Part shown: piece after piece, positions 1 through 64,000 of the stretch | How the letters are laid out: every line of letters begins with the position of its first letter | Position numbering within the stretch: the first letter of the stretch is position 1 | Source: Clostridia bacterium | GTDB lineage: Bacteria > Bacillota > Clostridia > Christensenellales > CAG-138 | Assembly: GCA_017429985.1 (NCBI GenBank) | Contig: JAFRNW010000006.1 | Span: 1 to 64,000, forward strand | Reading direction: 5' to 3' | DNA length: 64,000 nt | Program-made: the position numbers and the translations under genes | Notes under the pieces: generated by a model | Database searches by the model: none | Told to the model about the DNA's origin: nothing | Seen by the model: only the letters and a program-made list of their open reading frames with translations

Positions 1-25
1 CATTATAATTCCTTTATAAAAAAAC

Positions 26-54
26 TTGACACGATAATCCGTTTTCGTTATTAT
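26..54 (+). promoter_or_regulatory. Promoter of tRNA-Glu
   Basis: A perfect -35 TTGACA at 26-31 and a -10 TATTAT at 49-54 are separated by 17 bases. The predicted start lies near 61, about 11 bases before the mature tRNA 5' end. This is a vegetative sigma-A type promoter. Confidence 0.8.
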
Positions 55-71
55 TTTGTTTGTTGAGTTTT

Positions 72-147
72 GCTCGGTTCGTCTAGTGGCCTAGGACACC
101 GCCCTCTCACGGCGGTAACAGGGGTTCGACTCCCCTACCGGGTACCA
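72..147 (+). tRNA. tRNA-Glu (anticodon CTC)
   Basis: The 76-nt cloverleaf includes an encoded CCA. The acceptor stem pairs GCTCGGT with ACCGGGT. The anticodon stem CCGCC/GGCGG encloses a 7-base loop whose central bases 106-108 are CTC. The T arm carries GGTTCGA. The D and T arms match bacterial tRNA-Glu closely. CTC reads only GAG, so a TTC isoacceptor should exist elsewhere. Confidence 0.93.
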
Positions 148-158
148 TTTTCAGTCAA

Positions 159-187
159 AAAGCCCCGTTTTTTCGGAGCTTTTTTCT
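159..187. terminator. Bidirectional intrinsic terminator
   Basis: An AAGCCCCG/CGGAGCTT hairpin (one mismatch, T6 loop) is followed by a T run on the plus strand and preceded by an A run. It can therefore end the tRNA-Glu transcript and also transcription arriving from the MFS gene on the minus strand. Confidence 0.7.
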
Positions 188-256
188 TTTCAGACCTGAG
201 TATTTTCAGTCACGTCCATCGTTGCTGTGTAATCATTATCCGGCAGACTGGTATTA

Positions 257-1426
257 TTATTCCGTTCTTCCCGTGACGATGTTTCTGTACGCTATTTCTA
301 GCAATCCGATATTCATGGCTGCAAAAAAGAGAAGATACAATGGCATGATTCCAATGCCGGCGGTTTGCTGAATATGTCCGAAAACCATGGGCATAAAGGA
401 GCTTCCGATATATGCGGATGCCATCTGAAGTCCGATAACGGAAGCGCTGTATCGCTTTCCGAAATTGTATGGCGCCATATGCTGAATGGCCGGGAAGACA
501 GGTCCCATGCCTGTTCCTATGATAGCGAATCCGATTGCTGCCGTCACATAGCTCTCTGCAGGCAGGATCACCATAAGAATTCCAACCAGCTCCACAGCGA
601 TTCCGATACGGATCAGGAGCCTGTCCCCCATCCTGTTCGAAACAAATCCGGAGATCAGTCTGCCCAGCATAAGACCACCAAAAATCAGGGAACCGAACGA
701 TGCAATGGTTCCATCGCTCAGACCCGCTCTCGTCCCTGCAAAATAGCTGGGCGTCCATAAAAAGCACGTTGCTTCGCCCGCGCAGTAGGCAAAGAAAGCA
801 GCCAGTGTCAGCACAACCCCTGGAACCCTGAGGGTTTCTTTGATCCCTGCGCTGTCCGTGTTCGTATCTTCGGCGGTTGCTTCATTGCGTTTCCATAACG
901 GAAGAGACAGAACGCACACCAGCAGGATTCCTGCCTGGATGTATGCGGTCCATCGGTATCCTTCGTTCCAGCGCGCCACTTTCAGCGCCTGCGCCATAAT
1001 ACAGGGACTGATCATGGCGCCGACGCCATAGAAGCAGTGCAGGAAGTTCATGACCGAGGAAGGGTAATGATTCGCCACATAGTGATTGACAGAGGAATCA
1101 ACGGCTCCGGCACCGAGTCCATACGGAACAACAAAAAGAAACAGCATCCAGTATTGGCTGCAGAATGAAAAACCGAGAAGGCCAAATACGGTCAGGGCTA
1201 TGGATGTGATCACGATCCACTTCGTATGAAATCTTCGAATGATCCGCGGGCTGAGCAGTGCGGAAATGATCGTCATGAAGGAAATGCTCATCGACACATA
1301 TCCCGCATAGGAGGAAGGAACGGCAAAAACCGTCTGCATCTTTGGCCAGCCTGAACCGAGCAGCGAGTCAGGAAGGCCGAGACTGATAAAGATCAGATAT
1401 ATAACTGCCAGAAGCAGTGAGCCCAT
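257..1426 (-). CDS. MFS family transporter
   Basis: This 389-residue polytopic membrane protein belongs to the major facilitator superfamily and is probably a secondary carrier for a small solute. About 12 hydrophobic segments are visible. The helix-1 motif LPDSLLGSGWP, the glycine-rich helix-4 stretch YGLGAGAVDSSVN and the mid-protein GRLISGF (the usual inter-lobe position) fit MFS carriers of Bacillota. The start is the ATG of MGSLLLAV, with GGAG about 8 bases upstream. The open frame continues further 5' but there it translates the tRNA-Leu gene, so that extension is rejected. No clear promoter was found, so read-through from the tRNA-Leu unit is possible. The substrate cannot be told from the sequence. 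Confidence 0.85.
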   Translation of the reverse strand: MGSLLLAVIYLIFISLGLPDSLLGSGWPKMQTVFAVPSSYAGYVSMSISFMTIISALLSPRIIRRFHTKWIVITSIALTVFGLLGFSFCSQYWMLFLFVVPYGLGAGAVDSSVNHYVANHYPSSVMNFLHCFYGVGAMISPCIMAQALKVARWNEGYRWTAYIQAGILLVCVLSLPLWKRNEATAEDTNTDSAGIKETLRVPGVVLTLAAFFAYCAGEATCFLWTPSYFAGTRAGLSDGTIASFGSLIFGGLMLGRLISGFVSNRMGDRLLIRIGIAVELVGILMVILPAESYVTAAIGFAIIGTGMGPVFPAIQHMAPYNFGKRYSASVIGLQMASAYIGSSFMPMVFGHIQQTAGIGIMPLYLLFFAAMNIGLLEIAYRNIVTGRTE

Positions 1427-1507
1427 ATTTACACTCCAAAATGTCCTTCCAACTTCAATCCGCTCCGTTTTTTCACGGATACTTTGCTGCTCGGATCGTG
1501 AACTATG

Positions 1508-1545
1508 AAAAAGTACGCAAGCCGAAATATCACAGACTGCGTACT
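1508..1545 (-). terminator. Intrinsic terminator after tRNA-Leu
   Basis: Perfect 8-bp arms AGTACGCA/TGCGTACT are followed on the minus strand by TTTTT. It begins 4 bases after the CCA end of tRNA-Leu. Confidence 0.8.
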
Positions 1546-1549
1546 GAAG

Positions 1550-1636
1550 TGGTGCCGCCGATGGGAATCGAACCCATATGATATTTCTATCGAGGGATTT
1601 TAAGTCCCTTGTGTCTGCCAGTTTCACCACAGCGGC
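1550..1636 (-). tRNA. tRNA-Leu (anticodon TAA)
   Basis: The 87-nt class II tRNA has an encoded CCA. The acceptor stem pairs GCCGCTG with CGGCGGC, with A as discriminator. The anticodon loop CTTAAAA sits in a GGGA/TCCC stem and gives TAA. A long variable arm and the T loop GGTTCGATTCC follow. It lies between the serA terminator and its own terminator, so it is an independent unit. Confidence 0.93.
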
Positions 1637-1647
1637 ACTTTTTGATT

Positions 1648-1676
1648 ATTTTACATGATAATCCTATATTTGAAAA
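1648..1676 (-). promoter_or_regulatory. Possible tRNA-Leu promoter
   Basis: The -10 TAAAAT sits 11 bases before the tRNA 5' end. The -35 is weak (TTTTCA at 17-base spacing). The call rests mainly on the -10 box and its position. Confidence 0.4.
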
Positions 1677-1719
1677 GAAGAAAGAAAACTGCCGGGAAAC
1701 AGAATTTGTCTCCCGGCAG
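1676..1719 (-). terminator. Terminator of serCA operon
   Basis: The 9-bp arms CTGCCGGGA/TCCCGGCAG are followed on the minus strand by a pyrimidine-rich tract starting TTTTC. It lies 24 bases after the serA stop. Confidence 0.8.
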
Positions 1720-1742
1720 AACGGATTGTTGAAAGAAGGAGA

Positions 1743-2663
1743 TCAGAGTCCGAATTTCTCAGAGATGATATTCACGATCTCTGCGCCGATCCGTTTCTGG
1801 GCTTCTCCGGTGGAAGCGCCGATGTGCGGCGTGCAGGATACCATCGGATGAGAATACAGCGCCTTGTTCTTCGCGGGCTCGCTGGCATAGACATCCAGTC
1901 CTGCAGCGCGAACTTTGCCGCTCTCAAGGCCTTCCAGCAGAGCGTCCTCGTCGAGGTTTGCGCCGCGGGAGGTATTGATGATGCAGACGCCGTCCTTCAT
2001 CTTTGCGATCGTATCCCTGTTAATGATGGCGCCGCCGTCCACCGCGGGAGCATGGACGCTGATGAAGTCGGATTTCTCAAGCAGTTCGTCCATTTCAACG
2101 TACGGAATGCCGAGCTGGTCCTCGATCCCTTCGATATGATAGATATCATAGGCAATGACATTCATGCCGATCGCCTTCGCCATCACGCCGAGATGCTGGC
2201 CGATCCTGCCGAAACCGATGATTCCGAGCGTTCTGCCGGCAAGTTCGATTCCTTTGGAATAGGCTTTCTTTTCCCACTTGTCTTCACGCATGGAATATCC
2301 CGCAACGGAGATGAACCTCGCGCAGGAGAACATATGTCCGAGCGCAAGCTCCGCAACAGACTGAGAACTGGCTTTCGGCGTGTTCCGGACAGTGATGCCG
2401 TTTTCTTCCGCATACTTCACATCGATGTTGTCAACGCCGACGCCGCCGCGAATGATCAGTTTCAGTTTTCCGGCAGCCTTTGCAGCGTCGATCTGAGGAG
2501 TGCGGACCTTGGTGGCGGAGCGGACGACAAGTACGTCATAATCCTTCACTGCCTCGCAGAGTGCGTCCGGCTCATAGAACTGGCAGTCCACCTGGCAGCC
2601 CTTCGCCTGAAGATCGGCAATAGCGCCTTTTTCCATTCCATCAGAAGCAAGAATTTTAATCAT
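1743..2663 (-). CDS. serA: D-3-phosphoglycerate dehydrogenase (short form)
   Basis: It oxidises 3-phosphoglycerate to 3-phosphohydroxypyruvate with NAD+, the first step of serine synthesis. The 306 residues hold only the catalytic and Rossmann domains of the D-2-hydroxyacid dehydrogenase family. The C-terminal ACT or ASB domains of long SerA proteins are missing, so serine feedback inhibition of the classic type is not expected. Visible motifs are RGGVGVDNID, the NAD loop GFGRIGQHLG near residue 150, NTSRGANLDE, and the catalytic His in TPHIGAS. AAAGGAG precedes the ATG by 7 bases. It follows serC by 32 bases, giving two consecutive steps in one operon; the phosphatase SerB is not in the window. 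Confidence 0.93.
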   Translation of the reverse strand: MIKILASDGMEKGAIADLQAKGCQVDCQFYEPDALCEAVKDYDVLVVRSATKVRTPQIDAAKAAGKLKLIIRGGVGVDNIDVKYAEENGITVRNTPKASSQSVAELALGHMFSCARFISVAGYSMREDKWEKKAYSKGIELAGRTLGIIGFGRIGQHLGVMAKAIGMNVIAYDIYHIEGIEDQLGIPYVEMDELLEKSDFISVHAPAVDGGAIINRDTIAKMKDGVCIINTSRGANLDEDALLEGLESGKVRAAGLDVYASEPAKNKALYSHPMVSCTPHIGASTGEAQKRIGAEIVNIISEKFGL

Positions 2664-2695
2664 GATTGACTCCTTTCAGATTCGAGTGGTCTCGA

Positions 2696-3784
2696 TTAAG
2701 CGTGCTCTTTCTCATACTTTGTCAGGCAGTCGACAAGCGCTTCGACGCCTTCCTTCGGCATGGCGTTGTAGATGGATGCGCGGAGCCCGCCAACGCTCTT
2801 GTGGCCTTTCAGGTTGGCGAAACCGGCTGCTTTCGTGTATGCCACGACTTCCGCATCCTGCTCCGGCGTTCCGGTCACGAACGGGATGTTCATCAGGCTG
2901 CGGTCTTTCTTTTCGACTGTTCCCTTGAAGATCTTGCTGCTGTCGAGGAAGTCGTACATGACTTTCGCTTTGTCGATGTTGATCTTGTTCATGTTCTCGA
3001 GTCCGCCGATATCGTCCTTCAGATATTTGAAGACTTTGCCGCAGACGTAGATCGCCCAGCAGTTCGGCGTGTTGTACATGGAGCCGTTGTCCGCGTGGGT
3101 CTTGTACTGCAGGTAGATCGGAAGATCCTTCAGGTCGTCACGGATCAGATCCTCGCGGATGATCACGACAGCAAGGCCGGCCGGTCCGACGTTCTTCTGG
3201 ACTCCGCCGTAGATCAGGCCGTAATCGGCAACATTGCAGGGTCTGGACAGGAACATGGAAGACTGGTCGGACACAAGGATCTTGCCTTTCGTGTTCGGAA
3301 GCTTGTTCCAGGTAACGCCGTGGATGGTCTCATTCTCGCAGATGTAGACATAGTCCGCGTCTTCCGGAATGTCAAGATCGGAGCAGTCCGGGATATAGGT
3401 GTAGTTCTTATCCTTACTGGAAGCCGCGACGATCACTTCCCCTACCTTCTTGGCTTCCGCGATCGCCTTTTTCGACCATGCACCAGTCTCGATATAGACC
3501 GCTTTGCCGTTTTTCATCAGATTCATCGGAATCATGGAAAACTGAAGCGTTGCGCCGCCCTGAATGAAGAGAACCTTGTAGTTGTCCGGAATGCTCATCA
3601 GTTCGCGGAGATCTTTTTCCGCGTCATCGATGATCTTCTGGTATACGGGGGAACGATGGGACATTTCCATGACACACATGCCTGATCCCCTGTAGTTCAT
3701 CATTTCGTCGCGAACTTCCTCCAGCACTTTTTCAGGCAGCGTGGAAGGACCTGCAGAGAAATTGTAGATACGACCGTACTTCAT
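2696..3784 (-). CDS. serC: Phosphoserine aminotransferase
   Basis: This PLP enzyme transaminates 3-phosphohydroxypyruvate with glutamate to give phosphoserine. The 362-residue length is normal for the family. It opens with YNFSAGPSTLPEKVL, has QGGATLQFSMIP at the cofactor phosphate site, and has the Schiff-base lysine in GGVQKNVGPAG near residue 195. NTPNCWAIYV and GGLRASIYNAMP are further SerC signatures. It is the first gene of the serC-serA unit, has GAAGGAG before the ATG, and is served by a strong promoter about 70 bases upstream. Confidence 0.95.
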   Translation of the reverse strand: MKYGRIYNFSAGPSTLPEKVLEEVRDEMMNYRGSGMCVMEMSHRSPVYQKIIDDAEKDLRELMSIPDNYKVLFIQGGATLQFSMIPMNLMKNGKAVYIETGAWSKKAIAEAKKVGEVIVAASSKDKNYTYIPDCSDLDIPEDADYVYICENETIHGVTWNKLPNTKGKILVSDQSSMFLSRPCNVADYGLIYGGVQKNVGPAGLAVVIIREDLIRDDLKDLPIYLQYKTHADNGSMYNTPNCWAIYVCGKVFKYLKDDIGGLENMNKINIDKAKVMYDFLDSSKIFKGTVEKKDRSLMNIPFVTGTPEQDAEVVAYTKAAGFANLKGHKSVGGLRASIYNAMPKEGVEALVDCLTKYEKEHA

Positions 3785-3850
3785 ATTATGACTCCTTCTT
3801 CAAATTATTTATATTTTCGGAAAATAGTAAAAATCTTCCCTACAAATATC

Positions 3851-3878
3851 ATTATAGCCCCTTTTCAGTACAATTCAA
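3851..3878 (-). promoter_or_regulatory. Promoter of serC-serA
   Basis: On the minus strand, -35 TTGAAT and a perfect -10 TATAAT are separated by 16 bases. The start falls about 60 bases before the serC ATG. No T-box or riboswitch leader is visible. Confidence 0.75.
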
Positions 3879-3908
3879 CCGATATAAAGAATTTAAATTA
3901 GCGATACT

Positions 3909-3949
3909 AAAAAAAAATTAGCAGGGAACCGGATACGCGTTTCCCTGCT
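3909..3949 (-). terminator. Terminator of the BMP/ABC operon
   Basis: The 9-bp arms AGCAGGGAA/TTCCCTGCT are followed on the minus strand by AA and a run of nine T. It lies 11 bases after the last permease gene. Confidence 0.85.
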
Positions 3950-3960
3950 GAAAATGTCTG

Positions 3961-5007
3961 TTACCGTTCTTCTCTGAAGTACGGCAGTCCAAGGCTTGCC
4001 GGAGGCTGATCCTCTTTCTTTCTTCTCATGGAAACCATGAGGAGAACGAAGATCGTGACGATATACGGGATCATCTTGAAGATTTCCTGCGAGCTTCTCG
4101 TAAGACCCGGAATGTAGAAGTATGCCCAGTACAGAACTCCGAAGAGGTAGGATCCCCAGATCGATCTGAGCGGTTTCCATGTCGCAAAGATGACGAGCGC
4201 GACAGCGAGCCAGCCGAGTGCTTCGATCGTTCCCTGGTTCTCCCAGGTTCCGCCGATGTAGTTCATGACGTAGTAAAGACCGCCGATTCCGGAGATGCCG
4301 CCGCCGATGCAGGTGGCAAGGTACTTGAAGGCGGTTACATTGATACCGGCTGCGTCCGCGGTACCCGTATTCTCACCTACCGCTCTCAGCGAAAGACCGG
4401 TCCTCGTCTTCGTAAAGAAGTACCAGAGAAAGATCGCGAGCGCGATCGCCACGAATGTCAGGAAGCCGTAGGAGAACAGCAGCGTGCCGAGTCCGAAGTG
4501 GAGTTTTTCCGTCACTTTATCGAGCGCGTTGACGAGCTTCGCCGGATATGCACGGAAGGAAGCGGATGTAACGAGCGTGTTGATCTGGCCGACACCGCCT
4601 GCGAGCTTGTTCAGACTGCCTCCGAAGAAGTTTCCGATGCCGGAACCGAAGATCGTAAGGGTAAGACCGGTCACGTTCTGGTTCGTGCGGAGCGTAATCG
4701 TCAGGAAGCTGTAAATCAGCGCGCCGAGCGCGGACGCCAGAAACGCGGCGACAAGCGCCATCACGATGCAGAGAAACGCGCTCGGCTGAACGCCGTTATT
4801 GACGCAGTAGATATTCTCGTAGAAGAACGTGGAAGCAAGTCCCGCGATACCGCCGAGATACATGATACCCGGAACACCAAGGTTCAGGTTTCCGGATTTT
4901 TCCGTAATGATCTCTCCGAGAGCGCCATACATGATAACGGTGCCGAAGATGATACCGGAATGAAGCAGTGTCGGGAATGAGATCAGAAAATTCAGAAATC
5001 CGTTCAT
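3961..5007 (-). CDS. BMP-type ABC transporter permease 2
   Basis: This 348-residue inner-membrane permease belongs to the LivH/RbsC-like family. It resembles the second permease of nucleoside importers such as NupQ/YufQ. About 8-10 hydrophobic segments are visible. Family motifs are GALGEIITEKSGNLNLGVPG near the N terminus and LSLRAVGENTGTADAAGIN in the loop contacting the ATPase. It is the last gene of the cassette, 12 bases after the partner permease. Known importers of this class carry purine or pyrimidine nucleosides; from sequence alone a nucleobase substrate is equally possible. Confidence 0.88.
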   Translation of the reverse strand: MNGFLNFLISFPTLLHSGIIFGTVIMYGALGEIITEKSGNLNLGVPGIMYLGGIAGLASTFFYENIYCVNNGVQPSAFLCIVMALVAAFLASALGALIYSFLTITLRTNQNVTGLTLTIFGSGIGNFFGGSLNKLAGGVGQINTLVTSASFRAYPAKLVNALDKVTEKLHFGLGTLLFSYGFLTFVAIALAIFLWYFFTKTRTGLSLRAVGENTGTADAAGINVTAFKYLATCIGGGISGIGGLYYVMNYIGGTWENQGTIEALGWLAVALVIFATWKPLRSIWGSYLFGVLYWAYFYIPGLTRSSQEIFKMIPYIVTIFVLLMVSMRRKKEDQPPASLGLPYFREER

Positions 5008-5019
5008 TGTCTTCCCTCC

Positions 5020-6117
5020 TTACTCTTTGTGAGACTTGGCGAAGTGCACTTCATAATTGATGAAGAACTCACTGCCGAGAATGAAGAACAGAATGATTCC
5101 GGTAATGATCTGCGAAACGTACTCATTCAGACCGAAGTCGGAAGCGATCTGGATCGCGCCTTTGTTCAGGAACGTGATCAGAGCGGAGATCAGGATCATG
5201 ACAAACGGATTCATCTTTGCAAGCCACGCCACGATGATCGCGGTAAATCCCCTGCCACCTGCCGTATCCGTTGAAATCGTATGCGATACAGCCGTTACGG
5301 CGAGGAAACCTGCCAGAGCGCAGAGCGCTCCGGAGATCGCCATGGTGCGCATATACACGTTTTTGACACGGATGCCGGCGTATCTGGCAGTATTCTCAGA
5401 ATCACCGACGACCGCGATCTCATATCCCTGTTTTGTATAGGTCAGGTAGTAATAGACCGCAACAGCAAGAACCAGCGTAATCAGAACAAGCCAGGCATAA
5501 TCAACATTGTAGCCTTTGCTGAACATATTTCCGATCCATCCTGCATTCTTTGTCGCACCGCTTCTGTTAATGATGCCAACGGAGTTGGATCCCGGAGGAT
5601 TCTCCCATTTAGATACCGCATAAGACGTGAACTGGATCGCTATGTAGTTCATCATCAGTGTGAACAGCGTTTCGTTCGTGTTCCACTGCGCCTTGAAAAA
5701 GCCAGGGATCAGTCCCCAGATGGCTCCGACTACAATGGAAGTTACGATCATGCAGATAAACAGAATCGGCAGAGGCATTTTACCGGCAAAGTTGATCATA
5801 AAGAACGCGGTTGCGATGCCGCCCATGAGCATCTGCCCTTCAGCGCCGATGTTCCAGAATCGCATTTTGAACGCGGGAGCAAGACCGATCGCGATACAGG
5901 TCAGAATCATCAGGTCGCGGACCGTAACCCAGATTCGTTTGTTCGTACCGAACGCGCCGTTGAACATTGAGATGTAGACCTTGATCGGATTCATTTTCAC
6001 GATCGCGAAAATGACAAATGCGCAGACGATCAGGGCGCCGAGAATCGCGATTGCCCGGATAAGCCATGCTTTGCCGGTCGAGATGTTGGTTCTTTTCGAA
6101 ATATGCATCTTACGCAC
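5020..6117 (-). CDS. BMP-type ABC transporter permease 1
   Basis: This 365-residue integral membrane protein is related to NupP/YufP. It has about 9 hydrophobic segments and the family motifs FWNIGAEGQMLMGG, WNTNETLFTLMMNYIA and YEIAVVGDSENTARYAGI, the last being the ATPase-contact loop. The start overlaps the end of the ATPase gene by 8 bases, which indicates translational coupling. With permease 2 it should form a heterodimeric channel fed by the BMP lipoprotein. Confidence 0.88.
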   Translation of the reverse strand: MRKMHISKRTNISTGKAWLIRAIAILGALIVCAFVIFAIVKMNPIKVYISMFNGAFGTNKRIWVTVRDLMILTCIAIGLAPAFKMRFWNIGAEGQMLMGGIATAFFMINFAGKMPLPILFICMIVTSIVVGAIWGLIPGFFKAQWNTNETLFTLMMNYIAIQFTSYAVSKWENPPGSNSVGIINRSGATKNAGWIGNMFSKGYNVDYAWLVLITLVLAVAVYYYLTYTKQGYEIAVVGDSENTARYAGIRVKNVYMRTMAISGALCALAGFLAVTAVSHTISTDTAGGRGFTAIIVAWLAKMNPFVMILISALITFLNKGAIQIASDFGLNEYVSQIITGIILFFILGSEFFINYEVHFAKSHKE

Positions 6118-7639
6118 CTCCTCCTACCTTGGTCATCATGAGGCCGACTTCTTCCTTTGTGATCTTTCTGGCGTCCACGATACCGGAGACCTTTCCTCCG
6201 CACAGCACGAGAAGCCTGTCGCAGAGTTCCAGCAGCACGTCGAGATCTTCGCCGACATAGATGACGGCAACGCCCTGCATCTTCTGTTCCGTCAAAAGAT
6301 TGTAGATCGTATAGGACGTATTGATATCCAGACCTCTGACGGCGTACGCTGTCATCAGTACCGTCGGATGACACTCGATCTCTCTTCCGACCAGGACCTT
6401 CTGAACGTTTCCGCCGGAAAGCTTTCTGATCGGCGTTTTGTTCACGTCAGGAGTCATGACTTCGAGATCGTTCACGATCTTGTTCGAAAGATCAAGCGGA
6501 TACTTTCTGTCCAGTACCGGGGAAGCGCCTCTTCTGTAGGTTCTCAGCATGACGTTTTTTGTGATATCCATGCCGCCTACAAGGCCCATTCCGAAACGGT
6601 CCTCCGGAACGAAAGAAAGAAGAATGTTGTTGTTGATAATATCGAGCGGATCCATCCCATTGACATCGATATGCTTGCCTTCGGGATTGATATAAGTGAT
6701 TTTGCTCCCCTCTTCCAGATGCTGAAGACCGGCGATGGATTCAAGAAGTTCTCTCTGGCCGCTTCCTGCGATACCGGCTATACCTAGGATCTCGCCTCCG
6801 CGTGCCGTAAAAGTAACATCGTCGAGCTTCTTGACGCCTTCCTTGTCGCGTACGGTCAGGTGTTCCACAAGAAGCGTGTCCCTCTGGTTCTCATAATGCG
6901 GGCGGTCGATGTTCAGTGAAACGGCACGTCCGACCATCATATCTGTCAGAGACTGCTGGGAAGCGTTCTTGGTTTCCACGTCGCCGATGTATTTGCCTTT
7001 CCTAAGCACAACGACTCGGTCGGAAACATCCAGAACCTCGTGAAGTTTATGGGTGATGATTATGATTGCCTTGCCGTCCTGTTTCATATTGCGCATAACG
7101 GCGAAGAGCTTGTTCGTCTCCTGAGGTGTCAGAACAGCAGTAGGCTCGTCCAGAATGAGGATATTCGCGCCGCGGTAGAGAACCTTGACGATTTCAACAG
7201 TCTGCTTTTCCGATACGGACATATCGTATATTTTCTTGTTGGGATCGATCTCGAATCCGTAACGGTCCGCGATCTCCTTAACGGCGGCGTGAACGGCTTT
7301 CTTGTCAAGCTTCCCTTTTTCGCCTTCAAGACCGAGAACGATATTCTCCGCAGCAGTGAAGACGTCAACCAGTTTGAAATGCTGATGGATCATGCCGATG
7401 TGCAGATCGAATGCGTCTTTCGGGGATTTGATCTCGACTTCTTTTCCGTCAACGAAAATCTGCCCCTCGTCCGGATAATAGATTCCGGAAATCATGTTCA
7501 TCAGAGTCGTCTTACCGCTTCCATTCTCGCCCAGAAGCGAAAGGATCTCGCCCTTGTACAGTGTCAGGCCGATATGATCGTTCGCTATCAACGAGCCAAA
7601 ATGTTTGGTAATGTTTTTCAATTCCAGAGCTTTTTCCAA
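6110..7639 (-). CDS. BMP-type ABC transporter ATPase (two NBDs)
   Basis: This 509-residue ATPase has two fused nucleotide-binding domains, as in NupO/YufO and RbsA. NBD1 has Walker A GENGSGKTT near residue 37, Q-loop MIHQHF and Walker B ILILDEPTAVLT. Its signature is MSVSEKQ instead of the usual LSVGEQQ. NBD2 has GIAGSGQREL at its Walker A position, a good LSGGNVQK signature, and an altered Walker B region (LMTAYAVRGLD, where LIAAQPTRGLD-like sequence is usual). Asymmetry between the halves is normal in this class, but these particular changes are not. TTTGAAAGGAG lies upstream of the ATG. Confidence 0.9.
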   Translation of the reverse strand: MEKALELKNITKHFGSLIANDHIGLTLYKGEILSLLGENGSGKTTLMNMISGIYYPDEGQIFVDGKEVEIKSPKDAFDLHIGMIHQHFKLVDVFTAAENIVLGLEGEKGKLDKKAVHAAVKEIADRYGFEIDPNKKIYDMSVSEKQTVEIVKVLYRGANILILDEPTAVLTPQETNKLFAVMRNMKQDGKAIIIITHKLHEVLDVSDRVVVLRKGKYIGDVETKNASQQSLTDMMVGRAVSLNIDRPHYENQRDTLLVEHLTVRDKEGVKKLDDVTFTARGGEILGIAGIAGSGQRELLESIAGLQHLEEGSKITYINPEGKHIDVNGMDPLDIINNNILLSFVPEDRFGMGLVGGMDITKNVMLRTYRRGASPVLDRKYPLDLSNKIVNDLEVMTPDVNKTPIRKLSGGNVQKVLVGREIECHPTVLMTAYAVRGLDINTSYTIYNLLTEQKMQGVAVIYVGEDLDVLLELCDRLLVLCGGKVSGIVDARKITKEEVGLMMTKVGGGA

Positions 7640-7761
7640 GTTTGGTCTCCTTTCAAATGGTCAGTGCCATTTTGTGAATTGTTACCTTTTTTTAGTTTAG
7701 CAAAAGTTGAAAAAGATGTAAACGAGTGAAATCATATCCGACACAATTCATTTTCTGCGAC

Positions 7762-7790
7762 AAAAAAATTGGCTGCCGAAGCAGCCAATC
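7762..7790 (-). terminator. Attenuating terminator between BMP and ATPase genes
   Basis: The 9-bp arms ATTGGCTGC/GCAGCCAAT enclose a UUCG tetraloop on the minus strand and are followed by seven T. It sits 15 bases after the BMP gene and 120 bases before the ATPase. It probably lets more lipoprotein than membrane complex be made, as often seen for ABC binding proteins. Confidence 0.85.
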
Positions 7791-7804
7791 TTTTAATCAT
7801 GTGA

Positions 7805-9022
7805 TCAGTTGAGTTCCGTAATGCCGTCGATTCTCAGAGAGAATGCCGGAGCACTCTGGAAGTAGGATTCATGGAAGTAGCCGTCGAACACAGCTTCGTC
7901 CGCATCGTTTGTCCAGTCGCCGTCTGTATCGGTCGCAAATGCGGAAGTAACCGGAGCACCGCCAACCGTAAAGGTGGAAGTATCAAATACATGAAGCGAT
8001 CCGCCCTTGATGGCAGCAATGACTTCGTCGACCTTCTCCTGTGTTCCAGGTGCGCAGGATGCGCCGAGAGGAGTAATCTTGACGGCATCGGCCTCATAGC
8101 CTTTTGCCCAGTTGGTGTCGAAGTTTCCGCCCTTCATGACTTCGCCGATCGCGTAGGAATAGAACTTCGACCACAGGTTCGTCGGGGAGGTCAGAGCCGC
8201 CGTCGGAGCAACTGCCAGCATGTCTACGTTATAACCAACGCTGTAAACCGTCGTGCCGGCGTTAAGCATATCTTCGCATGCTTTCGGTGCGCCGGTGGAG
8301 TCAGCGTGCTGTCCGATGATGATGCAGCCGCGGTCGATCAGAGCAAGCGCAGCTTCCTTTTCACCGGTGATATCGAACCAGGAGTTGGTGTACTGGACAT
8401 CCATCACAACGTTCGGAACAATGGATTTGAGCCCGAGATAGAATGCGGTATATCCAGAAACAACCTCCGCGTACGGGAAAGCGCCGACATAACCGATCTT
8501 GATGTTATCGCCGTCCTTGTTCTTGTCAGCAACCTTGCCTTCGTCGATGAGCTGCTGGAGCTTCAGACCCGCAACGACACCAGCGACATAACGCGCTTCG
8601 TAAATATTTGTGAATGCATTATGGAAGTTCTTAAGTCCGGAAGCTCTCGCGGTATCACCCGTCATTGCGCAGACCTGAATGTCCGGGTACTCTTCAGCAA
8701 CCTGCTGCGCATAAGTCTGATGACCGTAAGAGTTTGTAAACACAACTTTGCAGCCCTGCTCAATGCAGTCTACGCACGCATCATAGCACAGCTCGGATTC
8801 AGGAATGCTGTACTTCCAGATGACGTTCGCTTCTTCAGTCAAACCGAGTTCAGCGATCGCCTCTTTGATGCCCTCGATGTGAGAATAGGTATAACCTTCG
8901 TTCTCATCGCCGACCAGCACCACGCCGACCTTAAAATCTTTGTTAGCGGCCGGTTTTGCACTACAAGCGGCAATGGCGAACACCATTGCGAGCACCATCA
9001 ACAAAGCAATAACCTTTTTCAT
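7805..9022 (-). CDS. BMP family lipoprotein (nucleoside-type binding protein)
   Basis: This 405-residue substrate-binding lipoprotein belongs to the BMP/PnrA family. An n-region MKK, a hydrophobic stretch and a lipobox ending AIAAC (Cys20) give membrane anchoring. The mature part starts with FKVGVVLVGDENEGYTYSH and contains FTNSYGHQTYAQQV, GYVGAFPYAEVVSGYTAF and IIGQHADSTGAP, all typical of BMP folds. Characterised relatives (PnrA, NupN, Med) bind purine or other nucleosides. It is the first gene of the transport cassette, with AAGGAGG before the ATG, a strong promoter and a palindrome in the leader. The thrC-like gene lies directly upstream in the same direction. Confidence 0.92.
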   Translation of the reverse strand: MKKVIALLMVLAMVFAIAACSAKPAANKDFKVGVVLVGDENEGYTYSHIEGIKEAIAELGLTEEANVIWKYSIPESELCYDACVDCIEQGCKVVFTNSYGHQTYAQQVAEEYPDIQVCAMTGDTARASGLKNFHNAFTNIYEARYVAGVVAGLKLQQLIDEGKVADKNKDGDNIKIGYVGAFPYAEVVSGYTAFYLGLKSIVPNVVMDVQYTNSWFDITGEKEAALALIDRGCIIIGQHADSTGAPKACEDMLNAGTTVYSVGYNVDMLAVAPTAALTSPTNLWSKFYSYAIGEVMKGGNFDTNWAKGYEADAVKITPLGASCAPGTQEKVDEVIAAIKGGSLHVFDTSTFTVGGAPVTSAFATDTDGDWTNDADEAVFDGYFHESYFQSAPAFSLRIDGITELN

Positions 9023-9052
9023 GAAATCCTCCTTGCATCAATGTTGTTATAT

Positions 9053-9075
9053 TTTCGCCATCAATGATAGCGAAA
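9053..9075. promoter_or_regulatory. Imperfect palindrome in the BMP gene leader
   Basis: Arms TTTCGCCATCA and TGATAGCGAAA match at 10 of 11 positions around one central A. The element lies downstream of the -10 box and upstream of the ribosome site, where a repressor would block elongation. The cognate regulator is unknown. Confidence 0.5.
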
Positions 9076-9096
9076 CAACCTCATCAATAATATAAA

Positions 9097-9126
9097 ATTA
9101 TAATGTTTTGAAAAACGTCTTGTCAA
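9097..9126 (-). promoter_or_regulatory. Promoter of the BMP/ABC operon
   Basis: Perfect -35 TTGACA and perfect -10 TATAAT, 18-base spacing, on the minus strand. No terminator separates this promoter from the thrC-like gene upstream, so that gene may also read into the operon. Confidence 0.85.
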
Positions 9127-9148
9127 GATAACGAAATTCAGCTATGCG

Positions 9149-10387
9149 TCATCCAAGAATACCGCTTGCTTCAAGCGCGTCAAGATCCGGTTCGCATAGT
9201 TTCGGCTTGCCTGCGGCTTTCAATGCATTTCTGACGTCTTTCAGACCGCTACCCGTGGATATAGCCGTTACGGTCTCATCCGGACGTATGATTCCGCGTG
9301 CGACCGCCTCTCTGACGCCCGCGGTTGCGGTTACGCCGGCAGGTTCGCCGAATACACCCTCATGTCTCCCGAGTACGCGCATCGTGTCAAGAATCTGTTC
9401 ATCAGTTACGGCAATCCATGCACCCTTGCTGTCACGAACCGCGCGAAGGGCCTTTTTCGGATTTCTCGGAACCCCGACCGCGATCGAATCGGCGATCGTG
9501 TTCTCTTCCGTGGGAACAAGGTCTCTGCCCGCGTTCGCCGCATCTACAAACGGGCAGCAACCGGTCGACTGAACGCCGAGGATCTTCGGTATGCGGTCGA
9601 TCAGGCCGAGTTTGTACAGGTCATAGAATCCGTTATATACGCCGCCGATTGTGCAGCCGTCACCCACTGAGCACGCTACCCAGTCAGTCGGCTCAAAATT
9701 AAGCTGCTCTGCTATTTCAAGCGCTACGGTCTTCTTACCTTCCGTCATAACGGGGTTGATACCGGCGTTGCGGTTGTACCATCCGTACTTTGCGATTGCA
9801 GCCTTCGAAAGATCAAACGTCGCCTTGTAGTCCCCGTGAACGGAAACGACCTTCGCGCCAAAGATCATCAGCTGCGCGACCTTTCCTTCCGGCGCGCGCT
9901 CCGGAACGAAAATCACGGCTTTCAATCCCATTCTCGCCGCGCTTCCGGCGCAGGAGGATGCCGCGTTTCCTGTGCTTGAGCATGCGATCGTGTCATATCC
10001 GAGTTCGATCGCCTTCGCGACAGCAACGCCCGAAGCCCTGTCTTTTAAGGACGCGGTCGGGTTCAGGCCGTCATCCTTGACGTACAGTTTCCGGATGCCG
10101 AGCTCGTCGCGGAGGGATTTCGATTCGTAAAGCGGCGTCCAGCCGATTCTAAGGAAACCACTCACATCGGTATCGTCCGCGACAGGCATGAGATCCCTGT
10201 AGCGCCACATGCTGTTGTCCGTATTCTGTTTCAGTTTTTCCTTGGTCAGGGTTTTGTGGATCTCGTCATAATCGTAGAGAATGTCAAGGATCCCTTTCTC
10301 ACCGCATGACGGGCACGTCATTAGTTCGGGTCCGAAAGGATACTCCTTTCCGCAAATCGTACAGCGATAACCGACTATCCTTCTCAT
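9149..10387 (-). CDS. thrC: Threonine synthase-like PLP enzyme (fold type II)
   Basis: The 412 residues match the zinc-ribbon class of threonine synthase, which converts O-phosphohomoserine to threonine. An N-terminal ribbon has CTICGKEY and CPSCGEK. The PLP lysine lies in NPTASLKDRASG near residue 113, followed by the substrate loop ACSSTGNAASS and a phosphate-binding stretch SVGDGCTIGG. Related fold-type-II enzymes include threonine dehydratase and 2,3-diaminopropionate ammonia-lyase (YgeX). The gene stands alone, with no homoserine dehydrogenase or kinase nearby, and sits head-to-head with ssnA-ygfK and just upstream of a nucleoside-type importer. Its job here may therefore differ from threonine synthesis. 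The symbol reflects similarity only. Confidence 0.8.
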   Translation of the reverse strand: MRRIVGYRCTICGKEYPFGPELMTCPSCGEKGILDILYDYDEIHKTLTKEKLKQNTDNSMWRYRDLMPVADDTDVSGFLRIGWTPLYESKSLRDELGIRKLYVKDDGLNPTASLKDRASGVAVAKAIELGYDTIACSSTGNAASSCAGSAARMGLKAVIFVPERAPEGKVAQLMIFGAKVVSVHGDYKATFDLSKAAIAKYGWYNRNAGINPVMTEGKKTVALEIAEQLNFEPTDWVACSVGDGCTIGGVYNGFYDLYKLGLIDRIPKILGVQSTGCCPFVDAANAGRDLVPTEENTIADSIAVGVPRNPKKALRAVRDSKGAWIAVTDEQILDTMRVLGRHEGVFGEPAGVTATAGVREAVARGIIRPDETVTAISTGSGLKDVRNALKAAGKPKLCEPDLDALEASGILG

Positions 10388-10422
10388 GGCATATACCCCG
10401 CAAATATAGATTTGATAAATTA

Positions 10423-10451
10423 ATTTTAGTACAAATAAAATAATTTGTACA
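10423..10451 (-). promoter_or_regulatory. Promoter with embedded palindromic operator, thrC-like gene
   Basis: A perfect inverted repeat GTACAAAT-N6-ATTTGTAC occupies 10429-10450. On the minus strand it exactly fills the space between a -35-like TGTACA and a -10 TAAAAT (17-base spacer). A dimeric repressor bound here would exclude RNA polymerase. The ssnA promoter lies about 100 bases away on the other strand. Confidence 0.65.
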
Positions 10452-10546
10452 GAATTATTTCAACCATATCGGTATAGTTCCGTTTTTCCGCCAGACTCCG
10501 CCGTTTTTCCGTATTTCTCCGAGCCCCGTAGCGGATCGTCAGACAG

Positions 10547-10576
10547 TTGAAAACCGTACAGGAAAGCGCGTATAAT
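10547..10576 (+). promoter_or_regulatory. Promoter of ssnA
   Basis: -35 TTGAAA and perfect -10 TATAAT, 18 bases apart. The predicted start near 10583 leaves a short leader of about 23 bases containing AAAGGGG. Confidence 0.75.
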
Positions 10577-10605
10577 AAATAGAAGATTTGTGAAAGGGGA
10601 CTGAG

Positions 10606-11937
10606 TTGATTATGATGCTTATCGGTAACGGCCGTCTGATCACGAGAGATGACGGCGTATTCTATGATGACGGCGCGGTTGTCATTGACGGAAAACTGAT
10701 CAAGGACGTCGGAACGACATCCGATATGAAGGCAAAATACCCGGATGCGGATTTCATCGACGCGAAACGCTGCGTCATCATGCCCGGCCTGATCAACATG
10801 CATAACCATATCTACAGCGCGTTCGCGCGGGGCATCTCCATCAAAGGCTACAATCCGAAGAGTTTCATGGATATTCTCGACGGCATGTGGTGGACGATCG
10901 ACCGGAAACTCACGCACGAAAACAACAAGCTTTCCGCATACGCCGTATTCGTAGACTGCATCAAAAACGGCGTCACGACTGTTTTCGATCATCACGCGAG
11001 CTACTTTGACGTCCCCGGGAGTCTGGACGACATCGCGGAAGCAGCGGTGAACCTCGGAGTCAGGTCCTGTCTCTGCTACGAGGTCTCCGACCGCGACGGC
11101 GAAAAGAAGAAGATGGAAAGCATCGAGGAGAACGAGCGCTTTATTCTCAGGGCACAGAAAGACGAAACCGACATGCTGAAAGGCCTGATGGGTCTCCACG
11201 CTTCTTTCACCGTCTCCGACGAGACGCTGAAACTCTGCGACGAGCACCGTCACGGAGCCGGCTATCACGTCCACTGTGCGGAAGGTCCCGCTGACCTCCA
11301 GGATTCTCTTGACAGATACGGAAAACGCATCATCGAGCGGTTCTATGACAACGGCGTTCTCGGCGATCACACGCTCGCGGTGCACTGCGTCCACATCAAC
11401 AAGGCGGAAATGGAACTCCTCCGCGAGACCAATTCCATGGTCATCCATAATCCGGAATCCAACATGGGCAACGCGGTCGGCTGCGGTCCCGTGATCCACA
11501 TGATCCGCGAAGGCGTGCTTGTCGGCCTCGGCACGGACGGCTATACGAACGATATGCTGGAAAGCTACAAGGTCGGCAACATCATCCATAAGCATCACCT
11601 GTGCGACCCGACCGTCGCATGGTCGGAGCTCCCCGCGATGCTGTTCAACAACAACCGGATGATTACCGCGCGTTATTTCAAAAAACCGCTCGGTGTGATC
11701 CGTCCGGGCGCATACGCCGACGTCATCGTGACGGACTACGATCCGCTCACACCGATGGACGCTTCGAACGTGAACGGTCACATCCTGTTCGGCATGAACG
11801 GAAGGAGCGTTGTCACGACCGTCTGCAACGGCAAACTTCTGATGAAGGACAGAAAAGTCCTCGTGTGCGACGAAGCCGCGCTGATGAAGGAATGCCGCCA
11901 GAGCGCTTCCCGTCTCTGGGACTCCATTAACAACTGA
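10606..11937 (+). CDS. ssnA: SsnA-type amidohydrolase/aminohydrolase
   Basis: This 443-residue metal-dependent hydrolase of the amidohydrolase superfamily is close to SsnA and guanine/chlorohydrolase-like deaminases. SsnA is a genetic component of anaerobic purine/urate catabolism in gut bacteria; its exact reaction is uncertain. A beta-sandwich start (LIGNGRLITRD) leads into metal ligands MHNHIYS near residue 65, then YHVHCAEG, AVHCVHI and GLGTDGYTND. The C-terminal IRPGAYADVIVTDYDP closes the sandwich. The best start is TTG at 10606, 6 bases after AAAGGGG; the ATG at 10612 would be 12 bases away and is the alternative. It is divergent from the thrC-like gene and followed by ygfK. Confidence 0.9.
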   Translation: MIMMLIGNGRLITRDDGVFYDDGAVVIDGKLIKDVGTTSDMKAKYPDADFIDAKRCVIMPGLINMHNHIYSAFARGISIKGYNPKSFMDILDGMWWTIDRKLTHENNKLSAYAVFVDCIKNGVTTVFDHHASYFDVPGSLDDIAEAAVNLGVRSCLCYEVSDRDGEKKKMESIEENERFILRAQKDETDMLKGLMGLHASFTVSDETLKLCDEHRHGAGYHVHCAEGPADLQDSLDRYGKRIIERFYDNGVLGDHTLAVHCVHINKAEMELLRETNSMVIHNPESNMGNAVGCGPVIHMIREGVLVGLGTDGYTNDMLESYKVGNIIHKHHLCDPTVAWSELPAMLFNNNRMITARYFKKPLGVIRPGAYADVIVTDYDPLTPMDASNVNGHILFGMNGRSVVTTVCNGKLLMKDRKVLVCDEAALMKECRQSASRLWDSINN

Positions 11938-11943
11938 CGAATC

Positions 11944-11970
11944 GCTGCCGTTTTACGCGGCAGCTTTTTT
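11944..11970 (+). terminator. Terminator between ssnA and ygfK
   Basis: Perfect 7-bp arms GCTGCCG/CGGCAGC are followed by six T, 6 bases after the ssnA stop. No strong promoter is visible before ygfK, so it probably acts as a partial attenuator. Confidence 0.75.
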
Positions 11971-12013
11971 GTAATGGCAAACATCAATCCAAAATGCAAT
12001 CAGGAGGATCAAT

Positions 12014-15004
12014 ATGTCTGACAAAATGACTCCGATTCCGTTTCCCGCGCTGATGGACTGGATCCTGACAGAACGCGCGGAACACGGATCCGTCTTCGGC
12101 GTCCGGCGCCCGTTCCAGGCTGAAAAAGGGAAGCAGCTTTCCATTTTCGGCGAAAAGCTCGACACCCCCTTCGGCCCCGCTGCCGGCCCGCACACGCAGC
12201 TCGCCCAGAACATCATTGCCGCCTACTACGCCGGCGCCCGTTTCTTTGAGCTGAAGACTGTCCAGATTATGGACGGCGAGGAACTCTCCAAATGCGTCCC
12301 GAAGCCCTGCATCACCGCGGAAGACGAATGCTACAACTGCGAGTGGTCCACCGAACTAAAAGTCGAGGACGCCTTCAGCGAGTACGTCAAGGCATGGTAT
12401 GCCATCAAGCTCCTCTCAAGGGAATGGGGCATCGGTGATCCGGACGGATTCATCTTCAACATGAGCGTCGGCTACGATTACGCGGGCATCACAAGCCCTA
12501 AGATCGACAACTTCATCGAAAGCCTGAAGGATGCATCCAAAACGGAGATCTGGAACGAATGCTCCGCATGGGCCCGTGCCAACACGGCCCGCTTCTCCCA
12601 TGTGGATCCTGCGTATCTGGACGGCATCAATCCGCATGTCTGCCGTTCCATCACGCTCTCCACGCTGCACGGCTGTCCGCCGAAGGAGATCGAACGCATC
12701 GCCTCGTATCTGATCGATACCAAGAAACTGCACACGTTCGTCAAATGCAACCCCACCATTCTCGGCTACAGAAGCGCAAGAAAGATACTGGATGATCTCG
12801 GCTTCGACTATATCGTGTTCGATGAGCATCACTTCAACGAGGACCTGCAGTATAAGGACGCGGTCCCGATGTTCCGCAGACTTCTCGCGAAAGCGGCGGA
12901 AAACGGCGTAACGTTCGGACTGAAGCTCTCCAACACATTCCCGGTCGACGTCACGCGCAACGAGCTACCGAGCACGGAGATGTACATGAGCGGCAGATCC
13001 CTCTACCCTCTCACCATCGAGATGGCAAAGAGGATCAGCGCGGAATTCGCCGGCACGCTCCGTCTTTCCTTCTCGGGCGGCATCGACGTCAACAACATCG
13101 TCCAGCTGTTCAAGTCCGGGATCTGGCCCATCACGCTTGCTACCACGATCCTGAAGCCCGGCGGCTACCAGCGTCTGGAACAGATGGGCAGGAAACTTCT
13201 GAAAGCGGAGTATAAGGAATTCGACGGCGTATCCGTCGGCAAGGTGGAATACCTTGCGAACAGAAGCAAATCCGATTCCCGCAACACGAAGGCGATCAAA
13301 CCGCTACCGAACAGAAAACTCCCGTCGAAAGTACCGCTCACCACCTGCTTCACCGCACCGTGCACGCACGGATGCCCGATCCATCAGGATATTCCCGAGT
13401 ATGTGGAACTGGTCGGCAAGGGAGTATACAAAGAAGCGCTCGAACTGATCCTTCAGAAGAATCCGCTCCCGTTCATGACCGGCACGATCTGCAGCCATCA
13501 CTGCATGGACAAATGCACCAGGAATTTCTATGAGGAAAGCGTGCATATCCGCGACGCGAAGCTCGTGGCTGCAAAGAACGGATTTGAATCTGTCATCAAA
13601 GAACTGAAACCCGCCGTTCCGCAGAGTAAAGACGTGAAGGTCGCCGTGATCGGCGGCGGACCCGCCGGTATGGCCGCAGCGTATTTCCTCGGCCGTGAAG
13701 GCGCGTCGGTAACGCTGTTCGAGCGGAGAGAAAGACTTGGCGGCATCGTTCGCTATATCATCCCTCCCTTCCGCATTCCGGATGAATCGATCGACAAAGA
13801 TGCAGAGATCATTCGCGCCATGGGCGTTGAGATCCGAACGGGAACGGAGGCACCGGACCTGAAAGAACTGAAAGCAAACGGATACAACGCCGTCGTTTAC
13901 GCGACGGGCGCATGGAAACGCGGGGACCTCAGACTTGAAAGCGGTACCGCGATCAATGTTCTTGATTTCCTGGAGCAGTTCAAGAACGGAACGCTCCCGC
14001 CTCTCGGCGAGGATATCGCAATAATCGGTGGCGGCAATACCGCGATGGACGCCGCAAGGACCGCGCTCCGCATCCCGGGCGTCAGGCATGTGCGTCTCGT
14101 CTACCGCAGAACGCGCAGGTATATGCCCGCTGACGAGGAGGAACTAGCACTCGCGCTGGAGGAAGGCGTTGAGTTTTCCGAACTGCTCGCGCCGAAGTCT
14201 CTCTTAAACGGTATGCTGGTATGCGATGAGATGCGTCTCGGCGATCCGGACCAGTCCGGCAGACGTTCCCCCGTCAAAACGGGTAAAACGATCGAACTTC
14301 CCTGCTCTGCTCTCATCTCCGCGACAGGCAATCTCGTCGACGACGACTATTTCCGCGCACAGGATGTCAGCCTTACGGCAAAAGGACGCGTCGCCGTGGA
14401 CGATCTGCTTCAGACCTCGCAGGACAGCGTATTCGTGATCGGTGACGCGAACCGCGGCCCGGCCACCATCGTGGAAGCGATCGCCGACGCTCGCACCGTT
14501 GCGGATGCGATCATCGGACAGTACGCTTACCGTATCCCAGCGGATGCGGAACCCACCGCCGAAGCCTGCCTTGCGAAACAGGGCGTCCTCCGTCCCTTTG
14601 ACAGCGGTTACAAAGAAAACGAGCGCTGCCTGGCCTGCTCCGCCGTGTGCGAATGCTGCGTCCAGGTCTGTCCGAACCGCGCCAATATCGCGCTAGACGT
14701 CAAAGGACTCCGCATGCCGCAGATCATCCATATCGACAGGATGTGCAACGAATGCGGCAACTGCTACATATTCTGCCCGTATGACAGCCGCCCGTACAAG
14801 GAAAAACTGACGCTGTTCTCAACGGAAGCCGAATTCGATGAAAGCGGCAACCCCGGATTCTATTATCTATCCGGAAAGAAGTTCAAGCTCAGAACCGACG
14901 GAGCTGTCCGGCAGATCGATCTCGATCAGGTGACGGATATCGATCCGGACATCGAAAAGATACTGTTCACCGTCCTGGAGGACTATCCGTATCTCCTTGC
15001 CTGA
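12014..15004 (+). CDS. ygfK: YgfK-type flavin/iron-sulfur oxidoreductase
   Basis: This 996-residue multidomain redox protein is long annotated as a putative selenate reductase subunit and is now linked genetically to anaerobic urate/purine breakdown. The domain order is as follows. A dihydroorotate-dehydrogenase-like barrel (about 40-390) has TPFGPAAGPHTQLAQN. A GltD-type Cys cluster (about 450-510) has PCTHGCPI and CSHHCMDKC. An FAD site has IGGGPAGMAAAYFLG near 550. An NAD(P)H site has IIGGGNTAMDAARTA near 675. C-terminal 4Fe-4S motifs CLACSAVCECC and CNECGNCYIFCP lie near 880-920. This layout suits electron transfer from NAD(P)H through Fe-S and FAD to a barrel that reduces a heterocycle. 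AGGAGGATCAAT precedes the ATG. Confidence 0.93.
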   Translation: MSDKMTPIPFPALMDWILTERAEHGSVFGVRRPFQAEKGKQLSIFGEKLDTPFGPAAGPHTQLAQNIIAAYYAGARFFELKTVQIMDGEELSKCVPKPCITAEDECYNCEWSTELKVEDAFSEYVKAWYAIKLLSREWGIGDPDGFIFNMSVGYDYAGITSPKIDNFIESLKDASKTEIWNECSAWARANTARFSHVDPAYLDGINPHVCRSITLSTLHGCPPKEIERIASYLIDTKKLHTFVKCNPTILGYRSARKILDDLGFDYIVFDEHHFNEDLQYKDAVPMFRRLLAKAAENGVTFGLKLSNTFPVDVTRNELPSTEMYMSGRSLYPLTIEMAKRISAEFAGTLRLSFSGGIDVNNIVQLFKSGIWPITLATTILKPGGYQRLEQMGRKLLKAEYKEFDGVSVGKVEYLANRSKSDSRNTKAIKPLPNRKLPSKVPLTTCFTAPCTHGCPIHQDIPEYVELVGKGVYKEALELILQKNPLPFMTGTICSHHCMDKCTRNFYEESVHIRDAKLVAAKNGFESVIKELKPAVPQSKDVKVAVIGGGPAGMAAAYFLGREGASVTLFERRERLGGIVRYIIPPFRIPDESIDKDAEIIRAMGVEIRTGTEAPDLKELKANGYNAVVYATGAWKRGDLRLESGTAINVLDFLEQFKNGTLPPLGEDIAIIGGGNTAMDAARTALRIPGVRHVRLVYRRTRRYMPADEEELALALEEGVEFSELLAPKSLLNGMLVCDEMRLGDPDQSGRRSPVKTGKTIELPCSALISATGNLVDDDYFRAQDVSLTAKGRVAVDDLLQTSQDSVFVIGDANRGPATIVEAIADARTVADAIIGQYAYRIPADAEPTAEACLAKQGVLRPFDSGYKENERCLACSAVCECCVQVCPNRANIALDVKGLRMPQIIHIDRMCNECGNCYIFCPYDSRPYKEKLTLFSTEAEFDESGNPGFYYLSGKKFKLRTDGAVRQIDLDQVTDIDPDIEKILFTVLEDYPYLLA

Positions 15005-15057
15005 CGGAATCCTCTCAGACAATCAGAACAATATAGAAACAATTTCTCTGTCAGAAG

Positions 15058-15086
15058 GAGCAGCCGGAAAGGCTGCTCTTTCTTTC
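15058..15086 (+). terminator. Terminator of ssnA-ygfK
   Basis: The 8-bp arms GAGCAGCC/GGCTGCTC with a GGAAA loop are followed by TTTCTTTC, 54 bases after the ygfK stop. Confidence 0.8.
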
Positions 15087-15089
15087 AGT

Positions 15090-15293
15090 TCAGTTCTTTT
15101 TACCCTGAAATACGTTTAATAGAGAGTCACGGAACATGTCTGCGGAAGAAGGAGCTCCACGGCGGCGCGCCAGCGCGACGGTGATCGTTTCACCTATATT
15201 CATGTGCAGCATGCGAGGATGTTGAAGAATATTGCACCATTCGTCGAACAGCGCAACACCGAGTCCGTTCTCCACATAGGAAAAAACCCGATG
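15090..15293 (-). pseudogene. 3' remnant of a LysR-family regulator gene
   Basis: About 67 codons on the minus strand look like the C-terminal end of a LysR effector domain. They contain FSYVENGLGVALFDEW, LHMNIGETITVALARR and a final helix before a stop. The intact LysR at 43125-44015 has MVENGLGISIMPE at the same position. Upstream of about 15293 the frame loses all resemblance and runs antisense to the small membrane gene, and no helix-turn-helix is found. I read it as a truncated relic left by a deletion. The similarity is judged by eye and should be confirmed by profile search. Confidence 0.5.
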
Positions 15294-15539
15294 GCATTCC
15301 CGCAGTTCCTGCTGACCGCCCTTGTTCTCACGCTGATCTTCACGATTCTCATGACGCTCAGCATGACACTCGTCGGCATGCTTCTCGGCGGCGCGCCGCT
15401 GTCCGGTTATTGGGGCGCGGTGTGTCATACGTTCCCCTGGCTCTGTCTTGCGGCATACTGCTCCGTTCTGATCTTCCTCCCTCTTTCCATGAAAGTATCC
15501 GGCATGGATAAAGTTGCCGGCGGACCTCCGCAGAAATAA
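15291..15539 (+). CDS. Small membrane protein, possibly DUF2798-like
   Basis: From the ATG at 15291 this is 82 residues with two hydrophobic segments (FLLTALVLTLIFTILMTLSM and WLCLAAYCSVLIFLPLSM). A polar tail, MDKVAGGPPQK, follows. The repeated TM layout recalls DUF2798 proteins, which are usually longer, so this may be a 5'-truncated copy. AGGAAA lies about 9 bases upstream of the ATG. The gene begins exactly where the LysR remnant ends, consistent with a recombination junction. The function is unknown; a family search is needed for the name. Confidence 0.5.
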   Translation: MAFPQFLLTALVLTLIFTILMTLSMTLVGMLLGGAPLSGYWGAVCHTFPWLCLAAYCSVLIFLPLSMKVSGMDKVAGGPPQK

Positions 15540-15552
15540 TCCTTTCACCTTC

Positions 15553-15582
15553 GCTCCCCTGTTCCGATCCGGACAGGGGAGC
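15553..15582. repeat. Strong inverted repeat between two membrane genes
   Basis: Arms GCTCCCCTGTTCCG and CGGACAGGGGAGC pair over 13 bp with one bulged T and a 3-base loop. No T run follows on either strand, so it is more likely an RNA stability or processing element than a terminator. Confidence 0.6.
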
Positions 15583-15611
15583 GGTTGATCCTGATTCAAT
15601 AGGCCTGATCA

Positions 15612-16151
15612 ATGAAGAAACTAACCCGTCCGGAATGGACACTGGCTTTATGCATCGCGTTATTACCGCCTATCTGGGCCGTCCTTGCCCCGCATATAGG
15701 CGTTCAGACCGGCGCGGTCGCACTTATCTGCGCCGGTGTCTACAGTGCAGCAAAAGGTGACAGGAAAAAGGCAGTTCCGATCTCTCTTGGTTTTCTAGCA
15801 GGCGATATCTGGTCGATCTTTCCCCTTTGGATTATGAAGGTATTGTCATGGAATCAGGATCTTGAACTGTTCTGCATCCTCTTCGTAATGGGAGGCGTCG
15901 CTGTCCTGATCGCATCGGCGTTTCCGAAAATCTTCTATCTGCCTGCCTGGCTTTCCGGATGGGCGATCGGTCTGACCATTATGTCTCCGCTTGGGTTCGA
16001 TTCGATCGGAACATACCCGCTTCAGATCGGGGGTGCCATGCTTGTAGGCGTCTGGTATGTCGGTGTATTCCTTGACGCGGTCCATCGCGTTCTTTCAGGA
16101 TCCGCTTCACGTTCACGTCAGCATACCGGCCGCGGAAGCAAAGAACCGTGA
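15612..16151 (+). CDS. DUF1097-like membrane protein
   Basis: This 179-residue protein has about five hydrophobic segments. Its short cytoplasmic start is MKKLTRPEW and its basic tail is SASRSRQHTGRGSKEP. The pattern, including FLAGDIWSIFPLW and SPLGFDSIGTYPLQIGGAM, fits the DUF1097 (YcdZ-like) family of small inner-membrane proteins of unknown function. It follows the small membrane gene at 15291 in the same direction, 72 bases downstream with a strong hairpin between them, and may share its transcript. No Shine-Dalgarno is obvious before the ATG. No function is assigned. Confidence 0.65.
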   Translation: MKKLTRPEWTLALCIALLPPIWAVLAPHIGVQTGAVALICAGVYSAAKGDRKKAVPISLGFLAGDIWSIFPLWIMKVLSWNQDLELFCILFVMGGVAVLIASAFPKIFYLPAWLSGWAIGLTIMSPLGFDSIGTYPLQIGGAMLVGVWYVGVFLDAVHRVLSGSASRSRQHTGRGSKEP

Positions 16152-16245
16152 CATTTTGGGGCCATCATCCATAATATGTAATGAACGGCAATCGTGTCTC
16201 ATTCAGATACTGCATCAACAGATGATTTAATTAAGGAGTAAAAAA

Positions 16246-17151
16246 ATGTATTACAGAACATTTGAAGAATTGATTGAAAAACTGAAAGGAGCGCCCCGGG
16301 CAGCCCGTATGGCGGTTGCGGCAGCCGGCGATGAGCACACCATCGAGGCGGTTCTGAATGCCCGTAAAGAAGGCATTGTCTCGCCGATCCTCGTCGGGGA
16401 TAAGCCGCTGATCGATGCTGCGCTTGAAAAATTCGGTGCAACCGTGCCAGCTGAGGATATCTATGATATCGCAGACATTGCGGAAGCGGCGAAATTCGCC
16501 GTTTCCCTGGTCCGTGAAGGGAAAGCGAGCCTCCTGATGAAAGGCAAGCTGGACACAAGCGTTATGCTCCGCCCTGTCGTCAACAAGGAAACGGGAATCG
16601 GCAAAGGCGGTGTCATGAGCCATTTCACCGCGTTCGAAGTGCCGAATTATCATAAGCTTCTCGTTCCCGTCGACGGCGGAATGGTACCATATCCAACACT
16701 TGAACAGAAGAAGTCCATCATCGAGAATACGGTAGGCGCGCTCCGCGCCATGGGGTATGACGAAGTAAAAGTCGGCGTTCTCGCATGCGTTGAAAAGGTC
16801 AATCCGAAGATGCCTGAGACCGTCGAAGCCGACGAACTCAAACAGATGAATCTCCGCGGTGAGATCACAGGCTGCATCGTCGAAGGTCCGATTTCCTACG
16901 ACTGCGCCATCAGCAAGGAAATCGCCGATTTCAAAGGGTTCCAGAGCCCTGTCGCGGGCGATGTGGACGTGCTGATTGCGCCGAACATCCACGCGGGAAA
17001 CATCATGGGCAAGATGCTCGCATGTACTGCCGGCGCCAAAATGGCAGGCTTCATCGTCGGCGCGCAGTGCCCAATTGTTCTGACGAGCCGCGGCTCTTCT
17101 CCTCTGGAAAAATACAACTCGATCGCTATCGCCGCCGCTGCAGCGAAATAA
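16246..17151 (+). CDS. ptb: Phosphate butyryltransferase
   Basis: It exchanges CoA for phosphate on butyryl-CoA (or a related acyl-CoA) to give acyl phosphate for the kinase encoded next. The 301-residue length is typical of Ptb and shorter than most acetyl-CoA-specific Pta. Motifs include LLMKGKLDTSVMLRPVVNKE, GKGGVMSHFTAFEV and the C-terminal QCPIVLTSRGSSPLEKYNS. A strong AAGGAG precedes the ATG. With buk 10 bases downstream it forms the classic substrate-level ATP module of butyrate producers. Branched-chain acyl-CoA specificity cannot be excluded. No confident promoter was found in the 94 bases upstream. Confidence 0.9.
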   Translation: MYYRTFEELIEKLKGAPRAARMAVAAAGDEHTIEAVLNARKEGIVSPILVGDKPLIDAALEKFGATVPAEDIYDIADIAEAAKFAVSLVREGKASLLMKGKLDTSVMLRPVVNKETGIGKGGVMSHFTAFEVPNYHKLLVPVDGGMVPYPTLEQKKSIIENTVGALRAMGYDEVKVGVLACVEKVNPKMPETVEADELKQMNLRGEITGCIVEGPISYDCAISKEIADFKGFQSPVAGDVDVLIAPNIHAGNIMGKMLACTAGAKMAGFIVGAQCPIVLTSRGSSPLEKYNSIAIAAAAAK

Positions 17152-17161
17152 GGAGGAAACA

Positions 17162-18244
17162 ATGGAGAAGCTTTTGATCATCAATCCCGGATCCACTTCG
17201 ACAAAAATCGCTGTTTTCGAAGATGAGACGCCGCTGTTCACCCAGTCCATCGTACATACGCCGGAAGAGCTGGAACCGTTTGAACATGTCGCCGACCAGT
17301 ATGAGTTCCGCAAGGATCTGATCGTTAAGACACTGGAATCGCACAATGTTCCTCTCAGTTCCCTTACCGGCATCGTCTCCCGCGGAGGTGTTCTGACGCC
17401 GATCCGCGCGGGAGCGTATGAAGTCAACGATGACATGGTCTGGCAGCTGAAATACAAGCCTCAGAACGAACATGCTTCCAATGTAGGCGCCATGATCGCG
17501 CGTTCCCTGAGCATCGAATACGGCATTCCCGCGTTCATTTACGACGGGATCACGGTAGATGAACTGGATCCCATCAATAAAATCACCGGCCTCCCTGTCT
17601 TCCGCCGCAAAGGTATGGGACATAATCTCAATACGCGGGCTGCTGCGATGCGTTACGCGAGCGAATTCGGCAAGTCCTATCAGGACATCACGGTCATCGT
17701 CGCACATCTCGGCGGCGGTATTTCCGTCAACCTGCACCACGGCGGCAGGATCGTGGACTTCATCAACGATGAAGAAGGTCCCTTCTCTCCGGAACGTGCC
17801 GGCGGGCTCCCGATGTTCGACGTGATCAAAATGTGCTACGACGGTGCGCATGACTACGGCTCCATGATGAAGCTTGTGAAGCGTCAGGGCGGTCTGATGG
17901 CGCATCTCGGAACGACCGACAGCCGGGAAGTGGAGAAGATGATAAACGCCGGGGATGAGCACGCGAAGCTGATCTACGACGCGATGGCGCTGAACGTTGC
18001 AAAGAACATCGCGAAATGCGCGCCTTATGTCAAGGGAAAAGTGGACGCGATCCTGCTCACGGGCGGAATCGCATACTCGCAGTACTTTACCTCCTATATC
18101 CGTGAACACGTCGAATTCATCGCTCCGGTGATCGTATATCCCGGAGAAGATGAAATGCTTTCCCTCGCGCTTGGCGGGCTTCGTGTTCTCCGCGGAGAAG
18201 AAACCGCTTCCACTTTTGTTAAAAACGAAAATCCCGGCTACTGA
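17162..18244 (+). CDS. buk: Butyrate kinase
   Basis: This 360-residue ASKHA-fold acyl kinase transfers phosphate from butyryl phosphate to ADP. The N-terminal phosphate loop is INPGSTSTKIAVF. HNLNTRAAAMRYA and the second glycine-rich loop VAHLGGGISVN near residue 180 are also present. AILLTGGIAYSQYFT, DEMLSLALGG and a C-terminal GLRVLRGEE complete the butyrate-kinase pattern. AAGGAGG lies 6 bases before the ATG. It is co-transcribed with ptb and ends before a bidirectional terminator. Confidence 0.93.
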   Translation: MEKLLIINPGSTSTKIAVFEDETPLFTQSIVHTPEELEPFEHVADQYEFRKDLIVKTLESHNVPLSSLTGIVSRGGVLTPIRAGAYEVNDDMVWQLKYKPQNEHASNVGAMIARSLSIEYGIPAFIYDGITVDELDPINKITGLPVFRRKGMGHNLNTRAAAMRYASEFGKSYQDITVIVAHLGGGISVNLHHGGRIVDFINDEEGPFSPERAGGLPMFDVIKMCYDGAHDYGSMMKLVKRQGGLMAHLGTTDSREVEKMINAGDEHAKLIYDAMALNVAKNIAKCAPYVKGKVDAILLTGGIAYSQYFTSYIREHVEFIAPVIVYPGEDEMLSLALGGLRVLRGEETASTFVKNENPGY

Positions 18245-18265
18245 TCTGTCCGCATAAACGAATCA

Positions 18266-18301
18266 AAAACAGGAGAGGGCGAAACTGCTCTCTCCTGTTT
18301 T
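18266..18301. terminator. Bidirectional terminator between buk and the M3 peptidase gene
   Basis: Arms CAGGAGAG/CTCTCCTG are flanked by AAAAA on the left and TTTT on the right. It can therefore end both the ptb-buk transcript and the convergent peptidase transcript. Confidence 0.75.
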
Positions 18302-18380
18302 CATGTGCTGAATGATCGGGCTAGATTATTCTGCAATACTGATTCGTTTTTTCCGCACTGATAACAGCGTTTGAGAAAAA

Positions 18381-20069
18381 CTAAACATTCAATTCGTTCA
18401 AGTAATCCACGATGGGGCCGACGCATTTTTTCACGTACCCGTCGCTGAACGGGCTTGAAAGCCCCGCTTCGGACAGAAGCTCCAGATATCTCTTCTTCCC
18501 TCCGAGCCTGCACAGCTTCATGTAATCCCTCCATGCAGATGCCCTGTCCGTCCGCGCCCTCGCAAAGAACTCGAACGAGGCCATGTACGCGAACGTATAG
18601 TCGATATAATAGAACGGATAACGGAAGATGTGCTGCTTCTGGAAATAGAATCCTCCCTTTTCAAAGATCTCTTCCCCGTCATAATCGCGTTCCGGCAGGT
18701 ATTTTCTTTCCAGTTCCCTCCATACCTGTTTCCTCTCGTCGGGCGTCATGTCCGGTTCGGCGTACACCCTGTGCTGAAACTCGTCAACCAGCACGCCGTA
18801 GGGAATGAAACAGATCTGGGAAGCCGCATGCTGGAAGCGGTAACGGTCCGCTCCGTCCCCGAAAAAGAGTTCCATCCACGGATAGGTAAAGAATTCCATG
18901 CTGCCTGAATGGATCTCCGCCGCTTCGGATGTGGAGAACCCGTATTCGGGTATCTCGTTGTCGAGACTTGTCATATACGCCTGGAACGCATGCCCTGATT
19001 CATGCGTGAGAACCTCGACATCCGCATCGGTCCCGTTGAAATTCGAGAAGATAAAGGGAACCTTATAGTCCGGAAGGAACGTGCAGTATCCTCCGTGTGC
19101 TTTACCGGGTCTGCTGACCAGATCCATGAGATTCCCTTTCCGCATCATGTCGAAGAATTCTCCGGACTCTGAAGACAGTTCACGGAACATCTTCCCGGCG
19201 TTCTCAACGATCGTTTCCGGGGGATCCTTCGGAACCGGGTTCCCGTCCGGGAACGTGACGTTTTCGTCATAGTAACGGATCTTATCGAGCCCGATCCCTT
19301 CGCGCTGGCGTTCCCTGATCCGCGTGCATACCGGAACAAGATCGCGCGCGACCTGATCCCGGAACAGAGCCACCTGATCCGGTCCGTATCCCTGTCTGCT
19401 CATTCTGAGATACCCGAGTGGGATATAGTTCTCATAGCCGAGAAGAACGGCCTGACGGTGACGGAGATGCACGAGCGAGTCATAGATCCTGTCAAAATCC
19501 GCTTCGTGGGAAGCGTAGAACCCTGCGTACGCGTGATAGGCGTCTTTTCTGACCGTGCGGTCGTCTGAGCGCATGTACTTGATCAGATCGGATAAATTGC
19601 AGGTCTTTCCCATAAAAGGCACCGCAGCAGACGCCTCGAGTTTCTGGAACTCGGAAGTCAGACGGTTTTCCTCCACCATCAGCGGGATCATTTCATCCCG
19701 GAACGACTGAATCCGGATGTCCGCGAGATCGAACAGCTGTCTCCCGATCCGCTCTTCGAGATCCTTCCGGCATTTCATATTCACAAGCGCCCGGCACAGC
19801 TTCAGGTTAGCGGGCTCGATCTGCGGAAGATGCTCGTCATAATAATCCTGCTCCGTCTCATAGAATGAATCTGTCGTATTAAGCGAATTGCGGATCTCTG
19901 CGATCGTCATCATCGTGAACGCATGATTGCGGACCCGGTTGACCTCCTGAAGTATCTCAAATGCTTCGTCTGCGGTCGCAGCGGAAGAGAGACGGTCCGA
20001 TGCGCTGTCCATTGCGCAGATCAGGTGATCCAGATCCGGCCGCTCGTATTTCAGTGTATGAAAATCCAT
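18381..20069 (-). CDS. M3 family oligoendopeptidase
   Basis: This 562-residue cytosolic zinc peptidase is related to PepF and cleaves short peptides. The thermolysin-like zinc motif is VLTHESGHAFQ, with the third ligand Glu further along in AAEIHSGSMEFF. The downstream FIPYGVLVDEFQHRVYAEP and YYIDYTFAYMASFEFF are family signatures. I start it at the ATG of MDFHTLKY, which has GGGGGA 6 bases upstream. A longer frame would begin 20 codons earlier but would overlap the terminator hairpin of the PFOR gene. It follows PFOR in the same direction but looks separately translated. Confidence 0.9.
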   Translation of the reverse strand: MDFHTLKYERPDLDHLICAMDSASDRLSSAATADEAFEILQEVNRVRNHAFTMMTIAEIRNSLNTTDSFYETEQDYYDEHLPQIEPANLKLCRALVNMKCRKDLEERIGRQLFDLADIRIQSFRDEMIPLMVEENRLTSEFQKLEASAAVPFMGKTCNLSDLIKYMRSDDRTVRKDAYHAYAGFYASHEADFDRIYDSLVHLRHRQAVLLGYENYIPLGYLRMSRQGYGPDQVALFRDQVARDLVPVCTRIRERQREGIGLDKIRYYDENVTFPDGNPVPKDPPETIVENAGKMFRELSSESGEFFDMMRKGNLMDLVSRPGKAHGGYCTFLPDYKVPFIFSNFNGTDADVEVLTHESGHAFQAYMTSLDNEIPEYGFSTSEAAEIHSGSMEFFTYPWMELFFGDGADRYRFQHAASQICFIPYGVLVDEFQHRVYAEPDMTPDERKQVWRELERKYLPERDYDGEEIFEKGGFYFQKQHIFRYPFYYIDYTFAYMASFEFFARARTDRASAWRDYMKLCRLGGKKRYLELLSEAGLSSPFSDGYVKKCVGPIVDYLNELNV

Positions 20070-20091
20070 TTCGTATCCCCCATGTTTGAAA

Positions 20092-20120
20092 TATGGCACA
20101 GCCTTTTGAGCTGTGCCATA
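20092..20120 (-). terminator. Hairpin after the PFOR gene
   Basis: Perfect 11-bp arms TATGGCACAGC/GCTGTGCCATA with a 7-base loop lie 22 bases after the PFOR stop on the minus strand. The T tract is weak (ATTTC), so read-through into the peptidase gene is likely. Confidence 0.6.
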
Positions 20121-20141
20121 CTGTTTCATCTCTTACAGGAA

Positions 20142-23657
<3,516 letters not shown>

Positions 23658-23665
23658 TTATTTGG

Positions 23666-23683
23666 TTGTGGTGAAAGCCACAA
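23666..23683. promoter_or_regulatory. Palindrome in the PFOR leader
   Basis: TTGTGG-N6-CCACAA lies between the PFOR -10 box and its ribosome site, with TTGTGA adjacent on the minus strand. The TTGTG half-site resembles redox regulator (Rex) boxes, but spacing and arms do not fit the consensus well, so the regulator is unassigned. Confidence 0.45.
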
Positions 23684-23698
23684 AATTTCACAATTAAA

Positions 23699-23728
23699 AT
23701 TATAATTCAAGCGGTAAAAGGGTGTCAA
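23699..23728 (-). promoter_or_regulatory. Promoter of the PFOR gene
   Basis: Perfect -35 TTGACA and perfect -10 TATAAT, 18 bases apart. The -35 overlaps the last codon and stop of the upstream MBL gene. Confidence 0.85.
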
Positions 23729-24963
23729 TTGAGAGCGTGCAAAAGATTCCCGAATCTGTCGAACAGCAGTGCCCGGTCGTCCTTTTTCTGGTTCCAAGGC
23801 TTCTTCTCACCCGGCCAGCGGAAGTCTCCGTTTCCGTTCTCCCCGGAGACCGTGCAGCTGCCGCCTGCCGCGAGAACCGCTCCGTCAGGAAACACGAACA
23901 GCTCGTTGCCCTTTTCGGAAAAGAGCATGCATCCGGACAGGTCCGCTTCCGGACCGTTGTTTCGGATCACCGCGGTCTGCGTTTCCTTATCGATCTCTTC
24001 GATCATCAGCTGAAGACCGGTTTCCTCCCGGATGTTCCGGATCACACTTTTCCCGCCGTTTTCAAAAGAAAGAAGATATCCGAGATCCGACTCGTCCGTG
24101 ATCAGGATCTCCTTCCCGCTGAACAGGTTGAGGACGCGTTCGTTTGCAGAATCGGTATCCACGGTCCTGTCGGTGGAAATGACGACGGTCTGCGGATCCG
24201 TAGCTTCGGCAAACGCAGGCCCTGTCGCGTCCGGATTGCCGTGATTCCCGGCCCGCAGGATATCCGTTTTGAGACCGTCTCCGTAACGGTCCAGAAGCGT
24301 CTCCTCCTCCGCGAACTGCATATCGCCGGCTAGAAGGATCTTTGTGCCGTTCAGGCGAAGGTCAAGCACGAGGGAATTGTCGTTATCGTCGTCTGTGTTC
24401 AATACCAGCGGGCCGAGAACGGCAGCGGTATTCTCTCCCCCGATCCCAATCGTTTCACCCGCGGAAAGCAGCACGGTTTTCTTGCCTGCTTTTTCCGCGG
24501 CTTTATCCGCGGGATTGCGTTTCCCTTCCTTCGGATCGGAGATGTCAGCCCTGTATACGGTCTCAACCGGGTAATGGCTCAGAAGCGTGCTCAGCCCTCC
24601 GACATGGTCGCTGTGGGAATGTGTGATGAAAACCCCCTTGACGGACTCCGCGCCGAGGTAGTTCATTGCGCCGAACAGCGCGGGGACGGATTCCGCCGTT
24701 CCGGTGTCCACGAGATAGAAGTCTCCCGCTGACCGGATCACCGTCGCGTCCGCCTTTCCGACATTCACAAACAGGATCAGATCGTCCGTCAGGGAAGGCG
24801 GCGAAACAGGAGCCGGTGTTTCCGCAGACTGCTCCTTCGTCGGATCCGGGGATGCGGTCTCACCGGACGCCGGCGCGCCGCATGCTGCAAACTGCAGCAG
24901 TGCGAGCATGCAGCAGACAAGAAACGCAGTCAGTTTATGAATGGTGTTCAGTCGGTTCGTCAT
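23725..24963 (-). CDS. MBL-fold lipoprotein with C-terminal lamin-tail domain
   Basis: This 412-residue exported hydrolase-like protein resembles the detached metallo-beta-lactamase domain of ComEC/Rec2. A signal sequence with lipobox QFAAC (Cys28) is followed by an acidic Ser/Pro/Thr linker and the MBL domain. Zinc ligands THSHSDH lie at about 114-120, and LAGDMQ and AGNHG follow. A C-terminal beta-rich domain from about residue 315 (IRNNGPEADLSGCML) looks like a lamin-tail domain, common in secreted nucleases. The substrate is unknown; nucleic acid or phosphodiester cleavage at the cell surface is a reasonable inference. Confidence 0.8.
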   Translation of the reverse strand: MTNRLNTIHKLTAFLVCCMLALLQFAACGAPASGETASPDPTKEQSAETPAPVSPPSLTDDLILFVNVGKADATVIRSAGDFYLVDTGTAESVPALFGAMNYLGAESVKGVFITHSHSDHVGGLSTLLSHYPVETVYRADISDPKEGKRNPADKAAEKAGKKTVLLSAGETIGIGGENTAAVLGPLVLNTDDDNDNSLVLDLRLNGTKILLAGDMQFAEEETLLDRYGDGLKTDILRAGNHGNPDATGPAFAEATDPQTVVISTDRTVDTDSANERVLNLFSGKEILITDESDLGYLLSFENGGKSVIRNIREETGLQLMIEEIDKETQTAVIRNNGPEADLSGCMLFSEKGNELFVFPDGAVLAAGGSCTVSGENGNGDFRWPGEKKPWNQKKDDRALLFDRFGNLLHALN

Positions 24964-24993
24964 GCGGTTATTATATCAGTTCGGAAAACAAAC

Positions 24994-25023
24994 GAAAAGG
25001 GACAGGCCGTAAGGTCTGTCCCC
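24994..25023 (-). terminator. Terminator of the carbamate kinase gene
   Basis: The 10-bp arms GGGACAGGCC/GGTCTGTCCC (one wobble) with a 4-base loop are followed on the minus strand by TTTTC, 16 bases after the stop. Confidence 0.75.
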
Positions 25024-25039
25024 GTGATATCGGAACGAA

Positions 25040-25966
25040 TTACAGCGTGACGGATGTGCCGCTCTTTCCGGCAATGGCATCCTTCGCGTTCTCAAGGGAA
25101 GCAATGATGGTCTTATGTCCGCTCTTTGCGAAGGAGATCGCAGCCTGGACCTTGGGAAGCATGCTTCCGGGAGCGAAATGACCTTCTGCGCAGTACTGCT
25201 CCGCTTCCGCAACCGTCATGTGCGCAAGCTCTTTCTGGTCCGGTTTCTTATAGTTGATGGAGACGCGGTCGACCGCGGTCAGGATGATGAGCATGTCCGC
25301 GTCGATCAGCTCGGCAAGCTTCGCGGAAGCGAAATCCTTGTCGATGACGGCAGGCGTTCCGAGGAGTTTCCCGTCTTTTTCAATGACCGGAATACCGCCG
25401 CCTCCGACCGTGATGACGACGTGGCCGTCACGGATCAGGCTGTTGACGACTTCCTTCTCAATGACATCGACCGGCTTCGGGGAAGGAACGACCTGACGGT
25501 AACCGCGTCCGGCGTCCTCGATCATCGTATAGCCCTTCTCCTCATGGATCCTGTCCGCCTGCTCCTTCGTGTAGAAGGCGCCGATCGGTTTCGTGGGATG
25601 CTGGAAAGCAGGATCCTTCTCATCCACGAGGACCTGCGTCACAACGGTCGCGACGGTCTTATTGATCCCGCGCTTCACCATCTCGTTGCGGATGCCGTTC
25701 TGGAGATGATAACCGATATATCCCTGACTCATCGCGCCGCATTCCGGAAACGGCATGGAGGATTTGATGGCACCGGCTTCCGCAGCCGTGGACATTCCGA
25801 GGTTGATCATGCCGACCTGCGGTCCGTTCCCGTGCGCAATGACGACATCGTTTCCTTCTTCGATCAGATCTACGATCGCAGACGCAGTACCTTCGACCAG
25901 TTTCAGCTGCTCAGCAGGCGTATTGCCGAGAGCGTTTCCGCCGAGCGCGATAACAATTTTAGACAT
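25040..25966 (-). CDS. arcC: Carbamate kinase
   Basis: This 308-residue amino-acid-kinase fold enzyme makes ATP from carbamoyl phosphate and ADP, releasing ammonia and CO2. Motifs are the N-terminal VIALGGNALGN, AHGNGPQVGMI near residue 50, SQGYIGYHLQN, VVPSPKPVDVIE and the nucleotide-site VGGGGIPVI. It stands alone behind its own promoter, with no arginine deiminase or ornithine carbamoyltransferase beside it. Carbamoyl phosphate from another route, such as purine or allantoin-type catabolism, is therefore a plausible source. The ssnA-ygfK locus 10 kb away fits this, but the link is inferred. Confidence 0.93.
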   Translation of the reverse strand: MSKIVIALGGNALGNTPAEQLKLVEGTASAIVDLIEEGNDVVIAHGNGPQVGMINLGMSTAAEAGAIKSSMPFPECGAMSQGYIGYHLQNGIRNEMVKRGINKTVATVVTQVLVDEKDPAFQHPTKPIGAFYTKEQADRIHEEKGYTMIEDAGRGYRQVVPSPKPVDVIEKEVVNSLIRDGHVVITVGGGGIPVIEKDGKLLGTPAVIDKDFASAKLAELIDADMLIILTAVDRVSINYKKPDQKELAHMTVAEAEQYCAEGHFAPGSMLPKVQAAISFAKSGHKTIIASLENAKDAIAGKSGTSVTL

Positions 25967-25995
25967 AGCTTCCGTCCCTCTCTCTTTTTTTCTTC

Positions 25996-26025
25996 AGTAT
26001 ATCATAAATTCCGAAACCGCAACAA
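25996..26025 (-). promoter_or_regulatory. Promoter of arcC
   Basis: -35 TTGTTG and -10 TATACT on the minus strand, 18 bases apart, start about 25 bases before the ATG. A perfect 14-bp palindrome CAAAATTAATTTTG (26041-26054) lies just upstream and overlaps the stop codon of the preceding gene. Confidence 0.6.
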
Positions 26026-26045
26026 AAATTATTGGCAAGACAAAA

Positions 26046-27347
26046 TTAATTTTGCGATTCCGCCAGTACATAGCAGTCCGTCACGATCATCTTATGATCC
26101 GTGGCGCCTGATTCCACCGCATCAACCAGATGGACGTCGCCGACGACGATCCCATCCGTATACAGGATATTGTCGATGATCTTCGGCCTTGCGCCGGTTC
26201 CGAACGTGTTCATGTCGATGTTGACGAACGAGATATCCTTCATATATCGATAGATCCGCGGCGGAGAGCAGTTGAAGTCTCCCGTCACGATATACGGCGA
26301 AACGCCGGACGCGCGCAGCGTATATACCATGGAAGCGATATTGATCGATTTGAGATGCATGTCGGAAGCGCACAGATGCGTATTGAAAAAATGGACCGGA
26401 CCGCTTTCCGTCAGAAGGCACGCGTACGCGAGGAACCGGGGCTCCTTACCCCGGGCGACATCCAGCTGCCATGTATCGGAAAGGATGATCGGCATCCTGG
26501 ACAGGATCGCCGTGCCGTATTCCCCTTCATCGTAATCGATCGTCTTGCAGAAAACATAGTACGGATATCCCGCCGCTTCGGCAAGACGCTGAAGCCAGTC
26601 GATGCCGTTTCCCTTGAGGTTCAGCCGCTTGACTTCCTGAATCCCGACCACGTCCAGATACTCCGAACGGATCAGCGAAGCAAGCTTTGTGATTTTCGTC
26701 GCGCTCTCCGCGCCGTGGATGTTCAGCGAAGCAGCCCGGTACTTGACCGTCTCCGAACGGTTCAGATCTGCAGTCCGTACACTCAGTCTTTCGGGGAGAA
26801 GATATCCTTTGACGCCGTTATAATCGATGCAGATATAGTTCTCGGACTCCTCGATCACGCGGAACTGCTCCCCCGCCGTTACGGTGCCGATCCCGGAACC
26901 GTGCAGCGACGACCGCTTCTTGACGGAAGCGTGATCGGATACAACGGTGGCGATGCGCATGCTGTCCGGGACGCGGACAAGCGGCTCTCCTTCCGGAGAA
27001 GGATACGGCGACGCCCAGGCCGGTGAAGGTGTCGGCGTGTTTTTCCTTGCGTCAGGCGTGTAGTTGGACGTAGGAAGCGGGACAAAGCTGATCTTCGGCG
27101 TGAAGGTCGGAACGGCAATGCCGTCCGAAGACGAGTTCGCAGGAGGAACAGGCGTCGGAGACGCGCTCGAAACGGGAACACCGGTTGCGGAATCCTCCGG
27201 AACCGGAACAGGCGTGTCGGTCACGGCGGGAACGGCGGTCGAAACGGTCACCGTAACGGCAGGACGCTCGGCGCACGCGCAGAAAAGGACAGCCCCTGCA
27301 GCTGCAAGCGATATCAGTATGGCCGATATAATCCGTTTTATGCGCAA
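26046..27347 (-). CDS. Secreted SH3-domain endonuclease/exonuclease/phosphatase lipoprotein
   Basis: This 433-residue protein starts at TTG (27347), 10 bases after AAAGGAG; longer upstream starts lack a ribosome site. A signal peptide ends near FCAC (Cys25, a non-canonical lipobox). A long Pro/Thr/Ser linker (about 30-115) and an SH3b-like domain with ASVKKRSSLHGSGIG and YNGVKGYLLPERL follow. From about 195 comes an EEP hydrolase domain with all expected residues: ASLNIHG, VGIQEV, YGTAILSR, VTGDFN and GATDHKMIV. Relatives are DNase I-like nucleases or phosphatases. Surface anchoring suggests digestion of extracellular nucleic acid or another phosphodiester; the substrate is unproven. Confidence 0.82.
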   Translation of the reverse strand: MRIKRIISAILISLAAAGAVLFCACAERPAVTVTVSTAVPAVTDTPVPVPEDSATGVPVSSASPTPVPPANSSSDGIAVPTFTPKISFVPLPTSNYTPDARKNTPTPSPAWASPYPSPEGEPLVRVPDSMRIATVVSDHASVKKRSSLHGSGIGTVTAGEQFRVIEESENYICIDYNGVKGYLLPERLSVRTADLNRSETVKYRAASLNIHGAESATKITKLASLIRSEYLDVVGIQEVKRLNLKGNGIDWLQRLAEAAGYPYYVFCKTIDYDEGEYGTAILSRMPIILSDTWQLDVARGKEPRFLAYACLLTESGPVHFFNTHLCASDMHLKSINIASMVYTLRASGVSPYIVTGDFNCSPPRIYRYMKDISFVNIDMNTFGTGARPKIIDNILYTDGIVVGDVHLVDAVESGATDHKMIVTDCYVLAESQN

Positions 27348-27395
27348 TTCGGTGCTGCTCCTTTCAACCCGTATTCTAACAGAAATCCAGCACAA

Positions 27396-27425
27396 AGAAA
27401 AGGAGCGGGGCTATTGCCCTGCTCC
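27396..27425 (-). terminator. Terminator of the TrpXYZ-type operon
   Basis: A 10-bp hairpin GGAGCGGGGC/GCCCTGCTCC with one mismatch and a 4-base loop is followed on the minus strand by TTTTC, 24 bases after the ATPase gene. Confidence 0.75.
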
Positions 27426-27448
27426 CTTATGAATCATGAAGCGAAACG

Positions 27449-28240
27449 TCAGAGTGCGAGTTTGTCGCTCACCTCATCACTCCCGGACGCTTCAGAGAAT
27501 TTTTCGATCAGCGACTCCACGGTCAGGTTTTTCTTCTCTTCACCCGACACGTCAACGGCGATCTCGCCGTTATGCAGCATGATCAGACGGTTTCCGTATT
27601 TGATGGCGTCACGCATGTTGTGGGTCACCATCAGCGTCGTCAGATGGTCTCGTTCGATGATCTGTTCGGAAAGTTCCAGAACCTTCTTCGCCGTTTTCGG
27701 ATCGAGCGCGGCGGTATGCTCGTCCAGAAGCAGAAGCTTCGGCTTGACGAGCGTGGCCATCAGAAGGGTCAGCGCCTGCCGCTGTCCGCCTGAAAGAAGC
27801 TTGACCTTCGTCGAAAGCCGTCCCTCGAGCCCCAGATCGAACTGCGCAAGCTGTTCACGGAACATTTCCCGCTCTTCATTCGTAATGCCCCATTTGAGGC
27901 CGCGCTTCTGCCCTCTTCTGAAAGCCAGCGCCAGATTCTCCTCGATCCACATATTCCCCGCTGTTCCCATCATCGGGTCCTGGAATACGCGGCCGAGATA
28001 CTTCGCACGTTTGAACTCCGGGACGTTCGTCACGTCCTGACCGTCGATCAGGATCTTTCCCGAAGTCAGGAAATACGCGCCGGACACGCAGTTGAGCAGC
28101 GTGGATTTTCCCGCTCCGTTTCCGCCGATGACCGTTACGAATTCTCCCGGCGCAAGATGCAGGGAAATACCGCGGAGCGCCTCCGTTTCATTAACCGTTC
28201 CGGGATGGAAGACGATGCGTGCGTTTTCAACTTTAAGCAT
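27449..28240 (-). CDS. TrpXYZ-type ABC transporter ATPase
   Basis: This 263-residue ATPase has a Walker A GGNGAGKST near residue 38, Q-loop VFQDPMMG, signature LLSGGQRQAL, Walker B KLLLLDEHTAALDP and switch His MVTHNM. Note DEH in place of DEP after Walker B. Its start overlaps the permease gene by 8 bases. It energises import by the permease and lipoprotein encoded upstream. By family and by the T-box leader the substrate is likely an aromatic amino acid. Confidence 0.9.
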   Translation of the reverse strand: MLKVENARIVFHPGTVNETEALRGISLHLAPGEFVTVIGGNGAGKSTLLNCVSGAYFLTSGKILIDGQDVTNVPEFKRAKYLGRVFQDPMMGTAGNMWIEENLALAFRRGQKRGLKWGITNEEREMFREQLAQFDLGLEGRLSTKVKLLSGGQRQALTLLMATLVKPKLLLLDEHTAALDPKTAKKVLELSEQIIERDHLTTLMVTHNMRDAIKYGNRLIMLHNGEIAVDVSGEEKKNLTVESLIEKFSEASGSDEVSDKLAL

Positions 28241-29132
28241 TCGTCACGCCCCCCTTCGCGGTCTTCTTTGCATTGACTTTCGCCTTGATCGTCGGAAGCG
28301 CAAGCGCAAGTGCGACCGTGATCGCGGTGAAGAGTTTCAGATCGTTTGCGGGCATGCCGAGTTTCAGGACCAGCATGATGATCACACGGTAGGTGATGGA
28401 GCCGAGGCACAGTGAGATCAGAGAGTTGAAGAACGTTTTCTTCCCGAAGAGCACCTCGCCGATGATCAGGGAAGCAAGTCCGATCACGATCGATCCGGTC
28501 CCCATCTGGATGTCGGCGAACGACTGGCTCTGTGCGATGAGTCCGCCCGCCAGTGCGACGAATCCGTTCCCGATCACAAGCCCCAGGATCTTCATGCGGT
28601 CGGTATTGATCCCCTGCGCCCTCGCCATGCGTTCGTTGTTCCCCGTCGCGCGGATCGCGCATCCGATCTCCGTCCCGAAAAACCAGTACAGGATCAGAAA
28701 CGCGCCTGCAACGAACAGAAGCGCGATGCAGATCACCGCAAGATTCTTCGGCAGATGCAGTTTTAACAGCGCGTCAAATACGGTCGGCTGTTTCAGAAGC
28801 GATACGTTCGCCTTCCCCATGATGTGGAGGTTGACCGACCACAGGGCGATCATGGTAAGAATGCTGGAAAGCAGCGCCGGTATCTTGAGCGTCGTGTGCA
28901 GGATGCCCGTCACCATTCCCGCCGTCATTCCTCCGAGAACGGAGAACAGAAGCGTAACGAGAGGCGGGATCCCCGCAACGATTCCCGCTGCGGAGATGGC
29001 CGCTCCCATCGTGATGCTTCCTTCTACTGTCAGGTCTGCTACGTCGAGCACTCTGTAGCTGATGTAGACACCGTAAGTCATCAGCGTCCACATCAGTCCC
29101 AACGCAACAGCACCGAGAATTTCATTCAGCAT
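28233..29132 (-). CDS. TrpXYZ-type ABC transporter permease
   Basis: This 299-residue LivH/RbsC-like inner-membrane permease has about 8 hydrophobic segments. The motifs VADLTVEGSITMGAA near residue 35 and CAIRATGNNERMARAQGIN (the ATPase-contact loop) are typical of permeases paired with PF04392-type binding proteins. A single permease gene suggests a homodimer. It lies 32 bases after the binding-protein gene. Confidence 0.9.
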   Translation of the reverse strand: MLNEILGAVALGLMWTLMTYGVYISYRVLDVADLTVEGSITMGAAISAAGIVAGIPPLVTLLFSVLGGMTAGMVTGILHTTLKIPALLSSILTMIALWSVNLHIMGKANVSLLKQPTVFDALLKLHLPKNLAVICIALLFVAGAFLILYWFFGTEIGCAIRATGNNERMARAQGINTDRMKILGLVIGNGFVALAGGLIAQSQSFADIQMGTGSIVIGLASLIIGEVLFGKKTFFNSLISLCLGSITYRVIIMLVLKLGMPANDLKLFTAITVALALALPTIKAKVNAKKTAKGGVTNA

Positions 29133-29164
29133 AGATCAGCAAATCCTCATTCCGTTTGATACTG

Positions 29165-30136
29165 TCAGGAAACGAAGCCGGCAAGGTCGTCCGGGACCGT
29201 AATGCCGAGACGGTCGACCGCGTCCTTATTGATCACGTAATCGAAATCCTTCAGGCTCTCGACCGGCATCTTGGAAACGTCCGCGCCTTCCTTGAGGATC
29301 TTCAGACCCATCTCGCCGGTGAGCTTGCCGAGTTTGTAGTAGTCGATGCCGATCGTCGCGGTGCCGCCGCCCTCGAGCATGCCGGACTCGCCGCAGACAA
29401 CGATCATCTTTGCCTCATCCGTGATGCCCGTGATCGTCGGGACGGAAGCGGCTACGGTGTTATCGGTCGGCAGGTACAGCGCGTCGCATCTGTTGACGAT
29501 TGTGGAAACTGCCTGCTGTACGTCGTTCGTGGACGTAACCGTCACTTCCTCGTATTTGAGGCCCATGCTTTCGATCGTCTCCTTGGCGATCTTCGCCTGG
29601 AGCACGGAATTGATTTCGCCGTTGTTGTAGATCACGCCGATCGTTTCGACGGACGGATCAAGTTTTTTGATCAGTTCGACCTGCTCTTTGACCGGGTTCA
29701 TGTCGTTTGAGCCGGAAACATTCCCGCCCGGTGCCGCGTCGCTCTCGACGAGATTTGCGCTCTCGAAGCTTGTGACGGCCGTGGCAAGGATCGGAATATC
29801 AGTGATCTTGCCCGCGACAGCCTGCGCCGCCGGCGTGGCGATCGCGAAGATCAGATCGCACTTTTCACTTGCGAAACGGTCCGCGATCGTGGAAAGGTTG
29901 GACTGGTCGCCCTGCGCGTTCTGGAAGTCGATCTCGATATTTTCGCCCTCCTTGAATCCGCCTTCCGCGAGCGCGTCCTTGATGCCCTGGGTCGCTTTAT
30001 CCAGCGCGACATGCTCTGCAAGCTGTACGATGCCGACTTTGACTTTCTTTGCGCTGCCGGAACCGCTGCTTCCTGCGCATCCGAGAAGAGAGAGTGCCAT
30101 GACGGCGGCAAGTACCAATGCAATCAGTTTTTTCAT
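29165..30136 (-). CDS. TrpX-type ABC substrate-binding lipoprotein
   Basis: This 323-residue lipoprotein belongs to the ABC_sub_bind (PF04392) family. The signal peptide MKKLIALVLAA ends in lipobox SLLGC (Cys20), followed by a Gly/Ser linker. The mature region has VGIVQLAEHVALDKATQGI, a start shared by these proteins, then FAIATPAAQAVAG and ETIGVIYNNGEINS. I chose the ATG at 30136, preceded by GGAGG 9 bases upstream; the longer frame would run into the terminator part of the T-box leader. Relatives import tryptophan or tyrosine in streptococci and clostridia. Confidence 0.9.
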   Translation of the reverse strand: MKKLIALVLAAVMALSLLGCAGSSGSGSAKKVKVGIVQLAEHVALDKATQGIKDALAEGGFKEGENIEIDFQNAQGDQSNLSTIADRFASEKCDLIFAIATPAAQAVAGKITDIPILATAVTSFESANLVESDAAPGGNVSGSNDMNPVKEQVELIKKLDPSVETIGVIYNNGEINSVLQAKIAKETIESMGLKYEEVTVTSTNDVQQAVSTIVNRCDALYLPTDNTVAASVPTITGITDEAKMIVVCGESGMLEGGGTATIGIDYYKLGKLTGEMGLKILKEGADVSKMPVESLKDFDYVINKDAVDRLGITVPDDLAGFVS

Positions 30137-30167
30137 TTCATTTTTCCTCCGTTTGTTATTCATGTAT

Positions 30168-30450
30168 AAAAATAGTCCCTTCCCCGAATCAACGGGAAAA
30201 GGACGAATGACCGTGTTACCACCTTTATTTCTCCGGCGCCTTGCGGAAACCGGACTCAGCGAGCGATCCATCAACCGCTCCGCGCTGTAACGGGCGCCAC
30301 CGTTCCGGCCTACTGATCTTCTGTTCAGCCGTCCCCTCGCCGGATGTATTCATTGAAACCTCGCTGCTTCCCTTTCACCGATCCGGAAAGCTCTCTGCCA
30401 GCTGACTGATTCCAACTACTGGTTCCGTGTCACCGGGTTTTTCAAATTAT
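30168..30450 (-). promoter_or_regulatory. T-box riboswitch leader, specifier read as UAC (Tyr)
   Basis: On the minus strand the leader carries the Stem I motifs CAGAGAG and GGTGAAAG and a 3' side reading GAA-TAC-ATCC-GGCGAG. It then has AGTAGGCCGGAACGG...CCGTTA of Stem III and the T-box core AAGGTGGTAACACGG. A terminator follows, with stem GTCCTTTTCCCG/CGGGGAAGGGAC and TATTTTTAT. By comparison with other T-boxes the codon after GAA (30348-30346) is the specifier, giving tyrosine. TGGT in the core suits a tRNA with A73. Uncharged tRNA-Tyr would then switch on the ABC importer. The T-box call is firm; the Tyr reading is less so. Confidence 0.85.
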
Positions 30451-30455
30451 GGACA

Positions 30456-30486
30456 GTATTATTGCGCATTCAAAAACGCTTGTCAA
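30456..30486 (-). promoter_or_regulatory. Promoter of the T-box operon
   Basis: Perfect -35 TTGACA is followed by overlapping -10 candidates AATAAT (17-base spacing) and TAATAC (19). The start falls just before Stem I. Confidence 0.7.
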
Positions 30487-30523
30487 GAAAAAAATATATA
30501 ATTTTTTTAAAATTCCGCGGCTC

Positions 30524-31981
30524 TTATTCCTTGCTCCTGTTTTTGGTCCAGATCGAAGGAGAAAACAGAACGAGCATCGGGAACAGCTCCAGCCTTCCGA
30601 ACAGCATGTCGAACGTGAGCGTCAGTTTCGTCAGAGGCGTCAGAGCGGAATACGAGCAGATGGCGCCAACGTCGCCGAAACCGGGTCCGACATTATTCAA
30701 ACATGCGGACACTGCGGAGAACAGCGTCAGAAAGTCCCTTTTCTCAAACATCACGAGCAGCATCGAAAGAACGAAGATGAAAATGTAGACCGAAAAATAC
30801 AGGTTGATCGACCGTGCGGTCAGTTCCTCCACCGGTCTTCCTTCGAAACGGACCGTCTGTACGGAATGCGGATGGATCATCCGGTTGATCTCCCTTCTCG
30901 TCGTTTTGAACAGGATCACGACACGCGACATTTTCAGTCCGCCGGCCGTCGATCCGGCGCATCCGCCGATAAACATGAGCGTCATGAGAACGATCTTCGA
31001 AAGCGTCGGCCACAGGTCGAAGTTCACAGTCGCGTAGCCGGTCGTCGAAATGATCGAGGCCACCTGAAACAGCGACGTGCGCAGCGACGTCCCGAACGAA
31101 CCGTACATCGAGCGGATATTCAGCGCGATACCGAATACGGAAACGGCGATCACGATCAGGAACGCGTGCAGTTCCTCCGAGCGGAGGGCGTCCTTAATCT
31201 TCCCGATCAGCACCAGGTAGAACAGGTTGAAGTTGAAGGAGAAAATGATCATGAAGACGCTGATCACGATCTCAAAATACGGATTCTGATAGAAGCCGAT
31301 GCTGGCGGAATGGTTGGAAAAGCCGCCGGTGCCCGCCGTACCGAATGAATGGATGAATGCGTCGAATACCGGCATACCGCCGCATACCAGCAGGAAGATC
31401 TCGATAAAGGTGAGCACAAAATAAATGATGTAAAGCGTCCTGGCGGTATCCCGGATCTTGCTGCTGATCTTTCCGACGGTGGGACCTGCCACCTCTGCGC
31501 GCATCAGATGCATGAAACTCGAGGAACTGCTTGCCGGGATAACGGCCAGAAGGAAAACCAGAACGCCCATGCCGCCGACCCAGTGGGTAAAACTTCTCCA
31601 GAACAGCAGGCCGTGCGTCAGCGCTTCGATATCGTCTAGAATCGTGGCTCCGGTCGTGGTGAAGCCGGAAACCGCCTCAAATACGCAGTCCAGATAGTTC
31701 GGAACGTATCCCGACAGAAACAGCGGAAGCGCGCCGAATAAAGACACCAGGATCCAGGAAAGCGCGACTATCACGTATCCTTCCTTCGCGTACATCTTCA
31801 TGTCGGAAGGTTCTTTATACCCAAGCAGGAACCCGCAGAGCAGAAGCGCAAGGATCGGAATGCCGAACTCCTTGAGAAAAGGCTCTCCGTATCCGATGCA
31901 TACGAGAACAGGAAGCAGCAGCATGGCGGCTTCGATGCTCAGGATTTTTCCTATGACGTATCTGATGATTTTATAGTTCAA
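30524..31981 (-). CDS. trkH: Trk-type potassium uptake protein TrkH
   Basis: This 485-residue potassium-translocating membrane subunit has four pore-loop repeats: FTTTGATILDD, FGTAGTGGFSNHS, STTGYATVN and GGCAGSTAGGLK. About ten hydrophobic segments surround them. The central glycines that form the selectivity filter are present. It works with the cytosolic gating protein TrkA encoded 10 bases upstream. The gene ends near 30524, about 40 bases before the T-box promoter, without a clear terminator. Confidence 0.95.
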   Translation of the reverse strand: MNYKIIRYVIGKILSIEAAMLLLPVLVCIGYGEPFLKEFGIPILALLLCGFLLGYKEPSDMKMYAKEGYVIVALSWILVSLFGALPLFLSGYVPNYLDCVFEAVSGFTTTGATILDDIEALTHGLLFWRSFTHWVGGMGVLVFLLAVIPASSSSSFMHLMRAEVAGPTVGKISSKIRDTARTLYIIYFVLTFIEIFLLVCGGMPVFDAFIHSFGTAGTGGFSNHSASIGFYQNPYFEIVISVFMIIFSFNFNLFYLVLIGKIKDALRSEELHAFLIVIAVSVFGIALNIRSMYGSFGTSLRTSLFQVASIISTTGYATVNFDLWPTLSKIVLMTLMFIGGCAGSTAGGLKMSRVVILFKTTRREINRMIHPHSVQTVRFEGRPVEELTARSINLYFSVYIFIFVLSMLLVMFEKRDFLTLFSAVSACLNNVGPGFGDVGAICSYSALTPLTKLTLTFDMLFGRLELFPMLVLFSPSIWTKNRSKE

Positions 31982-31991
31982 AGCTTCCCTC

Positions 31992-33353
31992 TTATCTGAC
32001 TATCTCGTTCAGATCGTCCAGCTTGTTGTCCGTTGTCACGATCACCACATCGTCCCCGATACTGAAGGACGTGTTGCCGTCCGGGATGATGATGTCGCCG
32101 TTTTTCCTGACGATGCCTGCGACAAGCGTATTATCCTTGATTTTCAGGTTCTTGAACGGAATATCGATCAGCGTGCACCCTTCGTGGACGTTGAATTCGA
32201 GTGCGTTCACGTTCCCGCGGATGATCTTGTTGACAGACGCAACCTTCCTGCCGACCGCGTTCTGCATGGCGCGTACATACTGCAGGATCATGTTCGACGT
32301 AACGGTGCCGGTCGATACGACGGTGTCGATCAGGTTGCCGGATACGGCGATGTCCGCAAACGGCTTGCGGTTCACTTTCGCGATGACCTTCGAGACGTTC
32401 TGCTTCAGCGCGTAAACGGCAAGGATGATATTCGTCTCGTCCATGCCCGTCAGGGATACGAAAGCGTCCGTGTTGGCGATGCCCTCTTCCTCCATCAGAT
32501 CGCTGTCGTTGGCGTCTCCCACGATCACAAGGGCTTTCGGAAGCTTTTCACTCATCTTCTGGCAGCGTTCCTCGTCGTTATCGATGATCTTGACCGACAT
32601 GCCGGCGTCCGTCAGGTCACGCGCCAGATAATAGCCCATATTGCTCGCGCCGACGATCATCACGTTCTTTGCCTTTGTCTTGTAAAGGCCCAGGTTCCGG
32701 AAGAACAGTTCAAGATTTCTCGGCGTTGCGGTCAGATGGATGATATCCCCCGTCTCCAGTACGAAGTTTCCGGTCGGAATATAGGTCTTTCCCTTGCGGA
32801 GCACCGCGCAGATCAGGACCTTTACGCGCACGGCGCCGTACAGGTCGGAAAGTTTCATATTGGCGATCGGATTGTTCTCGGTGATCCGGTATTCGATCAG
32901 TTCGATCTTCCGTCTGGCGAAGGATTCGATGTTCATTGCGTTCGGGAAACGGATGATGCGCGAAATCTCCCGCGCGACTTCCTTTTCGGGATTGATCGCC
33001 ATGGAAAGACCCAGTTCCGAACGCAGATAGCGGAGCTGCTTTTCATATTCCTGGTTCCGGATCCTGGCGATCGTGTTCTTCGTTCCGAGCTTCTTTGCCA
33101 GAAAACAGGAAAGGATATTGATCTCGTCGCTCGATGTCGCGGCGATCAGCAGATCGGCTTCGTTGACGCCGGCTTCCTTCTGGATCTCGAAACTCGCCCC
33201 GTTTCCGCTGATGCCCTGAATGTCCATCGAGTTGACAGCGTCGTAAACAAGCTGCGGCTGACTGTCGATCACCACGATGTCATGTCCGTCGTCCGACAGA
33301 TTTTTCGCGAGGCTCCGCCCGACTTTTCCTAGACCAATGATGACTATCTTCAT
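31992..33353 (-). CDS. trkA: Trk system regulatory subunit TrkA
   Basis: This 453-residue peripheral protein has two RCK repeats. The first begins MKIVIIGLGKVGRSLAKNL. The second, from about residue 225, reads MIVGASNMGYYLARDL. Each Rossmann core is followed by a TrkA-C domain (LIDIPFKNLKIKDNTL in the last). It binds nucleotides and gates TrkH. The start is the ATG at 33353 with AGGAGG 9 bases upstream; a 14-codon upstream extension has no ribosome site and is rejected. Confidence 0.95.
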   Translation of the reverse strand: MKIVIIGLGKVGRSLAKNLSDDGHDIVVIDSQPQLVYDAVNSMDIQGISGNGASFEIQKEAGVNEADLLIAATSSDEINILSCFLAKKLGTKNTIARIRNQEYEKQLRYLRSELGLSMAINPEKEVAREISRIIRFPNAMNIESFARRKIELIEYRITENNPIANMKLSDLYGAVRVKVLICAVLRKGKTYIPTGNFVLETGDIIHLTATPRNLELFFRNLGLYKTKAKNVMIVGASNMGYYLARDLTDAGMSVKIIDNDEERCQKMSEKLPKALVIVGDANDSDLMEEEGIANTDAFVSLTGMDETNIILAVYALKQNVSKVIAKVNRKPFADIAVSGNLIDTVVSTGTVTSNMILQYVRAMQNAVGRKVASVNKIIRGNVNALEFNVHEGCTLIDIPFKNLKIKDNTLVAGIVRKNGDIIIPDGNTSFSIGDDVVIVTTDNKLDDLNEIVR

Positions 33354-33421
33354 ATGAAGAAACCTCCTGCGAAGCAGATCGGTCCGCATGCGCATATTTC
33401 CATATATATCATAACGAACCT

Positions 33422-33450
33422 ATCATATATGAAAATCGCGGAAATGTCCA
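33422..33450 (-). promoter_or_regulatory. Promoter of trkA-trkH
   Basis: -35 TGGACA and -10 TATGAT on the minus strand, 17 bases apart, about 70 bases before the TrkA ATG. Confidence 0.65.
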
Positions 33451-33497
33451 CCGTTGGCAGTCCGAGCCTGAAAAACACAAGCAGAAACAGCGGACGG

Positions 33498-33527
33498 AAA
33501 AAGAGCAGGCGCATACGGCACCTGCTC
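33498..33527 (-). terminator. Terminator of the DUF937 gene
   Basis: The 7-bp arms GAGCAGG/CCTGCTC are followed on the minus strand by TTTTT, 26 bases after the stop. Confidence 0.75.
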
Positions 33528-33553
33528 CGGATGGTATTGAAATGGAAAACGGA

Positions 33554-34642
33554 TCAGTCTTTCTTCTTTGCTGCCGTGGTCTTCTTCGCGGCCGTGGTTT
33601 TCTTTGCGGTTGACTTCGCTGTCGTCTTTTTCGCGCCAGTCTTTTTAGAAGCGGTCGTCTTTTTCGGCGTCTCGGGCTGAACAGGTTCGGCCGATCTTGT
33701 GGCGTCATACGAGTCGTCTCCGAAGATGGAGCCAAGCAGAGAGCCGAGAATACCGCCGCCGGAGGACTGCTGCTGCGGCTGATTATTCGTCAGGAGCGAA
33801 CCGAGAATGCCGCCGGAAGACTGCTGCTGCTGGTTGTTCGTAAGGAGCGTGCCGAGCAGGGCGTCACCGAGTCCGGAAGACTGCTGTTGCTGCTGTTGCT
33901 GCGCCTGCTGCTGCTGGAGAAGCTGCTGCTGCAGAAGCTGCTGCTGTAAAAGCTGCTGTTGCTGCTGTTGCTGCGCCTGCTGATTGCCTCCGAGCAGAGA
34001 ACTGATCAGCGCCCCCTCCAGGCCGGAACCGTAGCTGTTCGTCTGTACCGGCTGGCTGTTGCCGCCGAGCAGAGAACCGAGCAGGGCGCCGCCGAGACCG
34101 CTGCCCGTATTGCCGGAGTAGTTGTTTCCGCCGAGCATGGAGCCCATGAGAGCGGAAAGAAGGGAGCCGGAACCGCTGGTGTTGCTTCCGCCGAGAAGCG
34201 CGCCGAGAAGGCCCGGTGTTCCGCTGGACTGCTGATTGTTGTGTTTGCCGAGCAGGGAAAGAAGGAGCGGCGCGACCAGTGCGATGATCAGGGACGTTTT
34301 GTTCAGAGACAGACCCGCGCGTTTTGCGATCTCCTTCTGAACCTCCTGATTCTCATCGCCCAGAACGTGCGCCACGATCTTTTTGCCGTCTTCCGTGTCG
34401 GCATTGTCCAGGAAGTTCTTGATGTCACTGGTATCATCGACCGCATGATTGGCCAGCGCCTTTTCAAGCGAATTGAGCCCCTCCTCAGCGGATGAGTTCC
34501 TGTGCATGCCGAGAATCATCAGGGGAATGGCGGCGGAGATAACGTTTTTAACATCCTTTTGCGTCACTTTCGCTTTTTTGCTGATGGACTTGAGAGCGTC
34601 ATCACCGACAAGCTGTTTAAAAAGATCAAAGTTATCGTTCAT
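33554..34642 (-). CDS. DUF937 protein with polyglutamine region and lysine-rich tail
   Basis: This 362-residue protein is of unknown function. The N-terminal 130 residues form a helical DUF937-type domain (FDLFKQLVGDDALKSISKKA, then AKRAGLSLNKTSLIIALVAP). Next come repeated Gly/Leu-rich units of the form GLLGALLGG, LLSALMGSMLGG and GALLGSLLGG. A Gln/Leu tract follows (about 218-260), then more GILGSLLTNN units. The C-terminal 35 residues are a KKTTA-type lysine/alanine/threonine tail like histone H1. The start is the ATG 9 bases after GGAGGGA. The tail suggests contact with nucleic acid or acidic polymer. It has its own promoter and terminator. Confidence 0.8.
   Translation of the reverse strand: MNDNFDLFKQLVGDDALKSISKKAKVTQKDVKNVISAAIPLMILGMHRNSSAEEGLNSLEKALANHAVDDTSDIKNFLDNADTEDGKKIVAHVLGDENQEVQKEIAKRAGLSLNKTSLIIALVAPLLLSLLGKHNNQQSSGTPGLLGALLGGSNTSGSGSLLSALMGSMLGGNNYSGNTGSGLGGALLGSLLGGNSQPVQTNSYGSGLEGALISSLLGGNQQAQQQQQQQLLQQQLLQQQLLQQQQAQQQQQQQSSGLGDALLGTLLTNNQQQQSSGGILGSLLTNNQPQQQSSGGGILGSLLGSIFGDDSYDATRSAEPVQPETPKKTTASKKTGAKKTTAKSTAKKTTAAKKTTAAKKKD
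33881..33981 (-). repeat. CAG/CAA-type low-complexity repeat coding polyglutamine
   Basis: About 100 bases of CTG/TTG triplets (CAG/CAA on the coding strand), broken by CTC/CTT/TTA leucine codons, encode runs of Q with LL every few residues. Such tracts can change length by slippage. Confidence 0.85.
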
Positions 34643-34673
34643 TCGTTTCAATCCCTCCTATAATGTTGATTTC

Positions 34674-34702
34674 AGTATATTATTTCCCTATTTCAGTGTC
34701 AA
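34674..34702 (-). promoter_or_regulatory. Promoter of the DUF937 gene
   Basis: Perfect -35 TTGACA and -10 TATACT, 17 bases apart on the minus strand, just after the transglutaminase gene. Confidence 0.8.
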
Positions 34703-34713
34703 GAAAGCGCATA

Positions 34714-37332
34714 TTACGGCTTCGGTTCTGATACGGCAGGATAGCGGAGCGCGATCCAGATCCTGCGCGGCAGTCCGGCGTGATTCCGGACGCTTCCCCT
34801 GAGATTCCCGTACGCTTTCAGCACCCGGTCCCTGTCCGCTGTCCGGACCTGCCGCGAGGAAAACATCGTTCTTTCTGCCGCGCCGTAGACAGCAAGGATA
34901 TCCTGGCCGTCGATCCAGGGAAGCTCCGTGCGGATCCGTTCCGCATATTCTTCCGGCACTTCGTCCGGGCGGATGGACGATCCGCCCGCAAGGCGTATCA
35001 TTGCGTCGCATTCCTTCGCCGCGTAAAGAACCGAGCGTTCCGGATCCCCGTACAGCCTCTCCTGTCGCTTCCTCCTGTTGAAGAGATACGCGGCAGCCGT
35101 TGCGCCTGCGGTCAGCAGCAGGACCAGGATCCGTATTACAGCGCTACGGACGCTCTTACAGACGCCCGGTGATCCGGCCGTGCCGGCGCCGGGCAGGATG
35201 ATGTCTGCCCCCGTGCCTCCTTCTCCGTGCTCCGTAACCGGCTCTCCGTCCGGACCAGGTTCCGCCGTTTCCTGTCCGGGAACTTCCCCTTCCGGATCCG
35301 GTTCCGTATCGGTTTCCTCTTCCGGTGACAGTTCATCATCCGGCTCTCCCGTTGCTTCCGGTTCTGGCGTTGCGTCCGGTTCAGGCGTTAAACCTTCCTC
35401 TTCCGGCTGGTCTTCAGGCTCGTGCGTATCGGCGGGCTCCGGCGTTGCGGTCGGAGGAGGCGTCAGCGTGGGAGCAAGCCCTCCGGCAGCCGCATCGTTC
35501 CCTTCGTTCGGCGTCATTTCCACGGGGATCCATTCGAGCTGCAGCGGGTCGAACACTTCGACCCACGCATGCGCGTGCGTGTCCTCAATATCAAAATAGC
35601 CCTCTTCATCCGTATCCTTCAGATAGTCCGACTGAACGATGATGTATCCCTCCGCGTACCGCGCGGGGATCCCGAGAGAACGGAGCATGACCGCGGCGGT
35701 CGTCGCGAAATGGATGCAGTATCCCTGCCTGCTTTGATTCATGAAATACGTGGAGAAATCGGCGTCAGCCGGTATGGCGGGCGGATCGTAGGAGTAGCTG
35801 CAGTATTCATTAAAGACCCTCTGCAGGGATGAACAGACAGCCGCGGGGTTCAGCGTGCCGGAGTCTGTTACGTCCGTGATCCCGAACTGTTCGCACAGCG
35901 CTTTTCCGCACTTTGCCGTGTCCTCGGGGAGCTGCGTATAGTAATCAAAGATATATCGCAGATAATGGGAAATGTCATCGTACACGGATGACTTCCCGAA
36001 TCTGTTCTTGATGACGGCCGCGTATCCTTCCATGATCGCGTCAGTTGGATCTGCACTGGCGGAGACCGGAATGTTTGCGAATGCGTTCCTCAGCTGAAGC
36101 GCGTATACGGAATATCCCGATATCCCCGCTCCCCCGTCCGTATCGATCCCCGTATCGTTCCGGTACCGGGTGCCGTTCAGGTCGTCCGTTCCGGTTAACA
36201 GTCCCTGCGGAAGCACAAGAGAGCTGATCTGTTTCCGGTCCGACTTGAGGGAGAACAGATATCTTTGTTCTCCGTTCCCGAGGATGCGCTCGGCTTCCGC
36301 GTGCAAAAGAAGCGGGTTCGTTCCGATCACATAGGATTCATAGGTCTGTGCGGGAACCTCTTCCCAGCCGTCGTCGGTATATACGGTACCCGCGAAATTG
36401 CGGATATACAGGGAAAGCCGTTCCGATACGCGCGCTTTCAGCGCCGTTGCTCCGGTAAAACGGATCTCGGAAAGATCCCTAAAACGCCCGTGGCTGAGCC
36501 CGTCGTTCGGCCTGCCGATCAGATCGCCGAGTTTCGATTCGTAAACGGACTCCCGGATCCTGTTCCAGATGTCCGGTTTCTCATATCCTTTTTCCGGTAG
36601 GATCAGCGACGAAACGCCGAACACGGAAAAAGCCATGATCACGGCGGTCAAGGCAGCCATGGCCCTGAGAGACGGACGTTTCCTGATCCGGTCCAGCCTG
36701 ACCTTCAGACTGAGTTCGGTATCTTCGGATACCGAAGCGGAAAGAAGCCCTCCGTATCTTCTGAAAATGGAAAACGCAAACCAGGCGGCAAGGATCGCAA
36801 AAAAGGACGCTGTATTTCCGGAAAGCGAGAAGAACAGCCCCGGGAACAGGCACGGAACGGAAGCAGCTGTGAGAAGAAGCAGGCTGTCCCCTTTCGTGAC
36901 CGCGTATGACGCCAGTATCGTGCTGATGAACATCAGCGTGCACAGCGCGTAGAAAACGGACGCCCCCTCCTCGTGAAGAAGCGTTGCAAGAAGTTCAGGA
37001 AGCTTTCCTCCGCAGGCACTGAACAGATCTCTGATCAGCATCAGCCAGCTCTGCACGAGCTCGTCGGCGTGGAACCAGATAAACAGGCCGGAAAGCGCGA
37101 CGCTGACGGCAAACAGCACGGCGCTGCTTTTCAGCGAAAAAATCACCAGATAGATCAGGCAGAACGCTAGCGTGACAAGATACGGGGCAATGCCACCGCT
37201 GAGCCTGTATTCCGTAACAAAGCAGAAATAGAACCCGGTCTGGGCAAGGAAAAGGATCAGCAGACGGACGGCGTACTCGTAGAGCGGTACGGCCGGACGC
37301 GCGGGATTTCCATTTTTCGCCCCGTTACGCAT
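34714..37332 (-). CDS. Transglutaminase-like membrane protein
   Basis: This 872-residue protein has six or seven N-terminal hydrophobic segments (about 20-270). A large extracytoplasmic region contains a transglutaminase-type Cys protease fold, with catalytic Cys in RQGYCIHFATTAAVMLRSLG and His in DTHAHAWVEVFD. A Pro/Glu/Thr linker of PEPDATPEPE type, a final membrane segment and a cytosolic tail (YAAKECDAMIRLAGG) follow. The gene overlaps DUF58 by 8 bases. The moxR-DUF58-transglutaminase trio is common in bacteria; the role is poorly defined, probably envelope protein maturation. The start is the ATG after GGAGGAATCGGAA; a 30-codon upstream extension is rejected. Confidence 0.88.
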   Translation of the reverse strand: MRNGAKNGNPARPAVPLYEYAVRLLILFLAQTGFYFCFVTEYRLSGGIAPYLVTLAFCLIYLVIFSLKSSAVLFAVSVALSGLFIWFHADELVQSWLMLIRDLFSACGGKLPELLATLLHEEGASVFYALCTLMFISTILASYAVTKGDSLLLLTAASVPCLFPGLFFSLSGNTASFFAILAAWFAFSIFRRYGGLLSASVSEDTELSLKVRLDRIRKRPSLRAMAALTAVIMAFSVFGVSSLILPEKGYEKPDIWNRIRESVYESKLGDLIGRPNDGLSHGRFRDLSEIRFTGATALKARVSERLSLYIRNFAGTVYTDDGWEEVPAQTYESYVIGTNPLLLHAEAERILGNGEQRYLFSLKSDRKQISSLVLPQGLLTGTDDLNGTRYRNDTGIDTDGGAGISGYSVYALQLRNAFANIPVSASADPTDAIMEGYAAVIKNRFGKSSVYDDISHYLRYIFDYYTQLPEDTAKCGKALCEQFGITDVTDSGTLNPAAVCSSLQRVFNEYCSYSYDPPAIPADADFSTYFMNQSRQGYCIHFATTAAVMLRSLGIPARYAEGYIIVQSDYLKDTDEEGYFDIEDTHAHAWVEVFDPLQLEWIPVEMTPNEGNDAAAGGLAPTLTPPPTATPEPADTHEPEDQPEEEGLTPEPDATPEPEATGEPDDELSPEEETDTEPDPEGEVPGQETAEPGPDGEPVTEHGEGGTGADIILPGAGTAGSPGVCKSVRSAVIRILVLLLTAGATAAAYLFNRRKRQERLYGDPERSVLYAAKECDAMIRLAGGSSIRPDEVPEEYAERIRTELPWIDGQDILAVYGAAERTMFSSRQVRTADRDRVLKAYGNLRGSVRNHAGLPRRIWIALRYPAVSEPKP

Positions 37333-38548
37333 TTCCGATTCCTCCCTCCTCTTCCGGCACTTCGCCGCTAACCATCTGAAGATCGCAGCCGAGTTCCCGG
37401 ATCTCCCGCGGATACGATTCATCGCAGCCGACGGGCATCACCGTGATCCTCCTGCAGAGGTTGGAATCCATCAGCATGGAGAAGATCTCTTTTTCTTCCC
37501 CGTTCAGTTCCTTTGCGGACGCGGTCCCGCCGATCATGTAAACGAGGTGCAGTTCCGTTGAAAAGGGAGCCTGCATCGCGAGATTCCGGATCGTCTCATA
37601 GGGGGAGCTTGCGGGCATGCCGAGCATTTCGTGGAGCGCAGCCGCGAGCGATTCCGTGTCGGAAACACGGACGGTATGGAAAACGGAATCCTCGCCTATC
37701 CAGCTGATATGGTGAAGGACGTCGCGGGAAACGAGCGTTTCGGAAACCGACATCAAAGTCCCCATGACGCTTTCCTTTTCCTCGGGACTCGCTTTTTCTC
37801 TAATCTCCACCAGGAAATGGACGAGCGGGCTGAGCGGAAGACCGTACTCCTTTACAATCAGCCGGTTCATCCGTCCCGAAAGCTTCCAGTGGATGCTGTG
37901 ATGCGCGTCCCCGGGCACATAATCCCTTAGATCGAATATCTCGGACGGATCGTTTCCCGCCCGTTCCGTCGAATACGTGCTGCTCTCAATGCCCAGATCC
38001 GAGGAATTCTCCGTTTCGACAAGGCAGTCCACCGTATCCGGAAACACGTACAGACTGTCCGTATCGCACTGGCAGTTCTGACCGGGAACCTGAAAGCGGA
38101 ACAGGCCCAGAATATCGTAAACATAAACATGCCGGAGACCGAAATCGATCCTCCCGCATTCATCGAAGCGGATCGTGATCGGAAGACGGGCGGACTTTTT
38201 CCCCCCGATCGCGAAGTCCGCCGCCGCTTCCCCGGAAGAAGGCGGAACGTTCACGGAGCGGCCGAACGCGTTGGAGCATGTGATCCGTACCTGTCCGTTC
38301 AGACACGGAAGCATGGATTCATTCCGGATATTCAGTTCCAGCGGGGTGTCGCCCTTCGGCACCATGTCGTCCTCCACGGAAAGGCTGCAGTATATCCTGC
38401 GGCGCAGCGGAAGCGTCAGGAGAAGGGATAGAACAGGCAGAATCAGCAGCGCGATCAGCAGCAGATGAAACGCGTACGCTTCAAATGCCGCGAACAAAGC
38501 GACAGCGAGGATCAAGATATCAAGATAGAGGATCCTGTACCTTGCCAT
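37325..38548 (-). CDS. DUF58 domain protein
   Basis: This 407-residue protein has two N-terminal membrane segments (LYLDILILAVALFAAFEAY onward) and a beta-rich region. The DUF58 core is RDYVPGDAHHSIHWKLSGR near residue 215, followed by a von Willebrand-A-like segment. It is the standard partner of MoxR ATPases and lies 3 bases after moxR and 8 bases overlapped with the transglutaminase gene, so all three are translationally linked. The molecular role is unknown. Confidence 0.88.
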   Translation of the reverse strand: MARYRILYLDILILAVALFAAFEAYAFHLLLIALLILPVLSLLLTLPLRRRIYCSLSVEDDMVPKGDTPLELNIRNESMLPCLNGQVRITCSNAFGRSVNVPPSSGEAAADFAIGGKKSARLPITIRFDECGRIDFGLRHVYVYDILGLFRFQVPGQNCQCDTDSLYVFPDTVDCLVETENSSDLGIESSTYSTERAGNDPSEIFDLRDYVPGDAHHSIHWKLSGRMNRLIVKEYGLPLSPLVHFLVEIREKASPEEKESVMGTLMSVSETLVSRDVLHHISWIGEDSVFHTVRVSDTESLAAALHEMLGMPASSPYETIRNLAMQAPFSTELHLVYMIGGTASAKELNGEEKEIFSMLMDSNLCRRITVMPVGCDESYPREIRELGCDLQMVSGEVPEEEGGIGNA

Positions 38549-38551
38549 AAA

Positions 38552-39481
38552 TCAGACAACGGAAGGCGTAGATACCTGCGACAGGGCGCGTTTCAGAAGC
38601 TGCTGCTCCGTCAGGCCGCTCACTCTCGCGCGCGGGCTCAGGAAAACGCGGTGCGAACAGACGTTTTCAAATACGGTCTGCACGTCCTGCGGTATGACAT
38701 AATCCCTGCCGCTGAGATACGCGCAGGATTTGCTCATTCTAAGGAGCGCGATTGATCCGCGAGGGCTGACGCCGAGCCGGATCGAAGGCTGTGACCTGGT
38801 CCATCCGGCCAGGGAGGATATGTACTGATAGATCGGATCGGACACATAGACCGACTCAACATCACGCTGGATCGCCAGAAGGTCCGACGGAGATACGACT
38901 TTATGCACGGAATCCAGGGACACCGTGTTCTGATGTCTCCTCAGTATCTCGACCTCGTTTTTTTTATCCGGATAACCCATGGACAGCCGGATCATGAAAC
39001 GGTCCATCTGCGACTCCGGAAGCGGCTGCGTGCCGGAGGAACCGGCGGGGTTCTGGGTCGCGATCACGAGAAACGGTTTCGGAACAGGATGCGTGATCCC
39101 GTCCACCGTGATATTCCCTTCCTCCATCACTTCGAGGAGCGCGGACTGCGTTTTGCTGGAAGCCCGGTTGATCTCATCGGCAAGAAACAGGTTGCACATC
39201 GCCGCGCCGGGAACATATTCCCCCATACTGCCCCCTGTCAGCAGCGTCGTGTATCCCGTCACGTCGGACGGCATGACGTCCGGGGTGAACTGCATCCGCT
39301 TATACGAAAGATCCATCGCCCGGGAAAATGCGAGCGCCATGGTGGTCTTGCCGACCCCGGGAACGTCTTCCAGAAGGACGTGGCCGCCTGCCAGCATGGC
39401 CATCAGGATCCTTCCGATGACGGCGTCTTTCCCGACAACGACCTTCTTGACCTGCGTTATGATCTCGTGAACCTGATTCAT
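38552..39481 (-). CDS. MoxR family AAA+ ATPase
   Basis: This 309-residue AAA+ ATPase is thought to act as a chaperone that activates or inserts cofactors or metals in partner proteins. Walker A EDVPGVGKTTMA is near residue 40, Walker B is LFLADEINRAS, and sensor 1 is FLVIATQNPAG. SQMDRFMIRLSMGYP and sensor 2 SPRGSIALLR follow. I use the ATG of MNQVHEI, 6 bases after GGAG; a TTG four codons earlier overlaps that site. It is first in the moxR-DUF58-transglutaminase operon. Confidence 0.93.
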   Translation of the reverse strand: MNQVHEIITQVKKVVVGKDAVIGRILMAMLAGGHVLLEDVPGVGKTTMALAFSRAMDLSYKRMQFTPDVMPSDVTGYTTLLTGGSMGEYVPGAAMCNLFLADEINRASSKTQSALLEVMEEGNITVDGITHPVPKPFLVIATQNPAGSSGTQPLPESQMDRFMIRLSMGYPDKKNEVEILRRHQNTVSLDSVHKVVSPSDLLAIQRDVESVYVSDPIYQYISSLAGWTRSQPSIRLGVSPRGSIALLRMSKSCAYLSGRDYVIPQDVQTVFENVCSHRVFLSPRARVSGLTEQQLLKRALSQVSTPSVV

Positions 39482-39691
39482 CTTGTTCTCCAATATTCTT
39501 ATTCCATTTTATATTACTTTGGTCATGGGACAGAATTATTACTGAATTGTACAACTATTGTGACAAACCAGCCGGATTCATCATATCATCCGCCCTGCAA
39601 AACGGCATCCGCGATGATCACGATTTTATAATTTCGCAATAATCGTTTATCGTTTCCACGCTGATTTTCCATGGCCCGTGCCCCCTTTCAT
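39482..39691. other. Divergent intergenic region moxR / beta-CASP gene
   Basis: No gene is supported here. A candidate minus-strand promoter (TTGTCA with TAATAAT about 19 bases on) could serve moxR, but the spacing is poor. I saw no riboswitch or strong hairpin. Confidence 0.4.
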
Positions 39692-39720
39692 TTGATTTTT
39701 TCAAAGCGTGATTATATGAT
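39692..39720 (+). promoter_or_regulatory. Promoter of the beta-CASP nuclease gene
   Basis: -35 TTGATT and -10 TATGAT, 17 bases apart, about 30 bases before the AGGAGA-ATG pair. Confidence 0.6.
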
Positions 39721-39754
39721 AATAATTGAGATCAATCGGAACAGGAGAACAGCG

Positions 39755-41380
39755 ATGCAACTGACATTCATCGGTGCGACACACGAAGTCACGGGCAGCT
39801 GTATGTTTCTCAGCGCCTGCGGGAAAAACATCCTGATCGATTACGGTATGGAGCAGGGAAAAAACATTTATGAAAACGTGGACCTTCCCGTCCTTCCCTT
39901 CAACATCGACTATGTCTTCCTGACCCACGCCCACATCGATCACTCCGGCCTTCTTCCCCTTCTCTACAAGAACGGATTCAAAGGAGAGGTGCACGCCACC
40001 ATCACAACGCACAGCCTGTGCGAGATCATGCTTCTGGACAGCGCGCACATTCAGGAGCAGGAAGCGGAATACCAGAACCGGAAAGGCATGCGATCTGCCG
40101 AAACGCCCGTTCAGCCGCTGTATGACAGCGACGACGCGAGAGGCGTTCTCAGCCACTTTGTCGATCACCGCTATGACAGGACTGACAACGTCTGCGAGGG
40201 GATCCGCATACGCTTCACCGACGCAGGACACCTGCTCGGCTCCGCCTCCATCGAAGTATTCCTCAACGAAGACGGCGAGGAGCGGAAAGTCGTCTTCTCC
40301 GGCGATATCGGGAATAAGGGCCAGCCGTTGATCCGGGACCCGCACTATCTGAAAGACGCCGATTACGTCGTGATGGAATCCACCTACGGAAACAGAAATC
40401 ACGAACCGGTCGAAGACAACGTTCCCCTTCTTGCGGCCGTCATCCAGCGCACTCTCGACCGCGGAGGAAACGTGGTCATTCCCGCTTTCGCGGTCGGCAG
40501 AACGCAGGAGATCCTCTATTATCTTAGAAAGATCAAAGTTGACGGACTGGTCAAAGGGCATGACGGTTTCCCTGTCTATGTCGACAGTCCGCTCGCCATC
40601 AACGCGACGAAAGTCTTTGTGGACAATGCCCAGTACTGCTACGAGAAAGAAGCCGCGGCTCTTCTGAAGCAGGGCATCAACCCGATCGGCTGTCCCGATC
40701 TCGTCACCGCCGTCACAAGCGAGGAATCCATCGCGATCAATACGGACACCGTCCCGAAAATCATCATCTCCGCGAGCGGCATGTGCGATGCAGGCAGGGT
40801 CCGCCATCATCTCAAACATAATCTCTGGCGCCCGGAATGCACGATCCTGTTTGTCGGCTACCAGGCGGTCGGAACGCCGGGCAGAGCGATCCACGACGGC
40901 GCGGAAAAAATCAAGCTGTTCGGCGAGGAGATTGCCGTTAAGGCGGAGATCGGCGTTCTGCGCGGTCTCAGCGGACATGCGGACCATGACGGGCTGATCG
41001 AATGGGTCACAAGTTTTAAGCAGAAACCGAAACGCATATTCGTCAACCATGGCGAAGCCTCCGTATGCGAGACATTTGCCGAAGAGCTGCACACGCAGTA
41101 CGGATTCGAGACGTTCACTCCCTATTCCGGAACTTCCTTCGATCTTCTCAAAAATGAATTCATACGGATCACGATGGGTATCCCGGTCCAGGAGAAGAAA
41201 CAGGACAAAGAACCTCAGGGATCCAAGCCTTCGCCCAAGTCCCTGTATGCTAAACTTCTGATCGCGTTCGACCGTCTCGCCTCTTTGATCCGGAACGGTT
41301 CAGGCCGCGCTAACGCCGACATCGAAAAGATGACGCGCAAGATCAACGATCTCTGCAACGACTGGGAAGACAAAAACTGA
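39755..41380 (+). CDS. MBL-fold beta-CASP RNase
   Basis: This 541-residue metallo-beta-lactamase/beta-CASP protein is related to bacterial YSH1/CPSF73-like RNases. The N-terminal IGATHEVTGSCMFLSA leads to zinc ligands THAHIDHSGLLP near 60-66, DAGHLLGSASIE and SGDIG. Beta-CASP motifs are GGNVVIPAFAVGRTQE and IIISASGMCDAGRVRHHL. The RMMBL end has LSGHADHDGLIEW and FVNHGE, then a helical tail. AGGAGA lies 8 bases before the ATG; the longer upstream frame lacks a ribosome site. It likely processes or degrades RNA in the cytosol; endo- versus exonuclease action cannot be told. Confidence 0.9.
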   Translation: MQLTFIGATHEVTGSCMFLSACGKNILIDYGMEQGKNIYENVDLPVLPFNIDYVFLTHAHIDHSGLLPLLYKNGFKGEVHATITTHSLCEIMLLDSAHIQEQEAEYQNRKGMRSAETPVQPLYDSDDARGVLSHFVDHRYDRTDNVCEGIRIRFTDAGHLLGSASIEVFLNEDGEERKVVFSGDIGNKGQPLIRDPHYLKDADYVVMESTYGNRNHEPVEDNVPLLAAVIQRTLDRGGNVVIPAFAVGRTQEILYYLRKIKVDGLVKGHDGFPVYVDSPLAINATKVFVDNAQYCYEKEAAALLKQGINPIGCPDLVTAVTSEESIAINTDTVPKIIISASGMCDAGRVRHHLKHNLWRPECTILFVGYQAVGTPGRAIHDGAEKIKLFGEEIAVKAEIGVLRGLSGHADHDGLIEWVTSFKQKPKRIFVNHGEASVCETFAEELHTQYGFETFTPYSGTSFDLLKNEFIRITMGIPVQEKKQDKEPQGSKPSPKSLYAKLLIAFDRLASLIRNGSGRANADIEKMTRKINDLCNDWEDKN

Positions 41381-41420
41381 GATCCATTGCAGAACCGCAA
41401 TGATTTTTTCAATGTAAACG

Positions 41421-41443
41421 AAAAGGCAGCAGTGCTGCCTTTT
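41421..41443. terminator. Bidirectional terminator between convergent genes
   Basis: Perfect 10-bp arms AAAAGGCAGC/GCTGCCTTTT around AGT. The A/T ends of the stem act as the T tract for both directions, ending the RNase gene and putP. Confidence 0.85.
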
Positions 41444-41466
41444 CTCTGTATTATCATTATAAGATT

Positions 41467-42918
41467 TCAATCGGTGCTGTTTACCGCGCGGTCGAACAGA
41501 TCCTGCACCGCGATATCGGGCTCTTTATCCGCAAGCGACACGGCAATACCTACGATCAGGCCGACCACCGCGCCGGGAAGGATCTCATAGATTCCCGTGG
41601 AGGAAAGCAGCGTAAGCCATAGCACATCGACCACAGCGCCCGAAACGATGCTTGCAACGGTTCCCTTGAACGTAAACCGCTTCCAGAAGAGACTGAGCAT
41701 GATGGCGGGCCCGAAGGCGGCTCCGAACAGACCCCAGGCATTCTCTACAAGGCCCATGATCGTCTTGCTTCCGGGATCCGACGCGATCATCAGGGCGACC
41801 ACTGCAATGATAAGGACGATGATCCTTCCGATCCATCCCATTTCCTTGTCCGTCGCCTTGTTTTTCCGGACGATGGGCTTATACACATCGCTCGCAAACG
41901 CCGAGGACGCGGACAGAAGCTGAGAGTCTGCCGTCGACATGGACGCGGCAAGGATCGCAGAAAGAAGTATGCCGGAGATCACGCCGGGGAAGATAAACCG
42001 CACCATCTGGATGAAAACGGTGGAACTGTCGCTGATCTCGCCGAGAAGAAGATGTCCGATGCATCCCGCGGCGACCGAGAACAGAATGATCAGAATGTTC
42101 CAGGTGATGCCGATTTTCGCGCTCTTCTTCAGATCCTTGTCGGAACGGACCGACATGAACCGGATGATGATGTGCGGCATGCCGAAATATCCGATCCCCC
42201 AGCTGAGACCGCTGACAACGTCCTTCCAGCTGCTGAAAAGATTCCAGTAACCGTCGGGCAGAGACGCGCCTTTCGCGAGTCCCTGCGCGGAAACGATGCC
42301 AAGCGCGAACAGCGGCGCGATCAGAAGCGAGCCAAGCATCAGGAGACCCTGGAAAAAGTCCGTCCAGCAGACGGCGCTGAATCCGCCGAGGAACGTATAG
42401 GATACGATAATGGCCGTCGCGATGTACATGGCGACCTTGGCGTCGATCCCGATAACCGTATGGAACAGCGTCCCGCATGCCTTTACGCTGGATGCCGCGT
42501 AGAGCGTATACGCAACAAGGAAGATCACCGCGCAGATCACCTGCAGGATCTTACTCTTTGAAAGGAAGCGGTTCGTCAGATACTGCGGGATCGTGATGGA
42601 GTCGTTCGCGACAATGGAGAATTTGCGCAGTCTGGACGCTTCCAGCACCCAGCTCAGAGCGTAGCCGATGATCAGACCGATTGCGATCCATGCCTGTCCG
42701 ATCCCGGCCGCATAGATCGATGCCGGCAATCCCATCAGAACCCAAGCGCTCATATCCGAAGCGCCTGCAGAAAGAGCGGACACCCACGGGCCCATCTTTC
42801 TGTCACCGAGGAAATACTGCTTCTCCCCCGCGTTTTTGTTCCTGAGAAAGAAGTGGAGGCCGACGGCGATCATGCCGATCAGATAGACAATAAATACAAT
42901 CAGTTCTGCGTTCATCAT
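41467..42918 (-). CDS. putP: Sodium/proline symporter
   Basis: This 483-residue member of the sodium:solute symporter family has about 13 hydrophobic segments. The N-terminal GDRKMGPWVSALSAGASDMSAWVLMGLP is the PutP sodium-site region. SYTFLGGFSAVCWTDFFQG and the helix-8 AILAASMSTADSQLL are family signatures. It imports proline with Na+ and could feed amino-acid fermentation. The ribosome site is weak (AAGAAAG). It is divergent from a LysR-type regulator gene, which may control it; a palindrome overlaps its -35 box. Confidence 0.92.
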   Translation of the reverse strand: MMNAELIVFIVYLIGMIAVGLHFFLRNKNAGEKQYFLGDRKMGPWVSALSAGASDMSAWVLMGLPASIYAAGIGQAWIAIGLIIGYALSWVLEASRLRKFSIVANDSITIPQYLTNRFLSKSKILQVICAVIFLVAYTLYAASSVKACGTLFHTVIGIDAKVAMYIATAIIVSYTFLGGFSAVCWTDFFQGLLMLGSLLIAPLFALGIVSAQGLAKGASLPDGYWNLFSSWKDVVSGLSWGIGYFGMPHIIIRFMSVRSDKDLKKSAKIGITWNILIILFSVAAGCIGHLLLGEISDSSTVFIQMVRFIFPGVISGILLSAILAASMSTADSQLLSASSAFASDVYKPIVRKNKATDKEMGWIGRIIVLIIAVVALMIASDPGSKTIMGLVENAWGLFGAAFGPAIMLSLFWKRFTFKGTVASIVSGAVVDVLWLTLLSSTGIYEILPGAVVGLIVGIAVSLADKEPDIAVQDLFDRAVNSTD

Positions 42919-42970
42919 TTCATACCATAACTTTCTTTAATGTTTTCCATTAATATAAATTATGTTCTGT

Positions 42971-42999
42971 AGTTTATGGCCAAAATATTGGAATGTCAA
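42971..42999 (-). promoter_or_regulatory. Promoter of putP
   Basis: Perfect -35 TTGACA and -10 TAAACT, 17 bases apart on the minus strand, about 50 bases before the ATG. Confidence 0.7.
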
Positions 43000-43001
43000 T
43001 A
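42986..43001. promoter_or_regulatory. Palindrome over the putP -35 box
   Basis: TATTG-N6-CAATA covers the -35 hexamer of putP. LysR regulators often bind such A/T-ended dyads, and a lysR gene is divergent here, so it may be the operator. Confidence 0.4.
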
Positions 43002-43054
43002 CTCCATTTGAATTTAATTATTTGCTATTCATTGATTATTCAGAAATAAATCGG

Positions 43055-43084
43055 TTGACATGATATATCTGATTGTTATATAAG
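43055..43084 (+). promoter_or_regulatory. Promoter of the LysR gene
   Basis: Perfect -35 TTGACA; the -10 is TATATA (16-base spacing) or TATAAG (18). It is divergent from the putP promoter, with the two -35 boxes about 55 bases apart. Confidence 0.65.
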
Positions 43085-43124
43085 TAATCTTAATGAATAA
43101 TGTGTGAAAAGACGGAGGACCGGC

Positions 43125-44015
43125 ATGGATATCAAAAAATACGAAACGCTTTTGCGCGTGATCGAACAGGGAAGCATCACAAGAGCAGCCGATACGCTCG
43201 GATGCACGCAGTCCAGCGTCAGCCAGACGATCAACAACCTGGAATCGGAATTCGGTTTTCCCGTCCTGATCCGCAGCAGGACAGGCATCCGTCTGACGCC
43301 CGAAGGAGAAAAGATCCTCCCTGCCATCCGCGGGATCCTCACCAGCAGCGAACAGCTGAACCAGATCGTCTCCTCCATCCGAGGGCTGGATACGGGCATC
43401 GTGCGGATCGGAACGTTTTCCAGCGTAGGCGTGCACTGGCTTCCCAGCATGATCAAGGAATTTGCCGGCATGTATCCGGATATCGAACTGAATCTGATGA
43501 GCGGAGATTACTACGATGTGGAGCAGTGGCTGAAGGACGGGTCGATCGATCTCGGATTCATCGCGCTTCCGTCGTCCGTAAACTGCAGGACGTTCCCGCT
43601 GATGGAAGACAGGCTCCTCGCGGTGCTTCCGATCGGGCACAGACTTGCGGATCTGGAGCAGGTGCCGCTTGTCGACCTGAAAGACGAGACTTTCATCAGC
43701 CTTCTGGCCGCTTCCGACCAGGACGTCCGGCGCGTTCTGGAATCCGTCGGGATCCGTCCGAAGGTGAAGTATAAGACAAAGGACGATTACGCCATCATTT
43801 CCATGGTGGAAAACGGTCTCGGCATCAGCATCATGCCGGAGCTCCTTCTGCAGGGGCATCACAGCAATGTCGTAACGCTCCCCACCTTCCCTGGTGTCCA
43901 GCGCGTCATCGCCCTGGCCGTTCCCGACAGCGCGGAATTCAGTCCCGCCGTTCAGGCGTTCGCACTGCACGTCAGGAAATGGGTCTCCAGAAACTGCGCA
44001 AATAAAAACGGCTGA
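43125..44015 (+). CDS. LysR-family transcriptional regulator
   Basis: The 296-residue protein has an N-terminal winged helix-turn-helix, GSITRAADTLGCTQSSVSQT near residues 17-36. The linker helix ends RLTPEGEKILP, and a LysR substrate domain starts at GIVRIGTFSSVGVHWLPS. GGAGGA lies 5 bases before the ATG. It is divergent from putP, the usual arrangement for a LysR protein and its target. The effector is unknown. Its stop codon abuts that of the convergent pseudouridine synthase gene with no gap. Confidence 0.92.
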   Translation: MDIKKYETLLRVIEQGSITRAADTLGCTQSSVSQTINNLESEFGFPVLIRSRTGIRLTPEGEKILPAIRGILTSSEQLNQIVSSIRGLDTGIVRIGTFSSVGVHWLPSMIKEFAGMYPDIELNLMSGDYYDVEQWLKDGSIDLGFIALPSSVNCRTFPLMEDRLLAVLPIGHRLADLEQVPLVDLKDETFISLLAASDQDVRRVLESVGIRPKVKYKTKDDYAIISMVENGLGISIMPELLLQGHHSNVVTLPTFPGVQRVIALAVPDSAEFSPAVQAFALHVRKWVSRNCANKNG

Positions 44016-44027
44016 TCAGTTCAGCCG
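44004..44027 (-). terminator. Terminator overlapping both convergent stop codons
   Basis: The 7-bp arms CGGCTGA/TCAGCCG are followed on the minus strand by TTTTTATTT. The hairpin contains the stop codons of lysR and of the RluA gene, so it lies partly inside both coding regions. Confidence 0.65.
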
Positions 44028-44921
44028 CAGAATCCTTTCCATGTCTTCGGGGATCGGACAGACAAAATGCAGGTCCTCTCCCGTCATAGGATGCCTGAGC
44101 CACAGCTCATAGGAATGCAGCGCCGGTCTTTCGATCAGCGTTCTGTCCTCCGCGCCGTACATGAAATCCCCCGCAAGCGGATAACCGATGGACGACATGT
44201 GCACGCGGAGCTGGTGCGTCTTGCCCGTATACGGGATCAGGCGCAGTAGCGTAAAGTTTCCTGCGTAGGAAATCACCTCGTATCCCGTTCTAGCTTCGGG
44301 TCCTTTCTCCACGATCGTCCGCTTATAGCTGGCCTCGCCCGCAAAGTCAATGGCTCCGTAAATCTCGCCCGATTCAGGAATGACATGTCCTACCGCGATT
44401 CCGCGGTATTCTCTGCGGAACTCATCGGAATGCATCTTACGTTTAAGAAGCTCCTGTACGTACCCGTATTTCGCAACGGTCATGAGTCCTGTGGTCCCTT
44501 TATCGAGACGGCTGACGGGATGCGCGACATAGTCCGGTCCCAGATATGCCGCGAACGCGTGCTCCAGCGTCATTTCAGCGGGATTGATGGTTGGATGGAC
44601 GGAAATACCGTTTGGTTTGTTGACGATCAGCAGATACCGGTCCTCGTATACGATGTCGAGCGGAAACGGCACAGGTTCGGCGGTGCGTTTCAGCGGCTCG
44701 TCGGATATCAGAACGGAAACCTCGTCCCCTTCCTCTACCCTTCGCGTCGTCCTGACAGGCGACCCGTTCAGGAGCAGTCCGCGATCCACGCGCTTCAGCC
44801 TCGAAATCCTTCCCCCCGAAACCTCCAGCTCGTGCTTCAGAACGCTTTCCACCGTCGCGCCTTCCCGCTCTTTCGGAATGACAACGGACCTGTATTCAAT
44901 TGGCCGTCCTGCTCTTTCCAT
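44016..44921 (-). CDS. RluA-family RNA pseudouridine synthase
   Basis: This 301-residue protein isomerises uridine to pseudouridine in rRNA or tRNA. An N-terminal S4-like region has SRLKRVDRGLLLNG. The core has IVNKPNGISVHP, the catalytic Asp in HPVSRLDKGTTGLM near residue 130, and TGKTHQLRVHMSSIGYPLAGD. The start is the ATG at 44921, about 8 bases after AGGG. It is divergent from birA with only 15 bases between the two start codons. The exact target (RluB/C/D-type) cannot be set from sequence. Confidence 0.9.
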   Translation of the reverse strand: MERAGRPIEYRSVVIPKEREGATVESVLKHELEVSGGRISRLKRVDRGLLLNGSPVRTTRRVEEGDEVSVLISDEPLKRTAEPVPFPLDIVYEDRYLLIVNKPNGISVHPTINPAEMTLEHAFAAYLGPDYVAHPVSRLDKGTTGLMTVAKYGYVQELLKRKMHSDEFRREYRGIAVGHVIPESGEIYGAIDFAGEASYKRTIVEKGPEARTGYEVISYAGNFTLLRLIPYTGKTHQLRVHMSSIGYPLAGDFMYGAEDRTLIERPALHSYELWLRHPMTGEDLHFVCPIPEDMERILRLN

Positions 44922-44929
44922 GCTATAAT
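44900..44929 (+). promoter_or_regulatory. Promoter of birA (suggests a leaderless transcript)
   Basis: -35-like TTGGCC and perfect -10 TATAAT, 18 bases apart. The -10 ends 7 bases before the birA ATG, so transcription should start at or next to the start codon. The promoter lies within the first codons of the divergent RluA gene. Confidence 0.6.
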
Positions 44930-44936
44930 CCCTGTT

Positions 44937-45728
44937 ATGGAACTTGATCAACAAGCATTATACCATATCTCATCAGACAGTATTCTCACGCGCCTGAAGC
45001 CGGATATCCCGGATCTCAACGTGTTCTGCTTCGATACGGTCGATTCGACGAACGACGAAGCAAAACGGCGTTTCCGCACCGGTCTGAAAAACACGTCTCT
45101 TTTTGTCTCGGACACCCAGACAAACGGACGCGGCCGACGCGGAAGGTCGTTCTATTCCCCGTCCGCCACAGGGATCTACCTATCCCTGCTTTATCCACTG
45201 ACGGAGGGACAATCCGGTTTCCTCAGCTTTACCTCTAAGGCCGCAGTCGCAGTATGCCGGGCGCTGAACAGCGTGTATTCGGTCTCGCCGAAAATCAAAT
45301 GGGTGAACGATATCCTGCTTGACGGAAAGAAGATCGCAGGGATCCTCTGTGAATATGTGACGGATACGGAAAGCGGAGGTTCCGCGGTCGTCATCGGAAT
45401 CGGAATCAATCTTTCGACCGAGATCTTCCCAGAAGCGATATCGGATACTGCCGGTTCTGTGGGAAACCGTTCCGTGCCGAGAGAAATCATCACCGCTGCA
45501 GTTGCAAAAGAGCTGATCATGCTTCTGAATGACTCAGGGTCTTCCTATCTTGACGAATACCGCGCCTTAAGCCTCGTTATAGGCCGTCATATCGCTTACG
45601 AACGCAACGGACAAGTATTTACCGGTAAAGCCGTCTCAATCGATTCTGACGCCGCTCTGGTCGTTCTGAGAGACGACGGCAGGACCGACGTTCTCAATAC
45701 GGGCGAGATCACCGTACGAACCGCCTGA
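44937..45728 (+). CDS. birA: Biotin-protein ligase (no DNA-binding domain)
   Basis: The 263-residue enzyme joins biotin to carboxylase carrier domains via biotinyl-AMP. Motifs are FDTVDSTNDEA, the biotin loop GRGRRGRSFYSP (Phe where Trp is common), KWVNDILLDGKKIAGIL and GIGINLS. An SH3-like C-terminal domain follows. It starts directly in the catalytic domain, so it lacks the helix-turn-helix of bifunctional BirA and should not repress biotin genes. No Shine-Dalgarno precedes the ATG, while a TATAAT ends 7 bases upstream. Confidence 0.92.
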   Translation: MELDQQALYHISSDSILTRLKPDIPDLNVFCFDTVDSTNDEAKRRFRTGLKNTSLFVSDTQTNGRGRRGRSFYSPSATGIYLSLLYPLTEGQSGFLSFTSKAAVAVCRALNSVYSVSPKIKWVNDILLDGKKIAGILCEYVTDTESGGSAVVIGIGINLSTEIFPEAISDTAGSVGNRSVPREIITAAVAKELIMLLNDSGSSYLDEYRALSLVIGRHIAYERNGQVFTGKAVSIDSDAALVVLRDDGRTDVLNTGEITVRTA

Positions 45729-45773
45729 CTGCAGATCCCACTGAAGTTTTCAACTTTATCACAATTAAAACAG

Positions 45774-45801
45774 TTGCTATTTGCATGACCGAGGCTATAA
45801 T
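45774..45801 (+). promoter_or_regulatory. Promoter of htpG
   Basis: -35 TTGCTA and perfect -10 TATAAT, 16 bases apart; the start should fall at the first bases of the CIRCE element. Confidence 0.75.
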
Positions 45802-45805
45802 ATTA

Positions 45806-45832
45806 TTAGCACTCTAATATGTTGAGTGCTAA
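45806..45832 (+). promoter_or_regulatory. CIRCE operator (HrcA site)
   Basis: TTAGCACTC-N9-GAGTGCTAA matches the CIRCE consensus exactly, with the correct 9-base spacer. It begins 4 bases after the -10 box, so HrcA would block initiation of htpG under non-stress conditions. Confidence 0.95.
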
Positions 45833-45851
45833 TATAGAAAGAAAGCGTGAT

Positions 45852-47744
45852 ATGCAAATGGCACTTCAGAAATTCAAAGCAGAATCAGAACGTCTCCTTG
45901 ATCTGATGATCAATTCCATCTATACACATAAAGAGATCTTCCTCCGCGAACTGATCAGCAACGCGAGCGACGCGATCGATAAGCTTTACTACCGTTCCCT
46001 GACCGGCGAAGGAAACACGGGAATGAACCGGGACGACTTCCATATCGATATTACAGTCGACAAGGACAAGCACACGCTGACGGTCTCCGACAACGGCTGC
46101 GGCATGTCGAGAGAGGAACTCGTCAAGAATCTCGGAACGATCGCGGACAGCGGAACGTTCCGTTTCAAAGCCGACCATGACCTCAAGGGATCCGATACGG
46201 AGATCATCGGTCAGTTCGGCGTAGGCTTCTATTCCGCGTTCATGGTCTCGAAAGAGGTCAACGTCGTCAGCAAAGCATTCGGCTCCGACACGGCAAACCG
46301 CTGGTCCAGCAAAGGCACTTCCGGTTTCTCCGTCACTGAAGCGGAAAAGGACGGTTTCGGCACGGACGTCATCCTTACCCTGAAGGATGATACGGAGGAA
46401 GAGCATTATTCCGATTTCCTTGACGAATACCGGATCAAGGCCCTTGTGACCAAGTATTCCTCGTATATCCGCTACCCGATCCGCATGGAGGTCACGAAAT
46501 ACCGCAAAAAGGAAGGCTCCGAGGAATACGAGCCCTATACCGAGATCGATACCCTGAATTCCATGATACCAATCTGGAAACGCCCCAAGGCTTCCATCAC
46601 GGAGGACGAGTACAACAGTTTCTATACCGACAAATTCTCCGATTTCGAGAAACCCCTGCATGTGATCCATACGAGCGCGGAAGGCCTCGTGAGCTACAAT
46701 ACGCTGCTCTTCATCCCCTCCCATGCTCCGTACGACTATTACAGCAAGGCATACGAGAAAGGTCTGCAGCTCTATTCCAACGGTGTTCTGATCATGGATA
46801 AATGCGAGGATCTGCTTCCGGATTACTTCAGCTTCGTCAAGGGTCTGGTCGACTCCCCCGACCTTTCCCTGAACATTTCGCGTGAAATGCTGCAGCACGA
46901 CCGCCAGCTGAAGATCATCGCGACGAACATTGAAAAGCGGATCAAGAGCGAGCTCGAATCGCTTCTCAAGAACAGCAGGGAGAAATACGAGACGTTCTAC
47001 AAAGCGTTCGGACTGCAGCTCAAATACGGCGCATACATGGACTACGGAATGCACAGCGATATGCTGAAGGATCTGCTGATGTTCCATTCCATGCGTCAGG
47101 ACAAAATGATCACGCTGCAGGAATACGTGGACAATATGCCGGAGGATCAGAAGGAGATCTACTACGCATGCGGTCAGACGGTCACCGGTATCAAGGCGAT
47201 GCCGCAGCTCGACCGTCTGCAGGAGAAAGGCTACGACGTGCTGTTCCTGACAGACGACGTCGACGAGTTCACCGTCACCATCCTCCACCAATATGCGGAA
47301 AAACCGTTCAAATCGGTCTCAAGCGGCGATCTGGACATCGAAACAGAAGATGAAAAGAAAGCGTCTGAAAAGCTTGCAGAGGACAATAAATCCCTGCTCG
47401 ATGAGATCCGGGAAGCGCTTGCAGGAAAGGTCAAAGACGTAAAGATCAGCTCCAGGCTGAAAGACCACGCCGTCTGCATCTCGTCGGAAGGCCCTCTGAC
47501 CGTCGGAATGGAAAAAGTCCTGAACGCGATGCCGACCGAAAACAAGCTGAAAGCGGACCGCATTCTCGAAATCAACAGCGGACACCCCGTATTTGAAAAG
47601 CTCAAGGCTCTTCACGAAAGCAATGATACACAGAAACTGAAGGATCTGAGCGACGTCCTGTACGTCCAGGCACAGCTGATCGAAGGGATCCTGCCGGAAG
47701 ATCCGGCGGACTACGTGGAAAAAACCCTCTCCATGCTGTCTTAA
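45852..47744 (+). CDS. htpG: Chaperone HtpG (Hsp90)
   Basis: The 630-residue ATP-dependent chaperone has the GHKL ATPase N-terminal domain, with FLRELISNASDAIDKL, the DNGCGMS loop and IGQFGVGFYSAFMV. The middle domain has LYSNGVLIMDKCEDLLPDYF and DSPDLSLNISREMLQ, and a C-terminal dimer domain follows. Lengths and order are those of bacterial HtpG. I use the ATG at 45852 (MQMALQKFKAES); 45858 is possible, and the ribosome site is weak. An in-frame upstream ATG lies inside CIRCE and is rejected. Confidence 0.95.
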   Translation: MQMALQKFKAESERLLDLMINSIYTHKEIFLRELISNASDAIDKLYYRSLTGEGNTGMNRDDFHIDITVDKDKHTLTVSDNGCGMSREELVKNLGTIADSGTFRFKADHDLKGSDTEIIGQFGVGFYSAFMVSKEVNVVSKAFGSDTANRWSSKGTSGFSVTEAEKDGFGTDVILTLKDDTEEEHYSDFLDEYRIKALVTKYSSYIRYPIRMEVTKYRKKEGSEEYEPYTEIDTLNSMIPIWKRPKASITEDEYNSFYTDKFSDFEKPLHVIHTSAEGLVSYNTLLFIPSHAPYDYYSKAYEKGLQLYSNGVLIMDKCEDLLPDYFSFVKGLVDSPDLSLNISREMLQHDRQLKIIATNIEKRIKSELESLLKNSREKYETFYKAFGLQLKYGAYMDYGMHSDMLKDLLMFHSMRQDKMITLQEYVDNMPEDQKEIYYACGQTVTGIKAMPQLDRLQEKGYDVLFLTDDVDEFTVTILHQYAEKPFKSVSSGDLDIETEDEKKASEKLAEDNKSLLDEIREALAGKVKDVKISSRLKDHAVCISSEGPLTVGMEKVLNAMPTENKLKADRILEINSGHPVFEKLKALHESNDTQKLKDLSDVLYVQAQLIEGILPEDPADYVEKTLSMLS

Positions 47745-47763
47745 CCGTAAAGAAAAGAGATAC

Positions 47764-47795
47764 GATCCATCGGATTTGATCCGGTGGATCTTTTT
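47764..47795 (+). terminator. Terminator of htpG
   Basis: An 11-bp hairpin GATCCATCGGA/TCCGGTGGATC (one wobble) with a 5-base loop is followed by TTTTTC, 20 bases after the stop. Confidence 0.85.
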
Positions 47796-47856
47796 CATGT
47801 CAGCATATTCGAAATGAGGAATGTCGGAAGAATTGTAATCCCTCCTGTTCAGGCAG

Positions 47857-47883
47857 GAAAAAAGCGGCGCAAACACGCCGCTT
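47857..47883 (-). terminator. Terminator of murI
   Basis: The 8-bp arms AAGCGGCG/CGCCGCTT are followed on the minus strand by six or more T, 17 bases after the murI stop. Confidence 0.85.
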
Positions 47884-47900
47884 CTCATTTTCCATTCCGT

Positions 47901-48716
47901 TCAGTATTTGTCGATATCCACCCGCCGCACATCCTGGACGATCTCCGAACCGAGGAACACGGAGGCAAGCGCTTTGAAATCCGCCGCGCTGTCGGATACA
48001 TAGTAGGAAACGGTGCCGCTCCCCTCCCTGTCTGACAGCAGCTCGCTCTTGAAAAGGTGTTCGCGCAGCGCAAGGGACGACTCGAGCCCTGTATCGATCA
48101 GACGCACCCCGTCGCCAAGATACGCACCGATCGCGTCTGTTAGCAAGGGATAGTGCGTGCATCCGAGGATCACGGTATCCACTTCCGCCCGCACCATTTC
48201 GGAAAGGTATTCGTCGATCAGGCAGGAAAGGACCGGATCTCCGGGGTGGACCCTTCCGTCCTCTACCAGCGGGACAAAAAGCGGGCACGCCTTGGAAAAG
48301 ACTTCGATCTCCCTGTTCAGGTAACGGATCATTTCCGCATAGGACCCGCTCCGTACGGTCGCTTTCGTTCCGATGATGCCGATCCTTTTGTTCCTAGTCG
48401 CTTTCAGCGCGGCGGCAACAGCGGGCTCGACTACGCCGTATACGGGGAGATCGTATTCCCGCATCAGAATGGGAAGCGCAGTCGTGGACACGGTCCCGCA
48501 CGCGATTAGGATCGCTTTCGGATCGAACTGCATCAGAAAGGACATGTCCTGTCTTGCGTATTTCACGATGGTATCGGACGATCTTGCGCCGTACGGCACT
48601 CTTCCGGTGTCCCCGAAATACACGATGTTTTCGTTGGGAACAAGCCTGACGAGCTGCCTCAGCGCAGTCAGCCCTCCCATTCCGGAATCAAATACGCCGA
48701 TAGGTCTGTTATCCAT
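47901..48716 (-). CDS. murI: Glutamate racemase
   Basis: This 271-residue cofactor-free racemase supplies D-glutamate for peptidoglycan. The N terminus is IGVFDSGMGGLTALRQL, followed by YFGDTGRVPYG. The first catalytic Cys is in ILIACGTVSTTAL near residue 73 and the second in ILGCTHYPLL near 185. The first motif reads ACGT where ACNT is usual; the Cys is kept. The start follows the LRR lipoprotein gene by 12 bases in the same direction, so the two form an operon. There is no clear ribosome site beyond GAGGCG. Confidence 0.92.
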   Translation of the reverse strand: MDNRPIGVFDSGMGGLTALRQLVRLVPNENIVYFGDTGRVPYGARSSDTIVKYARQDMSFLMQFDPKAILIACGTVSTTALPILMREYDLPVYGVVEPAVAAALKATRNKRIGIIGTKATVRSGSYAEMIRYLNREIEVFSKACPLFVPLVEDGRVHPGDPVLSCLIDEYLSEMVRAEVDTVILGCTHYPLLTDAIGAYLGDGVRLIDTGLESSLALREHLFKSELLSDREGSGTVSYYVSDSAADFKALASVFLGSEIVQDVRRVDIDKY

Positions 48717-48728
48717 ATAAAACGCCTC

Positions 48729-50189
48729 TCAGTTTATCCCTTTGACGCCTTCGTCCAGGTCGTAATAATGCCTTGACACGATCGTACGGTCCACGATCAG
48801 GCTGTGTTCCGTATTGCTCCATCCGCGTGTCGCGCTGGACTCATCGAACACGAACAGCGTATTGGGAAGCGACGATCTGACGCTGTCCTGCTGTACAAGG
48901 TCTTCCGAGCAGGGATTTTTGGACAGATGCACGAACTGCAGGCTCGGGCAGGTGGAAAGCGGAGACATATCTCCGATCTGGTTGCCGGAAAGATTCACGT
49001 CCCGCAGGTTCTGTAGTCCCGCAAGCGGTGAAATATCCGTAATGCCGTTGTTGTAAAGCGCGAGATACTGCAGATTCGGAAGTTCCGCGATCGGAGAAAG
49101 ATCCGTCACCGCATTGTTCCCGAGCAGAAGAACGCGGAGTTCCGGAAGCCCGGAAAGAAAACCGAGGTCGGTGATATGCTGGCGGGTCAGGTCGACCGCT
49201 TTCAGGTTCCTGCAGTAGCGGAGGCCGTCGAGCTGGGAGCTCTTCAGCATTCCCTTCAGTCCGGTCCCGTCGAAGACCTCCACGTCCGTGCGGACGCTGA
49301 GCGCCGAAATGCGCACCATCCATACGAACATCGTATCCGGATACAGATCGGATATCGTTTCCATGGCGGCGTTTTCAAAGCCGTGCGTGGAGACGTCCAC
49401 ATACGCTGGATGCATGAAACAGCCGGTCAGCTCGATCAGATCGTCCAGCCCATTGAAATACAGTCTCGTAAAATCAAGCTTTGTATCGGTGCTTTTGAAC
49501 GATCCGTCTCCGAAATAGACGTTCCAGTAGAACGTGATATCCGGGTAGGAAGCATGAAGCTCATACTTTTCGCTGTTGTCAAGCGGGCAGCCGATCAGAT
49601 TGACGTCCGTCAGATTGGGATGATCGTCGAGAGCGGCTTTCAGTTCCGGAAGTCTGATCCGTTTGTCCGAAAGATCCAGGTAGGTATCCAGATTCGAGAC
49701 TTCCTCGCCGAACAGCGTTTCACTGTAGCAGACAACGCATTCCGGATGGTCGGCGGCGAACTGCTTCAGTTCGTCCACGCATTCGCTGCCCCGCGCGTCA
49801 ACCGTCTGCAGCGATCTCAGAAGTGAAAGCTTTTTCACGTCCGCAGGCGTCAGAGCGGAAGAAACGACGGAAACGGCGTCGGAAGGATACTTCTGCCCCG
49901 CGATCTCGATCTCAAACCGGATGTCGCAGTCCGGGTAGAGAGCCCAAATCTGTTTAAGATAATCGGGATCCGGTTCCTGGGATCCGAAATCGAGAGATGT
50001 GAGCGAATCATAGGACTTCAGCTCTTCAAGGTCCGGAAGCCTGTCCTCCGATACGACGGATACGGGTTTGGTTCCGTCCGGTTCCGCGTCGGCGGGAGCC
50101 GGCTTGCACGCAGACACGGAAAGGCACAGCGCTGCGGTCAGAACAGCCGTCCGTACGATGATGCTCTTTTTTCCATTTATACTCAGCAA
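48729..50189 (-). CDS. Leucine-rich-repeat lipoprotein
   Basis: This 486-residue surface protein of unknown function has a signal peptide with lipobox SVSAC (Cys28). A middle region is built of irregular Leu/Asp-containing units separated by YPDxxF phrases (ALYPDCDIRF, SYPDITFYW, DLYPDTMFVW). A C-terminal run of about four internalin-type 22-residue repeats follows (ITDLGFLSGLPELRVLLLG, then VTDLSPIAELPNLQYLALY). The start is TTG at 50189, with GAAGG about 11 bases upstream; no better start was found. It is followed by murI, and its promoter carries a strong palindrome. Confidence 0.82.
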   Translation of the reverse strand: MLSINGKKSIIVRTAVLTAALCLSVSACKPAPADAEPDGTKPVSVVSEDRLPDLEELKSYDSLTSLDFGSQEPDPDYLKQIWALYPDCDIRFEIEIAGQKYPSDAVSVVSSALTPADVKKLSLLRSLQTVDARGSECVDELKQFAADHPECVVCYSETLFGEEVSNLDTYLDLSDKRIRLPELKAALDDHPNLTDVNLIGCPLDNSEKYELHASYPDITFYWNVYFGDGSFKSTDTKLDFTRLYFNGLDDLIELTGCFMHPAYVDVSTHGFENAAMETISDLYPDTMFVWMVRISALSVRTDVEVFDGTGLKGMLKSSQLDGLRYCRNLKAVDLTRQHITDLGFLSGLPELRVLLLGNNAVTDLSPIAELPNLQYLALYNNGITDISPLAGLQNLRDVNLSGNQIGDMSPLSTCPSLQFVHLSKNPCSEDLVQQDSVRSSLPNTLFVFDESSATRGWSNTEHSLIVDRTIVSRHYYDLDEGVKGIN

Positions 50190-50219
50190 CGTCAGAAAAA
50201 CCTTCAGTCAAAAAATAAA

Positions 50220-50248
50220 CTTTGACTATTATAACACCATAGTCAAAG
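50220..50248 (-). promoter_or_regulatory. Promoter with palindromic operator, LRR-murI operon
   Basis: Perfect 10-bp arms CTTTGACTAT/ATAGTCAAAG with a 9-base spacer enclose the -10 TATAAT (50233-50228 on the minus strand). The -35 is weak (TTTACT, 18 bases). A further TTTGACT half-site lies just downstream. A repressor or activator dimer is likely to bind; the regulator is unknown. Confidence 0.65.
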
Positions 50249-50266
50249 CAAGTAAATCGAATGAAT

Positions 50267-50288
50267 CAGGCAGCCTTGCGGCTGCCTG
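50267..50288 (-). terminator. Hairpin ending the ribosomal gene cluster
   Basis: The 9-bp arms CAGGCAGCC/GGCTGCCTG enclose a GCAA tetraloop on the minus strand, 11 bases after rplQ. The following T tract is broken (ATTCATTCG), so termination may be partial. Confidence 0.65.
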
Positions 50289-50299
50289 TACAAAACCGG

Positions 50300-50806
50300 T
50301 CAGATGATCTCGAGAACGACCATCTCGGCTGCATCGCCGCGGCGCGGTCCGAGCTTATACATGCGCGTATAGCCGCCCTTCTTGCCTTCTCCGATGCGTT
50401 TGTCGACTCTGGGCGCGATGTCCTGGAAGAGCTTCTCCACAACAGGATGCGTGCGCTCCGCGGTACGCTTCTTGTATTCGACCTTGTTCTCATCCTTGGC
50501 CTTCTGCTCGGGAACGTCATAGAGATAAGACATGATCTGACGCCGTGCGGCGAGTTTGGAAGGCTTGTCGACCTTCTTCTCGACCTTCACGACCTGGGAT
50601 TTCTCGTTGCGAGTTTCCTTCTCAACGGTTTCGGTATTATTGTATTCCTTAACTGCAAGCGTAATCAGTTTTTCAGCAATCGAGCGAACTTCCTTTGCGC
50701 GCGCTTCGGTGGTAACGATCTTGCCGTTCCAGATCAAAGCGGTGGTAAGGTTACGCAGGATCGCGGCTCTCTGATCAACACTTCTGCCAAGCTTACGGTT
50801 TGCCAT
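50300..50806 (-). CDS. rplQ: 50S ribosomal protein L17
   Basis: At 168 residues it is longer than the roughly 115-130 of typical L17. The conserved start [17 protein letters not shown] and end [20 protein letters not shown] are intact. The extra length is a charged insert of about 30 residues (about 55-85, rich in Glu and Lys) and a second short insert near 100-118. L17 sits near the exit tunnel of the large subunit. It is the last gene of the cluster, 13 bases after rpoA, with AGGAGGA before the ATG. Confidence 0.95.
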
Positions 50807-50819
50807 GTGTCAGTCCTCC

Positions 50820-51761
50820 TCAATCCTCTTTTGTGCGCAATGAAAGTCCGAGCGCACTCAGTTTCTGCTGTACTTCCTCCAGGGACTTGCGTCCGAGGTT
50901 CCGTACTTTCATCATTTCTTCCTCATCCTTCTGGACGAGCTCCTCAACCGTGTTGATTGCGGCACGCTTGAGACAGTTGTAGGAACGAACGGAAAGATCC
51001 AGATCTTCGATGTTCATTTCGAGGATCTTCTCCTTCTTGCTTTCTTCCTTTTCGATCAGAATATCACCGTTCTGCACGTAATCCGTGAGGTTGATGAACA
51101 GAGACAGGTGCTCTGTCAGGATCCTCGCAGCCAGGGAAGCGGCTTCGTCAGGATCGATCGTTCCGTCTGTCCAGATCTCGAGCGTGAGCTTGTCATAGTC
51201 GGTGATCTGGCCGACACGGGTGTTCTCCACGGTGAAGTTCACCTTCGTGATCGGAGTGAAAATGGAATCGATCGCAATCTGGCCGATCGGCATGTCGGGC
51301 TTCTTGTTCTTTTCAACGGAAACGTAGCCGCGTCCGTGCTCGATCATGATCTCCATGTGGAGACGCGCGTCCGTGTCCAGAGTCGCAAGATGCAGCTCGG
51401 GATTGATGATCTCCACGTCCGAGTCCGCGATGATATCGTCAGCGGTCACTTCGCAGGGACCGACAGCGTCGACGATCACTTTCTTCGGCTCGTCGCAGTG
51501 AAGTTTGCAGCACAGTTCCTTCAGGTTCAGGATGATCTCCGTAACGTCTTCCTTCACGCCCTCAATGGTAGAGAACTCATGAAGAACTCCGTCGATCTGA
51601 ACGGAAGTAACAGCGACACCGGGAAGGCTTGAAATCAGTACTCGGCGCATGGAATTGCCGAGTGTGGTACCAAATCCGCGCTCCAAGGGTTCTACGACAA
51701 ACTTGCCGTAGCGGTCCGAAGATTCCACGCATTCGAGTTTGGGTTTTTCAAATTCTAGCAA
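50820..51761 (-). CDS. rpoA: RNA polymerase alpha subunit
   Basis: The 313 residues have both standard domains. The N-terminal assembly domain has [23 protein letters not shown]. The C-terminal DNA/activator-binding domain has [22 protein letters not shown] and [11 protein letters not shown]. It lies between rpsD and rplQ as usual. Confidence 0.97.
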
Positions 51762-51799
51762 TGGTTTACCCTCCTTCGTTTTGGTCGTGTTCCAAGTTA

Positions 51800-52426
51800 T
51801 TACCTGGAGTAGTACTCAACGATCAGATGCTCTTCGATCGTCAGATCGATATCGTCACGTGCCGGAAGAGCAACGACTTTTCCGTTCAGCGTATCCGCGT
51901 CGAACTCAAGCCACTTCGGAATCGTTCTGCTCGCGCCCTGCTCCTTGAGGGTCTTGAAGAACTCGATGTCGCGGGATTTCTCACGGATCGAGATCACGTC
52001 GCCGACATTGACCTGATAGGAAGCGATGTCAACCTTCTTGCCGTTCACGCTGACATGGCCGTGGGTGACCATCTGGCGGGCCATCGGCCTGGAATCACCG
52101 AAATTGAGACGGTATGCGACATTGTCAAGACGGCGCTCGATCAATGAAAGCATATTCTCACCGGTAACACCGCGCATGTTGCTCGCGATGTCGTAATACT
52201 TCCTGAACTGGGATTCGAGGATGCCGTATGCGCGGCGGACCTTCTGCTTCTCGCGAAGCTGGATGCCGTATTCGGACTGTTTTCTGCGTCCCTGTCCGTG
52301 CATTCCCGGCGGTGTGTGGCGTTTTGCTATCGCGCACTTATCTGTAAAGCAGCGGTCGCCCTTGAGGAACAGCTTAGCGCCCTCTCTGCGGCATTGTCTG
52401 CAGACGGAACCAGTATATCTAGCCAT
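51800..52426 (-). CDS. rpsD: 30S ribosomal protein S4
   Basis: A 208-residue 16S rRNA-binding protein. CRQCRREG and the downstream CFTDKC supply a four-Cys zinc site, so this is the zinc-containing S4 type. The S4 RNA-binding domain has [16 protein letters not shown] and [16 protein letters not shown]. In Bacillus rpsD is a separate unit; here it stays in the alpha operon. Confidence 0.96.
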
Positions 52427-52441
52427 AGCTGTTTCCCCTCC

Positions 52442-52843
52442 TTAAACTCTTCTACGTTTCGGCGGACGGCATCCGTTGTGCGGGATGGGCGTCACGTCCT
52501 TGATCATGTTCACTTCAAGACCGGCGGTCTGAAGGGCGCGGATCGCGCTCTCACGGCCGGAGCCGGGGCCCTGAACATAAACTTCCACTGTTCTCATGCC
52601 GTGGTCGACGGCGCCGCGTGCGGCGGTCTCCGCAGCGGACTGCGCTGCGAACGGCGTGGATTTCTTGGATCCGCGGAAGCCGAGTGAACCTGCGCTGGAC
52701 CAGGAAACGGCATTGCCCTGCATATCCGTGATCGTTACAAGCGTATTGTTGAAAGACGAACGGATATGAGCCTGACCGCGCTCTACATTTTTCTTCTCAC
52801 GACGTTTGCGGGAAGTTGCGGTTTTCTTGATCTTTGTTGCCAT
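52442..52843 (-). CDS. rpsK: 30S ribosomal protein S11
   Basis: 133 residues with the family core [37 protein letters not shown] and the C-terminal [18 protein letters not shown]. It forms part of the platform of the small subunit. The start has GGAGG upstream and 15 bases separate it from rpsM. Confidence 0.97.
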
Positions 52844-52858
52844 TACTTGCTTCCTCCC

Positions 52859-53227
52859 TTATTTCTTCCTGCCGCCCTGCGTACGCTTCGGTCCCTTGCG
52901 GGTACGGGCATTCTGTTTTGTGCTCTGCCCGCGGACAGGCAGACCTTTACGGTGACGCACGCCCCTGTAGCATCCGTTCTCGATCAGACGCTTGATGCTC
53001 ATAGAGGTTTCACGTCTCAAATCGCCCTCAACCTTGAGGTTGTGGTCGATATATTCTCTGAGCTTGTTGACATCGCTCTCGGAAAGATCGCGGACACGGA
53101 TGTCAGGATCGACACCGGTGTTAGCAAGGATATCCTGAGCAGTTTTGAGACCGATACCGAAGATGTAGGTTAAACCGATTTCAACCCTTTTATCTCTCGG
53201 GAGGTCAACGCCAGCAATACGTGCCAT
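52859..53227 (-). CDS. rpsM: 30S ribosomal protein S13
   Basis: 122 residues with [21 protein letters not shown], the helix-two-turn-helix region and the basic tail [16 protein letters not shown]. It contacts the head of the 30S subunit and P-site tRNA. A 108-base gap with a structured RNA element lies between it and rpmJ. Confidence 0.97.
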
Positions 53228-53281
53228 ATTGTTCCTATACCTCCAATAAAATGTTTCGTAAGTAGTTTATATATTTGATCC

Positions 53282-53321
53282 TGCCGGAATGCAGAAGATC
53301 CTTCTGCACAGCCGCCCGGCA
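53282..53321 (-). promoter_or_regulatory. Structured leader element upstream of rpsM
   Basis: On the minus strand an outer stem TGCCGG/CCGGCA encloses an inner perfect hairpin TGCAGAAG-GAT-CTTCTGCA, with a 7-base bulge on one side. No T run follows, so it is not a terminator. It lies about 55 bases before the rpsM start, the place where S4 represses the alpha operon in enterobacteria. A regulatory role here is inferred from position. Confidence 0.45.
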
Positions 53322-53335
53322 AGCATTATTTTCGC

Positions 53336-53449
53336 TTAACCCTGTTTCTGTTTGTGTTTCGGATTCTCGCAGATAACCATGACGCGACCTTTTCTCTTGA
53401 TGATCTTGCATTTCTCGCACATGGGTTTCACAGACGGTCTGACTTTCAT
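53336..53449 (-). CDS. rpmJ: 50S ribosomal protein L36
   Basis: This 37-residue protein starts [15 protein letters not shown] and ends NPKHKQKQG. The ligands CEKC plus Cys and His further on make it the zinc-binding L36 form. AAAGGAG lies upstream of the ATG at 53449. It sits in its usual place between infA and rpsM. Confidence 0.95.
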
Positions 53450-53471
53450 TGTCTTTCTCCTTTCAGATGTT

Positions 53472-53702
53472 TCAATTCTTTCCGCGCCAGGTGATCCTTC
53501 CGCGGGTCAAATCATATGGTGAAAGTTCTACTGTCACTTTATCGCCGGGAAGGATTCGGATGAAATTCATTCTGAGTTTCCCGGAAATCGTAGCCAGTAT
53601 CGTATGTCCGTTCTGAAGCTTGACTTCGAACATCGCGTTCGGATGCGCTTCCGAGACTACGCCTTCAACTTCAATTACGCCTTCTTTAACGCTCTCTTTC
53701 AA
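53472..53702 (-). CDS. infA: Translation initiation factor IF-1
   Basis: This single OB-fold protein has [36 protein letters not shown] and [11 protein letters not shown] start it at TTG 53702, exactly 6 bases after AGGAGG, giving 76 residues, close to the usual 72. An in-frame ATG 13 codons earlier lies inside the KOW gene and lacks a ribosome site. The stop of the KOW gene is 1 base upstream. A TTG start may lower IF-1 output. Confidence 0.93.
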
Positions 53703-53703
53703 A

Positions 53704-53997
53704 CTAACCCTCCTGCTGATTCTGATCTGAGTTGTAGCCAAAGGTCAGAATGGCTTTCCGCACTTCCGCGTCAAACACTTTCTTCCCTTCCGTCAGTTTC
53801 TCGCAGATGCTTTCCGAAACATCCTGCTCGATCCTGAGATGCTTAAGCTTTTTCTTCTTCGGATTCGCCAGTTTCCTGGTTTCCCCGTCCGCGAGAAGCA
53901 CATGGTTGTCGTCGGCGATCCCGACGATCAGGAACGTGCGTCCCTTGTCTCTGCCGGCTTTGGAAGTCACGGCACGGCCCAAACAATTATCCGTCAT
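53704..53997 (-). CDS. KOW-domain RNA-binding protein
   Basis: The 97-residue protein has an N-terminal KOW-like fold, [21 protein letters not shown], as in ribosomal L14e/L27e-type proteins. A lysine patch [12 protein letters not shown] and an acidic helix follow. Its start overlaps map by 4 bases. This gene is found between map and infA in many Bacillota; it is presumed to bind rRNA, but its role is not established. Confidence 0.88.
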
Positions 53998-54758
53998 GCG
54001 CGCGTCACCTCTTCATGCAGTGTGAGAAGCCTCGGCTCCCCGTCGGTGATGGCAAGCGAATTCTCGTAATGCGCCGCCGGTTTTCCGTCCACAGTTACGA
54101 TCGTCCATCCGTCCGAAAGCTGCAGGATCCGGTGGGATCCGAGCGTGATCATCGGCTCGACCGCAATGGTCATCCCCGCTTCTAGCCGGATGCCGTGACC
54201 CGCTTTTCCGTAATTCGGAACGTCGGGTTCCTCATGCATCTCCCGTCCGATCCCGTGCCCGATCATCTCGCGCACGACGCCGTATCCGTGCGATTCGGCG
54301 TGTTCCTGGATCGCGTGTCCGATATCGCCGAGCCGGTAGCCGACCTTCGCGTACTTCATGCCTTCGAAAAAGCATTCCCTGGTCACTTCGACCAGCTCTG
54401 CGACTTCATCCGGCACGTTCCCGATCAGGAACGTTCTCGCGGCGTCTCCGTGGAATCCGTTGATGACGGCGCCGATGTCGACGGAGACGATGTCGCCGTC
54501 CTTCAGGCGGTAGCTTCCCGGAATCCCGTGCACGACCTGTTCGTTGACGGAAGTGCAGATGCTTTTCGGATACCCGCTGTAATGCAGAAACGAAGGAATC
54601 GCCCCTTTTGAGCGGATGAATGCTTCGGCTTCCCGGTCCAGTTCGGATGTGCTGATCCCTATACGGACCATTTCGCCCATCAGGTTCAGCGTCTCCTCCA
54701 CGATCCTTCCGGCAACATCCATCTTCTCAATGTCGGATGCTGATTTAATCGTAATCAT
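53994..54758 (-). CDS. map: Methionine aminopeptidase, type I
   Basis: The 254-residue enzyme removes the initiator Met from new proteins. Metal ligands are visible: the Asp pair in VSVDIGAVINGFHGDAART, His in GHGIGREMHEEP, Glu in AVEPMI and the last Glu in AAHYENSLAIT. It overlaps adk by 4 bases (ATGA) upstream and the KOW gene by 4 bases downstream. Confidence 0.96.
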   Translation of the reverse strand: MITIKSASDIEKMDVAGRIVEETLNLMGEMVRIGISTSELDREAEAFIRSKGAIPSFLHYSGYPKSICTSVNEQVVHGIPGSYRLKDGDIVSVDIGAVINGFHGDAARTFLIGNVPDEVAELVEVTRECFFEGMKYAKVGYRLGDIGHAIQEHAESHGYGVVREMIGHGIGREMHEEPDVPNYGKAGHGIRLEAGMTIAVEPMITLGSHRILQLSDGWTIVTVDGKPAAHYENSLAITDGEPRLLTLHEEVTRA

Positions 54759-55372
54759 TTCAGTGCTTTCCCGATGTCTCCGGTGACAGCTTCGATGTCC
54801 TGATCCCCGTCCACGGTGACGATCTTGTCACGTTCCGTGTAGTAGGCGATCAGAGGAGCGGTCTGTTCCTCGTAGACCCTGATACGGTTCATCACGGTCT
54901 CTTCCCTGTCATCCTTCCTCTGGATCAGCTTCGCGCCGCAAGCCGTGCAGTACTCGCCGTCGTAAAAGTCGGTGTGATAGGAAGCGCCGCATTCGGGACA
55001 GACCCGTCTTCCGCATGCCCTGTGGACAAGACGCTCGGACGGAACGTCGATATTGACGACGCAGTCGATATCGCAGAGTTCGCTCAGCGCGTCCGCCTGG
55101 GCGACCGTTCTCGGAAACCCGTCAAAGAGGAATCCGTTCTCGCAGTCAGCCTGCTTGATCCTGTTCTCGATCATTTTGATGATCACGTCGTCCGGGACCA
55201 GCTGGCCGTTTTCGATCAGTGATTTGGCAGCGAGGCCAAGTTCGGTTCCCGCACGCATTTCAGCCCGGAGCATGTCTCCGGTGCTGATATGCGCGATATG
55301 GAACGTTTCCGCCACAAGCTTAGCCTGTGTGCCCTTTCCCGCTCCGGGAGGGCCGAGAAATACGAGCTTCAT
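54755..55372 (-). CDS. adk: Adenylate kinase (zinc LID type)
   Basis: The 205-residue enzyme interconverts ATP plus AMP and two ADP. The P-loop is GPPGAGKGTQA; FDGFPRTVAQADAL binds AMP. The LID carries CPECGASYH and CTACGAKL, a four-Cys zinc site as in Gram-positive enzymes. It is slightly shorter than the usual 210-217 residues. It lies 10 bases after secY. Confidence 0.96.
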   Translation of the reverse strand: MKLVFLGPPGAGKGTQAKLVAETFHIAHISTGDMLRAEMRAGTELGLAAKSLIENGQLVPDDVIIKMIENRIKQADCENGFLFDGFPRTVAQADALSELCDIDCVVNIDVPSERLVHRACGRRVCPECGASYHTDFYDGEYCTACGAKLIQRKDDREETVMNRIRVYEEQTAPLIAYYTERDKIVTVDGDQDIEAVTGDIGKALK

Positions 55373-55382
55373 GGCGAGAACC

Positions 55383-56663
55383 TCAGTTCAGGAATCCTTT
55401 GTAGTGACGCATCAGCATATGGCTTTCGAGCTGATCCGTCGTTTCGATCGCGACGCTGACCATGATCAGAATGCTTGTCGCGCCGAAAGCGGTCGTCTGA
55501 CCGAGCGAACGCAGGGCGATCGTCGGCAGGATGGCGATCACTGCAAGGAAGAGAGATCCGAACAGCGTCAGCCTGCTGCTGATCCTGCCAAGATAGTCGG
55601 CTGTCGGCTTTCCGGGACGGATGCCCGGGATGAATCCGCCGTTCTGCTGGAGGTTCTTGGAGAGTTCAACGGGATTGAACGTGATGGCGGAGTAGAAATA
55701 GCCGAAGGCCACGATCAGGATCGCATAAACGATGAAATATACGACGGATGTGGATCCGAGATATTTCGTGTAGAAGGAATAGAATCCGCTGTCCGGCCAG
55801 AACTGGGCGATCATGCCCGGGAACTGAATCAGCGTCATGGCGAAGATCAGGGGCAGAACGCCGTTCGCGTTCGCCTTGATCGGCAGATACGTGCTCTGTC
55901 CGCCGTACATTTTCCTTCCGACCACGCGCTTGGCGTACTGGACCGGAATCCTTCTCTGCGCCTGGTCGACGCAGACGACAAGCGCGATCATCGCGATGAC
56001 CAGAACGAGGATCACGATGAAGGCCCAGACCGGCATGACGCCGGTGATGAGCTGCTGTACCCATCCGATGACGGTATTCGGAACCCTGGAAACGATGGAC
56101 GCAAAGATCAGCATCGAAATGCCGTTTCCGATTCCGTTCTCGGTAATTCTTTCACCGAGCCACATCAGGAATGCCGTACCGCCGGTCGCGCAGATCCCGA
56201 TGATGCCGAGCGCGATCCATTTCGGGAAAGCGCTGGTCAGATAGGAAGTGCCGACTCTCGCGGAATTCTCGAGACCGACGAAGATGCCGATCGCCTGAAT
56301 GAAGGCAAGGCCGATGCCTGTATATCTGGTGATTCTTTCGATCTTCTCTCTTCCGTCATCCTCTTTGCTCAGCTTTTCGAGCGCGGGGATCGCGATCGTC
56401 AGCAGCTGGAGGATAATGGACGCCGTGATGTACGGTGAAATACCCATGGCGAAGAGAGAGAACTGAGAGAACGAACTACCGGTCAACAGATCGAGGAATC
56501 CGAGGATATCATACTGTTTAACCGCTTCAGCGAGCAACTCGACGTTTACGCCCGGAATCGGGATAAAGCACCCAAGACGGTAGATGACGATCAGAAGCAG
56601 CGTCATCAACAGCTTTTTGCGGATATCCTTGATTTTGAATGCGTTAATAAACGTCTTAAACAT
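55383..56663 (-). CDS. secY: Protein translocase subunit SecY
   Basis: The 426-residue channel of the Sec system has ten hydrophobic segments. Signatures are LGCFIPIPGVNVELL, FALFAMGISPYITASIILQL-like helix 2 (QFSLFAMGISPYITASI here) and the cytosolic loop GFIPGIRPGKPTADYL. The ATG shares one base with the rplO stop (TGATG), giving tight coupling. Confidence 0.97.
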   Translation of the reverse strand: MFKTFINAFKIKDIRKKLLMTLLLIVIYRLGCFIPIPGVNVELLAEAVKQYDILGFLDLLTGSSFSQFSLFAMGISPYITASIILQLLTIAIPALEKLSKEDDGREKIERITRYTGIGLAFIQAIGIFVGLENSARVGTSYLTSAFPKWIALGIIGICATGGTAFLMWLGERITENGIGNGISMLIFASIVSRVPNTVIGWVQQLITGVMPVWAFIVILVLVIAMIALVVCVDQAQRRIPVQYAKRVVGRKMYGGQSTYLPIKANANGVLPLIFAMTLIQFPGMIAQFWPDSGFYSFYTKYLGSTSVVYFIVYAILIVAFGYFYSAITFNPVELSKNLQQNGGFIPGIRPGKPTADYLGRISSRLTLFGSLFLAVIAILPTIALRSLGQTTAFGATSILIMVSVAIETTDQLESHMLMRHYKGFLN

Positions 56664-57106
56664 CAGTCGATCACCTCAACGCTGCCGCCAGCCGCTTTGA
56701 TGGCTTCGTCAGCAGCTTTCGTAAACTTCGCGGCTTTGACGTGGAGCTTCTTCTCCAGTTTGCCGTTTCCGAGCAGCTTCAGACCGTCTTTTTCGATCTT
56801 CTTGATGATGCCCTGCTCCTTGAGCAGTTCGGCAGTTACGGTCGTGCCGTCTTCGAATCCGTTCAGCGCGCAGACGTTGACGGTCGTGTACTCTTTTGCG
56901 AAGTGATTATGGAATCCACGCTTCGGGAGACGGCGCGTCAGGGGCATCTGGCCGCCTTCAAAGCCGTTCTTCTTGGATCCGCTGCGGGCCTTCTGACCCT
57001 TGTGACCCTTCGTGGATGTTTTTCCCATTCCGGAACCCGTGCCGCGGCCGACGCGCTTTGCGTCCCTGACCGAACCGGCTGCCGGCTGTAATTCATGCAG
57101 TTTCAT
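56663..57106 (-). CDS. rplO: 50S ribosomal protein L15
   Basis: 147 residues opening [20 protein letters not shown], with a Gly/Lys-rich tail into the core ([19 protein letters not shown]) and [17 protein letters not shown]. The stop overlaps secY by one base. It is an assembly protein of the large subunit. Confidence 0.97.
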
Positions 57107-57123
57107 GTTGCAGATCCTCCCGA

Positions 57124-57306
57124 TTACTGTTCTTCCACTTTTACAAGGTGCCTGACCTTGAAAAGCATCCCGCGGATCGCTGCGTTGTTGGGCTTTTCCA
57201 CGGTGCTGTTCAATTTGTGAAGACCAAGTGCCTTAACGGTGTCCTGCTGGTCCTTCAAACTGCTGATGGGGCTCTTGATGAGCGTAACTTTCAATGTATT
57301 CGCCAT
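57124..57306 (-). CDS. rpmD: 50S ribosomal protein L30
   Basis: The 60-residue protein [20 protein letters not shown] has the L30 core [20 protein letters not shown]. The start follows AAGGAGG by 8 bases; the nearer upstream ATG would be only 2 bases from that site. Confidence 0.95.
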
Positions 57307-57319
57307 TGTCATGTCCTCC

Positions 57320-57826
57320 TTAGTCAAGGATCTCATCAACGGTCTTGCCGCGGAGTTTCGCGATCTGCTCGACAGTGCGGAGCTGCTGGAGTCCGTTCAG
57401 AGTCGCCTTGACACAGTTGCTCGGATTGTTGGAGCCGAAGGATTTGGTGCGGATGTCATGGATGCCGACCATCTCCAGCACTGCACGGGCGGGACCGCCC
57501 GCGATAACGCCGGTACCTTCTTCGGCGGGGATCATGCGGACATGACCTTTGCCGTATTTGCCTTCAACCTGATGCGGGATCGTGGTTCCGACGATCGGAA
57601 CTTCGATCATGTGACGCTTCGCGTCCTCAACGCCCTTGCGGACCGCTTCCGGAATTTCAGAAGCCTTGCCAAGTCCGACGCCGACCTTGCCGTTCTCGTT
57701 TCCGACGACCATCAGCGCGGTGAAGCGGAAGTTCTTGCCGCCCTTGACAACCTTGGCAACACGGTTGATTGCAACCAGACGCTCTTTGAATTCCGAAGGT
57801 TCTTTTTCAAATCTTCTATTCTGCAT
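57320..57826 (-). CDS. rpsE: 30S ribosomal protein S5
   Basis: 168 residues with the double-stranded-RNA-binding-like N-terminal part ([20 protein letters not shown]) and [18 protein letters not shown]. The C-terminal half has [20 protein letters not shown]. It is needed for decoding accuracy. GGAGG precedes the ATG. Confidence 0.97.
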
Positions 57827-57838
57827 GTCAATTCCTCC

Positions 57839-58207
57839 TTAGAAATCCAGTCCAGCTTTGCGGGCACCGTCAGCGAGAGCCGCGACACGGCCGGTATAGA
57901 GATAACCGCCGCGGTCGAACACGACCTGCTTGATTCCTGCCTTCAAAGCGCGCTCAGCGATGACTTTTCCGACCAGCTCTGCGGCTTCGGTCTTGGACTT
58001 ATCGTTGAGCTGACTCTTGATTTCGGCGTCCAGGGTGGAAGCTGCGACCAAGGTGTTGCCCACTTCATCGTTGATGATCTGAGCATAGATATGGGATGTG
58101 CTGCGGTACACATTGAGTCTCGGACGAGCTTCGGTACCGACAATGTCCTTGCGCTGACGGTAATGACGTGCAACGCGGACTGCATTCTTATCGATCTTCT
58201 TAAACAT
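57839..58207 (-). CDS. rplR: 50S ribosomal protein L18
   Basis: This 122-residue 5S rRNA-binding protein has [20 protein letters not shown], a C-terminal [20 protein letters not shown] and the expected basic start. It lies between rplF and rpsE. Confidence 0.97.
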
Positions 58208-58228
58208 CTTTCGTCACTCCTTCCTTTC

Positions 58229-58768
58229 TTATTTACCCGTCTTGCCTTCTTTGCGGCGCACGTGCTCGTTTTCATAACGGATGCCCTTGCCCTTGTACGG
58301 CTCAGGGCTGCGCACTGCGCGGATATCAGCGGCAATCTGGCCGACTTTCTGCTTGTCGATGCCGCTGACGACGATCTTGGTGGGAGCCGGCGCTTCGAAC
58401 TTGATCCCGTCCATCTTCTTGAATTCCACAGGATGGGAATATCCGACGTTCAGAACGAGGTTCTCGCCCTGCATCTGGGCTCTGTAACCAACACCGACGA
58501 TTTCGAGGTTCTTCTTGAAGCCCTCTGTCGTACCAACGACCATGTTGTGGATCAGGGATCTTGTCAGGCCGTGAAGCGCACGGTGTGCCTTATCATCGCT
58601 GGGACGTTTTACTGTCAGAGAACCATTTTCCTGCTCGATGATCATATCCTTCGGCATCTGCTGCTTCAGTTCGCCCTTCGGTCCCTTGACCGTGACGACG
58701 TTGGAATCATCGACCGTAATTGTCACTCCTGAAGGAATGCTTACAGGAAGTTTTCCGATACGAGACAT
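58229..58768 (-). CDS. rplF: 50S ribosomal protein L6
   Basis: 179 residues with two repeated L6 folds. It begins [20 protein letters not shown], has [20 protein letters not shown] and ends [20 protein letters not shown]. It lies near the sarcin-ricin loop. Confidence 0.97.
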
Positions 58769-58817
58769 TTTTTTACTCCTTATTCAATCAATTCGTTATT
58801 TGATAGCAGGTTCCGGC

Positions 58818-59210
58818 TTACCAGATGTAAGCGAGAACTTCACCGCCGATGCCCTGCTTGCGGGCTTCGCGGTCCGTCATGATGCCGCGGGACGTGGAGA
58901 TGATGGCCACGCCCATGCCGCCCAGGACCTTCGGGATCTCGTCCTTCCGTGCATAGACACGGAGACCGGGACGGGAGATCCTCTTGAGGCCGACGATCAC
59001 GCGCTGCTTGTTGGGACCGTACTTGAGCTGGATCTTCAGGTTCTTACGGATGCCGTCTTCGGTCACTTCAAAACCCTTGATGTAGCCTTCGTCGACGAGA
59101 ATCTGCGCGATCGCCTTTTTCACCGTGGAAGCAGGAACTTCAACGCTGTCATGCTTTGCAGTCAAAGCATTACGGATTCTTGTAAGCATATCTGCAATAG
59201 TATCAGTCAT
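58818..59210 (-). CDS. rpsH: 30S ribosomal protein S8
   Basis: 130 residues from [16 protein letters not shown]; the typical C-terminal [20 protein letters not shown] and GGEVLAYIW are present. I place the start at 59210 after AAGGAGGAAACG. An upstream extension would overlap rpsN and is rejected. S8 is the classical translational repressor of spc operons. Confidence 0.96.
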
Positions 59211-59223
59211 AATCGTTTCCTCC

Positions 59224-59409
59224 TTACCAGCTGGCTTTCCGTACGCCGGGGATCTCGCCCTTGTACGCCAATTCACGGAAGCAGATACGGCAGATGCCGT
59301 ATTTACGGAGCACCGCGTGCGGACGTCCGCAGATGCGGCAGCGCGTATAGGCGCGCGTGCTGTACTTCGGTTCTCTCTGCTGCTTGTTTTTCATTGCTGT
59401 CTTTGCCAT
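59224..59409 (-). CDS. rpsN: 30S ribosomal protein S14, type Z
   Basis: The 61-residue short form has zinc ligands Cys24, Cys27, Cys40 and Cys43 (CRICGRPH and CRICFREL). It is the zinc-dependent version; no zinc-free paralogue is in the window. It ends with [10 protein letters not shown]. Confidence 0.96.
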
Positions 59410-59420
59410 GATAATCCTCC

Positions 59421-60050
59421 TTACGCACCCTGGGCGAACGGCATGCCGAGCAGGGCGAGAAGCTCTTTGGCTTCTTCATCGGTCTGGGCACTTGTTACGA
59501 ACACAATGTTCATGCCGCGGACTTTATCGACATCGTCATAGTTGATTTCCGGGAAAATCAGCTGTTCCTTGACACCGAGCGCATAGTTGCCGCGTCCGTC
59601 AAAGGACTTGTCGGACACGCCGCGGAAGTCGCGGACCCTAGGAAGGACGATATTTACGAACTTGTCTACGAAGTAATACATCCGGTCGCCGCGGAGGGTT
59701 ACCTTCGCACCGACGTTCTGACCTTCACGGACCTTGAAGTTCGCAACGGATTTCTTGGCTTTGCAGATGACCGCTTTCTGTCCGGAGATCAGTCCGAGCT
59801 CCGCGGCGGCTGCCTCGATGCCCTTCGGGTTGTCCTTGTCGGAACCGAGACCCATGTTGATGATCACCTTTTCGAGCTTCGGGATCTGCATGACGTTTTC
59901 ATAATGGAATTTTTCCTTCAGAGCGGGCACTGCCACTTTCTGATACTGTTCCTTGAGACGCGGAATCTCATTCTCGCCGGCGGTCTGAAACACGGGCTCA
60001 TTCTTTGTCTTGGGAGCAGCTTTCTTTGCTTCGTTATCTTTTTTAGCCAC
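59421..60050 (-). CDS. rplE: 50S ribosomal protein L5 with N-terminal extension
   Basis: 209 residues, against about 180 normally. The core starts near residue 31 ([18 protein letters not shown]) and has [31 protein letters not shown] and [16 protein letters not shown]. The first 30 residues are a charged, Lys/Ala-rich extension ([19 protein letters not shown]). GGAGGAAC precedes this start, which supports translation of the extension. L5 binds 5S rRNA. Confidence 0.95.
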
Positions 60051-60072
60051 TGATATGTTCCTCCTTCCAGCC

Positions 60073-60414
60073 TTAATCGATCTGCGCTCCGCACTCTTTG
60101 CAGATGCGGACGCTCTTGTTCTTCTTTACGCCAGAGACCGTGACTTCCCTGATCTCATGGCCGACACGCGTCACCTTTCCGCATTTCGGGCAGACCAGTT
60201 TCACGTTGGAAACATGGATGGCGCCTTCCTTTTCGATGCGGCCGCCGGGTTCGCCCTGGCGTCTCGGCTTCACATGCTTTGTGATCATGTTGGCGTTCTG
60301 AACGACAACCCTGTCCTTATCGGGGTAGGAAACAAGGATCTTTCCCTGCTTGCCTTTGTCTTTGCCGGAGATGACAACGACCGTATCGCCCTTTTTCACA
60401 TTCAGCTTCGTCAT
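60073..60414 (-). CDS. rplX: 50S ribosomal protein L24
   Basis: 113 residues with the KOW motif [20 protein letters not shown] and a C-terminal zinc-ribbon-like pair CPKCGK and CKECGA. It is an early assembly protein of the large subunit. Confidence 0.96.
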
Positions 60415-60427
60415 GTCGCGTTCCTCC

Positions 60428-60796
60428 TTACAGTACTTCCGGTGCGAGGGACACGATCTTCATGTAGTCCTTCTCGCGCAGTTCACGTGCGACCGGCCCA
60501 AAAATACGGGTGCCGCGCGGCTGTTTCTGATCGTTGATGATAACGGCAGCATTATCGTCGAAACGGATGTAGCTGCCATCCGGACGCTGCACGCCCGCAA
60601 CGCTGCGGACGATAACGGCGCGGACAACTTCCTTTTTCTTGACAGCGCCGCCGGGGGTGGCTGTCTTGACGGAGGCAACGATCACATCACCGATATTTGC
60701 GGATTTGACCTTGGAGCCGCCGAGAATGCGAATGCACATGATCTCTTTCGCTCCGCTGTTGTCCGCGACCTTTAATCTGGTTTGCGGTTGAATCAT
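60428..60796 (-). CDS. rplN: 50S ribosomal protein L14
   Basis: 122 residues beginning [20 protein letters not shown], with [17 protein letters not shown] and [20 protein letters not shown]. Fully standard. Confidence 0.97.
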
Positions 60797-60812
60797 TTTA
60801 CGTTCCTCCTGT

Positions 60813-61070
60813 TTACTTCGCCTTTTCGATAATGTCGACCAGACGCCATCTCTTATCCTTGGACAGCGGGCGGGTCTCCATGATCCTTACAGTATCGCCG
60901 ACGCCGCACTGGTTCTCTTCATCGTGTACCTTGAATCTGCGGGTCCGGTTAACCATCTTGCCGTAGAGCGGATGACGAACTTTCGTCTTAATGGCGACTA
61001 CGATGGTCTTGTCCATTTTATCGCTGACTACGATACCCGTACGGGTCTTGCGATATCCTCTTTCTTCCAT
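60813..61070 (-). CDS. rpsQ: 30S ribosomal protein S17
   Basis: The 85-residue OB-fold protein has [19 protein letters not shown] and [19 protein letters not shown]. The start is the ATG after GGAGGACTGAAAAG; a longer upstream frame would run into rpmC and is rejected. Confidence 0.96.
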
Positions 61071-61090
61071 CTTTTCAGTCCTCCTTCTGC

Positions 61091-61291
61091 TCATTCGGCC
61101 GCCTTGAGCTCGCGCTCGCGGATGACGGTCTTGACTCTCGCGATATCCTTCTTGCACTCGCTGATCCTCTGAGGATTGTTGAGCTGTCCCGTTGCGGACT
61201 GGAAGCGAAGGTTGAACAGTTCGCTCTTAAGCTCTTTTTCGCGCTGTGCAAGCGCTTCATTCGACAGATCTCTGAACTTATTAGCCTTCAT
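61091..61291 (-). CDS. rpmC: 50S ribosomal protein L29
   Basis: The 66-residue helical hairpin protein [20 protein letters not shown] has [18 protein letters not shown]. The ATG overlaps the end of rplP by 11 bases, with GAAGGTGG upstream inside rplP. L29 lies at the tunnel exit and docks trigger factor and SRP. Confidence 0.96.
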
Positions 61292-61715
61292 TGTTTTCAC
61301 CACCTTCGATTTCCTTGCGCACGATCTTGCTCTTCAGCGGAAGCTTGTACATAGCAAGTCTCAGTGCTTCCTTCGCACTCGTTTCGTCGACGCCCGCGAT
61401 CTCGAACATCACGCGGCCGGGCTTTACGACTGCTACCCAGTATTCGGGAGAGCCTTTGCCGGAACCCATTCGGGTCTCAGCGGGTTTCTCGGTAACGGGC
61501 TTGTCGGGGAAGATCTTGATCCAGACCTGACCCCCGCGCTTGATGTAACGCGTCATCGCGATACGGGCGGCTTCGATCTGCTGACTCGTAACCCATGCCG
61601 GCTCAAGGGCCACCAGGCCGTATTCGCCGTACGTAACGGTGTTACCGCGAAGGGCTTTGCCCTTCATCCGGCCGCGGAATACTCTGCGGCGTTTCACTCT
61701 CTTAGGCATTAACAT
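61281..61715 (-). CDS. rplP: 50S ribosomal protein L16
   Basis: 144 residues beginning [20 protein letters not shown], with [20 protein letters not shown] and [19 protein letters not shown]. The ribosome site lies in the last codons of rpsC. Confidence 0.97.
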
Positions 61716-61718
61716 GGA

Positions 61719-62390
61719 TTATTTGCCCCCTTCCTCTTCTTTGACGGCCGCTTTGCGCTTGCCAAGGACTTCTCCCTTGTAGATCCAGACCTTGCAGCCG
61801 ATCCTGCCGTACGTGGTGTTCGCTTCCGCGAAGCCGTACTGGATGTCCGCGCGCATGGTCTGCAGCGGGATGGAACCGTCATGGTAGCCCTCTGTACGGG
61901 CGATCTCGGCGCCGCCGAGACGGCCGGAGCACATCAGCTTGATGCCCTTCACGTTGTTCTTGGACATCGAGCGGCCCATGGCCTGCTTCATCGCGCGGCG
62001 GTAGCTGATACGTTTCTCGATCTGCGCGGCGATGTTTTCCGCAACAAGCTGCGCGTCTGCGTCAGGATCACGGATCTCCATGATGTTGACGTTGACCGGC
62101 TTGCCGATCTCTTTCTTGACGTCTTCCTTGATCACTTCGATCCCTGCGCCGCCCTTGCCGATCAGAAGACCGGGACGGGCCGTATAGATGCTGATCGTGA
62201 TCTTGCCTGCGGCGCGGTCGATATCCACGCGGGAAATGGACGCCGCATAGTATTTCTTCTTGATGAACTCGCGGATCTTGTGATCTTCTACGAGGAAATC
62301 GGCAAAGTCCTTCTTAGAGGCATACCAACGTGTGTTCCAGTCACGAATGACGCCAACACGGAATCCGTTCGGATTAACTTTCTGACCCAT
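61719..62390 (-). CDS. rpsC: 30S ribosomal protein S3
   Basis: The 223-residue protein starts [20 protein letters not shown]. It has the KH RNA-binding loop [15 protein letters not shown] and the C-terminal domain with [17 protein letters not shown]. It is part of the mRNA entry site. Confidence 0.97.
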
Positions 62391-62402
62391 TCTATTTCCT
62401 CC

Positions 62403-62792
62403 TTACTTTGCCTGCTGATCAAGCACGATAGTGATGTGACTTGTACGCTTACGGATCCTGGATGCACGGCCGTGCGCGCGGGGACGATACCTCATCAGTG
62501 TCGGACCCTGGTCTGCATAGGCTTCTGCCACGAACAGATCGTCCGGATTCATTTCCAGATTGTTCTGTGCATTGGCGCTCGCGCTCTTCAGAACCTTCAT
62601 AACCGGCTCGGTCGCTCCTCTCGGAGTGAGCATCAGGATCGCTTCCGCTTCCTTCACGCTCTTGCCGCGGATCAGATTCACAACCGCCCTGACTTTGCGG
62701 GGGGCAACGCGCACGTAGCGCGCTACCGCATGGGGACGGCGGTCTGCATTCTCATGCCTTTTCGCCGTTTTTTCTCTCATTCTAGTTGCCAT
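62403..62792 (-). CDS. rplV: 50S ribosomal protein L22
   Basis: 129 residues with [20 protein letters not shown] and the hairpin tip region ending [20 protein letters not shown]. The hairpin lines the exit tunnel. A short charged N-terminal stretch precedes the core. Confidence 0.97.
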
Positions 62793-62806
62793 AACTCTGT
62801 CCCTCC

Positions 62807-63088
62807 TTACTTAGTCCCAGAAGACTTCTCTGTGCCTCTGTGCCCTCTGAACGTACGGGTCGGGGCAAATTCGCCCAGTTTATGGCCAACCATTTCATCA
62901 GTTACATAAACCGGAACATGCTTTCTGCCGTCATGTACCGCGATTGTATGTCCAACCATCTGCGGGAAAACGGTGGAAGCGCGGGACCAGGTCTTAACAA
63001 CGGTCTTCTTTCCGCTCTCGTTCATTGCATCGATGCGGGAAAGCAGACGCTCTTCTACGTACGGTCCTTTTTTAACCGATCTGCTCAT
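62807..63088 (-). CDS. rpsS: 30S ribosomal protein S19
   Basis: 93 residues beginning [20 protein letters not shown], with [20 protein letters not shown] and [12 protein letters not shown]. Standard length and place. Confidence 0.97.
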
Positions 63089-63104
63089 TTACGTTCTCCT
63101 CCCA

Positions 63105-63938
63105 TTACTTTCCGCTGCGACGGCGTACGATGTACTTGTCGCTCTTGTTCTTAGTCTTCCTGGTCTTGTAGCCAAGAGCAGGTTTGCCCCACGGGGTGAC
63201 CGGGCCGGGACGGCCGATCGGCGATTTGCCCTCGCCGCCGCCGTGCGGGTGGTCGTTCGGGTTCATGACGGAACCGCGGACGGTCGGGCGGATGCCCATG
63301 TGGCGCTTTCTGCCCGCTTTGCCGAGCTGGATGTTGCCGTGGTCGAGATTGCCGACCTGGCCGATCGTAGCCTTGGCGTTCACGGAGATCAGACGGACCT
63401 CGCCGCTGGGAAGACGAACCTGGGCGTAATTGCCCTCTTTCGCCATCAGCTGGGCGGCGTTGCCGGCCGAGCGGACCAGCTGCGCGCCCTTGCCGGGCTT
63501 CAGCTCCACGCAGTGGATCAGCGTTCCTACCGGAATGTTCTGGAGCGGGAGCGCGTTGCCGACCTTGATGTCGACGTTCTCGCCGGAAACGATCGTGTCG
63601 CCGACCGAAAGGCCGATCGGAGCAACGATGTAGCGTTTCTCACCGTCTGCGTAGTTCAGCAGGGCGATGTTCGCACTGCGGTTGGGGTCGTATTCAATGG
63701 ACGCAACTTTCGCGGGAACGTTGTCCTTGTTGCGCTTGAAATCGATGACGCGATACTTTCTTCTCGCACCGCCGCCCTGGTGACGGACGGTGATCTTGCC
63801 GGTAAAGTTTCTGCCGCCCTTGCCGCGAAGGTCTTCGAGCAGTCCTTTTTCCGGAGTGGTCTTCGTGATCTCCTCAAAAGTGGAGACCGTCATGCCACGC
63901 TGACCCGGTGTAGTCGGGTTAATCTTTCTGATACCCAT
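63105..63938 (-). CDS. rplB: 50S ribosomal protein L2
   Basis: This 277-residue protein of the peptidyl-transferase region has [20 protein letters not shown] and the conserved [18 protein letters not shown] near the C terminus, ending in a basic tail. AAGGAGGC lies before the ATG. Confidence 0.97.
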
Positions 63939-63948
63939 TGGAGCCTCC

Positions 63949-64000
63949 TTACTGTGAAATCGTGTCGAAGAACTCGATTCCCTTGCTGTCCTTCGTCAAC
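63949..64000 (-). CDS. rplW: 50S ribosomal protein L23 (3' end only)
   Basis: The last 16 codons read [16 protein letters not shown] and stop 10 bases before rplB. This fits the C terminus of L23, which precedes L2 in S10 operons. The gene continues beyond the window edge. Confidence 0.8.

Follow-up and report, generated by a model that had tools for sequence, protein, structure and literature searches.

A conserved three-part DUF937 protein and its recurrent membrane partner in a family of Clostridia

Described systems closest to the DUF937 gene

DUF937 (Pfam PF06078) is a protein family without known function, and in the open literature (5.39 million papers), as far as its accessible text goes, two papers name it, each within a list (e.g. 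PMC10100675), in agreement with a preliminary description of the DNA studied here, which had called the function unknown. Two pseudomonad proteins offer comparable layouts. AlgP of Pseudomonas aeruginosa is an H1-like protein connected with the spacing of polyphosphate granules and has, by the accessible portion of its description, a C-terminal lysine/alanine low-complexity tail as in histone H1 (PMC9239181), and the phasin PhaF of Pseudomonas putida, according to the part of the source available, combines an amphipathic assembly part with a DNA-binding C-terminal domain (PMC3574117). Within the available text of these sources, these proteins show that, in bacteria, an H1-like tail can be associated with a granule as well as with DNA; to the protein described below they are analogous, not related.

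This protein is encoded in a window of 64,000 nucleotides from a Clostridia bacterium (contig JAFRNW010000006.1), whose genome (G000) has a size of 2.13 Mb, is 98% complete and yielded a single DUF937 copy. The reading frame given for it in the preliminary description, from ATG to stop on the minus strand, was recovered unchanged, and the features of the locus are collected in Table 1. Given that the promoter-like site and the terminator-like hairpin, both of them pattern matches, bracket the gene, it may be transcribed alone.

Table 1. Features of the DUF937 locus, with positions in the window and residue numbers of the encoded protein
Feature	Position	Strand	Basis or remark
Transglut_core gene	34714-37422	(-)	Directly upstream of the Gln-/Lys-rich DUF937 protein
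Sigma-A-type promoter-like site, TTGACA-17-TATACT	34674..34702	(-)	Consensus match 11/12, not functional proof
RBS-like AGGAGGG	34653-34659	(-)	Read directly in the sequence
Coding sequence, 362 aa, ATG start	33554..34642	(-)	ATG at 34642, stop ends at 33554
DUF937 domain, aa 7-133, all-helical in model	34244..34624	(-)	PF06078, E 7.4e-24
Helical hairpin copy 1, aa 4-48	34499..34633	(-)	AF2 model and hhalign
Helical hairpin copy 2, aa 83-137	34232..34396	(-)	AF2 model and hhalign
First block of GLLGxLLGG-type motifs, aa 143-219, G/S/N-rich spacers	33986..34216	(-)	Motif starts at aa 145, 161, 165, 187, 212
Q/L tract, aa 220-254, LLQQQ units between two AQQQQQQQ copies	33881..33985	(-)	This genome only among those examined
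Second motif block, aa 258-308, running into GSIFGDDS	33719..33871	(-)	Motif starts at aa 262, 279, 298, 302
Lys/Thr/Ala tail, aa 323-362, no secondary structure in model	33557..33676	(-)	Composition and model
Intrinsic terminator-like hairpin, 11 pairs then T-rich run	33502..33528	(-)	Pattern match

The tail of the window protein is lysine-rich, of low complexity and strongly basic, as in the H1-like tailed proteins AlgP, PhaF and Hc. Its likeness to AlgP lies in this C-terminal end (PMC9239181, in its available part) and that to PhaF in the order of an assembly part and a basic C-terminus (PMC3574117, likewise). Unlike AlgP, however, it has DUF937 as its sole Pfam match above cut-off and comes from a genome without a PPK1 match, and it showed no match to phasin at E up to 1. 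A role in granule positioning, with the domain and repeats coating a polyphosphate or PHA granule and the tail tying it to the chromosome, would agree with the layout of assembly part and H1-like tail that the accessible texts give for both proteins (PMC9239181, PMC3574117), but is very unlikely, since in a survey of storage-polymer genes that covered PPK1 and PhaC, PPK1 (PF02503) was found in 5 of the 103 genomes of the host's bacterial family and not in that of the host, and PhaC (PF07167) in 0 of 103. This gene content disfavors a role at either type of granule.

The window protein matches nearly the whole DUF937 domain and shares its two-hairpin make-up with the relatives aligned, while relatives from outside the host's bacterial family are shorter; three of the six from the phylum sample (G393, G423 and G259) lack the lysine tail, closing instead with an acidic loop and then a GG-rich or G-rich helix. 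A DUF937 protein from a Saprospiraceae metagenome-assembled genome (L055, JABFRV010000029.1) resembles the window protein in its GLLG-type stretches, a run of nine glutamines and its terminal sequence, GGLLGDLFGKIFGR, but has no lysine tail; its glutamine run is likely independent, given that it belongs to another phylum. More distant is YidB of E. coli (YidB-like family PF20159), residues 68-106 of which resemble one of the hairpins. YidB scores below the cut-off of the DUF937 profile (E 2e-4), PF20159 was not matched by the window protein at E up to 1, and YidB, with 132 aa, is unlike the window protein in having neither leucine repeats nor a lysine tail. In E. coli K-12, the gene of this distant relative (L185 3068-3466) adjoins gyrB-recF-dnaN-dnaA.

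Architecture and conservation of the DUF937 protein

In searches against Pfam, DUF937 alone exceeded its cut-off for the window protein, with 85.1 bits against a curated value of 25.4. The AF2 model of the domain, built from two sequences (the window protein and its Saprospiraceae counterpart), is all helical, with helices at residues 4-24, 28-48, 52-64, 71-80, 83-109 and 113-137 (pLDDT 74, pTM 0.73), and both results support the helical DUF937 domain that had been proposed earlier. The last of these helices is the only strongly hydrophobic stretch of the protein, and a hydrophobic N-terminus is absent. Judged by profile, the first and last hairpins of the domain are copies of each other, as hhalign aligned the first part with the last part over 37 columns at a probability of 92% (P 6.6e-7). 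This two-hairpin make-up is common to the DUF937 relatives aligned; in 17 single sequences, the z-scores of this self-likeness spread between -0.8 and 8.8, with 6.3 for the window protein. The full-length model is poor, with a mean pLDDT of 53.7, and weak outside the domain.

The PDB gave no match to the window protein in a sequence search; the hits to the DUF937 profile were limited to HU (best E 0.17) and a chain of DUF442. Foldseek on the domain model returned nothing at E <= 0.001 (best 0.71), and a second comparison by VIA, covering Foldseek's own matches only, reached a best Z of 3.4, to other folds; no convincing fold match emerged from these comparisons. The HU result is relevant to a reading in which the protein is nucleoid-associated and H1-like, its tail compacting DNA and the rest oligomerizing, with the membrane partner described below being a regulator or linked for other reasons. 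We consider this unlikely: the composition and charge of the tail argue for it, as do a weak similarity, by profile, between one hairpin and the helices of HU and the position of yidB beside the gyrB-recF-dnaN-dnaA genes, but the E value of the HU match is not significant, neither Foldseek nor VIA found a convincing fold, and the repeats and the recurrent partner are left unexplained.

Behind the domain, nine LLxxLL-type motifs (overlaps counted) were found, where 5000 shuffles of these residues gave 0.04 on average and never more than 2, which confirms the GLLGALLGG-type repeats reported in the preliminary description. The GSIFGDDS ending of the second motif block also occurs in g10 orthologues (the G009 and G031 proteins). 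Between the two blocks, the Q/L tract reads NQQAQQQQQQQLLQQQLLQQQLLQQQQAQQQQQQQ; its description as a CAG/CAA-encoded tract was accurate, with 38 CAG and 5 CAA codons for the 43 glutamines of the whole protein, and TRF detected a CTG array and a 15-nt array in its DNA. A single helix is modelled over it (aa 209-254), with a pLDDT per block of ten residues of 41-84 that peaks at aa 231-240. Polyglutamine had also been taken for the core of the protein, and this did not hold: the longest glutamine run is of 7 residues here and of at most 4 in the other 48 copies of the bacterial family, a comparison above strain level as the family search contained no other genome of the host genus. Given that runs of more than four are confined to this genome among the 49 copies, the tract is a local expansion and not a core. 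The KKTTA tail, in turn, deserves its comparison with histone H1, having 14 lysines in 43 residues and a net charge of +12; its lysines, threonines and alanines are encoded by mixed synonymous codons.

DUF937 was found in 48 of the 103 genomes of the host's bacterial family, at 49 loci including that of the window, and 45 of the copies are complete, those of G094, G101 and G123 and the second copy of G091 being cut by contig ends. A lysine tail, called where 15 residues held at least 4 lysines and at most 2 acidic residues, is present in 40 of the 45 complete copies, spanning 8 of the 10 DUF937-bearing genera, and all 40 share one charge pattern, the middle of the protein ranging from -4 to -15 and the tail from +10 to +24. 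Untailed complete copies are those of G111, G114, G063, G068 (short, 194-195 aa) and G080. The end of the G080 protein (L102, g13) reads as Arg/Pro-rich, suggestive of a frame slip within low-complexity DNA. At least two GLLG-type motifs, counted with a looser pattern than the LLxxLL one used for the window protein, occur in 43 of the 45, with zero counted in G082 and G083. The spacers between motifs vary by genus (Ser/Gly, Asn or Asp/Glu), and the lengths of repeats and tail vary widely.

In 13 pairs of copies, dN/dS, a rough value here owing to low-complexity alignment, lay at 0.05-0.29 in the domain, at 0.03-0.46 in the repeats and, for 9 of the 11 tailed pairs, at 0.06-0.34 in the tail, the other two being synonymously saturated (pN/pS 0.30 and 0.38); constraint on the repeats was weaker than on the domain in several pairs and stronger in others. 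By these sequence comparisons, the repeats and the tail look to be under purifying selection. The helical domain, the short leucine motifs and the lysine-rich tail are a conserved three-part design.

The preliminary description had raised the possibility that orthologues lack both tail and Q tract, which would make these dispensable expansions; the tail is kept in 40 of 45 copies, and the Q tract is not shared. A broader form of this idea, that repeats and tail are neutral low-complexity expansions and that the DUF937 domain alone does the work, could draw on the variable lengths, on the absence of the tail from four copies within the family and 6 of 11 outside it, and on the Q tract, which looks like a recent duplication. 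It is nevertheless quite improbable in view of how widely tail and motifs (43 of 45) are retained and of a dN/dS below 0.5 for both in every computable pair, and neutral expansion is likely true of the Q tract, not of the rest.

A membrane partner and a proposed mechanism

A second protein, equally uncharacterized, recurs with DUF937 in this bacterial family. It has about 240-330 aa, a lysine-rich N-terminus (22% Lys, net positive in 53 of 59 copies measured), four hydrophobic segments (Kyte-Doolittle, four copies measured) and a C-terminal part with a conserved H, C and CxxC. Across an alignment of 16 copies, the invariant residues are, in the numbering of the host-genome copy, R72, W79, W129, P137, K143, G153, F161, W227, G231, H235, C240, C272 and C275, and the conserved H and C residues may bind a metal. 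No match above cut-off was obtained against Pfam (two proteins) or NCBIfam (one), none against the PDB at E up to 1, and the partner was not found in a scan of viral contigs.

Among the 103 family genomes, 48 have both proteins, 0 have DUF937 alone, 13 have the partner alone and 42 have neither. The partner is thus present in 48/48 genomes with DUF937 against 13/55 without (Fisher 1.5e-17 by genome, a P value that overstates independence, as the genomes are related), and the corresponding tally by genus is 10/0/1/15 (P 2e-6). One of the partner-only calls, that of G011, is a C-terminal match inside a 1045-aa frame. At 39 of the 49 loci the partner adjoins DUF937: it lies upstream on the same strand at 22 g2 loci, in g21 (2), g9 (2) and G111, is divergent from DUF937 at 11 g13 loci and lies downstream in G007. 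An unlinked partner, elsewhere in the genome, goes with the other 10 loci, from five genera (G000, G023, G032, G114 and six of g10), that of the host being on a different contig from the DUF937 gene (G000:C7:3843-4484), while in G091 each of the two DUF937 copies has its own adjacent partner. Given that the untailed G111, G114, G063 and G068 genomes keep the partner, the pairing does not depend on the tail. We contend that the DUF937 protein and the partner are very probably linked in function, which makes the partner the first functional handle on DUF937. As far as searches of the open literature go, neither the tripartite architecture nor the link to the partner has been described before, although a subscription paper or preprint could exist.

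The hydrophobic segments of the partner also bear on the possibility that the DUF937 protein is itself membrane-active, its GLLGxLLGG motifs lying as short amphipathic helices in the inner leaflet beside the partner and its tail holding anionic lipids, with nucleic acid uninvolved. The leucine-rich motifs with G, S or A between them are consistent with this, as is a weak match to the glycine-zipper membrane family PF05433 (E 0.012), but that match is under cut-off, the motifs are only about 10 residues long, are separated by polar spacers and are modelled as short low-confidence helices, and the Kyte-Doolittle mean stays below 1.6 in every 19-residue segment of the repeats. We therefore regard a membrane-active protein as a rather unlikely explanation.

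In the reading that we favor, the product of the DUF937 gene is the soluble member of a module of two proteins. The DUF937 domain with its two hairpin copies and the many leucine motifs (GLLGSLLGG and variants) on flexible polar spacers would form a multivalent, self-assembling cytosolic scaffold, the lysine-rich tail would bind a polyanion, with DNA of the nucleoid or RNA as the likeliest candidates, and the membrane partner, with its lysine-rich N-terminus and metal-knuckle-like C-terminal part, would place the assembly at the membrane. From the three-part architecture, its conservation and its one-way link to the partner, all directly observed, we infer self-assembly, polyanion binding and membrane recruitment, and the mechanism as a whole is offered tentatively, as possible rather than probable. 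If true, such a membrane-tethered polyanion-binding scaffold would give bacteria a novel means of organizing their interior. The earlier suggestion of a bacterial condensate or filament former survives in part. Repeated motifs, together with spacers and a tail modelled at low confidence, make the sequence of the window protein compatible with a scaffold of this kind, and a multivalent protein with a basic tail would fit the retention of repeats and tail under apparent purifying selection; assembly driven by glutamine does not fit, as the tract is found only here.

A bolder version of the scaffold reading can be speculated on, although we hold it to be distinctly unlikely. The last domain helix ends in APLLLSLLG and motifs read GALLGSLLG, and the motifs may therefore mimic this helix and dock on other DUF937 domains. 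In an undescribed membrane-to-nucleoid (or membrane-to-RNA) tether, GLLGSLLGG motifs docked on neighboring DUF937 domains would yield a polymer, the H1-like tail would gather nucleic acid, the knuckle-bearing partner would act as the anchor, and the Q/L tract would be a lineage-specific extra assembly element.

Genomic surroundings and distribution outside the family

The neighbors of the DUF937 gene in the window encode TrkA, TrkH, a transglutaminase-like protein and a MoxR-type ATPase, and the gene between the latter two gave no Pfam hit at 1e-5. TrkH is the only one of these neighbors seen again close to DUF937, in a single g25 genome and on the opposite strand. The position of the Transglut_core gene, directly upstream and on the same strand, could suggest that the glutamine tract and lysine tail are cross-linked by its product. 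Transglutaminases beside MoxR-type ATPases usually face outward, however, and the window protein lacks a hydrophobic N-terminus; as the Q tract is restricted to this genome and no neighbor cluster shared between genera contains a Transglut_core gene, this neighbor is probably there by chance, and a role as transglutaminase substrate is extremely improbable. A link to sporulation was rejected, given that Spo0A_C is found in 98 of the 103 family genomes and does not separate those with DUF937 from those without. The host lineage may have lost sporulation, as its genome is one of the five family genomes without a Spo0A_C match.

In a sample of 299 genomes of the phylum, the host included, DUF937 was found in 6 others and the full-length partner in 3 others (G135, G285 and G310), all of which have a lysine-tailed DUF937, whereas G259, G393 and G423 have DUF937 with neither lysine tail nor full-length partner; six further genomes gave weak partial partner matches (E 2e-4 to 6e-4). 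Among the 297 genomes of an order sample, DUF937 was present in 12 and the full-length partner in 18, G056 adding a partial match; both proteins occur in 11 genomes, the partner alone in 7, and DUF937 without a detected partner in one, G539, which is 68% complete. The partner was found in 4/5 DUF937-bearing genomes of f17/f153 and in 3/3 of f41. Tailed DUF937 proteins outside the family are those of G135, G285, G310, G499 and G624, and the partner accompanies 5/5 of the tailed against 2/6 of the untailed proteins there. Untailed copies inside the family have a partner, in contrast to most of those outside.

The partner also occurs without DUF937, in 13 family genomes as well as in G040, G454 and G532, and these tallies indicate that DUF937 of this group implies the partner and not the reverse. 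Fourteen partner-only loci were inspected, comprising G006, ten others of the family, G040, G454 and G532, with G107 and G011 left out. At 13 of them (all but G006), no H1-like lysine-tailed neighbor was found, the lysine-rich frames flagged being the partner itself and two short proteins, which we take to be ribosomal. In G006, where DUF937 was not matched, the gene just upstream of the partner (L139 6685-7035, minus strand) encodes a protein with an N-terminal KKTTA stretch; this stretch sits on an unrelated helical-looking part, and the protein takes the position of DUF937 beside the partner.

Two minor observations concern single parts of these proteins. The C-terminal part of the partner alone (profile positions 214-263) weakly matches further proteins from the phylum, L154, L155 and L158 (G339, G259 and G314), at E 2e-4 to 5e-4. 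In addition, an EF-hand-like acidic loop (e.g. DADGDGNIMDD) is seen in the non-family DUF937 proteins L104, L106, L107, L108, L109 and L055, lying inside the domain in L055 and near the protein end or before the tail in L104 and L106-L109.
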